Positions 1 through 39,766 of a DNA stretch of 39,766 bases are shown here, piece after piece (the first letter of the stretch is position 1; each line of letters begins with the position of its first letter). The notes beneath the pieces are model-generated. The model did no database searches and was not told the origin of the DNA. It worked only from the letters and a program-made list of their open reading frames with translations. Where the stretch lies: positions 1 to 39,766 of the IMG/VR virus record IMGVR_UViG_3300044701_001167, one strand, 5' to 3'. The position numbers were made by a program, and so were the translations under genes. This stretch comes from a virus.

Positions 1-12
1 TGACTCGGATCA

Positions 13-1107
13 TCATGACTGCACTGCGTAAGCGGCCACCACGTCGGCGTTGGTGGTGCCAAACGCGGCGAGGCTGAGGACTGCCACCTTGGAGGCAGCG
101 AGGTTTGCGGGCTTCGTGCCGACGAACTTCCAGTCAGTCGGGAACGTCAAGGTCCGCTGCGTTGCGTCACACACCAGCCGCAGCCGCACTTCCCGCCCAT
201 TGGCCAGGTTGCTGGACAGCAGCTCCAGTGCGCCGGTCAGGCTGATGGTGTTCATCGTCTTGTCGCGGGCCGCGAAGTCCAGCGTCACCTGCGCGGCGTA
301 GGTGATCGTCCCGTAGCCGCTGGCAGGCTGGAGGCCGGCTGCTGAGGTCGTGACGGTGCCGGGGTTGACCTGTGCCCCGGCCTCTATTCCGTCGAGCTTC
401 GTCTTGTCGGCGCTGCTCATCGAGCCCGCAGCGCTGGTCGTCGCCGCAGTGATCGCGACCGTCTGCGTGCCGGCGTCGTAAGTGATCGGCGCCGTGGCTG
501 CTACCACGCCCGCCGGACCCTGCGAGCCGGTTGCCCCCGCTGCACCAGCAGGTCCCTGCGGACCAGTGGCGCCTGCAGGGCCTGCATCACCCTGCGGACC
601 GATTGCACCAGCAGGGCCTTGTGGACCCTGAGCGCCGGTTGCCCCTTGTGGACCCTCAGGGCCTTGCGGGCCTGTTGCGCCTGCAGGTCCAGTGGCACCG
701 GTCGCTCCAGTTGGGCCCTGCGGGCCAACCAATGACGCCAGCCATTGCGACTCCGACCCGACGAAGCCACCAGCGACAGCCACCTGATAGGCGCTGCTGC
801 CGGCTGCTCCAGCTGGTCCCTGTGGGCCCGTTGCTCCTGCTGGCCCCGTTGCCCCTGCAGGTCCTTGTGGACCTTGGGCACCCGCCGCGCCTGCGGGTCC
901 CTGCGGACCAGCCGGGCCAGGGATTCCTGCGCTGGCTGCTAGATACGGCAGATCGTTGTATGCCGTTTCCCCGTCGCCGATCTTTTGCTTCAGCGTGTCA
1001 CTCTCGGTCGCTGGTTCACCTTCCAGCAGCACCGGGTTCAGATCGGCAAGCTCTTCCTCTGTCGCGTACAGAGTGCGGAAACGATAGTTAATCGTCTGCG
1101 TTGTCAT
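13..1107 (-). CDS. Collagen-like phage fibre protein
   Basis: A 364-residue fibre protein. Residues 1-60 look like the short N-terminal domain found on many phage fibres, with an IGDG..AYNDLPY motif. Residues about 62-205 are Gly-X-Y collagen triplets rich in GPQGPAG and GATGPAG, which form trimeric rods. A short motif with [16 protein letters not shown] follows, typical of phage head or tail fibres, and then a C-terminal domain of about 105 residues. Its ATG overlaps the stop of the upstream gene by four bases (ATGA), so it is translated with the head genes. Its place after the capsid and connector genes, rather than after the tail tip, suggests a head fibre. A tail fibre is the alternative. 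The triplets are encoded by highly repetitive DNA. Confidence 0.85.
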
Positions 1108-1448
1108 ACCCAGTCACCATTCAATATGATCGTCGTCGGCACTGGGCTTGTGGACTTGGCCAACATCACCACGCAGTAGCGGCCATCACCCACCAGCAGT
1201 GGCGCATGGCGCACTTCATAATTCTCGCCGGCAACAGTCAGGTTGTCACCGAAGTTCAAGGCACCGAACAGGTCTGCACGCAGGTTGTGCAGCGCATACT
1301 CCACGCTCAACACCTGGTCATTCACCACTAGCTCGGTGTTCTGCTCCAATAGTGCTTCACCGGAAACGGCGCCCCAGAGAACTGAGACGCCGCCAAGGTT
1401 CCGGTTGACGGAACGGGCCAGCAGATTGTGACGGCTGGCCCAGCTCAT
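1104..1448 (-). CDS. Putative head-tail connector protein
   Basis: A 114-residue protein of unknown family. It sits between the DUF2190-like protein and the fibre gene, where lambda-like phages carry small head-completion or head-tail joining proteins such as gpFII. It has no membrane segment and its predicted strands are short, which fits a small beta-barrel connector, but I see no diagnostic motif. Its ATG overlaps the upstream stop by one base (TGATG) and its own stop overlaps the next start, so coupled translation is likely. The role is inferred from position and size. Confidence 0.6.
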
Positions 1449-1783
1449 CAGTTCTGGAGTCGAACAGCCACGGTGGTCGCCGCCTGGTTGGCAGCGGCCA
1501 TTGCATGACCCACCAGCTTGCGGGTCCCGCTGCTATCGGTGCCGCTGACAGAGCCAGAGCTGAAATAGACGGGACCGCCAGCAGTGCAGGCATCACCTGC
1601 AGCTGCCGTCAGCTTGGGGAGGGTATAGATGCCCTCCAGTGCAATGTTGCCCTTGGCGCCATTGGCGATGTCAGTCACGGCCACGCCGTGCAGGTTGCCG
1701 AACTGCACCAGATCACCAGAGGCAATAGTCGCCCCAGCGGTGATCTCGATGTAGTCGCCATCACTGAAGATTTGGTTCTTCAT
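1448..1783 (-). CDS. DUF2190-like capsid decoration/stabilisation protein
   Basis: A 111-residue protein starting MKNQIFSDGDYIEI. The N-terminal TAGATIASGDLVQFG stretch, followed by alternating Gly/Ala-rich strands and an ALEGIYTLPK segment, is typical of DUF2190-family phage proteins. These are found directly after the major capsid gene and are thought to decorate or stabilise capsids, often as trimers. Here it lies 37 bp after the capsid fusion gene. The family call rests on pattern and position without a profile search. Confidence 0.75.
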   Translation of the reverse strand: MKNQIFSDGDYIEITAGATIASGDLVQFGNLHGVAVTDIANGAKGNIALEGIYTLPKLTAAAGDACTAGGPVYFSSGSVSGTDSSGTRKLVGHAMAAANQAATTVAVRLQN

Positions 1784-1820
1784 GGAAAGTCTCAGAGAAT
1801 GGGATCAGATCAACCGATGA

Positions 1821-3731
1821 TCAGGCGGTGCCTTCTGCGCGGACGAAGCCGCGGAAGTCAGACAGCGTGCAGCCGAAGTCCATCCGAACCAGCAGCTCAA
1901 CCCCGTCGGGATCGCGCTTCTCGGTCGTGGTGATGGTCGGGCCAGCCTCACCAGCCAGGTAGCCGAAGGTGATCATCTCGACCCGGTTGGGCGAGCTGGT
2001 CAGATACCACACGCTGGTGCTGTCATCATCAAGCCGCGGCTCAACGATCAGCTGCACACCCATCGCGAACGGATTCGGGCCGCTGTTGCCGGTCAAGGCA
2101 GCGGGGGCGTATCCGGTCGGATACAGGAACTGCAGCGCCGTGGTCTCCAGCGTGGTCGGAACCACCAGATAAGCAGGCGCCAGGTTGATCCGGTTATTCG
2201 CCAGATCCTTCTGATTGCGCAGCTTCTGCTTCGCCTTGTCCATCCCACCGATGGTGATGCTGGAGCCGCTGCCGGTAACCGTGTTGTTGTGACCGCTGAC
2301 GAACAGGGCCTGGCCGTCAAGGCTGACCGTGGCACCGTTGGCGCCGGTGGTGATCAGATCCCAGATCAGGTTCGATTCCAGCAGGCGGCAGCCGCGACCC
2401 AGCATCTCGGGCACCCGGCTCAGGGAGTCGAGATCATCATTGATGATCATGGCCCTGGTGACCGTGAGCTTCTTGCCGTAGGTGGCAAGGTTCCACGTGG
2501 ACTTGCCTTCGGTCAGCGTGCCGTGCTTGTACTCGCCACCTTCGAGGATCTGCTCCGGCACCACCTGACCGGCGATCTGCAGATCACTGACCGACTTGAA
2601 GTCAGGCAGGTTGCGTTGACGGGCCAGAGGCCGCCAGGTCTGCGGCTCCTCGGCGTAGGCCGCTAGCAGCGTCTTGTTCGCCACGTTCTCGAACAGCTTC
2701 GGGAAGTCCGAAGTGCTGTGGAACGAACGGGCGACCACCTCGTTCTTCGACATGCCCACGGTGTTGACACCACGGGAGCCGAGATACGCGCGGCACATCT
2801 CCAGCGCCGTCAGGCCGAGGGCCTGCTTGCCAACCTCAGTCGGCTGATCGATCACACCAGCGCGGCGCTCCAGCTCATCGCTGAATGCACGCACCAGGCT
2901 GTCGCCGGAGTCGCGGGTCACCTCCACACGGGCCGGGTGGCCAGCATGGGCAGGTGCACGGCGCTCAGTCTCCAGGCGCATCTCACGCACCACCGCCGTC
3001 AGCGCATCGGTCTGGCTGCGGCCGCGGTTCTCATTGAGGATGCGTTGCACGGTCTCTTCAGGCAGGCGGGCCTCGCTGGCCGCACGCCGCACCGTCAGCT
3101 CCAGGCGCTCATCAGCTGCCGAACGCTGCACATCCTCGCCGGCCGGTTCGGCAGCAACGGGAGCAGCGCAGGCAACCGGTGCCTCAGCAGCGGGCGTGTT
3201 GTCTTCCACCGGGGCGCCCCCGGCCTGATTCTCTTCGGACATCGGGGGTTCTCCCAGATTGTTGTTGTCGCTGCGCATCACCGCTGCCGTGTCCTGCCCT
3301 GCTGCCACCAGGCTGACCAGCTGCGGGGACCAATCGGTCGCCATCAACAGATCGCCTGTTTCTGCCCAGCTGTAGATGCGGGCATCAACGCTGAACCTCG
3401 CGCTTCCCGTCCGCAGACGAGGTAACGCCAGATCCATCGCAGCTGCAGGGCCATCCACAATCACCTTCCCGACGAGCTGATTCGTGCCATCACCGGCACG
3501 CTCCAGGCTCAGATCAGTGACCGCACCCCAGATTGACTCTGACGTGCGCAGGTGGTCATAATCCGCCGGGATCGGTCGTTCCGGCCAGCGGATTGCATCG
3601 GTGGAATGCACCAGCTGGAAACCATCTCCTACATCGGCATCCGATGAGATGACGATCGTCGCAGTGCGACTCTCCTCGTCCCACGTATTTGGCGCAAGCA
3701 GCGCCATCCGTTGGAGTTGACGGTGATCCAT
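1821..3731 (-). CDS. Prohead protease fused to major capsid protein
   Basis: A 636-residue polyprotein. Residues 1-165 resemble the HK97/U35-type prohead serine protease, with a candidate catalytic His60 in the DYDHLRTSESIWG stretch and Ser114 in GSARFSVDARIY. Residues about 165-330 are a charged Ala/Glu/Arg-rich, probably helical linker that could act as the scaffold (delta) domain. Residues about 330-636 look like a major capsid shell, with an ILEGGEYKHGTLTEGK stretch and a long conserved helix in the middle. HK97-like phages usually encode these parts as separate genes. I see no frameshift, no internal stop and no convincing internal start, so processing by self-cleavage is expected. Portal lies upstream and the DUF2190-like protein downstream. 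Confidence 0.85.
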   Translation of the reverse strand: MDHRQLQRMALLAPNTWDEESRTATIVISSDADVGDGFQLVHSTDAIRWPERPIPADYDHLRTSESIWGAVTDLSLERAGDGTNQLVGKVIVDGPAAAMDLALPRLRTGSARFSVDARIYSWAETGDLLMATDWSPQLVSLVAAGQDTAAVMRSDNNNLGEPPMSEENQAGGAPVEDNTPAAEAPVACAAPVAAEPAGEDVQRSAADERLELTVRRAASEARLPEETVQRILNENRGRSQTDALTAVVREMRLETERRAPAHAGHPARVEVTRDSGDSLVRAFSDELERRAGVIDQPTEVGKQALGLTALEMCRAYLGSRGVNTVGMSKNEVVARSFHSTSDFPKLFENVANKTLLAAYAEEPQTWRPLARQRNLPDFKSVSDLQIAGQVVPEQILEGGEYKHGTLTEGKSTWNLATYGKKLTVTRAMIINDDLDSLSRVPEMLGRGCRLLESNLIWDLITTGANGATVSLDGQALFVSGHNNTVTGSGSSITIGGMDKAKQKLRNQKDLANNRINLAPAYLVVPTTLETTALQFLYPTGYAPAALTGNSGPNPFAMGVQLIVEPRLDDDSTSVWYLTSSPNRVEMITFGYLAGEAGPTITTTEKRDPDGVELLVRMDFGCTLSDFRGFVRAEGTA

Positions 3732-3739
3732 AGCTCAGG

Positions 3740-5185
3740 CTACGGATTGGCGTCAGGCTGATCCTCCATCATTTGCTGCACCATCTGCGCCTGTCCCGCC
3801 AGGCTCACCCTTGCCACATCCACATCCAGCACCAGGCCGGCGGCCCTGGCGCGCTTCATGTCGGCGCCGAGCTCTGCGATCACCGTCTCCGGCACGTACC
3901 CCAGCATCCGCTGGATCTCGCTCAGGCTCATGAAGCCCGCGCGGACGGCGTTCACATAGGCCGGGATCTCGCGGGCTGGATCCACAAGCCATGTGATCGG
4001 CGGCGTCCACTCGAACCGTGACGCCACCCGGCCACCGCCGATCACCGCCGCAGTCTCGCGATACCACGCCGCGACCGGGTTCAGCAGCTGCGGGATCATG
4101 ATCCCCCACCGCCAGCGGGCCACCGCACGACGCATCTCCATCCAACCCATCCGGCCACTGGAGAAGTTGACGTTCCCCAAGTCGCCGGTCAGCGCTTCGT
4201 ACGTGATCTCGTACGCCTGCGCGATGCTCAGCAGGTGGAACTTCTGGTTTGACACGTAGTCGCCTGACGTGGGCGGCTGCGCGAAGGTGATCGACTTGCC
4301 AGGTGGCAGCTGCTCGATGACGCCAGGCTCCAGCGTGTCCAGCAGCTCGGTGCCGGCCGTCAACGCATCAGCGTCTGCATCGGTCACAAACGCCATGAAG
4401 CATGCCGCCAGCTTGTCCTTCAGCAGCTGCGCTGCATCGCGATCGCTGACGTCCCGGAGCTTCAGCAGGGCCGCCACACCAAACGGCACGCCGGTGGCCT
4501 GGCCAGGACGGCGCACGTCATACACGTGGCAGATCTCCTCCCGCGGCACAAAGTCCGACTGCTGGATCGACTGCGCCGTCCAGTCAGACTCGCCAGGGTG
4601 AGCACGCCGCAGCCAGTAGCCCTCCAGCTTGCCGTTCTCGGCGTACTGCTTGCCGAAGCGGATCCTGGCGCCGTCGTCCTTGCTGAAGTCCAGGTGATCA
4701 GGTTCCAGAAGCTGTAACTGCAGCGGCATCAGACCACGCGCCAGCAGGCTCTCATCCATCCGGCGCCGCACCAGGCAGCTGCCGCGCACCGCCACCGTTC
4801 GGGCAATCAGTGATTGCAGCCCGTAGAAGTTGTGCTGTCCGCTCCAGTCGCAGTCGGTGCCTTCCGCCCATTCCCGGAACCCATCAGCGAATCGGCGCGA
4901 CGCACCCACCGGTGCACCAATGATCCCGTCCCCTACCCAGTTGTTGCAGACGACCGCGATCGCCTTTGATGCCCACGGGTCAGAGTCCACCAGATCCTGA
5001 TGCCTGGCGATGATCCGCTGCAACGCCAGCCTGAGATCAGCGTTCGGACCTTTGTTGGTGGCAAACCAGTTATCGGTTCTGCGCGATTGCTTGGCCGCCT
5101 CAAAGGCGCGGAGGTGTTCGATCGCCAGCTGCTTCTTCGCCTCCTGCAGCCGCAACTCCAGCTGTTCCGCACGCTTCCCCATCAC
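3740..5185 (-). CDS. Portal protein, lambda gpB family
   Basis: A 481-residue portal, the dodecameric ring at the capsid vertex through which DNA is packaged and ejected. Family features include the N-terminal DLRLALQRIIARHQDLVDSD segment, the conserved DP-WASKAI helix, and a C-terminal region with NFSSGRMGWMEMRRAVARW and WTPPITWLVDP, all typical of lambda-family portals. The length is close to the usual 480-530. The reading frame opens with GTG (5185, stop overlap GTGA) followed at once by ATG (5182, overlap TGATG). Either start is possible and both couple it to the upstream gpW-like gene. It is nine bases upstream of the protease-capsid gene. Confidence 0.93.
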   Translation of the reverse strand: MMGKRAEQLELRLQEAKKQLAIEHLRAFEAAKQSRRTDNWFATNKGPNADLRLALQRIIARHQDLVDSDPWASKAIAVVCNNWVGDGIIGAPVGASRRFADGFREWAEGTDCDWSGQHNFYGLQSLIARTVAVRGSCLVRRRMDESLLARGLMPLQLQLLEPDHLDFSKDDGARIRFGKQYAENGKLEGYWLRRAHPGESDWTAQSIQQSDFVPREEICHVYDVRRPGQATGVPFGVAALLKLRDVSDRDAAQLLKDKLAACFMAFVTDADADALTAGTELLDTLEPGVIEQLPPGKSITFAQPPTSGDYVSNQKFHLLSIAQAYEITYEALTGDLGNVNFSSGRMGWMEMRRAVARWRWGIMIPQLLNPVAAWYRETAAVIGGGRVASRFEWTPPITWLVDPAREIPAYVNAVRAGFMSLSEIQRMLGYVPETVIAELGADMKRARAAGLVLDVDVARVSLAGQAQMVQQMMEDQPDANP

Positions 5186-5382
5186 GCCCTCCGGTGCGAC
5201 AGGTAGATCCGCCGTGGGATCGTCGGTTCCGCTTCCAGCTCGGCCGACATGATCGCCTCCAGCCGGCGCATCTCGGCGAGGCTTCGATACTCAACCATGC
5301 GGCCGTTTGCGCTGACTTTCGTCACGCCTTCGGCGATCGCCGCGCGAAGATCCGTCAGCTGCTGGGCGGTGTATCGGCTCAT
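5182..5382 (-). CDS. gpW-like head-tail joining protein
   Basis: A 66-residue protein. The N-terminal helix YTAQQLTDLRAAIAEGV, the short hairpin KVSANGRMVEYRS and the second helix LAEMRRLEAIMSAELEAE match the alpha-beta-beta-alpha fold of lambda gpW, a 68-residue connector needed to stabilise packaged DNA and attach tails. Its position between large terminase and portal is the lambda position. The size match is close, so confidence is high despite the short length. Confidence 0.88.
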   Translation of the reverse strand: MSRYTAQQLTDLRAAIAEGVTKVSANGRMVEYRSLAEMRRLEAIMSAELEAEPTIPRRIYLSHRRA

Positions 5383-5397
5383 AGGCCAGGCTACGCG

Positions 5398-7293
5398 TCA
5401 CTTCAGCCAGCTCCCCCGGCGACGCTTTATCGGGGCCTGCGGTGGCTCATCAGCCGGCAGCCCAACCGACAGCGCGGCCGCAATCTGATCCCACATCGTC
5501 GCCCGGTTGTACTTCCTGGTCACCAGCTGCAGCGCCGCGTAGGCGTAGCGGGTACAGTCGCCGCCCTCGTCCCTGGCACCAGGTGGTAGCACCCAGTGGT
5601 AGCTGACCTGGCCCTTGTCGCGCCGCGGCATCCGCTTCCACGGGAACAGCTCATCAAGGAACTGATCCGTCGCTGCCATGCCGAAGTGCAAGTAGCCCGG
5701 CCCCGGCTGCTCATTGCGCAGGCGGCCCTGCAGGTGGTTCACGCTGGCGTCATACCCCACCGGATACAGCAGCACGCCCCGCTTCGTCACCGCCTGATTC
5801 TTCCGGTTCACATCCACCGGCACGCCGCGGCCGATCAGCGGCTTGCCCTTCTGGTGCGCACCTTTCATTGGCACCCACCGCGCCGATCGCGTGCGGCACC
5901 ACTCGCGCACCTCCTGCGTCGCGATGCCGCCATCGTCAATCCCGCCCATCCGCATCGTGAGCATCACGCCGTCGTCGCGGCGCCACTTGGTATCTGCCAC
6001 CTGGTCCAGCTGATCCAACGTCTCGGTCTGCTGCGGGTCGCCGTCGATCTCAAAGTGGCCCAGGTGCCACGCTTCCTCGCCGCGGCCCCAGCCCCAGAAC
6101 GTCACCACCAATCGTTCGCCCACGGTGCCGCCGCCACCCTGCACATCGACGCCGGCGGTGATGATCAGCACGCCCTCCGGCACCGATCCCACCGGATACC
6201 CATTGCCGGCTGCTTCGTCCTGCCGGCGCTTTGCCAGGCCATCACCGGTCAGCTTGCCGGCCAGCGTGTCCTCCCACGGCAGACCCAGGACGGTGTTGTG
6301 AAACGTCTGCATCGCATCAGGATCGCCGCGACGCATCGCCTCCAGCGCTTCCTGGTGCTCACGCACCAGCACCGCCCAATCTGCCGCCGGGCTGTAGCTG
6401 TAGGCCGCCCACAGGTGGTAGCTCCGCAAGCCTGGCTGCTGGCTTTCAGCCGTTGCCCTCCACTCCCCGCGCTCCACCATCCAACGTTTCTTGCTGTGCG
6501 GGATCAGCTCCGCACAATGCGCGCACTCATACGAGCCGGCATCGTCGCCGTCCTTCCGCATCTGCTCCCATCGCAGCACCTGGTACTCCTGGCAGAACGG
6601 ACATGGCACGAAGTACCGGCGCTGATCACCACGCAGGAACCATTCGTGGGTCTTGTCGTTTGGAAAGATCGGCGTGCCACCGATCGCGATCTTCCGATCC
6701 CAGTAGTAGTCCGCCCGGTTGCGGCCCAGCTTGATCTGATCGCCTTCGTCAATCCGTCGATACGCGCTCGGCTCATCGAACAGCACCACCTTGCGGCTCT
6801 TGCGCCGAAACGCCCGGCCACTGGCGGCGTTCACCACGTCGATCAGCCCACCATTCGTCAGCTGCTTCAGCAGGATCGTATTGCTGGCGGTGTTCCTCGC
6901 CTTGGCTTCTGAGATCAGCCCGCGCAGCACCGGCGTGTCCTCGAACAGCGGCTTGATCTCCTCCTTGCTGTAGCCCTCCGCGTCTTCCTTCACCGGCTGC
7001 ACGATCATGATCTCGCACGGGTCCTGGTGGCTGAAGTACTGCACCACCACCCCCAGGCACTTTGTCCAGCCCACCCGCGCCGACTTCATGCAGGCCACGA
7101 TCTCCACGCCTGGTGTCGTGAAGCAGTCGAGCAGCTCGCGTTGATACGGCAGCGTTCGCCAGCGACCCTTCTCTGCAGCGCTGCCGGTCATCACCGCGAA
7201 CTCGTCCGCGTACTCGCTGAGCTTCAGTCGCGGCGGTGGCTTGAAGCCCCCGAGGATTCGCCGCGTCAATGCCACCGGATCAGACTCGATCAC
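5398..7293 (-). CDS. terL: Terminase large subunit (GpA type)
   Basis: A 631-residue packaging ATPase and nuclease. The ATPase domain has a Walker A-like CMKSARVGWTK at 68-78 and a Walker B VVLFDEPSAY at 169-178. A Cys4 cluster (231, 234, 257, 260) is typical of the lambda GpA family. The nuclease part begins near 380 with a GVDVQ strand whose Asp383 is a likely metal ligand. The length matches lambda gpA (641). It starts with GTG at 7293, overlapping the small-terminase stop as GTGA. The gpW-like and portal genes follow. GpA-type terminases usually act at cos sites, which suggests cohesive ends, although none was identified. Confidence 0.95.
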   Translation of the reverse strand: MIESDPVALTRRILGGFKPPPRLKLSEYADEFAVMTGSAAEKGRWRTLPYQRELLDCFTTPGVEIVACMKSARVGWTKCLGVVVQYFSHQDPCEIMIVQPVKEDAEGYSKEEIKPLFEDTPVLRGLISEAKARNTASNTILLKQLTNGGLIDVVNAASGRAFRRKSRKVVLFDEPSAYRRIDEGDQIKLGRNRADYYWDRKIAIGGTPIFPNDKTHEWFLRGDQRRYFVPCPFCQEYQVLRWEQMRKDGDDAGSYECAHCAELIPHSKKRWMVERGEWRATAESQQPGLRSYHLWAAYSYSPAADWAVLVREHQEALEAMRRGDPDAMQTFHNTVLGLPWEDTLAGKLTGDGLAKRRQDEAAGNGYPVGSVPEGVLIITAGVDVQGGGGTVGERLVVTFWGWGRGEEAWHLGHFEIDGDPQQTETLDQLDQVADTKWRRDDGVMLTMRMGGIDDGGIATQEVREWCRTRSARWVPMKGAHQKGKPLIGRGVPVDVNRKNQAVTKRGVLLYPVGYDASVNHLQGRLRNEQPGPGYLHFGMAATDQFLDELFPWKRMPRRDKGQVSYHWVLPPGARDEGGDCTRYAYAALQLVTRKYNRATMWDQIAAALSVGLPADEPPQAPIKRRRGSWLK

Positions 7294-7856
7294 GCCGCCA
7301 CCTCCATCGCCGCCAGTTCCTCCAGCGCTTCGCGCAGCAGGTCGCGGATCAGCTCCACCTCATCCGTCGTCAGGTGCGGGATCTGCTGCTTCGCCCTGCT
7401 CGGCACACCCAGCACCTTCGTGCGGGCCATGTTCACCGCCTTGCCGGTGGCCGTCTCCACGTCTTCACGACGTAGCAGCTGGCCTTCCTGCGTCTTGCGC
7501 TGCAGCTCCAGCAGGTTCGCCTTCTCATACTCCGACCTGGCGCGGCTGATCGTGTACTCCGGTAGTTCCTCCGGCCGATCAGCAGGCAGCTGTGCTGGTG
7601 TCGTTGTCGCAGCCCTAGGCGATTCTCGCTTCTGCGTCGGCTGCTGTGCCTCTGCCTGGTGCGGCGCCACCTTGGCCAGGTATTCAGCCACCAGCAGATC
7701 GCCGTCGACGCGCAATGGCTTCTGCTGCAGCACGCAGGGACTTCCCGCCAGCGCTCCACGCTCACAGAGCTTGTCAAGGTTTTGTCTGGTGCAACGTCGG
7801 CCGGTGGCGGATTGAATGAGCTCTGCCCCGGCCTTTGCATTCAGCGGTGTTGCCAT
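7290..7856 (-). CDS. terS: Terminase small subunit, Nu1-like
   Basis: A 188-residue protein directly upstream of and overlapping the large terminase gene. The N-terminus (residues about 4-55) resembles a helix-turn-helix of the Nu1 type: NAKAGAELIQSATGRRCTRQNLDKLCERG. A Pro/Ala/Gln-rich linker follows, and then a long helical C-terminal region from about residue 98, with EYEKANLLELQRKTQEGQLLRREDVE. That ISRARSEYEKANLLELQ motif is common in small terminases and mediates oligomerisation and binding to the large subunit. The role is DNA recognition for packaging. Confidence 0.87.
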   Translation of the reverse strand: MATPLNAKAGAELIQSATGRRCTRQNLDKLCERGALAGSPCVLQQKPLRVDGDLLVAEYLAKVAPHQAEAQQPTQKRESPRAATTTPAQLPADRPEELPEYTISRARSEYEKANLLELQRKTQEGQLLRREDVETATGKAVNMARTKVLGVPSRAKQQIPHLTTDEVELIRDLLREALEELAAMEVAA

Positions 7857-7882
7857 GCAACCACCCTATGCAACCGGTTGCA

Positions 7883-8920
7883 TCACAGCAGAGCCAGCTG
7901 GCCAACCGAGCCGCGATCCCAGCCCAGCACTCGGCAAATCTTCCGCCAACGCTTCTCACTGAACTGCGGCTGCGCGCGATACCAACGCTCCACTTCGTGC
8001 TCACGCTTGCTGTAGTTGCACGCCTGGCACGCCGGCACGATGTTGCCGATCGCGTGCGTGCCACCCTTGCTGATCGGCACCACGTGCTCAATCTGCATGT
8101 CGCCAGCCGCTCCGCAGTAGGCGCAGCAGTTGTCGAACTGCGCAAACCTTGCGCGAATGACGCGCGGCTTGATCTGATGCGCTGTTTGCTGGCGCAGCAA
8201 TGCCTTTCGACGCTTGGACTTTTGGCGGACATACAGGCGCAGATCAGGATTGATCTGATACTGCAGCCACCAGCTAGCACGGTCCCATTGCTTGTCGTGC
8301 TCGCGCTTGGCTTCAGGATGCTCGCGCCAGTAGCGGCGCTGCTCGTCCATGACTAGGCGGGCGACGCTCGGGCAGCGGCCGGCGGCGCGGATGGCATTAC
8401 GCAGCAGAGCCTGACTTTGATCGCCCTTGGGCATGGCACCGTTAAGACGCAGTGGAAGTGTGCCTTTGGCTGTCAGCCCTTGCTCTCTGAGCTTTTCACG
8501 CACCATGCGCTTGTAGAGACGTCTGCGCTCTGCAGTCGGTAGCCCTCTTAGCTCAGGATGCCACCGGCGATCAGTTATTTGCCTTTGCTCTGATTGCTTG
8601 CGTTTTCGCAGCTTTTCACACTCAACACACTTGCCCCACCGCCTAAGACTTACGTCGCATCCTTCCCACTTATGGCCTTCTTTGCATAGCCTTCCAAGCG
8701 CTTGACTGGCAGGCCAGCCCATTGCTTGGTAATCGAGAAACGAAAGCAACCAATCAGAATGCTTCTTTCTTAAGCAGCCCATGCAGTGATTAACAGTTCT
8801 GCCTCTTTTGTCCTTGTAAACGCTTCTTAGGCTTTGCTGTGTTCCAGGCCATGCGTGGCTGCGCTTGCAAAGCGTTCCAAGGTAGAACCGCTCTGGATCG
8901 AACGAGTACCGTAGTTCCAT
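7883..8920 (-). CDS. HNH endonuclease with two zinc modules
   Basis: A 345-residue nuclease. The C-terminal HNH domain has CCAYCG (first Cys pair), the IEHVVPISKGG histidine strand and CQACNYSK (second Cys pair) ending in NYSKREHE. The N-terminal third carries two similar modules, LGTLCKRSHAW..C..C and LGRLCKEGHKW..C..C, likely zinc-binding DNA-contact units. The middle is strongly basic and helical. HNH nucleases next to terminase genes often assist genome cleavage during packaging. The extra DNA-binding modules also fit a homing endonuclease. The first two thirds of the gene are visibly richer in A+T than the neighbouring genes, which suggests acquisition. It lies between the gpZ-like gene and the small terminase. 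Confidence 0.88.
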   Translation of the reverse strand: MELRYSFDPERFYLGTLCKRSHAWPGTQQSLRSVYKDKRGRTVNHCMGCLRKKHSDWLLSFLDYQAMGWPASQALGRLCKEGHKWEGCDVSLRRWGKCVECEKLRKRKQSEQRQITDRRWHPELRGLPTAERRRLYKRMVREKLREQGLTAKGTLPLRLNGAMPKGDQSQALLRNAIRAAGRCPSVARLVMDEQRRYWREHPEAKREHDKQWDRASWWLQYQINPDLRLYVRQKSKRRKALLRQQTAHQIKPRVIRARFAQFDNCCAYCGAAGDMQIEHVVPISKGGTHAIGNIVPACQACNYSKREHEVERWYRAQPQFSEKRWRKICRVLGWDRGSVGQLALL

Positions 8921-9153
8921 CGGCCTGTGACAGCAGGTTGATCACGGGTCGGGAGTTCGCAGCTCGCCGGCCCAACCACAAGCCTAGCCCCTCAGCCCTG
9001 TGAGCATGAGGGCAACCTTGCCGGAAGACGAAATCATCAGGTTTTCTGAGCGCATTGGCTCCGGCACTTACTGGGGGCCAGGCAGGACCCGCTGCCTGTG
9101 GAAAACCCCGCCCCGCCGGCCGAGATCGACTGCGCCGCAATGGATCTCAGCAA

Positions 9154-9777
9154 TCAACGACCGTAGCCGCGAGCGGCTGAGTCGAGCACTCGCTGAACAC
9201 CTTTGATGTATTGCTCGTTGATTCGTTGCTTCACATCAGCGCGAAGCTGCGTACCGATCGCTGAATTGCCAAGGAAGATTGAGCCGATTGAAGGACCGTA
9301 AACGCCTTCGAGCTGATCGTTCGGCGTGCGCCTGAGAACGAGCCGATTGGCGTTCGCGCCTGTTGCGACGAACGCGCCTGGGAATGTCTGCCGACCGTTG
9401 GCCTTGATGATGGTGGCTGTGACGGGCCGACCAGCTGGCTTGGCTGGCCCCCAACCGCGGCCACGGCCTAGGCCTGGCTGGCGGCCACGGCGGCCTGGAT
9501 TGGGTCGGAACTGGGTGAGTGTGGGAGGGCGACGGGAAAAGCGGATGGTGGCCGAGCTGCCGTCGCCCGAGAATCGGGTGCCTAATACGTCATCCTTTAC
9601 CCGACGAGATGGGATGTTGTAGGAGGCAGTGATGCCCTTCGCCACGGCGGGTGGCACAGCATCGGCGGCGTACTTGACGCCACCTCTTAAAGCCTTCTCA
9701 AAGAGCTTGGGTTCAAGGATGCGCCGCATCCGTGTGAGCCCTTCGGTGCCTGTCAGGTCAATGTCGAGGCGTGCCAT
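9154..9777 (-). CDS. Minor tail protein Z-like
   Basis: A 207-residue protein. It has the pattern of lambda gpZ-family minor tail proteins: an N-terminal helix, KGITASYNIPSRRVKDDV, a strand region ATIRFSRRPPTLTQFRPNP, the conserved FPGAFVATG segment and YGPSIGSIFLG, then a C-terminal helical tail. In lambda, Z joins the tail to the head connector. The middle (residues 90-115) is unusually Arg/Gly-rich. It is separated from the other tail genes and lies between early small genes and the HNH/terminase genes, an uncommon place. The HNH gene follows after 233 bp. Confidence 0.75.
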   Translation of the reverse strand: MARLDIDLTGTEGLTRMRRILEPKLFEKALRGGVKYAADAVPPAVAKGITASYNIPSRRVKDDVLGTRFSGDGSSATIRFSRRPPTLTQFRPNPGRRGRQPGLGRGRGWGPAKPAGRPVTATIIKANGRQTFPGAFVATGANANRLVLRRTPNDQLEGVYGPSIGSIFLGNSAIGTQLRADVKQRINEQYIKGVQRVLDSAARGYGR

Positions 9778-9779
9778 GG

Positions 9780-9941
9780 TCAGCGGTGATCAGGAGCCGG
9801 CCTGATGCCGGAGAGCTTGGCTTGGGGATTGAGCTGCCGGTAGAGCCAGCCGGCGTGATAGGCGTTGCGTGCGTTGACGGCGACGTCTTGGGTGCGTCGT
9901 GGGTCTGTGGGGTCTGTGCGGATGGTGATCAGGTATCGCAT
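9780..9941 (-). CDS. Small hypothetical protein (53 aa)
   Basis: A 53-codon reading frame starting at ATG 9941 (MRYLITIRTDPTDPRR) and ending TGA at 9780, two bases before the gpZ-like start. It overlaps the upstream gene by 13 bases. The N-terminal strand followed by DVAVNARNAYHAGWLYRQLNP resembles small phage proteins of unknown function. Support comes from the tight fit between neighbours on the same strand, not from a family match. Confidence 0.6.
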   Translation of the reverse strand: MRYLITIRTDPTDPRRTQDVAVNARNAYHAGWLYRQLNPQAKLSGIRPAPDHR

Positions 9942-10156
9942 GGGTCGCGATCCATGAGTTCCTCTAGCTCCATTCTCTGGAGGTCGAGATCAGAGGGAAC
10001 GTTCCATTGGCACTGGTCTTCTCCGTTGGCACTGACGACGACGAGGGTGCCGATGGACTTCCAAGAGGCGACCCAGTTCAGGATGAGCTCTTGCCACCAG
10101 CGGAGCCATGGTGTGCAGCGGTTGACGATGGTCCAGAGGGTGGCGGCCTTCTTCAT
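9929..10156 (-). CDS. Small hypothetical protein (75 aa)
   Basis: I do not recognise the family. The ATG at 10156 was chosen because it forms an ATGA overlap with the stop of the upstream resolvase-like gene. A longer form from 10174 is possible. The N-terminal half is rich in Trp and hydrophobic residues (WLRWWQELILNWVASW) and probably forms amphipathic helices. The C-terminal half is acidic. It lies in a chain of overlapping small genes on the minus strand. Confidence 0.6.
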   Translation of the reverse strand: MKKAATLWTIVNRCTPWLRWWQELILNWVASWKSIGTLVVVSANGEDQCQWNVPSDLDLQRMELEELMDRDPCDT

Positions 10157-10476
10157 GCGATGTAGCGGGCCCACTGCTCCAGTGTGAGGACGACGCGCCA
10201 GGTGCCACCGCGGAAGCGGATCAGGGTGGCGGCGTGGGTGGTGTTGGCGTTGATGCGCTGCTGCTCGGCTTCGGGCGGCTTGATGCGTGCAGCAGCTGCC
10301 GTGTCCTTCCAGCTGGCCACCTGGACGATGTGATCGGGCACACCGTCGAGGTCGCCGGTGTCGTCCTGGCGGCCAGCGCCGAGCTTGCGACGTATTGGCT
10401 TCCCGAGGAGTTCGGTCAATACTTCAGCTGCTTCGCGTTCGGCGGAGTCACCCTTTCGTTTCTGTGGGTTGCTCAC
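10153..10476 (-). CDS. Holliday-junction-resolvase-like PD-(D/E)XK protein
   Basis: A 107-residue protein. The layout KGDSAEREAAEVL (Glu14), then GAGRQDDTGDLDGVPDH (Asp42) and IVQVASWKD, followed by the strand LIRFRGGTWRVVLTLEQW, matches the small Holliday-junction-resolvase-like nucleases common in phages. In classical members the third motif is Glu-X-Lys. Here it reads Gln52-Val-Ala54, so the catalytic Lys is absent at that position, although Lys57 is close by. It may be a variant active site or a DNA-binding derivative. ATGA overlaps on both sides show coupled translation with its neighbours. Confidence 0.7.
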   Translation of the reverse strand: MSNPQKRKGDSAEREAAEVLTELLGKPIRRKLGAGRQDDTGDLDGVPDHIVQVASWKDTAAAARIKPPEAEQQRINANTTHAATLIRFRGGTWRVVLTLEQWARYIA

Positions 10477-10760
10477 GCCTCGGTGATCATCTTTTTCAGG
10501 TTGACCAGGATGATGCGTGCCGCGGCCTTTGGTGCGAGGTGCTCAAGCTGCAGGTCAATCAGGGTGGAGAGGCGCGCCTGTTCGATTGCCTGGCCTTGTG
10601 CGAGGGCAGCGGAGACGCGGCAGTCGATCGCGAGCAGTTCGGCAGCAGCAGCGAGGTCGGCCTCGCGTTGATCCAGCTCCAGTGCGCGTGCGGCCAGCTC
10701 TGCGGAGCGTTCAGCGAATGCCGCGTCGATGGCGGCGTGGAGGCCTTGGAGGACGCTCAT
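10473..10760 (-). CDS. Hypothetical helical protein (95 aa)
   Basis: An Ala/Leu/Glu-rich protein that is almost entirely helical and likely forms a coiled coil, with heptad-like spacing through residues 10-60. The C-terminus LAPKAAARIILVNLKKMITEA is a second amphipathic helix. No family recognised. ATGA overlaps with both the gene upstream and the gene downstream place it firmly in the operon. Confidence 0.65.
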   Translation of the reverse strand: MSVLQGLHAAIDAAFAERSAELAARALELDQREADLAAAAELLAIDCRVSAALAQGQAIEQARLSTLIDLQLEHLAPKAAARIILVNLKKMITEA

Positions 10761-10954
10761 CTGGCGAGATGCGCGAAGGGTGAGGGGGTGTTGCCAAGCA
10801 GGAGGTCGATGGCCTCCAGCTCGCGGTAGTAGCGCTGTCTGGCGCTGTGAGCCTGAGCGAGAAGGGCTGCGGCTTCCTTTTCGAGGATGACGGCTTCGGC
10901 ACCGGCGAGGTGGGCGCGTTCGCTTGTGCAGCGGAGGATGGTGGTGCGATCCAT
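10757..10954 (-). CDS. Hypothetical helical protein (65 aa)
   Basis: A short protein starting MDRTTILRCTSERAHLAG and dominated by a long Ala/Glu-rich helix, EAVILEKEAAALLAQAHSAR. No function can be assigned. It starts two bases after the dCTP deaminase stop and overlaps the next gene by four bases. Its size and composition resemble the following gene, so the two may form a helical pair. Confidence 0.65.
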   Translation of the reverse strand: MDRTTILRCTSERAHLAGAEAVILEKEAAALLAQAHSARQRYYRELEAIDLLLGNTPSPFAHLAR

Positions 10955-10956
10955 GG

Positions 10957-11541
10957 TCAGACCTTGGCGAGGGTGATCTGGTGGGCCTGATCTTGGTACT
11001 TGCCGGAGCGATCGGCGTAGGTGGTGGCGGGTGGGTTGCCGCGGTGGAAGATCAGCTGCGCGATGCCTTCGTTGGCGTAAACGCGAACGTCAGAGTCCGA
11101 GCTGTTGCTGATCTCGATGGTGAGGTGGCCGGTCCACCCAGGCTCCAGTGGGGTGACGTTGACGATGACGCCGGTGCGTGCGTAGGTGGACTTGCCGAGA
11201 CAGATGGCGATCACATCAGCAGGCATGGTGAACCGCTCGACGCTGACGGCGAGGGCGTAGCTGTGTGCGGGGAGGATGAAGTAGCTGCCTTGGCTGTCCT
11301 GTTGGAGGTTGGACCATTCGAGGTGGTCGAGGGTGAAGTTCTTGGGATCGACGACTTCACCGGGCATGCGGCGAAAGATGCGGAACTCCCGATCGCTCAG
11401 GGTGATGTCGTAGCCGTAGGACGACAAGCCGAAGCTGATCGCCGGGTGATGGTTGAGCTTGCGGATGAGGCGCGGCCAGAAGGGAGTGATCATCTGGGCC
11501 TGTTCGCAGAGCTCCAGGATTTCGAGGTCGTTGAGGGCCAT
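10957..11541 (-). CDS. dcd: dCTP deaminase
   Basis: A 194-residue enzyme converting dCTP to dUTP and ammonia, the first step towards dTTP by this route. Conserved family segments are present: SFGLSSYGYDITLS, VVDPKNF, FILPAHSYAL, the nucleotide-binding GKSTYARTG (117-124) and PGWTGHLTIEISN with the likely catalytic Glu143. The C-terminus has GKYQDQ. The length matches the long form seen in cyanobacteria and many other bacteria. Its start lies 52 bases inside the upstream winged-helix gene. No thymidylate synthase or dUTPase is visible here, so host enzymes would finish the pathway. Confidence 0.95.
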   Translation of the reverse strand: MALNDLEILELCEQAQMITPFWPRLIRKLNHHPAISFGLSSYGYDITLSDREFRIFRRMPGEVVDPKNFTLDHLEWSNLQQDSQGSYFILPAHSYALAVSVERFTMPADVIAICLGKSTYARTGVIVNVTPLEPGWTGHLTIEISNSSDSDVRVYANEGIAQLIFHRGNPPATTYADRSGKYQDQAHQITLAKV

Positions 11542-11996
11542 GAGTCGAGCGGGGTGGCTTGAAGGGACCAGCGGTTGAGGAGCTTGAATTGCCGACCGGC
11601 GAGGAAACCACGCAGGGTGGGGTAGTTGACGCCGTTGCGTTCGGCCCAGCGCCGCTGGCCGGTGAGCGGTAGGTATTCGGTGCGATTGCGGAGGTGATCG
11701 CGTAGGGTCCAGCGCGGTTCAAGGCGTGGGTCAGGTTCGTCCTTGGGATGCCGCTTGACCCACCAGATGAAGGTGCCGGCGTTATTGGAGATGGAGGCGC
11801 GGGCGATGAGCTCGCGTTCATCGAGGCGCAGGAGTGCCTTGTTGAGGGTGGACCGTTCGCTGCCGACTTGATTGGAGAGGTCAATGAGTGAAGGCCACCA
11901 GTTGGGGGTGAGCTGCTCCAGCTGAACCATCAGGAGGATGAGTTCGCAGCGATGGTGACGACGTAGGTCAGCGAGGAAGGCGGGATCGATGGCCAT
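11490..11996 (-). CDS. Winged-helix DNA-binding-like protein
   Basis: A 168-residue protein. Residues about 33-80 (SLIDLSNQVGSERSTLNKALLRLDERELI, then a short wing) look like a MarR/GntR-type winged helix-turn-helix. A second region, residues 115-145 (RRWAERNGVNYPTLRGFLAGRQF), could be another helix-turn-helix. It may regulate the replication operon or act in replication initiation. The C-terminal 17 residues overlap dcd in another frame, and the start abuts the stop of the upstream gene. I do not recognise a named family. Confidence 0.65.
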   Translation of the reverse strand: MAIDPAFLADLRRHHRCELILLMVQLEQLTPNWWPSLIDLSNQVGSERSTLNKALLRLDERELIARASISNNAGTFIWWVKRHPKDEPDPRLEPRWTLRDHLRNRTEYLPLTGQRRWAERNGVNYPTLRGFLAGRQFKLLNRWSLQATPLDSWPSTTSKSWSSANRPR

Positions 11997-12310
11997 CAGG
12001 CCTTGGGCAGCTTGATGGTCCAGAACGGTTCACCCACCTTCTGCACGGCAGTGCCATCGGCGACGGCAGCGGCCTGTGCGTCCTTCAGGCGCAGGGATAG
12101 CTCGGTGACGGCTGGCGGGTAGGTGTAGGTGACCTTGCCGGGCCGGAGATCGAACTTGGCGTCCTGATGACTGAACTGCGGATCTAGGTCGCCCTCGTCG
12201 ACTGCAGTGCGCAGCGCATCAAGGGCGGTGTCCAGCATGCCCTCAAGGCTTTTGATCTGCCGCTTCAGGCTGATGACCTGATCAAGGGTGGCGTCAATGT
12301 CGAGGGTCAT
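11996..12310 (-). CDS. Hypothetical protein (104 aa), helical N-terminus
   Basis: Start ATG 12310 was chosen over longer options because it overlaps the stop of the small gene upstream as ATGA. Residues 5-45 form a helix resembling a coiled coil (LDQVISLKRQIKSLEGMLDTAL). The C-terminal part, with VTYTYPPAVTELSLRLKDAQ and a final GEPFWTIKLPK strand, resembles phage proteins found beside replication and recombination genes, but I cannot name the family. Confidence 0.65.
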   Translation of the reverse strand: MTLDIDATLDQVISLKRQIKSLEGMLDTALDALRTAVDEGDLDPQFSHQDAKFDLRPGKVTYTYPPAVTELSLRLKDAQAAAVADGTAVQKVGEPFWTIKLPKA

Positions 12311-12432
12311 CGGGCGAGGCTGCGGAATGGGGTGATGGGTGCCGCGGCCTGGCGGCCCTGGTCGATCAGGCCACCGGGTGACCAGGCGACCAGCAGAGCG
12401 AGGAAGAAGCCAAGGGTTGTGTAGCGATCCAT
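12307..12432 (-). CDS. Small membrane protein (41 aa)
   Basis: A 41-codon frame, MDRYTTLGFFLALLVAW followed by a short polar tail. Residues 5-18 are a hydrophobic segment that could span or anchor in the membrane. Its stop overlaps the next start (ATGA, 12307-12310), the same coupling used throughout the operon, which is the main support. Function unknown. Confidence 0.5.
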   Translation of the reverse strand: MDRYTTLGFFLALLVAWSPGGLIDQGRQAAAPITPFRSLAR

Positions 12433-12641
12433 GCGGGGCTGTGAGGGTGAGGGGATTGGGGTGGGATGAGAAGCCTGCCCTTGCTGCTGCCCAATGATTC
12501 CGGGCCTGGCGCCGGCAGCAGTCCGCGATGGGACCTGTGGGGAAGAGGGTGACGGCTGCAACCACCGGCAGGGCCGGCCAGTGGGCGTGTTTTCTCTCAG
12601 GAGGACAGGCGGACGGCTGGAGCCCAGCCGCTCACCCCATG

Positions 12642-12662
12642 CGGAGGATAGCGACTCACAAG
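12642..12662 (-). promoter_or_regulatory. Candidate control element, copy B (CTTGTGAGTCGCTAT)
   Basis: On the minus strand, CTTGTGAGTCGCTAT followed two bases later by TCCG. The same 15 bases and TCCG recur at 24196-24216 on the plus strand, upstream of another operon. It overlaps the last codons of the nuclease gene and precedes a 223-bp stretch without a convincing gene (12433-12655). A promoter or operator for the downstream minus-strand genes is inferred. No canonical -35 box is evident. Confidence 0.5.
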
Positions 12663-13333
12663 GGGATACGGCAAGGCTCCTGAGCGTGAGCGGCTGCATC
12701 TCTGCTGTGCAGCCACCGAGCCCACGCCAGGCCCCATGCGTGCAGGCATTCCTCGCGGCTGTAGAGCGGGCTGAAGGTGGTGCTGCCCGGTCGTGCCCAG
12801 ATGGTCTGCCCGGCGTCGTAGTGGACGCCGTGGGTGGCCTCCAGGGCCATGTAGCCGCCGAGCTGTGCAGCGGTGCTGTAGGTGGCGCCGTTCTCGCCCA
12901 AGGACTTGAGGTCTGCCAGCACGCGCCGGCCGCTGCTGCGTTCGACGAACCCACAGTCGTAGGTGCCGCTCACATTGCGCTGCAGGCAGCAGGTGGGGCG
13001 TTCGGAGGCGATCACCTCCACATCAAGCCAGCGGGTGTGGTTGAGCAGCGGCACGATCCAGTCGCAGTAGTCGCCCCCGGCGAGCGGCTCCAACTCGGCG
13101 AGGCGTGACTGCAGGAAGCATTCGAGCGCCAGGTGGACGGTGTTGCCCCGCGGTTCCCAGACGGTGCGTGTGGCCTCGATGCGTTCCATGGCGAACGCGG
13201 ACTTGCCCAGGGCGAGGACGCCGGTGATTGAGATCGGGAACCAGTGGAGCGGCTGACCGGGGCGCTCCAGCACGTACCGGTGTTCAGGGTCCTGCCGGCG
13301 CAGGCCGGGGATCGGGGGGAGCCAGGGGGTCAT
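12656..13333 (-). CDS. PD-(D/E)XK nuclease (RecB/Cas4-like)
   Basis: A 225-residue nuclease. Motifs run in family order: GNTVHLALE with His67 and Glu71, VSGTYDCGF with Asp126, VLADLKS with Asp141 and Lys143, and the AQLGGYM Gln157-X3-Tyr161 motif. This is the signature of the RecB/Cas4 exonuclease superfamily used in phage recombination and end processing. Location immediately downstream of the primase-helicase gene (three-base gap) supports a role in replication or recombination. No ssDNA-annealing partner is recognised next to it. Confidence 0.83.
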   Translation of the reverse strand: MTPWLPPIPGLRRQDPEHRYVLERPGQPLHWFPISITGVLALGKSAFAMERIEATRTVWEPRGNTVHLALECFLQSRLAELEPLAGGDYCDWIVPLLNHTRWLDVEVIASERPTCCLQRNVSGTYDCGFVERSSGRRVLADLKSLGENGATYSTAAQLGGYMALEATHGVHYDAGQTIWARPGSTTFSPLYSREECLHAWGLAWARWLHSRDAAAHAQEPCRIPL

Positions 13334-13336
13334 GGG

Positions 13337-15868
13337 TCAGTCGGCGAACTCGTCGTACCAGTCGTCATCTGCGGCTGTCTCACCAGCCGCTCCATCAGTG
13401 GGCGTGGCCGCCGCGGCGTCGCTGTGCCCCACTGCTCCAGCCCCAGGGGGGGTGTTGTCTCCGTGAGTGGGCACTGATTGCACCACCGGCCAGTCAGGGA
13501 CTGAGGTTTCGGATTGCCCAGTGCCATCTGAGGAATTGCCCGGTGGGCAATCGGGCTCCAGAGGGTGGCTCTCGGAATTGCCCGATGGATTGCCCGGTCC
13601 AAAACCATCGGGCAATTCAGAGCGGCCAGTCGTAGCAATGGAAGTAGGGCTATTTATGCCCGGTGTAGGGGAGAGGGGATTAAGAGGGGGGTTTATAGAC
13701 CCTTCCTGTCTCATCCCGTGTCTCATCTGAGACTGCGCAGGGCTAAGGGCGAAGAATCCGCGCCGCGGCCGGACGATCAAGCGACGCCGCAGGAGATCTG
13801 GGATGGTGTTGTCGACGGTCGAGGCCGACCGCTTGAAGCGATGGAATACCTCGTCGATGAGCGCCTTGCGCTTGAGGCTGTCGACGTCGTTGGCGTGGGC
13901 ATCGGCGAGGACGGTGAGGATCGCGTTCTCGGCATTGCCGACCACCTCCTGACCGGGGAGCAGGATCAGCTCAGCTGCTTCGCGGTCAAGGTCAAAGCGA
14001 ACCTTGCGGCCGGGTTCGATGACGGCTGCGCGATCCTTGACGAAGCGGGCCATGGTGCCCTGGCGCTTGCCGTCGTCGTTGGTGATCGGCTGGAGGGCCA
14101 CCACCATCGACGGGATCTCTGACCAGGCTTTGGCGCCGGAGTGGCTGCCGTTGGCGGTGCCGTCATGGCTGATGATGTCGATGGCGCAACCCAGCGACCG
14201 GCAGAGCACCTCCGCCATGAAGGTCAGCAGGGTGGCGGTGGATTCGTTCGACAGGTAGGAGACGTTCGCCCTGGAGGTGACGGCCTTGGCGCTGTCGATG
14301 ATCACGTAGCTGATCTGATGCCGTTCGACGAAAGACACCAGGCGGACCATGCCGTTGATGTCTGAACACCAGGCGGCCTGGCCCTGCTCTGGAGCGTCGG
14401 CCCAGATGAACAGCTGCTGATCGGGTCCGGGGGTGAGCATCGGATCATCGGCAGCGTCGAGGTCGTCGAGTGCCTTGCGGAGGGCCTCGGGGCCGGAGTC
14501 GGTGGCGATGTAGAGCACCTTCCCTGCGGGTGCCGGATTGGAGCGATCCAGCAGGCCGGTACCACGGCAGACGGCGAGGGCCTTGGCGAGGCAGAGGGTG
14601 GTCTTGCCGGTGCCGGCGGGGCCGTAGGTGAGGTGGAGCTGATTGCGAATGATCCAGCCGTCTAGGAGGTAGGTGAGGCTGTCGAGGCAGGTGAGGTCGA
14701 CGGATTCGGTGGTGCTGCTGATCGGCTGAACGCGACGCATGCGCAGCCGATCGAACAGGGCGGCATTGACCTGATCGTCATTGCGTCGGAAGCGCTGGCC
14801 GAGGGCTGCGCGCCATTGCATCTCGGCGTTGATGTCACGGGCTTCGATCGCCTGCAGGGTTGCCTCCAGGAGCTCCAGGTAGGCGGGTTCGTCTTCGTCG
14901 TCCTGTGGATCGCCGGGGCCCTGCTGTTGGCGGTCCTGGCTGGCCTTGTGGCCGTTGCCGTTGCCGTTGGGCTGGCTGTCGGGGAGGGTGATGCGACCGG
15001 GCACCGGATCAGCCTTTGGCTGCCAGCCGTCCTGGCGGGCGAGGTAGTAGAGGCTGCCGAGGGTGACGCCACTGCCCTTGAAGCTCTCCCACTTCGCCAG
15101 GCATTCAGCCTCATCGAAGTTGCTGCAGCCGCGGGACCAGTCGGTCCATGCGTTGAGCAGACCAGGGTCGACGCTGTGCAGCGCCATGCCGACCTTCAGC
15201 CAGGGGTCGTAAGCGTCGCGTGGCTTGATGTGCTGGAGGATCGCCAGTGCGCGATCAGAGTCAGCAGCATCGGATGGCCGGTAGTCGGCGCTGATCGGCT
15301 CATGGGGCGCGCGGTAGAGCGGCTCCAGCAGCCAGTCGGGGGCATCAGCGACGCGGTGATCGGCCGGGCTGTTGACCCACAAATATCCGGCGCTGTCCGG
15401 ATGCTCGCCGGCGATGACCGACTGATGGCCGGCACCACGAAGCTCCAGGACGGTGCGGCCATCGGATGCCTGCCAGAAGCGGCGACCGCGGAGGTGTTCC
15501 CATGCGTCGAAGGGAACCCGGAAGGCGAGCTGCTTGCGGTTGGGTCTGCCGGATGACCAGCTGACGGTGGTGGGCAGATCGGTGGAGGGCCTGCCGAACA
15601 CGTCGGCGAAGGTGGCTTCGCTGCCGTTGCCGTCGAAGTCAACGGCGATGATGCCGGAAGGTGGACCGAGGACGACACCAACGGCCTTGACGTAGGGCGA
15701 GTGTTTGGCGAGCGCCAGGATCCCATCGACGTCGTAGGTGGTGTGTGTCCAGTCGGTGAGGTTCTTGCCGGTGGTGGGATCAACGGGTCGCTTGCTGGGG
15801 CCGACGGGGATCAGCTGCCAGTCCGAGTCGACATCCGCGATCGCCTCGGCGATGGGGAGGGGTGTCAC
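13337..15868 (-). CDS. Primase-polymerase/RecA-like helicase
   Basis: A replication protein of about 843 residues. The N-terminal archaeo-eukaryotic primase-polymerase domain (1-185) shows the acidic VDFDG (Asp77, Asp79), the GRPNRKQLAF region and RGAGHQSVIAG (His148). A PriCT-2-like domain (about 205-281, DPWLKVGMALHSVDPGLLNAW) follows. After an Asn/Gly/Gln linker comes a RecA/RepA-like ATPase with Walker A GPAGTGKTT (416-424) and Walker B YVIID (521-525). The last 120 residues are a low-complexity tail ending in acidic DDDWYDEFAD. No ATG is available; GTG at 15868 (or 15874) follows the upstream stop and fits the domain start. The frame is open further upstream but overlaps another gene there. 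Confidence 0.88.
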   Translation of the reverse strand: MTPLPIAEAIADVDSDWQLIPVGPSKRPVDPTTGKNLTDWTHTTYDVDGILALAKHSPYVKAVGVVLGPPSGIIAVDFDGNGSEATFADVFGRPSTDLPTTVSWSSGRPNRKQLAFRVPFDAWEHLRGRRFWQASDGRTVLELRGAGHQSVIAGEHPDSAGYLWVNSPADHRVADAPDWLLEPLYRAPHEPISADYRPSDAADSDRALAILQHIKPRDAYDPWLKVGMALHSVDPGLLNAWTDWSRGCSNFDEAECLAKWESFKGSGVTLGSLYYLARQDGWQPKADPVPGRITLPDSQPNGNGNGHKASQDRQQQGPGDPQDDEDEPAYLELLEATLQAIEARDINAEMQWRAALGQRFRRNDDQVNAALFDRLRMRRVQPISSTTESVDLTCLDSLTYLLDGWIIRNQLHLTYGPAGTGKTTLCLAKALAVCRGTGLLDRSNPAPAGKVLYIATDSGPEALRKALDDLDAADDPMLTPGPDQQLFIWADAPEQGQAAWCSDINGMVRLVSFVERHQISYVIIDSAKAVTSRANVSYLSNESTATLLTFMAEVLCRSLGCAIDIISHDGTANGSHSGAKAWSEIPSMVVALQPITNDDGKRQGTMARFVKDRAAVIEPGRKVRFDLDREAAELILLPGQEVVGNAENAILTVLADAHANDVDSLKRKALIDEVFHRFKRSASTVDNTIPDLLRRRLIVRPRRGFFALSPAQSQMRHGMRQEGSINPPLNPLSPTPGINSPTSIATTGRSELPDGFGPGNPSGNSESHPLEPDCPPGNSSDGTGQSETSVPDWPVVQSVPTHGDNTPPGAGAVGHSDAAAATPTDGAAGETAADDDWYDEFAD
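13513..13618. repeat. ATTGCCC hairpin array inside the primase gene
   Basis: Four direct copies of ATTGCCC (13513, 13535, 13577, 13589) and two inverted copies (13545-13551, 13610-13616) lie within 104 bp. 13535-13551 is a perfect 7-bp inverted repeat with a 3-base loop. GAATTGCCCGAT (13575-13586) pairs perfectly with ATCGGGCAATTC (13607-13618). The copies fall in different reading frames of the primase tail, so a protein repeat does not explain them. Confidence 0.75.
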
Positions 15869-15888
15869 TAGCACTGTGAGGCTGAGGG

Positions 15889-16059
15889 TCAGCGGGTGGC
15901 GGAGACAGGGCGGCGGCGTTCGGCGCGCTGCTGGCGTTCCATCTGCTCGCGCAGCAGCTGGCGGATGACGGTGGAGCGGGGTTCGGCACTGGCTTGTGCC
16001 TGCTGATCCAGCCAGGCCAGGAGGTCCAGGGGAAGTCGAACGGGAACGGGACGGGTCAT
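15889..16059 (-). CDS. Ribbon-helix-helix (CopG-like) protein
   Basis: A 56-residue protein: a basic N-terminal strand (RPVPVRLPLDLLAWL), helix A, then STVIRQLLREQMERQQ, matching the ribbon-helix-helix fold of CopG/Arc regulators, which bind DNA as dimers. It is the first gene of the minus-strand replication operon, ending 20 bases before the likely primase start, and sits beside the divergent control region 16060-16147. It may autoregulate both operons. ATG 16059 is the only start that avoids reading into that region. Confidence 0.72.
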   Translation of the reverse strand: MTRPVPVRLPLDLLAWLDQQAQASAEPRSTVIRQLLREQMERQQRAERRRPVSATR

Positions 16060-16147
16060 GCGGGCGGGCCTGGCAGCGGTGCGCAGCGTATATGGTTCTT
16101 CTACGCAGTGCTGAGGGTTGACGCTCAGGCTCAGAGGTGGATAGGCT
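16060..16147. promoter_or_regulatory. Divergent control region between two early operons
   Basis: An 88-bp region separating minus-strand replication genes from plus-strand genes. On the plus strand, TTGACG (16118-16123) is followed after 17 bases by ATAGGC, a weak -35/-10 pair just upstream of the GTG at 16148. On the minus strand, a CATATACG stretch (about 16087-16094) could serve as -10. CTGAG and CTCAG form a short inverted repeat around 16111-16128. The assignment is based on inspection only. Confidence 0.45.
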
Positions 16148-16462
16148 GTGGCACCCGCCCATCGAGGCGGCAACCGTCTGGTACAGGCTCTGCCTGTGTG
16201 TCTGCTGGTGAATCGTCGATTCTCACAACGCCAAGCGCTGTTGCTCCTGGTTCGGGACCGATGGACGTGTCAGCTTTGCGGCGAACGGCTGACCCGTGCG
16301 ACAGCACAGATCGATCACGTCATCCCGTGGTCACGCGGCGGCACCACATCGGTGCTGAACGCTCAGGCCTTGTGCCAGCGGTGCAACCTCTCGAAAGGAT
16401 CATCGCTGCATGAAACTCAAGCTCAGGAAGTGGCAGGTCGAAGCGGGCCAGGCCGCAATTGA
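16148..16462 (+). CDS. HNH endonuclease (104 aa)
   Basis: A compact HNH nuclease: RDRWTCQLCGERL (first Cys pair), AQIDHVIPWSRGGTT (the His strand) and LCQRCNLSKGSS (second Cys pair and the Asn/Lys end). The domain spans about residues 30-88. GTG 16148 gives the full frame; an in-frame GTG before NRRFSQRQ is an alternative start. The last 17 codons overlap the following helicase gene in another frame. It may be a free-standing nuclease or a homing element. Confidence 0.8.
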   Translation: MAPAHRGGNRLVQALPVCLLVNRRFSQRQALLLLVRDRWTCQLCGERLTRATAQIDHVIPWSRGGTTSVLNAQALCQRCNLSKGSSLHETQAQEVAGRSGPGRN

Positions 16463-17075
16463 ACGATTCAGGGCAGGCAATCGGATCTTTGTTACCGAAG
16501 CCTGCACTGGAGCTGGTAAGACGCTTCACGGCTGCGACGTAATGAACCGTCTTCGGTTGCAGGGGATGGCGGATCTTGTCGTGGTCATGACTCCAAGCAT
16601 TGCCACACGACTCGGTTGGGTTGAGCGACTGAACGCCATTGGCTTCAATGCCACTGACAGGCCTGAGCTGTTCTCTACCGCCGACTTCGACGCGATCGTG
16701 ATCACCTATGGGGGAGTGGCCGCTGTCGATCGGGCGCTGTATCTACGACCGGTTCACCGCGGCATTGCTTCGGTTGTTGACGAGTACCACCACGGTGAAG
16801 AAGACGCCTCCTGGGGAGCAGCGATCGCCAGGGTTGAGCAGATCTCATCAAGCATGTTGTTCCTGTCTGGGACGCCATGGCGGTCGAATGGACAGATCGC
16901 CGTCTTGGCCCAGCATTGCAACAGATACGGACAGCCTTATTACCAAGGCGACCGTGTAAAGGCTGATTTTGCCTACACATTTTGCCTACACAATGAGCAA
17001 CACCTACGGCTACCCACCGGTGGAGCAGCAGCACTGCGGCATCTGCCGGTATGCAGTGGAGCTACCCAAGCGTGA
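16410..17075 (+). pseudogene. SF2 helicase, truncated to its N-terminal half
   Basis: The frame starts MKLKLRKWQ at ATG 16410 and carries the first RecA-like domain of an SF2 helicase: Walker A ACTGAGKT (31-38), motif Ia VVVMTPS, motif II DEYH (124-127) and motif III FLSGTPWRS (151-159). Helicase-like sequence stops at about residue 190 (DRVKADFAYT). The second RecA domain with motifs IV-VI is missing, and the remaining 31 residues are read out of frame from the next gene. The break coincides exactly with a 13-bp tandem duplication at 16967-16992. Alone it should not be an active helicase. A complete SNF2-like helicase lies downstream. Confidence 0.8.
16967..16992. repeat. 13-bp tandem duplication at the helicase break
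   Basis: TTTTGCCTACACA occurs twice in tandem (16967-16979 and 16980-16992). The first copy encodes the last helicase-like residues (FAYT). The second ends one base before the ATG of the next gene. With one copy removed, the helicase frame would run directly into the next gene. Confidence 0.9.
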
Positions 17076-17229
17076 TTTCGATGATGTGATGCGGTGTGCC
17101 CGTCATGCGCCGGTGATCCTGCCGGAGCGGTTGAGTGCTGAAGATCCGACGTTGTACGGCTATTGGCCGGCGGTGTTCCCTGACTGCTGGTGTGGTGAGT
17201 GGGCGCCGAAGGATGGAGGGGTCGCGTGA
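16993..17229 (+). CDS. Small Cys-rich protein (78 aa)
   Basis: Starts at ATG 16993 (MSNTYGYPPVEQQHCGICRYAV). It has paired cysteines near the start (HCGIC), a central CARH and a C-terminal CWCGEW, so a zinc-binding fold is likely. No family recognised. Its start lies directly after the second copy of the 13-bp duplication. The frame is open further upstream, so the true start is uncertain. Its stop overlaps the next ATG (TGATG). Confidence 0.65.
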   Translation: MSNTYGYPPVEQQHCGICRYAVELPKRDFDDVMRCARHAPVILPERLSAEDPTLYGYWPAVFPDCWCGEWAPKDGGVA

Positions 17230-17399
17230 TGGATCATTGCGTCTTGGATTACAGCAAGTTGCCGCCGGTGGTGCGGTGCATGGCTTGCGGTGCGACGACA
17301 GCACTGCAGCTGCCGATCCCGATCACTGAAGCGGTCAAGGTGGCGGATGCGTTCGCCGCTGACCACCGCGGCTGCGTCATGCCGGAGGTGAAGGGATGA
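17229..17399 (+). CDS. Small Cys/His protein (56 aa)
   Basis: MDHCVLDYSKLPPVVRCMACG, then an ALQLPIPITEAVKVADAF helix and DHRGC. The CxxC pair and the downstream HRGC suggest one small zinc-binding unit, as in many short phage proteins. It overlaps both neighbours (TGATG before, ATGA after), so it is translated with them. Function unknown. Confidence 0.68.
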   Translation: MDHCVLDYSKLPPVVRCMACGATTALQLPIPITEAVKVADAFAADHRGCVMPEVKG

Positions 17400-18775
17400 G
17401 CACCACGCTCACCGACTACCGGCAGTTCATCGCCTCCAAGGGCACTGCCGCCGGATCTAGCGGTTTCACGATGCACGGCGACTGGCCGGGCCTGTTTCCG
17501 CATCAGCTGGCCACTCTGCAGTTCGCGTGCCAGAAAGGTCGATCCGCCGCCTTCCTGGATACCGGACTGGGCAAGTCCAGGGTTGAGGCTGCAGCCGCTG
17601 CGGAGTTCATGCAGGCCAGCGGCAAGCCATCGCTGATCCTGACGCCACTGGCGGTGGCCCGTCAGATGCAGCGGGAATGCGAAGCCGTCGGCATCGAGGC
17701 CCGCATCGTGCGCGAGCAGGGCGACGTGTGGAGTGGCGTCAACATCGCCAACTACGAGCGGCTGCCGAAGCTGGATACTGCCGCCTTCGGTGGCGTGATC
17801 CTCGATGAGTCCAGCATCCTCAAGAGCTTCACCGGCCCCACCAAGCGGATGCTGTGCGATGCGTTCAGCCGCACGCCTTACCGCCTGGCAGCCACTGCAA
17901 CGCCAGCGCCGAACGATCACATGGAGCTGGGGCAACACGCGGAGTTCCTTGGCGTGATGCCAGGGCCTGAGATGTTGTCACGGTGGTTCATCAGCGATCA
18001 GACCACGATGGGTGGTTACCGCTTGAAGGGGCACGCGCGTGCGGACTTCTGGCGGTGGGTGGCCAGTTGGGCCAGGGCCGCGACGGTGCCATCTGATCTC
18101 GGCGGTGATGATGACGGCTTCGTGTTGCCGCCGCTCAACTACGAGCTGCACACGATTGCGGCAGACATCACCCAGGAGGTGCCTGATGGGATGCTGTTCA
18201 GGATCCCCGATGGCAGCGCCACCACGATCCATCGGGAGAAGCGACTCACCATGGAGGATCGCGTGGCGCGTGCGGCAGAGATCGCCAATGCCACCCCTGG
18301 CGCCGTGATCGTCTGGTGTGAGACGAATAACGAGTCGTCGGCGTTGGCGGATGCGATCCCTGACGCCATCGAAGTCCACGGCTCAATGGATGTAGACGAG
18401 AAGATCGCCGCGCTTGATGACTTCACCTTTGGCCGTCGTCGGGTGATCGTCTCAAAGCCGAAGCTGGCCGGCCTGGGCCTGAACTGGCAGCACGCCAACA
18501 CGGTGATTTTCGCCAGTGTCAGCCACAGCTATGAGCAGCACTACCAGGCCGTCAGGCGGGCGTGGCGTTATGGCCAGACGAAGCCCGTGACCTGTCACGT
18601 GATCATCAGCGACACGGAAACCGCCATCTGGAACAACGTCCAACGCAAGGCGCAGGATCACCAGCGCATGAAGCGCGCAATGGCGCAGTCAATGCTGGCG
18701 TCACAACAGGAGGCGATCCTGCGCCGCGCATACACCAAAGCACCAGAAGTAACCCTGCCTGATTTCCTGCGATGA
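17396..18775 (+). CDS. SNF2-like SF2 helicase
   Basis: A 459-residue DNA-dependent ATPase with a complete motif set: FPHQLATLQFA (Q-like), motif I DTGLGKS (55-61), Ia LILTPLAVA, motif II DESS (137-140), motif III ATATPAPND (166-174), and the second RecA domain with VIVWCETNNE, ALDDFTFGRRRVIVSKPKLAGLGLN and motif VI QAVRRAWRYGQ. The spacing is that of short SNF2-type phage helicases. It overlaps the downstream methyltransferase start, and such helicases are often encoded beside DNA methyltransferases in phages. A role in replication or recombination is likely. Restriction-type activity is not shown, because no nuclease domain is present. Confidence 0.9.
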   Translation: MSTTLTDYRQFIASKGTAAGSSGFTMHGDWPGLFPHQLATLQFACQKGRSAAFLDTGLGKSRVEAAAAAEFMQASGKPSLILTPLAVARQMQRECEAVGIEARIVREQGDVWSGVNIANYERLPKLDTAAFGGVILDESSILKSFTGPTKRMLCDAFSRTPYRLAATATPAPNDHMELGQHAEFLGVMPGPEMLSRWFISDQTTMGGYRLKGHARADFWRWVASWARAATVPSDLGGDDDGFVLPPLNYELHTIAADITQEVPDGMLFRIPDGSATTIHREKRLTMEDRVARAAEIANATPGAVIVWCETNNESSALADAIPDAIEVHGSMDVDEKIAALDDFTFGRRRVIVSKPKLAGLGLNWQHANTVIFASVSHSYEQHYQAVRRAWRYGQTKPVTCHVIISDTETAIWNNVQRKAQDHQRMKRAMAQSMLASQQEAILRRAYTKAPEVTLPDFLR

Positions 18776-19662
18776 AACCTGATTACCAAGGCAACAACTG
18801 GGCCATCTACAACGCGGACTGCGTTGAGCTGCTGATGGGTCTACCGGCTGACTTCCTGGATTGCGCCGTGTTCAGTTCGCCGTTCAGCTCGCTTTACATC
18901 TACAGCGACTCCGAGCGTGACATGGGCAACAGTGCATCGCATACGGAGTTCCTGAAGCATCACGCCTACATGGCAAAGGAGCTGTATCGCACCATGAAGC
19001 CAGGCGCCGTGATCTGTGATCATGTCAAGGACACGGTGTTTTATCAGAACAGCAGCGAGACGGGAGAGGGCGGCCTGTTTCCGTTCAGCGACGAAGCTAG
19101 CCGCAACTATCGAGAGGCTGGGTTCTGCTTGCGGGCAAGGGTCACCATCTGGCGTGATCCAGTGCGCGAGATGCAGAAGACAAAGCACGAACGGCTGCTG
19201 TACAAGAACATCCGGGAGAACAGCCGCGTGTCGGCAATGGGGATGCCTGAGTACATCCTTGTCATGCGCAAGGAATCAAAGGGCAAGAACGTTGGAGAGC
19301 CCGTCACACACACCCGCGACGAGTTCACATTGGATCAATGGCAGCAGTGGGCGTCGCCGGTGTGGATGGACACCATGCAGACGAAGGTGCTCAATGCCAG
19401 GTTCAAGGCTGACAAGGATGAGAAGCACATCTGCCCGATGCCTCTGGACCTGATCGAGCGCTGCCTGACGCTCTACAGCAACCCTGGTGATCTGGTGCTG
19501 GATCCGTTCAACGGCATCGGCAGCACCGGCTACCAGGCGATCAAGATGGGTCGCCGCTACATCGGCTGCGAGCTGAAGCCGGAGTATGCCAAGCAGGCGG
19601 CACGGTTCCTGCAGGGTGCGGAACAGCAGAGCGGGTCACTGCTGGAGCTGCTGCAGGCTTGA
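18772..19662 (+). CDS. DNA methyltransferase (N6-adenine/N4-cytosine, beta-type order)
   Basis: A 296-residue methyltransferase. Catalytic motif IV comes first (residues 35-38), and the AdoMet-binding motif X/I region with LDPFNGIGSTG comes near the C-terminus (from about 243), followed by RRYIGCELKPEY. That is the order of the beta class. Motif IV reads SSPF where families usually have SPPY/F or DPPY, so the first Pro is replaced by Ser. It likely modifies phage DNA for protection or regulation. No cognate restriction gene is seen, which suggests an orphan enzyme. ATG 18772 overlaps the helicase stop (ATGA). Confidence 0.9.
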   Translation: MKPDYQGNNWAIYNADCVELLMGLPADFLDCAVFSSPFSSLYIYSDSERDMGNSASHTEFLKHHAYMAKELYRTMKPGAVICDHVKDTVFYQNSSETGEGGLFPFSDEASRNYREAGFCLRARVTIWRDPVREMQKTKHERLLYKNIRENSRVSAMGMPEYILVMRKESKGKNVGEPVTHTRDEFTLDQWQQWASPVWMDTMQTKVLNARFKADKDEKHICPMPLDLIERCLTLYSNPGDLVLDPFNGIGSTGYQAIKMGRRYIGCELKPEYAKQAARFLQGAEQQSGSLLELLQA

Positions 19663-20081
19663 CACCGGATCCTGACCAGCCGTCACCACCTCCGACGGTG
19701 ATCGTGGCGGGCCTGCTGCGGTTGATCGCGGCAGGCCTGGAGCCGGTGACAGCTGAACCGTACGGTCCGTACAGGTTGATCAGCGTGGCAACTGCCAGCG
19801 GCTGGTGGTTGGTGGTGCAGCTTGATGGCGACGGCCAGCCGGTGGAGCTCCACCATGCACATCCGCCATCGCTGCTGGTGCCGCCCTGGACCTACGGCTG
19901 CCAACGTGACGACTGGACACTCGGGCCGGAGTCGCGGGTGGTGACGCCGGTGGAGCTGCTGACGCTGGAGCAGCTGGCGGCGTTGCGTGGCCGGCTGGAG
20001 CGTGCGCCGGTGGTGCTGCAGTTCCGGCCGCTGCCGGTATGGGACGTGTCGAACCTGGGCGAGGAAGTGATCCTGGATTGA
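19659..20081 (+). CDS. Hypothetical protein (140 aa)
   Basis: Not recognised. A TTG start at 19659 overlaps the methyltransferase stop (TTGA), extending the coupled operon. The protein has a Pro-rich start, a strand-rich middle (GPYRLISVATASGWWLVVQL) and a Leu-rich C-terminal helix. It is the last plus-strand gene before a strand switch and two hairpins. Confidence 0.65.
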   Translation: MTPDPDQPSPPPTVIVAGLLRLIAAGLEPVTAEPYGPYRLISVATASGWWLVVQLDGDGQPVELHHAHPPSLLVPPWTYGCQRDDWTLGPESRVVTPVELLTLEQLAALRGRLERAPVVLQFRPLPVWDVSNLGEEVILD

Positions 20082-20092
20082 CGTGTAGAAAA

Positions 20093-20117
20093 GCCCGGCG
20101 GTAACGAGCCGCCGGGC
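20093..20117 (-). terminator. Strong GC hairpin, second candidate minus-strand terminator
   Basis: GCCCGGCGG and CCGCCGGGC form a perfect 9-bp stem with a 7-base loop. On the minus strand it is followed by TTTT, the arrangement of an intrinsic terminator. On the plus strand no U-run follows, so it would only weakly end the methyltransferase operon. It may back up the terminator at 20285. Confidence 0.65.
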
Positions 20118-20284
20118 AGTCCCACGATCCGCTCAACAGCAGACACCCCCACAGGGCCTGCAGTTCAGGTTATGGCCGGGCCTTCGGTACCGTTCCAGGC
20201 CGGCCCCATCGAAGCCGACCACGGCGCCCCCCTTACGGATGATGGGCCGACCCGGTGCCGGCAGCGTAGGGCAGGCATGAAAAA

Positions 20285-20304
20285 GCCCCCTCGTGGGAGG
20301 GGGC
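20285..20304 (-). terminator. Intrinsic terminator
   Basis: GCCCCCTC and GAGGGGGC form a perfect 8-bp stem with a GTGG loop, followed on the minus strand by TTTTT. It lies 10 bases after the stop of the 69-residue gene and is the natural end of the minus-strand small-gene cluster. Confidence 0.85.
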
Positions 20305-20314
20305 GGGTGGTGGA

Positions 20315-20524
20315 TCAGAAGGAGACGGCGATCACGAATTCACCTGAAGGTTTGCGGTAGATCATGGAGTAGAGATCCTTACGCTGGCGACCGGTGCGAG
20401 GGCTGAAGCCTTCCCAGACAGTGCCGTCAAATCCCTGATTGATGAGGTGCTTGCGGAGGTTTACCAGTTCTGCGGTGTTTTCGGTGACTTGGAAGCTGCG
20501 GCCGTTAATGGTTGCGGTGGTCAT
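20315..20524 (-). CDS. Hypothetical protein (69 aa) with duplicated leader
   Basis: MTTATINGRSFQVTENTAEL, then LRKHLINQGFDGTVWEG and a C-terminal strand pair ending FVIAVSF: a small alpha/beta protein of unknown function. It is transcribed alone, from a leader (20531-20592) that is copied almost perfectly upstream of the 66-residue gene at 21392, to the terminator at 20285. The short unit with its own leader and terminator suggests strong expression. Confidence 0.75.
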   Translation of the reverse strand: MTTATINGRSFQVTENTAELVNLRKHLINQGFDGTVWEGFSPRTGRQRKDLYSMIYRKPSGEFVIAVSF

Positions 20525-20530
20525 GTTTCC

Positions 20531-20592
20531 GATGGGTGGTGGAGGGCCTCCCCTCCGATGTCCTAATAGTAGCGCACGGCGTTACGGCTGGC
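20531..20592 (-). promoter_or_regulatory. 62-bp leader, copy 1
   Basis: Identical at 61 of 62 positions to 21600-21661; the difference is C at 20577 versus T at 21646. Read on the minus strand it carries a TACTAT -10-like box (20566-20571) and then GGAGGG-GAGG-CCCTCC, a 6-bp hairpin in the predicted short 5' leader. It ends six bases before the ATG at 20524. No canonical -35 box is seen. A duplicated promoter with a leader hairpin or operator is the best reading. Confidence 0.75.
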
Positions 20593-20616
20593 CATGGCAC
20601 GGGTGGCCAGTTCACA

Positions 20617-20632
20617 TAACGTCATGCGCTAC
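20617..20632 (+). repeat. Inverted partial copy of the leader core
   Basis: TAACGTCATGCGCTAC is the reverse complement of GTAGCGCATGACGTTA, matching 15 of 16 bases of the plus-strand core of leader copy 2 and 14 of 16 of copy 1. It lies 32 bp from copy 1 in opposite orientation and overlaps the end of the zinc-motif gene. Confidence 0.5.
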
Positions 20633-20843
20633 GGCGTCGTGCGCGTGTCTTGGCGACCCGAGCGGCACGATCGGCGCGGCCTTCGGGGGTAAGTGCAGTC
20701 CAGCAGCGGCTGCATAGGACGCCATGGATGCCGGTGTGGTTGCGGCCGCAGGCGCTGCAGATCAGCGGCTGTGCTGGTGCCAGCCGGCCGGCTTGGCGTT
20801 CGCGGTAGCGGCGCTGCCGTTCGGCGTTGGTGGGGTCGCTCAC
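20622..20843 (-). CDS. Small zinc-motif protein (73 aa)
   Basis: MSDPTNAERQRRYRERQAG, a basic helix common at the start of small phage proteins, then CSACGRNHTG and CSRCWTAL, a four-Cys zinc ribbon, and a basic C-terminus. Nucleic-acid binding is likely. It overlaps the upstream gene by four bases (20840-20843), so it belongs to the cluster starting at 21592 or 21338. Confidence 0.75.
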   Translation of the reverse strand: MSDPTNAERQRRYRERQAGRLAPAQPLICSACGRNHTGIHGVLCSRCWTALTPEGRADRAARVAKTRARRRSA

Positions 20844-21007
20844 CAGTCGCCCTCCTGCTCAATGCGGACGAAACCGGGCATGAGCTCTTGAGCGGTGAGC
20901 AGCGCATGCCTACGGCTGGTCGCGAGCATGGCGGCGGTGCTGCCGTCGGGGAACACTGCACGCCATGGCCGCAGGCGGCTGGTGGTGCGGACGGTGGGAT
21001 CAGGCAT
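20840..21007 (-). CDS. Hypothetical protein (55 aa)
   Basis: Starts at ATG 21007 (MPDPTVRTTSRLRPWRAVFP) inside the last codons of the upstream gene. It contains DGSTAAMLATSRRHALLTAQEL and an acidic end. Family unknown. A longer frame exists upstream but would run through the neighbouring gene, so the short start is preferred. Confidence 0.6.
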   Translation of the reverse strand: MPDPTVRTTSRLRPWRAVFPDGSTAAMLATSRRHALLTAQELMPGFVRIEQEGDW

Positions 21008-21338
21008 CGTCAATGTCCACCATGGCAGGCCAGTTGGGCATGGTCGGGTCGTAGGCGTCTTCAAGTGCAGGGCGCAGCACGTCGCGGCTGATGGTGATGG
21101 CGCCGCCTTCAACGCGCCATTGGTGAAAGCCGTTGCTGATGGCGGTCTGGGCTAGCAGGTCGTCGACGGTGGGCACCGGCTCAGGCTCGGGACCAAAGGC
21201 CTCGACCTGGGCGGCGATACGATCAGCGGTTCCCATGGCGTCGAACTCTTCGATGGTCATTGCGGCATCGAGATCGACGTACTCGCGCCAGAGCGTCCAG
21301 CTGTTGGCAATCTCGGCGTAGGTGTGCGTGCGTGACAT
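21000..21338 (-). CDS. Hypothetical protein (112 aa)
   Basis: An acidic protein, MSRTHTYAEIANSWTLWREY, then FDAMGTADRIAAQVEAFG and a C-terminal strand region with WRVEGGAITISRD. No family recognised. It lies 53 bp after the 66-residue gene and overlaps the next gene by eight bases. Confidence 0.65.
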   Translation of the reverse strand: MSRTHTYAEIANSWTLWREYVDLDAAMTIEEFDAMGTADRIAAQVEAFGPEPEPVPTVDDLLAQTAISNGFHQWRVEGGAITISRDVLRPALEDAYDPTMPNWPAMVDIDDA

Positions 21339-21391
21339 GGCGTCGGTGCGGTGGTATGGGTGCCGGATGGGCTCCGGCGGGCCGTGGTGGG

Positions 21392-21592
21392 TCAGGCGGT
21401 CTGCAGCTCGGTCCAGAGCTGATCAGCGATCTGCTGATGGGTGCCTTTACCGAACATGGCGTCGAGCGCCTTCTTGGGGCTGATGCCGGTTTCAACCATG
21501 GTCTTGAGCACTGCAGCGATGGCCTCTTGACGGCTGCAGCCGGTGGAGGTCATGGCGTAGTTGAGAGCGTTGATGATTCCGGGGTGGGTCAT
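21392..21592 (-). CDS. Hypothetical protein (66 aa) with duplicated leader
   Basis: MTHPGIINALNYAMTSTG, then CSRQEAIAAVLKTMVETG and SPKKALDAMFG: a fully helical small protein that may bind DNA or protein. Its leader (21600-21661) is nearly identical to that of the 69-residue gene at 20524, yet the two proteins are unrelated, so only the control region was duplicated. It heads a run of four minus-strand genes. Confidence 0.7.
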   Translation of the reverse strand: MTHPGIINALNYAMTSTGCSRQEAIAAVLKTMVETGISPKKALDAMFGKGTHQQIADQLWTELQTA

Positions 21593-21599
21593 GGTTGGT

Positions 21600-21661
21600 G
21601 ATGGGTGGTGGAGGGCCTCCCCTCCGATGTCCTAATAGTAGCGCATGGCGTTACGGCTGGC
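21600..21661 (-). promoter_or_regulatory. 62-bp leader, copy 2
   Basis: The second copy of the leader at 20531-20592, with one substitution (T at 21646). It ends seven bases before the ATG at 21592. The same TACTAT box (21635-21640) and GGAGGG...CCCTCC hairpin are present. Confidence 0.75.
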
Positions 21662-21689
21662 GAGGGGCAGGGCGCCCCGTTGCAGAAGT

Positions 21690-21875
21690 TCACGCCAGCA
21701 GCTTGCGCACCTGGTAGCGGCTGCAGCCGAGGTGATCGGCGATGCGCTGCTGACTCCAGCCGGCATGGCGCCACCGGCGTGCGCGATCGGTGCGGCTCTC
21801 GGTGGCCCAGGCGAGGAACAGGACGGGCAGCAGCAGCAGCGCCAGCGTCCAGGCAATGAGGCAGGTGGTGGTCAT
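21690..21875 (-). CDS. Membrane-anchored helix-turn-helix protein (61 aa)
   Basis: Starts at ATG 21875. Residues 5-24 (CLIAWTLALLLLPVLFLAWA) form one transmembrane helix. After a basic stretch (RARRWRHAGW) comes a helix-turn-helix of the SQQRIADHLGCSRYQVRKLL type. A membrane-bound DNA-binding protein this small is unusual. It faces the recombinase gene divergently across an inverted repeat and may regulate it. Confidence 0.6.
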   Translation of the reverse strand: MTTTCLIAWTLALLLLPVLFLAWATESRTDRARRWRHAGWSQQRIADHLGCSRYQVRKLLA

Positions 21876-21951
21876 GAGTTCACCGGCCAGTGCCGGGCGA
21901 AGGTGGTGATCGGTGGCGGGCCCCAGGCCTCGCGCTTCCGATGACGTCACC

Positions 21952-21999
21952 CTAGCGCTTAGTCGGCGTACGGCTTGCTGTGGTCCGCCTAAGCGCTAG
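21952..21999. promoter_or_regulatory. Inverted repeat: candidate attP or paired operator
   Basis: CTAGCGCTTAG (21952-21962) and CTAAGCGCTAG (21989-21999) are perfect 11-bp inverted arms at the ends of a 48-bp segment, 28 bp before the serine recombinase start. Minimal attP sites of large serine integrases are about this size, are built on inverted arms and often lie beside the integrase gene. Each arm is itself nearly palindromic, so two repressor dimer sites in the divergent promoter region are an alternative. Confidence 0.5.
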
Positions 22000-22026
22000 C
22001 GTCTTGTCACAGACGTTCATGCGCCC

Positions 22027-23331
22027 GTGATCATCGGCTACGCCAGGGTTTCGACCGACAAGGCCGATCAGGACATGTCGATCGCCGAGCAGGTCCGCCA
22101 GCTCAAGGCCGCCGGCTGCGATCGCGTCATTGCCGAACGACGCAGCGCACACCAGGGCGCCAGGCCCGGCTGGCAGGAGCTGCAGGGCCTCGTCGCCGCC
22201 GGCCGGGTGCGGCGTGTCGTCGCCGTCTCGCTGGCCAGGCTCAGCCGCCAGGGCGAGGACGTGCCGTTCCTGCGGATGTGCGCACGCCGCGGCGTCGAGG
22301 TGCAGCTGCTTGATGGCACACCAGCGGACACCGCCGATCCAGCCGGCAAGCTGCTCACCGGCGTCCTGTCACTGGTGAACGAGATCGACTCGGACATCAA
22401 GGGCATCAACGTGCGCAACGGCATCGCCCGTCGCAAGGCGCAGGGCCACTACGCCTGCGGGCGGGTGCCGTTCGGCTACCTGTACGACGGCTCCCAGGTG
22501 GTGCCGCACCCTGAGCACTGGAGCCAGGCGCGGCAGATCTGGGAGCAGCTGGAGAGCATGGAGTGGAACATTCCCGGCACCATCCGCCGCTTTGGCCTGC
22601 CGTGGAGTGGCCGCGGCCTCGGGCGCTGGGTGGACAATCCGATGTTGCGCGGCATCGTCAACAACGAACCGGACCGGGTGCAGCCGCTGATCAGCTGGGA
22701 GGAATACCAGCACGCAAGGCGGCTGATTGAGTCGAGGCGCATCGTGCGCACCAGGGCGCCGCGTGTCATCAAGGTGTTCTCTGGTCTGATGCGTTGCGCC
22801 GGCTGTGATCACCGGATGCATTACGCCAGAGCGCATGGCAAGCCGCGGCTGAAATGCACGTACCTGCATTGCAGGTGGTGGGGCCGCGGCCTGGCGGAGT
22901 GGAAGGTGAAGGCGCAGTTCCTGGAGGCGCTGCGTGAAGCTGCCGAGCAGGTGGCGACTGTTGCGACAGTGCCGGTGACGGTGGCACCACCAGATGACAC
23001 GGCGAAGCGGCAGCAGATCGCGCAGCTGGAGGCGCTGCAGGCGCAGGGTGTGCCGGGACTGGAGGCGACGATCGAGGCGATGCGACTGGAGCTGCTGGCA
23101 CCACCGCCGGTGCTGTCAGCGAACTGGACCGCCTACCGGGATCTGATTCTGCGACCGGGAATCCTGGAGGGCTTCACGGTGGAAGAACTCCGGCCACTCG
23201 CGCTGGAGTTCATCGCGGAGCTGGTCTATGTCGGTGATCCCGACCGGATCGAAGTCAGGCTGCGCAATGGCTCGGGCGATGCCGCGGCGGATGGCAGTGC
23301 GGGCGTCCACGCGACAGGCTCACAGGTCTGA
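22027..23331 (+). CDS. Large serine recombinase (integrase)
   Basis: A 434-residue site-specific recombinase. The catalytic domain opens IIGYARVST with nucleophile Ser9 and has LARLSR (Arg71, Arg74), where Ala70 replaces the usual Asp. The recombinase domain (about 140-240) has GRVPFGY and LRGIVNNEPD. A zinc ribbon follows with Cys257, 260, 277 and 282, then a coiled coil (about 325-365). The length is at the short end for phage serine integrases. The GTG start is fixed by the conserved IIGYARVS; an ATG at 22019 is out of frame. Integration into the host chromosome is the likely role, which makes the phage temperate. No tyrosine integrase is present. Confidence 0.92.
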   Translation: MIIGYARVSTDKADQDMSIAEQVRQLKAAGCDRVIAERRSAHQGARPGWQELQGLVAAGRVRRVVAVSLARLSRQGEDVPFLRMCARRGVEVQLLDGTPADTADPAGKLLTGVLSLVNEIDSDIKGINVRNGIARRKAQGHYACGRVPFGYLYDGSQVVPHPEHWSQARQIWEQLESMEWNIPGTIRRFGLPWSGRGLGRWVDNPMLRGIVNNEPDRVQPLISWEEYQHARRLIESRRIVRTRAPRVIKVFSGLMRCAGCDHRMHYARAHGKPRLKCTYLHCRWWGRGLAEWKVKAQFLEALREAAEQVATVATVPVTVAPPDDTAKRQQIAQLEALQAQGVPGLEATIEAMRLELLAPPPVLSANWTAYRDLILRPGILEGFTVEELRPLALEFIAELVYVGDPDRIEVRLRNGSGDAAADGSAGVHATGSQV

Positions 23332-23406
23332 GCGGAACCTACACCACTGTGAGGCTGTGGCGCTGCGCATGCGGGAAGCCGGCTTGTGGGCACAGTTCCG
23401 AACCCA

Positions 23407-23425
23407 TAGTGTGTCGTTACTGACC
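23407..23425 (+). promoter_or_regulatory. Weak third copy of the shared control motif
   Basis: TAGTGTGTCGTTACTGACC matches the 24197-24215 sequence at 14 of 19 bases and occupies a similar place, 16 bp before the start codon of the putative repressor. Too diverged to be certain. Confidence 0.3.
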
Positions 23426-23441
23426 TTTTGGAGCATGAGCA

Positions 23442-24125
23442 ATGGCCGCCCACCTCGACGCCTACTGGGATGACGCCAGGCAGTCAGAGCGATCAGCGCG
23501 GTTCGGCCGGTTCATGACCGTGTGGCGCAAGCGCTGTGGGTGGAGCCAGTACGTCTTGCCGCGGTGGGGCGAGGAGGCAGGCTTCCACACCCCCTCCACC
23601 GGCGCGATTTCAGGCCTGGAGAACGGCAAGGCCAAGAATCCGGAGATGAAGCTGTTCGCCGGCCTGGCCGAGGTGAACCGCCGCCTGATGGAGCAGGACC
23701 TGAGTGGGATCAGCAGTCGTGACCTGAAGGACAGGATCGCCAAGGGTGTGCCGGTGCTGGATCGTGACGGCAAGCCGTGGCAGTGCCAGCAGTTCGTCGA
23801 GGCCTTCCACTTCCCGCACCTCGCCAGCGGCGAGATCTGGGAGGCATCCGGCAGCAGCTCCACGCCAGCGCCTGAGCTGACCGACGCTGAGCTTGCGAGG
23901 GTGAACGACACGATTCACGATGCGCTGCTGACCCTGGCGCGGGAGGTGCGGCCAATCACCACGGCGCTCAACCTCGCGACGAAGCTGGCACCAGCAGACC
24001 AGCAGGACGGATACCGCGATGCCCTCAGTGGTGTGGGCTACACCCGTGAGGCACTACAGCAGCTGTGGGACCAGGAGGCCGGCGAGTGGGCGCCGCTGGT
24101 GTGGGCCAAGTCGCTGCAGGGATAG
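23442..24125 (+). CDS. XRE-like putative phage repressor
   Basis: A 227-residue protein. Residues 20-80 look like a divergent XRE/Cro helix-turn-helix: RFGRFMTVWRKRCGWSQ, then TGAISGLENGKAKNPEMKLF, the recognition-helix and NPE pattern typical of the family. The middle has a short segment (GKPWQCQQFVEAFHFP). The C-terminal part is helical. No LexA-type protease domain is seen, so induction would not be by self-cleavage. A GGAG ribosome-binding site lies eight bases before the ATG (23430-23433). Position between integrase and early genes fits a lysogeny regulator. Confidence 0.62.
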   Translation: MAAHLDAYWDDARQSERSARFGRFMTVWRKRCGWSQYVLPRWGEEAGFHTPSTGAISGLENGKAKNPEMKLFAGLAEVNRRLMEQDLSGISSRDLKDRIAKGVPVLDRDGKPWQCQQFVEAFHFPHLASGEIWEASGSSSTPAPELTDAELARVNDTIHDALLTLAREVRPITTALNLATKLAPADQQDGYRDALSGVGYTREALQQLWDQEAGEWAPLVWAKSLQG

Positions 24126-24195
24126 TCGGCGGCGGGGATAGCGTGAAGGGTGGCGTTGGGGCGGGCGTTCAAGGTTGAGAGTGCTGGTGTTCGGG

Positions 24196-24250
24196 CTTGT
24201 GAGTCGCTATTGTCCGTGAGTGCCGGGCGCCGTGCCCGGACAACGGACAC
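24196..24250 (+). promoter_or_regulatory. Control region with shared motif (copy A) and inverted repeats
   Basis: CTTGTGAGTCGCTAT (24196-24210) with TCCG at 24213-24216 is shared with the minus-strand site 12642-12662. It runs into TTGTCCG (24210-24216), which is inverted at 24237-24243 (CGGACAA). A 6-bp GC hairpin CCGGGC-GCCGT-GCCCGG (24223-24239) lies between. It ends three bases before the ATG at 24253. An operator, or a promoter with a leader hairpin, is likely. Confidence 0.6.
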
Positions 24251-24252
24251 GC

Positions 24253-24948
24253 ATGACTGATCCATCTCCACTGATCCCAACGCTTGAACGTCTTTCTGAT
24301 CAACGCCAGCTGTTTAAGCGGCTGTCTGATTTCCAGGAGGGCCTTACCCTCACCCGGCCGATCCGGCCCCTGCTGTCGGAGGTGCTGCGCGCTGCCAAGC
24401 CGGCGTTTGAGGCGGGCTTCGCCTACAGCGCATCCTGGTGGCAGGGCGATCTACAGGTGACGATCCACCACGGCAGCGCCGAGCTCGGCAGCTGTGCCGC
24501 TGCATCCGTCGACAGCTACAGCGAGACCTGCGCCAGGTTGCTAGCTGGGCTGCTCGGCATTCCACTGCTGGAGGGTGATCAGCCTGTTGAGGCTGAAGCC
24601 ACCGCAGCTGCTGCGTTACCAGCCGGCACGCCGCCGCAGCTGCAGCAGGACACACCCCATGCGGTGGAGCCCGAACCCGAACCCGAGGACGAAGAGTTCG
24701 ATGAGCTTGGCGACCCGGAGCCTTCAGCCGACATTCACCGTGTCTTAAGCGAACAGGAGAAGGCCACCGCCGTTGACATGGTGAAGGCCATGCCACCCGA
24801 TCGCCGCCGGGCGTTCACCAAGTCGTTCCGCGAGGTGTTCAGCATCCCCGCCGATGCCAAGCAGATCGTGCCCTTCATCACCGAGCTGCAGCACCTGCAC
24901 TTCATCGACCGGTACACCGTGGAGGCCAGCGGTGGCATCGCGGCCTAA
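24253..24948 (+). CDS. Hypothetical protein (231 aa), two domains with acidic linker
   Basis: An N-terminal domain (1-110) rich in helix and strand, with SYSETCARLLAGLLG; an acidic Pro/Glu linker (about 135-160, EPEPEPEDEEFDELGDPEP); and a C-terminal domain (about 170-231) with QEKATAVDMVKAMPPDRRRA and FRSIPADAKQIVPF-like features. The last part resembles conserved hypothetical proteins I associate with cyanobacteria, but I cannot name the family. ATG 24253 was chosen over upstream frame extensions because it follows the control region. It is the first gene of a five-gene operon ending with the sigma factor. Confidence 0.65.
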   Translation: MTDPSPLIPTLERLSDQRQLFKRLSDFQEGLTLTRPIRPLLSEVLRAAKPAFEAGFAYSASWWQGDLQVTIHHGSAELGSCAAASVDSYSETCARLLAGLLGIPLLEGDQPVEAEATAAAALPAGTPPQLQQDTPHAVEPEPEPEDEEFDELGDPEPSADIHRVLSEQEKATAVDMVKAMPPDRRRAFTKSFREVFSIPADAKQIVPFITELQHLHFIDRYTVEASGGIAA

Positions 24949-25120
24949 TCGCCTCATCGCCGCGGTGGAGCTGTTGAAGGCCGAAGCGTTCGACCTTGAG
25001 CAGCAGTTCAACAGCCGCTACCCCGAGTACATGCGGGAGGCGCGCATCACCCGCCTGATGGGCCTCTCCAATCGCATCCACATCCTGCGCCACCTGGCGC
25101 AACAGATCGAATCCATCTGA
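24932..25120 (+). CDS. Small helical protein (62 aa)
   Basis: GTG start at 24932 with GGAGG six bases upstream (24921-24925), overlapping the previous gene by 17 bases. The sequence RLIAAVELLKAEAFDLEQQF followed by TRLMGLSNRIHILRHLAQQI is two helices, possibly a helical hairpin. Function unknown. Its stop overlaps the next ATG (TGATG). Confidence 0.6.
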   Translation: MASRPNRLIAAVELLKAEAFDLEQQFNSRYPEYMREARITRLMGLSNRIHILRHLAQQIESI

Positions 25121-25320
25121 TGACCATTCGCCGCCGTCAGGAACGCCTCGGCCCCGGCAACCGCCGGCATGTGCAGATCTACCTGGATCAGCAGCTGCAT
25201 GACCGCATCCGCCAGCTCGCACAACGCGATGGTGTGTCGTTCAGCAGGGCCGCTCGTGAGCTGATGGAACGCGGCGCCGCTTCACTCCAATCAACCACTG
25301 AACAGACCCATGGGAATTGA
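25120..25320 (+). CDS. Ribbon-helix-helix-like protein (66 aa)
   Basis: A basic N-terminal arm (TIRRRQERLGPGNRR), then HVQIYLDQQLHDRIRQLAQ and VSFSRAARELMERG: the strand-helix-helix order of CopG/Arc-type DNA-binding proteins. It is a second candidate of this type beside the one at 15889. Regulation of its own operon is a reasonable inference. Confidence 0.7.
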   Translation: MTIRRRQERLGPGNRRHVQIYLDQQLHDRIRQLAQRDGVSFSRAARELMERGAASLQSTTEQTHGN

Positions 25321-25900
25321 GCTTCAGGACAACATCAACAGCACCACCACGCCGGTGATCAAGGCGCAGAAGATCGGTGAGGTCGCCCGCGTCGCTCTCG
25401 TGCGGTGGGAGCAGCGGCAGATGCTCAAGGACAATCAGCCGGTGATCAATCCGAAGACCGGCAAGCCGCGGAACGAACTGATCGTCCACGGCCTTGCGCT
25501 TGATGGCTTCACGGCGATGGTCGGCAAGGGCGATCAGCAGGACATCCCAGCACCCGGCACCCCCTGCCGCTTCATCCTCCGTGGCCGCGGCTTCGGGCAG
25601 TGGATCGATGCACGCAAGAGTCACCGCAACGGCAAGCTCTGCGTCGGTGATGTCGTCTCGCGGGTGATCGACCACGCGCAGGCGTACGACGCCCAGGGCA
25701 CACCAAAGGGCGGGAAGATCACAACCCAGGCCGAAGCCGACAAGTTGCCGCGCTCCACCACGATCGGCTTCTACGGCGAACTCCAGCTGGAGCAGCCCAC
25801 CGACGAAGCCTGGGTGCAACGTGCAGAGGCCGCCTACCACGAGTGGCAGGAAACGCAGCGCACCCAGCTGCCGGACGACATGGACGACGAGTTCGCGTGA
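25310..25900 (+). CDS. Putative ssDNA-binding-like protein
   Basis: A 196-residue strand-rich protein of unknown family: VARVALVRWEQRQMLKDNQP, ELIVHGLALDGFTAMVG, GTPCRFILRGRGFGQWIDA, GDVVSRVIDHAQAYD and a FYGELQLEQ strand, which could form an OB-like barrel. The C-terminus is acidic and ends DDMDDEFA, like the acidic aromatic tails of SSB proteins, and similar to the primase tail DYDEFAD-type ending (DDDWYDEFAD). A role as the phage SSB or a replication accessory is an inference from this tail. Confidence 0.55.
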   Translation: MGIELQDNINSTTTPVIKAQKIGEVARVALVRWEQRQMLKDNQPVINPKTGKPRNELIVHGLALDGFTAMVGKGDQQDIPAPGTPCRFILRGRGFGQWIDARKSHRNGKLCVGDVVSRVIDHAQAYDAQGTPKGGKITTQAEADKLPRSTTIGFYGELQLEQPTDEAWVQRAEAAYHEWQETQRTQLPDDMDDEFA

Positions 25901-25940
25901 TCCATGACGCTCATCCTCACAGTGTCGGAGGCTTAGCCCC

Positions 25941-26846
25941 ATGAGTTGGTGGCACGATCAGGCCGGCCGCTTCCCGCTGCTCACGCCCACCCAGGAGACG
26001 CTCCTGGGCCGGCAGGTGCGTGAATGGCTGGATCATCCTGACCCCGTGCCACCTGCACTGGAGCGCCGGGGGAAGCGCGCACGCGATCGGTTCGTGCGCG
26101 CCAACCTCAAGCTGGTCATCTCCTTCGCCGAGAAGTACCGCTCCGTTCCGCAGCAGTATCACGACGACCTGATCCAGGCCGGCAACCTCGGCCTGATGCG
26201 TGCCGTTGAGAAGTTCGATCCTGCCCGCGGCTACAAGTTCTCGACCTACGCCTACTGGTGGATCCGCCAGGGGATCCATAGCTTCCTGGAGCATCACGGC
26301 CGCTGCATCAAGCTGCCGACCACGCACAGCGCGCAATACACCCGAATCACCACCGCTGTCCTCGATCTGCAGGCGCAGCTCGGTCGTCGCCCCACACGGG
26401 CAGAGGTGGCGGATCATCTGGACCTGAAGCCGGAGGCAATCGAACGCATCACCTCCAGGCCGGTCGCCACCCTGTCGCTGGATCAGCCGAACCTACGCAG
26501 CGACGATGGCGGCATCCTCAGCGACGTCCTCCCCGATCCTGCCGGGCCGCTGCTGGAGCAGGTGGAATCCACCGAGCAACTGGAGCAGCTACTACGTGCT
26601 GTCCATCAGCTTGACGGCCGTGCGCAGCGGATCGTGTTTGATCAGTTTTTTTCCGCGACACCCTCGACCCTGCAGCAGCTGGCGACGGCAGAGAACCTGA
26701 ACCGCGAGACGATCCGCGCGATCATCCACCGCTCGCTGCTTCGGCTGCGGCTGATCCTCTCCGGCAGTTCACAGGATCCGCACCCGCCAACGTGTGAACC
26801 AGTGCAGCAGGGCACGCAGCTTGCCTTGTTTGGGCCGCTGGAGTGA
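25941..26846 (+). CDS. Sigma-70 family RNA polymerase sigma factor
   Basis: A 301-residue sigma factor. Region 1.2 is FPLLTPTQETLLGRQVREWL. Region 2 (about 48-120) includes RFVRANLKLVISFAEKYR, DLIQAGNLGLMRAVEKFDP, KFSTYAYWWIRQGI and the turn to KLPTTH, the hallmark of primary-type sigma factors. Region 3 spans about 125-200 and region 4 about 230-285 (LQQLATAENLNRETIRAII, a helix-turn-helix). It should redirect host RNA polymerase to phage promoters. GGAGG (25927-25931) lies nine bases before the ATG. A 10-codon frame, ATG 25904 to TAG 25936, precedes it and could be a leader peptide. Confidence 0.92.
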   Translation: MSWWHDQAGRFPLLTPTQETLLGRQVREWLDHPDPVPPALERRGKRARDRFVRANLKLVISFAEKYRSVPQQYHDDLIQAGNLGLMRAVEKFDPARGYKFSTYAYWWIRQGIHSFLEHHGRCIKLPTTHSAQYTRITTAVLDLQAQLGRRPTRAEVADHLDLKPEAIERITSRPVATLSLDQPNLRSDDGGILSDVLPDPAGPLLEQVESTEQLEQLLRAVHQLDGRAQRIVFDQFFSATPSTLQQLATAENLNRETIRAIIHRSLLRLRLILSGSSQDPHPPTCEPVQQGTQLALFGPLE

Positions 26847-27020
26847 TGTCGCCGCGGCGTTGACATCCACCAGAGCGCGCTGCACTTCGAGCTCGGCGAT
26901 GCGTCGCATGGCACCACGCAGCAGCCGATCCTGATTGTGCGACAAGACGACGAGATGATCAGCGGCAGCCCGTAGCTGGTCTGTGGTCATCGCCCGGAGC
27001 TCCTGCCGGCAGATGGCCAT
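26769..27020 (-). CDS. Hypothetical helical protein (83 aa)
   Basis: MAICRQELRAMTTDQLRAAA, then HLVVLSHNQDRLLRGAMRRI and a basic C-terminus with WFTRWRVRIL. Helical; possibly DNA- or membrane-associated. It converges on the sigma gene and overlaps its last 78 bases. A shorter start at 26990 is equally possible. It is supported only by composition and by the fit to the neighbours, so it may be spurious. Confidence 0.45.
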   Translation of the reverse strand: MAICRQELRAMTTDQLRAAADHLVVLSHNQDRLLRGAMRRIAELEVQRALVDVNAAATSLQRPKQGKLRALLHWFTRWRVRIL

Positions 27021-27072
27021 GCTGGCCTCCGACTCCAAGCTGTGTTGGACGACCATCCAGCTGCCCCAGCCC

Positions 27073-27258
27073 ATGGATCCACAGCGACCGATCTCACAGT
27101 CTGCAGATGGCCAGCTGGTGGTGATCGCCACGGCCCAAGGTGCGCTGTGGCAGGTGTGCTCTGGTGGCGTCTGCGTGCAGGCGCACAGTGGCGTGCGGTT
27201 GATTGAGGCGTACCGGCAGCTGCGGATCAGTCAGGGCCTGCCGGTGCCGCCGGGCTGA
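27073..27258 (+). CDS. Hypothetical protein (61 aa)
   Basis: MDPQRPISQSADGQLVVIAT, then GALWQVCSGGVCVQAHSG and LIEAYRQLRISQGL. A small strand-helix protein of unknown function. ATG 27073 was chosen because upstream sequence in this frame lacks protein-like character. It ends 32 bases inside the HNH gene on the opposite strand. Confidence 0.5.
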   Translation: MDPQRPISQSADGQLVVIATAQGALWQVCSGGVCVQAHSGVRLIEAYRQLRISQGLPVPPG

Positions 27259-27547
27259 TCCACCGCAGGATCCGTAGCTCACGTTCTGCACTCCACCCGT
27301 CGTGGAGCCGGAACCACTCGATGACGTTGGTGTGGCCCTTGGCGAGGTTGCAGGGCCGGCAAGCGGGGATCAGGTTTTCACGCACCGTCAAGCCACCGCG
27401 GACCACCGGCAGCACATGGTCGAGGGTGTCGGCAGCCTGGCCGCAGTATGCGCAGCAGCAGCCCCAGGCGTTGAAGATTGACCGCCGGAAACGGATCTTC
27501 CCTTCACGCTTCGGCACCAGTTCAGATCCGTCGATCTGGTGAAGCAC
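27227..27547 (-). CDS. HNH endonuclease (106 aa)
   Basis: A compact HNH nuclease with CCAYCGQAAD (first Cys pair), the TLDHVLPVVRGGL histidine strand and CRPCNLAKGHTNVIEW (second Cys pair). GTG 27547 lies four bases after the endolysin stop and was preferred; the frame is also open upstream through the end of the endolysin gene. It closes the late minus-strand block. It could act in DNA degradation, packaging or homing. Confidence 0.82.
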   Translation of the reverse strand: MLHQIDGSELVPKREGKIRFRRSIFNAWGCCCAYCGQAADTLDHVLPVVRGGLTVRENLIPACRPCNLAKGHTNVIEWFRLHDGWSAERELRILRWISPAAPAGPD

Positions 27548-27551
27548 GCGA

Positions 27552-28709
27552 TCAGGCGCGGATGTCCATGTACCAGCCGCTGCCGCGGCCATCGACTTCC
27601 CAACGTTTCAGCCAGTTGCGGCGGCTGTAGCGGATGTTTCGGCCGGCGGTCGCCTTCGTGCTGACGTACCCGCCATTCACCAGGTCGGCTTCGCCGTTCG
27701 GGTCATGGTGCAGGAAGGCCTCGGCATCGAAGCCGACCACGACGCTCCAATGCCCGCCGCCGGTTGGTTTGGTGACCGGACCACGATGCAACCAGCCGAC
27801 GGGTACCGGCCGCCCGTCACGTAAGTGGCCTTCCAGGATTGCGGCGGTGCCGTTCTGGTGAAAGCTGGCTGTGAGTCCGAGATGCGCAAGCGCACGAAGA
27901 TGGGAGCCGGAGTCGGTGGTGTCGCCAAACCGGGCGCGGATTCGGTTGTACTCGTCGTCGGACTTCACCTTGCCGTAGAAGCGGGCGAGCATGGCGACGC
28001 TGGAGCTGAAGCATTCGCGCTGCCCCTGGCCGCTGCTGTTGTCCAGCTGGAACTCATACGGCACCGTGAGCACCACGCTGCCGGCTGGGGCAGCAGTGCC
28101 GCCAGCGAACAGCGCCACCTCCGCGGTTCGGCGCCGCACTAGGCCGGGCAGGACGTCGCCGCCGCCTTTGTTCCACCGCGGCAGCTCCTCCCGAACGACC
28201 GTGACCGGATTCTCGCCAGCGATCAGCCGGCGGCGGATGGTGCTGGTTTCAAGCGCACCGGCGCCGACGTTGTAGGTGAAGCTCACGATCGCCGCCTGCT
28301 GTGCACCGGTCCACTGATGGGCGATCGGCAGCAGCTTGATCACCTGATTGCGGACTGCGCGGAGCTCTGTTTCCAGCGTCACATCAGCCTTGTGCTGACT
28401 CCATCGAACGCCCTTCTTCACCTCAGGGCCGGTGTGCCCCCACCCGATCGTCCAGACGCCAGCAGGGCACAGGTAGGCCTCCAGCTTGCACCCCTCGAAC
28501 TCCTTCACCAGCGGCAGGCATGGCGTGAGCCAATCAATGCCCGGCGTTGGGCTTGGCTCCTTGGCCGGTGGATCGGCGCGGAACAGCTCCGCGAACTGCG
28601 CCAGCACCTCCGGCGACTGCTGTTCCTGCAGCCATCGCCAGGCGGCGATCTGATGGGCCAGACCCTTATGCGCCATCGCTGCATTCAGTAGCTGAATGGG
28701 GCTAGCCAT
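27552..28709 (-). CDS. Endolysin: GH24 lysozyme plus C39-like domain
   Basis: A 385-residue two-domain lysin. An N-terminal helical region (1-50) precedes a GH24 muramidase domain (about 60-205). Glu72 (FEG), Cys81 (CPAG) and Thr87 (TIGWGHT) have the spacing of the T4 lysozyme Glu-Asp-Thr triad, with Cys in place of Asp. The C-terminal half (about 215-385) resembles a papain-like C39 peptidase with candidate Cys233 (RECFSSS), His320 (GGHWSVVVG) and Asp336 (HHDPNG). It should cut the glycan chain and a peptide bond. ATG 28709 was preferred to 28739 because it overlaps the upstream stop by eight bases. No signal peptide, so a holin is needed. Confidence 0.88.
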   Translation of the reverse strand: MASPIQLLNAAMAHKGLAHQIAAWRWLQEQQSPEVLAQFAELFRADPPAKEPSPTPGIDWLTPCLPLVKEFEGCKLEAYLCPAGVWTIGWGHTGPEVKKGVRWSQHKADVTLETELRAVRNQVIKLLPIAHQWTGAQQAAIVSFTYNVGAGALETSTIRRRLIAGENPVTVVREELPRWNKGGGDVLPGLVRRRTAEVALFAGGTAAPAGSVVLTVPYEFQLDNSSGQGQRECFSSSVAMLARFYGKVKSDDEYNRIRARFGDTTDSGSHLRALAHLGLTASFHQNGTAAILEGHLRDGRPVPVGWLHRGPVTKPTGGGHWSVVVGFDAEAFLHHDPNGEADLVNGGYVSTKATAGRNIRYSRRNWLKRWEVDGRGSGWYMDIRA

Positions 28710-28998
28710 TGCGCTTCCGGAAGCGGCCGTGCTCATCACGCTCTAGACCCTGATCCTCTGGCCTGAGTGCAGGGTTGTAGGTCTGGTAGCCGGCCATGAA
28801 GCCACCGCCGACCCCGACACCCAGTCCCATCATCGGCAAGGCGCTGAGATAGCAGCGGTCGATGGCATCCATGCCTCGTGCGCTGACCCGGCAGTCGACC
28901 AGGTAGATGGCACCTACCAGCACCGTCAGGCTGCTGGCAGTGCCGATGATCTTGGCGCCGCCACCAAAGGCAGCAGCCAGCAATCCTGAGAGCCTCAT
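28702..28998 (-). CDS. Putative holin (98 aa)
   Basis: Two hydrophobic stretches, about residues 20-36 (TASSLTVLVGAIYLV) and 50-68 (LSALPMMGLGVGVGGGFMAG), with a charged C-terminus (ERDEHGRFRKRNG). Size, membrane profile and position directly before the endolysin fit a holin, although I recognise no family. It overlaps the endolysin start by eight bases and the upstream gene by four. Confidence 0.65.
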   Translation of the reverse strand: MRLSGLLAAAFGGGAKIIGTASSLTVLVGAIYLVDCRVSARGMDAIDRCYLSALPMMGLGVGVGGGFMAGYQTYNPALRPEDQGLERDEHGRFRKRNG

Positions 28999-29291
28999 TC
29001 CTTCACCTCCAGCTTGATGATGCGGCGGTCATGGTCCTGAACCTGCTCCTGCAGTTGCTCGAAACGATCTCCAAACGCTTCTTGGTTGCGCACCACCTGC
29101 GTGATCTGCTCCTGCAGGGCCTGCAGCCGACTCGGCAGGGCGATCACCAGCCAGCCCATTCCGGAGGCGGTGCCAAGCACTGCAGCCGCCAACACCGCAG
29201 CAGACGTCGCCTCCAGGATGTGTGCCTGGTTGACGCGACGGCGATCAGGCTGAGGCTTGCTGGGCTGCGGAGGGCCGAAGATCGGCGGCAT
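28995..29291 (-). CDS. Membrane protein with coiled coil (98 aa)
   Basis: A Pro-rich N-terminus, one hydrophobic segment (about 28-52, ATSAAVLAAAVLGTASGMGW) and a C-terminal coiled coil (about 55-98, ALQEQITQVVRNQEAF). This is the build of phage lysis accessory or spanin-like proteins, or of a second holin. Its position before the putative holin and endolysin supports a lysis role. It has no lipobox or signal-anchor features that would prove a spanin. Confidence 0.6.
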   Translation of the reverse strand: MPPIFGPPQPSKPQPDRRRVNQAHILEATSAAVLAAAVLGTASGMGWLVIALPSRLQALQEQITQVVRNQEAFGDRFEQLQEQVQDHDRRIIKLEVKE

Positions 29292-29329
29292 GACCCTGGT
29301 TCAGCAGCTGCGATACCACAGCGTACGGA

Positions 29330-29701
29330 TCAGATGACGCTGCGCAGCTGCACCGTCACATCCACCAAGCCTCCCTTACGGTGCGACTCCTCCGGCTGAT
29401 CGGCATAGACCCATTGCGTCGTGGTCGGCGCCAAGGTGGTCAGATCGGTGTGACCGGCCCATGCTTCGGCGCTCAGGCTGAACGACAGATAGCCGCCCTG
29501 CTGGATTCGGTAGTGATCCCGCAGCAGCTTCACCTCCGCTTGCGTCAGCAGCTCATAGCCCAGCTCCAGCTGCAGGCCGCTGCTCACGGCACCCTGCAAA
29601 AAGCGCACGCTGCCGCCACCAAAGCCACGCTCCTCGGTTACCGGGAACTGCGCGAAGGTGTAACGACGTGCAGCAGGCCGCAGCGCAGGGAAGGCGGCCA
29701 T
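29330..29701 (-). CDS. Putative minor tail protein (123 aa)
   Basis: FPALRPAARRYTFAQFPVTE, then GYELLTQAEVKLLRDHYRIQ and GGYLSFSLSAE. The same pattern (FPTLTPSSRTFTPGEYP, then a HYQGQQGTFQSFPLP element) begins the 401-residue tail protein two genes upstream, so the two share a domain. A tail-tip or fibre-assembly role is inferred from this and from position. The start overlaps the stop of the upstream gene by one base. Confidence 0.68.
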   Translation of the reverse strand: MAAFPALRPAARRYTFAQFPVTEERGFGGGSVRFLQGAVSSGLQLELGYELLTQAEVKLLRDHYRIQQGGYLSFSLSAEAWAGHTDLTTLAPTTTQWVYADQPEESHRKGGLVDVTVQLRSVI

Positions 29702-30117
29702 CAGTTCTGCAGCGTAATCACACTGGCGCTGACGCTGAATGTGGCACCGGTGGAGCTCACGTCACCACCGAAGTCGACGTAGGCCACCAGTGGATCCGCC
29801 GAGGCGGTGCCGGTGCTCTTGTAGATCACAGCAGCTCTGGCAGTGATCGTGGATGTGGGCCAGCTGGCAGCGGCGAAGGTCAGCGTGATGCGATCGTTCG
29901 CCGTGTCCTTTGCGACGGTGCAGGCGGTGGTTGCGCCACCGGTGGTGTAGCCGTTGCCGTTGGCGACTTCGTTGGTGATGTCGTCGGCCCTGTCGTGCGT
30001 GTCCTTGTTCGGCGTGTAGCTGCTGGTGACGAGGAGCGTCTTGAAGGTGTCAGAGTCGAAGTCGATCGCACCTTTTGCGGCATCCTCCAGGCAGCTGTTG
30101 TAGATGAGGCTTGCCAT
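29701..30117 (-). CDS. Putative tail/virion structural protein (138 aa)
   Basis: MASLIYNSCLEDAAKGAIDF, SDTFKTLLVTSSYTPNKDTH and then a strand-rich region with alternating Thr/Ala. The opening MASLIYNSxxED-A-G pattern is common in phage structural genes near tail tips. No enzymatic motif. Likely a fibre-associated or decoration protein. Confidence 0.65.
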   Translation of the reverse strand: MASLIYNSCLEDAAKGAIDFDSDTFKTLLVTSSYTPNKDTHDRADDITNEVANGNGYTTGGATTACTVAKDTANDRITLTFAAASWPTSTITARAAVIYKSTGTASADPLVAYVDFGGDVSSTGATFSVSASVITLQN

Positions 30118-30140
30118 CTGCTGGGCAGCGTTTGCCCAGG

Positions 30141-31346
30141 CTACGAATCAGGGAACGGCGCAGTGGGTGGCGTGAAGTTGGCGGTGTAGCGGGCGACGCC
30201 TTTGGTGACCCTGACTTCATCAATTTGCCCCTTGAAGTAACGACCGTTAACCGTGCCTGAGTCTCCAAATGCAAGCCGATTGCATGTCGCGGTGTTTGCA
30301 TCTGTGATTGAGCCAATGCTAACGCCGTCTTTATAGGCTGTAACGGTTGAACCATTGCGGACCATCGCCAAGTGATGCCATGTGTTTAGCGTCATTGCAA
30401 AGCCAGTAGCAAACGCCGTACCTCTGAAAAAGAAGCCGGGAAAACTGCTGCCAGGTCGTATCATCAAAGTTGTTTCTGTTGAAGTTGAGCCAACCAGGGT
30501 GTCAACAGTACCAGTAGTAGCAGTCCTGCGAGCCCATAGCTCAACCGTGAAATCTCCATCAAATGTAAATGCTGAACTTGTCGGAGTTCTCAGGTCGCCG
30601 CCGACCGTAAAGTCAGCCGACGCACCACCAAACACACTTTGGCCCGTTGTTATAGTTACAGTTCCATCGTTGATTGACATGGTGTGATTATTGCTACTGC
30701 TATCCGTGAACGTTGTGCTGCCATTGCTGCCATCCATGTGCAGCAGCAGTGACACATCCGCAAAATTAGGATCGCCACCACTGCCGGCAGTCGCAGTTCC
30801 AGCCGCCAAAGCAACCGCCACACTGCCATCAAAGCCGAGCATTGTTGCGTCAGCTGTTGCACTGCCAGCTGCCAGTGATACATCTACATTGAAGCTGAAC
30901 TGTGCAGCTGCCGTTCCCGCCACCAACCTGGCAAGCACAAGGAAATCGAGGCCAGCGATTGCCGTTCCTTCGGGTGGCACCGTCTCCAACGTCAGCTCAA
31001 CGTCATAAGCGTTAGCGCACATCGCGTCAGATACGCTGGGCGGCTCGATGTATCGCCAGCCGTAGCCGCTCAGCTGATAGTCGTTGATGCTGCTGACACC
31101 ACTCCAAATGGCAGTCGGCAGCGGGAAGCTCTGAAACGTTCCCTGCTGTCCTTGGTAATGCGTCAGGATCGACAGCATCTCTGATTCGCTGATTGCTGCA
31201 AACGTCAGCCGCAACTGGCTGCTGAGCATGACGTTGCTGTTGCGCACGCGATTCTGCACGCCACTCATGCCGGTAAAAGCTGAGTGCGGGTATTCACCTG
31301 GCGTAAACGTCCGGCTTGATGGTGTCAGCGTGGGGAAGGTCGTCAT
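30141..31346 (-). CDS. Tail protein with C-terminal LamG/concanavalin-like domain
   Basis: A 401-residue protein. Residues 1-125 share the domain of the 123-residue gene downstream. A linker with Ala/Thr repeats (about 125-195) follows. Residues about 195-401 form a LamG-type jelly roll: VSLLLHMDGSNGSTTFTDSS near the start, FDGDFTVELWARRTATTG, then WHHLAMVRNGSTVTAYKDG and RVTKGVARYTANF at the end. These are typical of Laminin_G_3 domains, which bind sugars, so host-surface adhesion is likely. The LamG part is visibly richer in A+T than its surroundings. Tail tip lies upstream. Confidence 0.8.
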   Translation of the reverse strand: MTTFPTLTPSSRTFTPGEYPHSAFTGMSGVQNRVRNSNVMLSSQLRLTFAAISESEMLSILTHYQGQQGTFQSFPLPTAIWSGVSSINDYQLSGYGWRYIEPPSVSDAMCANAYDVELTLETVPPEGTAIAGLDFLVLARLVAGTAAAQFSFNVDVSLAAGSATADATMLGFDGSVAVALAAGTATAGSGGDPNFADVSLLLHMDGSNGSTTFTDSSSNNHTMSINDGTVTITTGQSVFGGASADFTVGGDLRTPTSSAFTFDGDFTVELWARRTATTGTVDTLVGSTSTETTLMIRPGSSFPGFFFRGTAFATGFAMTLNTWHHLAMVRNGSTVTAYKDGVSIGSITDANTATCNRLAFGDSGTVNGRYFKGQIDEVRVTKGVARYTANFTPPTAPFPDS

Positions 31347-31354
31347 CGCTTTGC

Positions 31355-33580
31355 TCAGTATGTAATAGTGCTTACTTCGCCGCTAACGGACGTTGTTGAG
31401 TTTCCGACGACGCCAAGGTAGTATGATGCCCTGTCAATTCTCAACCTTCCAGCAAGTCCAATTCCTTCTATCTCTGCAAATCCCACCTGGATGACACCTC
31501 GACCGCCGCCAGCAAGTCCATTCTCTGCGCCAATCCGCCCATCGGGAACACGAACAAGCGCAGGAGGCGTATCGACCGAGATCCGCTGCTGAGCTTGCCA
31601 GAAATTGCCATCGCTTGGAGGGGTACGAGGCACAAGCACAGAGTAGAAGTACACAAGTCTTGCATTGGGGAACGGAAACTCTCCTAGCGTTGCGCCAACC
31701 GACGACCTGGTTCCATCAGGGCAAAGCACATCTACCTGGTAAACATCGCCCTCGTTTCCGGCTGTCGCGATGACTCCAGTAATCACGCCGTTGGTAATCA
31801 AAATCGCCGATCCACCATCCTGAATCACCTGATCGCCGGCTGTCCTCGATCCATCGTAACTGGCGATCTCGACTCCGTTTTTCTTGACAATCACCTTAGA
31901 TGGCGTGTCATTACCGCATGCCGATGGCACTTCAACCAAGCTACCTGGGACAGGATCTGAGCCTGCAACATTGCTTGGATTGCGCACGGTTGCCGGCTGA
32001 ACAGTCGTATCATCAAGTCCGTCATCAGGGTTAGGCGATGGGCCGCCACCTGGCGATGATCCACCGCCGCCAAAGTTGGGAATGTCAATCGTTGGACTGT
32101 CAAAGTCAGGCGGCGTAAACTCCTCCTCTGGGATCGTCGAATCCGTCGAGCTGTTCAGATCACAGCCCAGGCCGCTGCGGTTGTTGCTCAGCACGATGCC
32201 AGTGCCCGTGGTGTTCACCACATCCAACGCCACCAGGCTGCGGCCTTGGCTGTCGATCGGGAAGTGCACGCATTCATAGCTCAGCTCCCCGGCCAGTGTC
32301 TTTGTGATCCGCTCCACTTGGTACAGGTAATCATGGAAGCCAATGCTGCCAGCGGTTGCATTTCGGGCCAGCCTGACTCTGATGATGGAGCCGCCGATCA
32401 CCACCGTATTGTTTGCCTGCGGTCTGGCCGTGAACCGGATTGTATGGCTTGTATAGCGGCGTTTCGCCAGGATGTACGCGCCAGCCTTCACCGCATGATT
32501 CTCGGTGCAGCAGAACTCCGACATGTCCTGCGACTCATACGGCCCATCTGCTGCCGTACCGGCATAGCGCACCTCAGCTGTACGGATGATGCCAAAATCA
32601 TCATCGGGCTGCTGCCGCCAGATCATCTGCGCCACAAACGGCCGACGATCCGCCAGGCTGGTATAAGCGATCTCAACAGAGCCGCTGACGATGTTGTCTT
32701 CGCTGAAGGTAAACACCGGCGTGATCGTGCCGGTGTTGATCGTGCCGTCATTGTTGACCGGTAGCACCGGCCGCAGGCCACGCTTCCCGGAGACGTTGGA
32801 TTCAGCCAGCAGAAAGTATGGCGCCCACTTCGCCACCAGGTCGCTGTAGTTGATGCTCTCGGTGATGTTGCAGTTACAACGAAACTGGTTCACCTCCAGG
32901 AATGTCGCAGCTACCAGCAGGTTTGTATTGTCAACCAGGCTCGACTGAAGTCGGCCGCTGTTAAGCAGCATCCACTTCACCAGATCCGCAAAATTATCCG
33001 ATGGGCCGGTCACATTATCGAACAGGCGCGTCACCCACATCCCACCGCGGATGAAGGCATGCACCTGCCGCTTCCATTGATCGAACCCATTCGGAATCGT
33101 CACCTTGAAGGACAAGGTGCTCATCTTGGGGTACCGGCCGATGGAGCCGCAGTAGAAGCTGGCCTCTGGCTTGACAAAACCAGCGCGTTCGACGATCACG
33201 TTTGCAGGCGTCCAAGTGCCGGCCCGCCGGTCGTAAGTCTGCGTGTATTGCCCCACCCTGCACGGCCCTTGGAAGACGTCCTTCACCTCAATTGAACTGA
33301 TCCGACCTTCCGACAGCACTAGGTGGTAATAGGCCGTGACGTCGTTATCGGTGTCATTCTCAAAGCGGCATTCGGTCGCGCCAGGGCTGACCAGCACACC
33401 GCCGTTGTTGTTCCGGCGTCTGGCGAACACGATCGGCACCGGCTCACCGATCTCCGTTGAACGCTGCTGGCTGTCGAGTTGATTCGCGCCAGCGGCTGCT
33501 GCTTCAGTTGATGGTGTGCCGATCTGCCCGGCCTGGATCGCAACCAGCGCCAGTGGATCAGTCGCCGCGATCCACGTCAT
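31355..33580 (-). CDS. Tail tip / host-specificity protein (gpJ-like role)
   Basis: A 741-residue tail-tip protein. The N-terminal half (about 40-420) is a strand-rich tail-hub-like part, with GEPVPIVFARRRNNNGGVLV and KMSTLSFKVTIPNG. Near residue 500 a Pro/Gly/Ser-rich linker (FGGGGSSPGGGPSPNPDD) separates a C-terminal region (about 545-741) that likely contacts the host. Position after the tape measure and before the LamG protein fits the lambda J slot. The C-terminal third is richer in A+T than the first part, which suggests module exchange. Confidence 0.75.
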   Translation of the reverse strand: MTWIAATDPLALVAIQAGQIGTPSTEAAAAGANQLDSQQRSTEIGEPVPIVFARRRNNNGGVLVSPGATECRFENDTDNDVTAYYHLVLSEGRISSIEVKDVFQGPCRVGQYTQTYDRRAGTWTPANVIVERAGFVKPEASFYCGSIGRYPKMSTLSFKVTIPNGFDQWKRQVHAFIRGGMWVTRLFDNVTGPSDNFADLVKWMLLNSGRLQSSLVDNTNLLVAATFLEVNQFRCNCNITESINYSDLVAKWAPYFLLAESNVSGKRGLRPVLPVNNDGTINTGTITPVFTFSEDNIVSGSVEIAYTSLADRRPFVAQMIWRQQPDDDFGIIRTAEVRYAGTAADGPYESQDMSEFCCTENHAVKAGAYILAKRRYTSHTIRFTARPQANNTVVIGGSIIRVRLARNATAGSIGFHDYLYQVERITKTLAGELSYECVHFPIDSQGRSLVALDVVNTTGTGIVLSNNRSGLGCDLNSSTDSTIPEEEFTPPDFDSPTIDIPNFGGGGSSPGGGPSPNPDDGLDDTTVQPATVRNPSNVAGSDPVPGSLVEVPSACGNDTPSKVIVKKNGVEIASYDGSRTAGDQVIQDGGSAILITNGVITGVIATAGNEGDVYQVDVLCPDGTRSSVGATLGEFPFPNARLVYFYSVLVPRTPPSDGNFWQAQQRISVDTPPALVRVPDGRIGAENGLAGGGRGVIQVGFAEIEGIGLAGRLRIDRASYYLGVVGNSTTSVSGEVSTITY

Positions 33581-34038
33581 AGCCGCGCACCCTTGCCCAT
33601 GATCGCCGTGGTGAACTTCCGCGGTGGGATCTGCGCACCGACTGGACTGATGGCGGATCCAAGCTGCAGCGTCATGGACGTCAAGCCACCACCACCGCCG
33701 GCGACCTGCCCATTGAAGCGACCGATCAACGTCTGCCCGGCTTGTGGTGCATCGTTGCCGAATAGTGGATCGAACTGGTAGGTGCTGAGCTCCACGAGGC
33801 GCCCCTGCAGGATCGCCGCCTCGAACGCCTGCACCACGGTCAGGATTGCCGGTGCCTGCACGTTGATGTTTGATTCGTCGCCGCTGATGCCTTCGGTGAA
33901 GCCGTCAGCGATGAAGGGAACGTATTGCCACGGCTGCCCGCCAAATGTCACGGTGACGTTGGCGTAGTAGCTCTGCCACCGCTGGTAGGTCGTCGCCTCG
34001 TCGTAGATGCGCATGTACTGCGCCTGTGCGCGTGCCAT
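33577..34038 (-). CDS. Minor tail protein (153 aa)
   Basis: A 153-residue protein between tape measure and tail tip, the slot of lambda gpL/gpM-type distal tail proteins. It has a helical start (ARAQAQYMRIYDEATTYQRW) and a strand-rich body with ADGFTEGISGDES and VELSTYQFDPLFGND. It overlaps the tip gene start by four bases. The exact family was not recognised; the role rests on position. Confidence 0.72.
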   Translation of the reverse strand: MARAQAQYMRIYDEATTYQRWQSYYANVTVTFGGQPWQYVPFIADGFTEGISGDESNINVQAPAILTVVQAFEAAILQGRLVELSTYQFDPLFGNDAPQAGQTLIGRFNGQVAGGGGGLTSMTLQLGSAISPVGAQIPPRKFTTAIMGKGARL

Positions 34039-34041
34039 GAA

Positions 34042-37000
34042 TCAGGTCACCCCCAGCGCACGCCTAGCGGCTGGTGTCCGCAGCCGGCCGATCACACCCT
34101 CTGCCGTGATCCGCATGGCGCGATCCAGCTCCTCCAGCTTGACGTAACGTTCGCCCTGAAACTCCATCACGGGGCCGGTCTTGACGTTGATGGTGACGGG
34201 TTGATTGCGGCGATCTTCAACAACACTGCGGCGTTCATTCAATGCTTGCGCACCGCGTGAGCTGCTGTTGAAGCGGCTCGGGGTGATCGTGTTTGCCGCA
34301 GTGGCGAGGAGGTTGTTGCGATTTTGGATGAACTGTCTGCTGCCATTGAGGACAGCATTGCCACGGGCACCAGCCTGGTAGTTCCTGGCAGCTGTTGCCA
34401 TCTGGGACTCTGGGACGATGTATTCGCGTTCTCCTCCTTCGCCGACGACTGCCAGAGTGGGTTCATCGACTACACCACCTCGCGCGAAGGCTGGCACCGT
34501 GATGCTGGGCACAAACGGGATTTCAGGACCAGGCAGATTGTTGAATGCACCAATCAGCTTGTTGATTGCACTCCCTACGGAGTTGATGCTATTGGCAATG
34601 CTGACGATGAAACCACGCAGGGCATTCCTAATGGTGCTGATCATGCTTGTCCAGGCATTCTGCACGAAGGTAACGGCTGTCCGCATTGCATTCGGCAGGA
34701 ACTCCAGCAATGCCTTCCAGCCCTTCTGGATCGGCTCGGTCACATATTGATTGAAGCCCTTGCTCACATTGGTCCAGGCTGTCTGCAGCCAGTTGACGGC
34801 ATTCAGGACCGGCTCACGGAAGACGTTCTGCCAGAGATCAACCCATGGCTTGACATAGACCTGATACGCGATCTTGATAAGTCCTGCCAGTGCCTCAGTC
34901 ATCGCATTGCCAAGCATCACAAGCCCCTTGCTGATCCAATCGATGGCGCCCATGATCGGCTCCCTGAGCACGACATTCCAGAGGTTGATCCACGGCTGTA
35001 CGAACAGCTGCCACAGAATTGCGTACCACGCCTGTGCGGCCCAGCTGATCACGCCGCCGATGGCCTCCAAGCTGCCGCGGGCGAAGTCAACCACCTGATT
35101 CCAGAGATCTGCCCAGAAGGCGCGGATCGGTTCACCCCACTTCCACAGTGCCTGCAAGCCATTGCCAATGGCACTGGCCAGCCATCCGAAGAACTCCATG
35201 ATCGGCTCGCGGAACGCGATCGCCATCGCGACCACCGCCGCAACCGCCAGCACCGTCCAGCCCACGGGGCCGCTGAACACGCTGACAAGGAATGGCACCA
35301 GCGTGCCGGTGACCCACGTGATGATTCCGCCAAGCGCTGCAATGATCGCTGTCACTGTTGGCCCAACAACTCCAAGCCAGCCGGCAATCGTGGCGCCGAC
35401 CTTCATTCCGGTAACGGCAGTGGCAATCTTGCCGGCAATCGTCAATGCCGCCAAGATTCCAGGAGCGGCGATCACGATACCTGACACGATGCCACCAACC
35501 ACAACAAGCGCCTGTGTCATGCCTGGATTTGCTTTAGCAAAGTCAACCATCTTCTCGACGGCTGGAGCTAGAAACTCAAGCAGGTCCTTTATGGCAGGCA
35601 GAATTGTCTCTCCAATCGTAATCGCAAACTCGTCAAACAAGTTCTGAGTTGTCTTTAGCTTAGATGCTGTCGTTTCAATCTTGGCCACAAACTCAGCCGC
35701 TGTTGAACCTGCATATTGCGATTTCTCGCCCACTAAACCTAGTGCTTTTTCCAGTAGCTCAGTGTTGTTGATGAGTGGCTGTAGTGCCCTTGCTTCGTCT
35801 CCAAAAAGATCAGAGATCACGCTAATCTGCATTTCTTTTGGAAGTCCCTTGATGCGCGCAAAGACATCGCGGATCGTTCCGACTGCATCTTTTTGCAGTG
35901 CCTTTGCCATGTTTGGCCCAAGCTCCTTGACCATTGCCTGGGCTGTTTCCTTGGCGTTTTTGATTGCGTCTTGCTTGCGCAATTCTTCTATGCGTTTCAT
36001 TTCCTTAAACTTTGCTTCAGCAGCTTTAATTTCAATTTGCTTCTGCTGCTCCATCTGATCTCTAGCGTCTTGCTGGCGATCGCGCGCACCGCGCTGCTGA
36101 ATGATGCGCTCATCTTCTTGCTGTCTGCTCAGACGCTTTGATATTGCGTCGTATTTATCTTCGATCTGATGAAGTTCGGCAGTGTTGTCCTGGCCCCTTG
36201 CTTTGGCTCGCTCGTTTGACGCATTGATCTCGGCCTGCCTTTGGCGCTGCAGTGATTTATTAAGGACTTCGTACTTATCTTCTTGTGCACGGCTCCACTT
36301 GCGTTGTTCATCGTCGAACGCATCATCCTGCATCTGAGACATCTTTCTATAACGCCTTTCAATTTCTTTGAGAACCCTTCCACTTTCCTCTTCAATAGCG
36401 CTGACCCGCTTTGCGCTTTCAGCAACGACAGCATCTGTCAGTCGTTTCTCAGCATCGGCGGCCCCGGCTGTGGCATACCCAAGTTTGATCAGCGCCTTGA
36501 CTTGGCGATCAGTCATGCCGTCGCCTCTGGACAGTGCCCTGATCATGTTATTAAACGATGTGGAAGCCACTTCGGCTTCTGCGCCGGCTGCAATCATTGC
36601 CGAGCCGAAGGCCGCCGTTTGCTCTGCGCTCAATCCTGCCTGCTTGCCGAGGGTACCGGATCGCTTGATGAACTCAATAATCTCCCGGCCTGTTGAGGCC
36701 ATGTTGTTACTCAGGTAATTAGCGGCATCCGCCAAATCCATCAATTCAGGCTGAGTCAACCCAAGATTGGTGCGGATCTTGGCCAGCGCTTCACCGGCCT
36801 CGCCGGCAGACATGTCAAACGCAACCGCCACTTTGGAAACGTCCTTAGCAAACGCCTGCAGCTCTTGCCTAGGGATGCCTGCCTGCGCCGCTGCGGCATA
36901 CATCTCGGCAAAACCCTTCGCCGTGATCGGGATCTCTCGGCTCAGTGCAAATATCTCTTGGCGGATGTCCTTCATCCCCTGAGGCGTGTCTAAGCCGTCC

Positions 37001-37257
37001 ACCACCTTGCGGACATCAGACATCGCTGACTCAAAGTCGATGGCGCGCTTTACTGACACCCCAATCGCTGCACTGAAGGCCACCGCACCAGCCGCAGCCG
37101 CCTGCCAGCTGGCACTGCTGACCACTGCCTTAAACGCCTTCTGCGCCTCTCCTGCAGTCTTCTCCGCACCGGCCAGCCCGCGCTCTAGGGCTGTCACCTC
37201 ATCCAATCCGACGACCTTCGCCGCAATCCGTAGAACCGCCTCCAGGTTCATCGCCAT
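34042..37257 (-). CDS. Tape measure protein
   Basis: A 1071-residue tail-length ruler. Residues about 70-330 form the TP901-type core (DFESAMSDVRKVVDGL, ISREIPITAKGFAEMYAAAA). A long charged coiled coil spans about 285-450. Hydrophobic helices follow at about 595-715 (IVSGIVIAAPGILAALTIAG and others). Trp-rich repeats come next (WINLWNVVLREPIMGAIDW and WVDLWQNVFREPVLNAVNW), and the C-terminus has GGVVDEPTLAVVGEGG. At about 0.15 nm per residue a tail near 160 nm is expected. The coiled-coil part is A+T-rich compared with the rest. The start overlaps the stop of the T-like gene by one base. Confidence 0.95.
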   Translation of the reverse strand: MAMNLEAVLRIAAKVVGLDEVTALERGLAGAEKTAGEAQKAFKAVVSSASWQAAAAGAVAFSAAIGVSVKRAIDFESAMSDVRKVVDGLDTPQGMKDIRQEIFALSREIPITAKGFAEMYAAAAQAGIPRQELQAFAKDVSKVAVAFDMSAGEAGEALAKIRTNLGLTQPELMDLADAANYLSNNMASTGREIIEFIKRSGTLGKQAGLSAEQTAAFGSAMIAAGAEAEVASTSFNNMIRALSRGDGMTDRQVKALIKLGYATAGAADAEKRLTDAVVAESAKRVSAIEEESGRVLKEIERRYRKMSQMQDDAFDDEQRKWSRAQEDKYEVLNKSLQRQRQAEINASNERAKARGQDNTAELHQIEDKYDAISKRLSRQQEDERIIQQRGARDRQQDARDQMEQQKQIEIKAAEAKFKEMKRIEELRKQDAIKNAKETAQAMVKELGPNMAKALQKDAVGTIRDVFARIKGLPKEMQISVISDLFGDEARALQPLINNTELLEKALGLVGEKSQYAGSTAAEFVAKIETTASKLKTTQNLFDEFAITIGETILPAIKDLLEFLAPAVEKMVDFAKANPGMTQALVVVGGIVSGIVIAAPGILAALTIAGKIATAVTGMKVGATIAGWLGVVGPTVTAIIAALGGIITWVTGTLVPFLVSVFSGPVGWTVLAVAAVVAMAIAFREPIMEFFGWLASAIGNGLQALWKWGEPIRAFWADLWNQVVDFARGSLEAIGGVISWAAQAWYAILWQLFVQPWINLWNVVLREPIMGAIDWISKGLVMLGNAMTEALAGLIKIAYQVYVKPWVDLWQNVFREPVLNAVNWLQTAWTNVSKGFNQYVTEPIQKGWKALLEFLPNAMRTAVTFVQNAWTSMISTIRNALRGFIVSIANSINSVGSAINKLIGAFNNLPGPEIPFVPSITVPAFARGGVVDEPTLAVVGEGGEREYIVPESQMATAARNYQAGARGNAVLNGSRQFIQNRNNLLATAANTITPSRFNSSSRGAQALNERRSVVEDRRNQPVTINVKTGPVMEFQGERYVKLEELDRAMRITAEGVIGRLRTPAARRALGVT

Positions 37258-37586
37258 CAGCGCTTCCTCCGCGGCTTCTCCGCCTTCGGTTCCGCTGCCT
37301 TATTCAGCAGTTCCCTGGCGCGGCTCTCCATGATCTGCAGATCCTCCAGGGTCCGGCGCCTGTCTTCCACATCGTAAAGATCCATCACCTGCAGCACCAC
37401 GCCATAGTCCAGCCCCATCACGCCACCAGAGGTGGTGCGCCATTGCGTCTGGCATCGGAGGAACAGCAGCACCGCTTCCTCATGCTCTGGCCACACCTCA
37501 AACTCCACCGGCTTCGTCAACCGCTCCGGCAGCGCAGACACATCAGCGCCGTAGGCCTTCAGGTCTTCCAATAGCTCATCGTTCAC
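37257..37586 (-). CDS. Tail assembly chaperone T-like (made by -1 frameshift)
   Basis: The frame resembles DUF1799, the T-type tail chaperone partner: the helix EHEEAVLLFLRCQTQWRTT, the GGVMGLDYGVVLQVMDLY segment and a basic tail. In lambda, T is made only as a G-T fusion by -1 frameshifting. Here the same arrangement is visible: the upstream G frame ends just after GGGAAAC (37628-37634), and the -1 frame runs open through 14 extra codons into this frame. The GTG at 37586 may not be used. The fusion would be 246 residues. Confidence 0.85.
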   Translation of the reverse strand: MNDELLEDLKAYGADVSALPERLTKPVEFEVWPEHEEAVLLFLRCQTQWRTTSGGVMGLDYGVVLQVMDLYDVEDRRRTLEDLQIMESRARELLNKAAEPKAEKPRRKR

Positions 37587-37624
37587 GCCGCCATCACCGT
37601 TCCACCAGTGATCGACGGCGCCGG

Positions 37625-37996
37625 TCAGTTTCCCTTCTTCGCCAGCTCCATGCTGTTGAACCAGGCGCGGATGATCTGCCCCGCCACTGTCGGGATCTCC
37701 AGCAGCTGATTCAGGGCCGCTTCACTGAATGGGATCTCCTTACCGTCATCGTCGGTGACGCCAGCCCAGCCGGCCAGGATCTCCGCTGCAGCGGCCTTGT
37801 CGTCCAGGGCCTCGTCATCATCGATCCGGCCGAGCTCCATTGCACGCGCCAGCTTGATGATCTCGTTGATCCTGGTTTGCGGCAGCCGGCGAAACTCACC
37901 ATCGAAGGTGTGCTTCTCGCGGCGCCCACCATCGGTGGGGATCACCAGCGGCACCGGCCAGATGTAGGTGGCCTTCTGCTTGAGGACAAATGCCAT
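37625..37996 (-). CDS. Tail assembly chaperone G-like
   Basis: A 123-residue protein: MAFVLKQKATYIWPVPLVIP, then TFDGEFRRLPQTRINEIIKL, IPFSEAALNQLLEIPTVAGQ and AWFNSMELAKKGN. The FDGEFRRLP pattern and the position between tail tube and tape measure match G-type tail chaperones, which bind the tape measure during tail assembly. Its last codons contain the slippery heptamer GGGAAAC directly before the TGA at 37625, which lets a fraction of ribosomes make the G-T fusion. Confidence 0.85.
   Translation of the reverse strand: MAFVLKQKATYIWPVPLVIPTDGGRREKHTFDGEFRRLPQTRINEIIKLARAMELGRIDDDEALDDKAAAAEILAGWAGVTDDDGKEIPFSEAALNQLLEIPTVAGQIIRAWFNSMELAKKGN
37628..37634 (-). promoter_or_regulatory. Programmed -1 frameshift slippery site GGGAAAC
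   Basis: On the minus strand GGGAAAC is placed so that zero-frame codons are AAG GGA AAC TGA, exactly the X-XXY-YYZ phase needed for a -1 slip. The stop follows immediately. Lambda uses GGGAAAG at the same gene junction. After a slip the frame reads LTGAVDHWWNGDGGVNDEL without a stop. Confidence 0.85.
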
Positions 37997-38030
37997 GGGT
38001 TGATTGCGGAGGGATCGTGGGGAGGGGGGG

Positions 38031-38972
38031 TCAGGTCAGTATGATGCTGTACTCATCGTTGCCTGCCACGGTGGGGATCGGCATGAACGGCAGGTTGAGC
38101 ATCATCACGCCATCGGAATCGCCATAGCTCGGCGAATCCAGGTTGCAGGTGGGTGCGTTGAAGGTGATGATGTTGCCGGCGGTCTGGCCGTGCTGCCAGG
38201 TGATCGCACCCAGCGTCTGCGCCGACACTGCAGCAAAGAAGTCCTTCTGCCCCTGGCCGGAACCAACCACCGGCGACTCAATGCTGATCTCACCGGACGG
38301 CGCCCGCTCGGTGATCATGATCTGCTGCGAGCAGCCGGCCAGCTGCCGGAATGGCGTCTCGTTGTTCAGTGCCAGGCTGAAGCTCTCCAGACAGGCGGAG
38401 TAGCTGAAGGCCGACACCGCCGTAGTGTTCTGGCTGTTGACTACCACCGGATCGGCCTGATTGTCGAAGGTGGGCGTCAGCGCGGCTGAGGAGGTGACGG
38501 CGTTGTAGATGCCCATCATCTCAAAGCTGATCTTGGGGATCTCGCCGGCGTTCAGGTTGAAGGTCGCGGTGCCGCGGCAACCGGTGAACAGATGCTTCGT
38601 GCCGTCTGCGTTGAAATCGAGGGTGACGCTGCTGAAGCTGCTGGAGACTGGCGTGTAGGTGACGCTGGTGGTTCCGTTGACCGCCTCCGCGAAGCCGCAG
38701 GCCATCAGGATCTTGCCCCACTTCGGCGCTGTGCCAGCGGTACCGGATCCGGCCAGTTCAACCTCAAAGTTCACCTGCCCCATCCGTTGACCCACCACCT
38801 TTTCGGAGTTGCCGAGATAGGGGGTGATCAGCTCACGGTCGAGCAGCTCCACCTCAAGGGGGGAGACTTCCAGGTTGGACACCAGCAGCGCATCAGCACC
38901 ATCAGGCGCTGCGCTGGTGCCGTATGTCTGCTCAATCTCCGCCAGCAGCAGGCGTTTCCGATACAGGGCCAT
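38031..38972 (-). CDS. Major tail tube protein
   Basis: A 313-residue tube protein. MALYRKRLLLAEIEQTYGTS is a common opening, followed by ALLVSNLEVSPLEVELLDRE and strand-rich repeats with GRMGQVNFEVELAGSGTAG, VTLDFNADGTKHLFTGCRG and KISFEMMGIYNAV, then a C-terminal domain. This is the pattern of long-tail siphovirus tube proteins. It lies directly before the G-like chaperone. The first codons overlap the small gene upstream by 41 bases. Confidence 0.88.
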   Translation of the reverse strand: MALYRKRLLLAEIEQTYGTSAAPDGADALLVSNLEVSPLEVELLDRELITPYLGNSEKVVGQRMGQVNFEVELAGSGTAGTAPKWGKILMACGFAEAVNGTTSVTYTPVSSSFSSVTLDFNADGTKHLFTGCRGTATFNLNAGEIPKISFEMMGIYNAVTSSAALTPTFDNQADPVVVNSQNTTAVSAFSYSACLESFSLALNNETPFRQLAGCSQQIMITERAPSGEISIESPVVGSGQGQKDFFAAVSAQTLGAITWQHGQTAGNIITFNAPTCNLDSPSYGDSDGVMMLNLPFMPIPTVAGNDEYSIILT

Positions 38973-39123
38973 GGTCGTCAGTGGGTGCAGGGTCCGGCTC
39001 AGTTGCCGCTGACGGCACAGCGCTGCTCGGCTCTTGCTTCACCCACTCGCCAGTGGCGGGATCCAGCACATAGCTGCCGCCTTCTGAGGGCAACGGTGCG
39101 GGGTTGGGTTTGGCCTTTGCCAT
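38932..39123 (-). CDS. Small Pro-rich protein (63 aa)
   Basis: MAKAKPNPAPLPSEGGSYVL, then DPATGEWVKQEP and an acidic Pro/Ala-rich, probably disordered tail. Small basic-start, Pro-rich proteins of this kind often precede the tail tube gene. The function is unknown. ATG 39123 was preferred to 39138 because the KAKP start is typical. Its 3' end overlaps the tube gene in another frame. Confidence 0.62.
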   Translation of the reverse strand: MAKAKPNPAPLPSEGGSYVLDPATGEWVKQEPSSAVPSAATEPDPAPTDDHGPVSETPAAGGD

Positions 39124-39172
39124 CACAGCTTGATGCACGCCATCTCAGGCTAGGAAGCCCGAATGGCTGCCC

Positions 39173-39601
39173 TCATGGAGCGGTGAGATCGTCGTCCTTG
39201 GTGCGGTAGCGCACCTGATACGTGGCCACGAGCCATAGGGAAGTGAGGTCGCCCTTGTCCCGTTCCCACACGGTGTCGATGGGCGTGATGTCGATCGCCA
39301 GGCCGCTGATGGTGCGATCAGCCATCAGCTTGGAGTGGACATCCACCGCGATCGGATCCGCCAGTTGATCGGCATTGCTGCCGCGCGTGTAGATCGCGAC
39401 GAGGACATCCATTGTCCAGTCGAGCTTGCAGTTGCTGTAGGTGCGGGCCGGATCGCGAGCAGGTTCGATCACGATCGCCGGCGCTTCCTCCCGGCTGAAG
39501 GCTTCGACCCTGGAGCGGTAGATGCGTGAGTCGACGTCAACGGTGCCGGCAAGGCTGGTGTAAAGCGCAGAGAGGATCTGCTCGCGGCGGCTGGTGGTCA
39601 T
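39173..39601 (-). CDS. Tail terminator-like protein (gpU-type slot)
   Basis: A 142-residue protein: REQILSALYTSLAGTVDVDS, RIYRSRVEAFSREEAPAIVI and ending LWLVATYQVRYRTKDDD. The alpha/beta arrangement, the PAIVIEP strand and the final conserved strand match minor tail/tail-terminator proteins such as lambda gpU. Placement before the tail tube gene agrees. It overlaps the partial gene upstream by four bases (ATGA). Confidence 0.75.
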   Translation of the reverse strand: MTTSRREQILSALYTSLAGTVDVDSRIYRSRVEAFSREEAPAIVIEPARDPARTYSNCKLDWTMDVLVAIYTRGSNADQLADPIAVDVHSKLMADRTISGLAIDITPIDTVWERDKGDLTSLWLVATYQVRYRTKDDDLTAP

Positions 39602-39766
39602 GGCTTGATGGCTTTACGAAGATCAAACAGCTCAAACAGCGGCCCCAGGTCATCCGTCGCCCAGGACTCGCCGGTCACCTGCTCGGCGATGCTGCGCACC
39701 TGGGCCTCCAGCGCTTCGCCGGTCGGCAGGGCCAGCAGCTCGGGCAGGCGGGCGTCGATGGCGCGG
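39598..39766 (-). CDS. Partial gene cut by the right edge
   Basis: The last 55 codons of a minus-strand gene whose start lies beyond 39766. They read RAIDARLPELLALPTGEALE and continue to LFELFDLRKAIKP before TGA (39598-39600), which overlaps the start of the terminator-like gene. Likely a head-completion or tail protein by position. The frame continues open across the left edge of the window if the ends are joined, but without a convincing start codon. Confidence 0.7.
   Translation of the reverse strand, partial: RAIDARLPELLALPTGEALEAQVRSIAEQVTGESWATDDLGPLFELFDLRKAIKP

Follow-up and report, generated by a model that had tools for sequence, protein, structure and literature searches.

Why do two unrelated small genes of one phage begin behind what is almost the same sequence? 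The question is raised by the minus strand of a 39,766-nucleotide IMG/VR virus record (the window, by which we mean the whole stretch analysed), where a comparison of the window with itself shows 20592..20531 and 21661..21600 to be identical at 61 of 62 positions, just as the initial annotation, made from the letters of the DNA, had reported. Most small phage genes defy functional assignment by sequence, and the shared leader described here unites 57 unrelated families of small genes as one expression class and offers a handle for finding more.

The repeated leader in the window

The 62-bp pair is by far the best interspersed repeat of the window once a tandem-repeat array at 479-927 is set aside, the next two-copy matches being about 30 nt long at 75-79% identity. 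Copy A (21600..21661) stops 7 bases short of the ATG at 21592 that opens a 66-aa gene (21392..21592), and copy B (20531..20592) stops 6 bases short of the ATG at 20524 that opens a 69-aa gene (20315..20524), all of them on the minus strand. The two products had been called unrelated, and they do fall into separate BLASTP clusters and have different structure models, a four-helix fold for the 66-aa protein and a low-confidence beta-rich fold (pLDDT 69) for the 69-aa protein. Both copies also contain the two elements noticed at the outset, a TACTAT box (21635..21640 in copy A and 20566..20571 in copy B) and a GGAGGG/CCCTCC inverted repeat (GGAGGG-GAGG-CCCTCC at 21610..21625 in copy A; 20541..20556 in copy B). 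Folded singly, the window copies do not reach significance (z -1.7 and -0.9), and the support for a hairpin comes from comparison with other phages.

The large terminase encoded in the window shares 82% identity with its counterpart in the freshwater Synechococcus phage S-LBS1, and from its sequence the window phage is a Synechococcus siphophage. It encodes a serine integrase (22027-23331), and the repeats occupy a minus-strand block adjoining this gene, in the order copy A, the 66-aa gene, a 112-aa gene (21000..21338) and a 55-aa ORF (20840..21007) in the operon of copy A, a gene for a 73-aa zinc-ribbon-like protein (20622..20843), copy B, the 69-aa gene and an intrinsic-terminator-like hairpin with a T run (20304-20285) that ends the cassette. 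Just 5' of the integrase, at about 21952-22003, lies an inverted repeat, CTAGCGCTTAG ... CTAAGCGCTAG, which is a candidate operator or attachment-site element. At 21690-21875 the minus strand encodes a 61-aa protein whose N terminus is membrane-like and whose C terminus is of the HTH_23 type, and a similar-looking 64-aa family is found behind leaders in other phage loci (L061, L092, L101, L112). Further away, an RpoD-like sigma factor is encoded at 25941-26846 on the plus strand, with similar genes in most leader-bearing records, and a collagen-like G-X-Y repeat protein, probably part of a tail fibre, at 13-1107 on the minus strand.

Distribution and layout of the leader

A search of related phages for further copies upstream of other genes had been proposed, and many such copies were found. 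An exact 35-mer led to one more phage (two contigs), in which it stands upstream of a third unrelated gene, and relaxed patterns gave 85 copies that passed a promoter and ORF filter, with about 34 protein families downstream. A covariance model, R2, which matches the window at 21605-21640 and 20536-20571 (47.7 bits each), found 94 distinct elements in the viral contigs fetched, a count that refers to a scan of collected viral loci, much of the collection having been gathered by a GGAGG pattern. An ORF that starts with ATG and is at least 35 aa long lies within 45 nt after 91 of these 94 elements, and the cargo sorts by BLASTP clustering into 57 unrelated protein families with a median length of 68 aa. 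Whole records hold from one to five copies per phage, mostly clustered within a few kilobases; a contig of 33.7 kb (G003) has three leaders, and none was detected with R2 in S-LBS1. Collections of isolated phages and of plasmids yielded no close match, and the weak ones were in the Synechococcus phages DSL-LC03, which has a related start without an R2 match, and S-CREM1 (R2 E 2.7e-5, with a longer stem). The S-CREM1 site (L145:3001-3041), 73 nt upstream of a 318-bp CDS, is likely a copy of the leader; S-CREM1 is a cultured phage of 178 kb and belongs to a different family, the Kyanoviridae. A strict-pattern search of bacterial genomes returned 22 matches, none of them in cyanobacteria, which were taken as chance, the pattern being too strict to exclude host copies; the element is so far known here only from phages.

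It is hardly credible, given this distribution, that the pair is a functionless segmental duplication that arose by chance in the window phage. The identity of the window copies does extend over a spacer that drifts in other phages, so recent copying, which the initial annotation had offered as one explanation, may have raised the match to 61 of 62, but copying does not explain an element that recurs before 57 gene families in many phages with a fixed geometry. The same recurrence contradicts a random segmental duplication among related phages and supports the other view taken at the outset, that the control region is under selection.

Comparison between the copies shows a promoter-like box, a fixed geometry, a hairpin with compensatory changes and the lack of a Shine-Dalgarno (SD) motif ahead of many unrelated cargo genes. 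The layout is constant, and consists of a TANNNT -10 box, 6 nt, a presumed start A, 2-3 nt, a hairpin of 5-6 bp, ACC, a C/A-rich tail and the ATG. TANNNT stands at a constant distance in nearly every copy, the presumed start 7 nt past it (21628 in copy A and 20559 in copy B) is an A in 64 of 68 copies, and the stem begins 2-3 nt past this predicted start in nearly all of them. A structure-based scan that prescribed nothing but the -10 box, five pairs, ACC and an ORF gave a sharp peak of 73 matches where the spacer following the -10 box is 6 nt long, other lengths giving 0-16. In a control on reversed sequence, matches without GGAGG but with an ATG numbered 3, against 8 in the real sequence, and the presumed start was an A in 9 of 10 real matches as against 0 of 4 reversed ones. 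The tail that leads from the hairpin to the ATG (21593..21609 in copy A) has an A+C content of 83%, and in none of 63 distinct leaders does it contain an SD-like 4-mer, whereas 9 of 20 other genes of the window have one; Thr is the usual second codon, in 51 of 68 cases. Cassettes often consist of leader, one or more genes and terminator, tandem cassettes are seen, and terminator-like hairpins end many cassettes (as in the window and in L139, L099 and L213), though not all.

The initial annotation had suggested a phage-specific promoter, and one part of this suggestion stands. With TANNNT at a fixed distance the leader likely contains a promoter, and the combination of promoter and hairpin is well supported by the alignment of copies. 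Specificity for a phage sigma factor is not supported, the -10 box being ordinary and no -35 consensus having been found. A sigma70 region 2 match is present in most leader-bearing records, the window included, and would suit a promoter that the sigma factor of the phage itself recognises, the hairpin being incidental, but S-LBS1 carries a sigma gene and no detected leader, G003 carries three leaders and no sigma gene detected in its 33.7 kb (the record may be a fragment), and the sequence outside TANNNT varies while the hairpin covaries; we regard this explanation as highly unlikely.

The hairpin and its proposed role

Because sequence patterns favour their own sequence, homologues of both window proteins were gathered by protein and not by leader, and their upstream regions were then inspected. 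Most of these homologues keep the hairpin in its position with different stems (GAACCG-GAA-CGGTTC, GGAGCC-GAGA-GGTTCC and GGAGGC-GAGA-GCTTCC, and further GCAGG/CCTGC, GGCC/GGCC and, with one mismatch, GGGAGCC/GGCTGCC). Three homologous loci (L151, L169 and L172) are without the hairpin, which is thus not essential to their genes. In an alignment of 37 sequences 97.8% of the cells are paired, an upper estimate because some rows (though not those of the homologues) had been chosen by a structure filter that inflates pairing, and double, compensatory changes occur at four of the five pairs. The covariation of 0.298 exceeds that of all 500 shuffles (mean 0.099), and controls with a slid alignment reach at most 0.139. 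Stems differ even within a single phage; L213 has GGGGG/CCCCC, GGGG/CCCC and GGAGGC/GCCTCC, a separate gene and terminator going with each of them, and stems also differ within L224 and within L226.

The proposal of an RNA switch is not supported either, the leader being a single short hairpin whose stems vary even inside one phage and for which Rfam, searched with the window and four loci, gave no match. Since the spacing of the half-sites varies and the stems vary even in one phage, a reader of fixed DNA or RNA sequence fits poorly; variable stems would fit a hairpin whose mere presence matters, and the comparison speaks for RNA structure at the 5' end of the transcript rather than for an operator in the DNA or a ligand that recognises a particular sequence. 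Two other functions were ruled out, sequestration of an SD motif, the GGAGG arm being separated from the ATG by more than 25 nt and missing from many stems, and termination or attenuation, there being no T run past the leader hairpin.

A repressor acting in immunity or in Aca-like control could bind the inverted repeat as a DNA operator overlapping the transcription start. The repeat sits at the presumed start in a temperate phage with an integrase, and the ESAS inverted repeats of cluster K mycobacteriophages have been suggested to bind DNA-binding proteins (PMC3203893). The gap between the 5-bp half-sites, however, ranges from 4 to 8 nt, so that half-site and spacing are not fixed, and the stems change pair by pair and differ within a genome, leaving no constant half-site; we consider such an operator unlikely.

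The balance of the evidence leans somewhat toward the repeat being a portable module of moron type, with a protective 5' hairpin cap and open, SD-less initiation as its likeliest role. The cap is preferred because the hairpin lies 2-3 nt from the presumed start, the position of the 5'-terminal stabilisers of E. coli. In these temperate freshwater Synechococcus phages a -10 promoter of host type, TANNNT, would start the transcript at the A 7 nt downstream, and the transcript would fold almost immediately, with 2-3 unpaired nt followed by the hairpin of 5-6 bp, after which ACC and an unstructured C/A-rich tail without an SD motif would lead to the ATG. Behind the module would come between one and four small accessory genes, forming a cassette of moron type that often has a terminator of its own. 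As a 5'-terminal cap, the hairpin would guard these short SD-less mRNAs from 5'-end-dependent decay (5' sensing by RNase E, and RNase J) and would keep the landing site of the ribosome open. The start point, the stabilisation of the RNA, the SD-less initiation and the timing of expression are inferred. In E. coli a 5' stem-loop is an established stabiliser of mRNA (Emory 1992 and Bouvet 1992, as cited in PMC3997798). One marine cyanophage raises RNase E in its host (PMC9692554). Cyanobacteria have both RNase E and RNase J and no close RppH homologue (PMC10989914), which makes 5'-end-dependent decay less certain in them than in E. coli. GGAGG is kept more than a generic hairpin or cap needs, which hints at an extra constraint.

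Next after the protective cap ranks an RNA-binding regulator, a possible but doubtful reading in which the hairpin would be the RNA target of a protein or small RNA from phage or host, the adjacent zinc-ribbon protein being a candidate. Aca2-type control of anti-CRISPR leaders is a comparable case of regulation through an RNA target. Of 66 leaders, 38 have a gene with the zinc-ribbon motif within 2 kb and 18 have it directly upstream, the operon in the window includes an AcrF31-like gene, hairpins are identical within some phages (L089 and L139) and GGAGG/CCTCC is the commonest stem, all of which would suit a regulator; yet stem and loop sequences differ between copies of one phage, and many leader loci have no zinc-ribbon gene nearby.

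Cargo genes and comparison with known systems

The 112-aa protein in the operon of copy A has a fusion-like structure, with an AcrF31-like N-terminal domain (residues 1-51 match PF25703 with 62 bits, the cut-off being 27) and a C-terminal half that matches small ORFs in five other loci (L086, L149, L156, L077 and L213). Over 53 residues the AcrF31-like domain shares 57% identity with the gene that opens a Pseudomonas phage operon annotated with AcrF3 and AcrIF5, and in a second group of cyanophages an AcrF31-like gene stands directly behind a leader with the stem GGGGC/GCCCC. The AcrF31 homologues of Pseudomonas phages are without the leader, so the leader tracks the phage or host group and not the gene. 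A literature search found no paper bearing the name AcrIF31. Given the anti-CRISPR relatives, sequence similarity suggests that the leader class may be rich in counter-defence genes. Among other neighbours and cargo, the zinc-ribbon protein, small and basic, recurs beside leaders and may mark a site of cargo exchange, and a 166-aa leader-borne protein with a DnaJ domain (L036:1658, L044:1186 and others) is the commonest cargo of one phage group.

Taking up again the preferred reading of a 5' cap, we tentatively suggest that a standard promoter, a cap hairpin and a terminator could be interchangeable parts for swapping unrelated anti-host genes, in which case the leader would tag unknown anti-defence genes and its short homology may serve recombination. 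One promoter-hairpin module before dozens of unrelated tiny genes of freshwater cyanophages is at once a puzzle of RNA biology and a marker for gene finding, and the hairpins are a natural set, in the same place but of different sequence, through which the role of 5'-terminal structure and of SD-less initiation in cyanobacteria can be put to a direct test.

In a literature search that was not exhaustive we found no description of the leader, and there is no Rfam family for it either. The nearest analogue is the SAS/ESAS of cluster K mycobacteriophages (PMC3203893, PMC11373665), short conserved sequences that likewise recur within one phage ahead of many small non-structural genes unrelated to one another; the ESAS also resemble the leader in having a putative promoter and an inverted repeat whose sequence varies between phage groups. 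Unlike the SAS, which sits at the ribosome-binding site, the cyanophage hairpin follows a -10 box and is without an SD motif, and the 13-bp SAS sequence, GGGATAGGAGCCC, which lies no more than a few nt from the start codon, is absent from the C/A-rich cyanophage tails with their lack of SD-like 4-mers. The authors who described the 17-bp imperfect inverted repeats of the ESAS saw little evidence that these form an RNA hairpin, whereas the 5-6 bp arms in the cyanophages show compensatory changes. The 5'-terminal stem-loop stabilisers of ompA and papA type would be alike in position, the cyanophage stem beginning 2-3 nt past the predicted start, but they belong to single host genes and the cyanophage leader is one standard unit across dozens of genes. 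The halovirus HF2, as described in the abstract of PMC8707807, also has repeated intergenic units carrying promoters, but it is an archaeal virus, with AT-rich promoter motifs and not a hairpin leader.

The operon in the window resembles the anti-CRISPR operons of Pseudomonas phages under Aca control in that it includes a gene homologous to the one that opens an acrIF3-acrIF5 operon, and differs in that the Pseudomonas copies are without the leader and no aca gene was recognised in the cyanophage. As with morons, the cassettes are small accessory genes set among phage genes and varying between relatives (57 cargo families occupy leader sites, and no leader was detected in S-LBS1), with a putative promoter of their own, the fixed TANNNT, and in many cases, though not all, their own terminator. 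They differ from morons in having a promoter and 5' UTR of one standard form, shared by unrelated cargo genes and by different phages.
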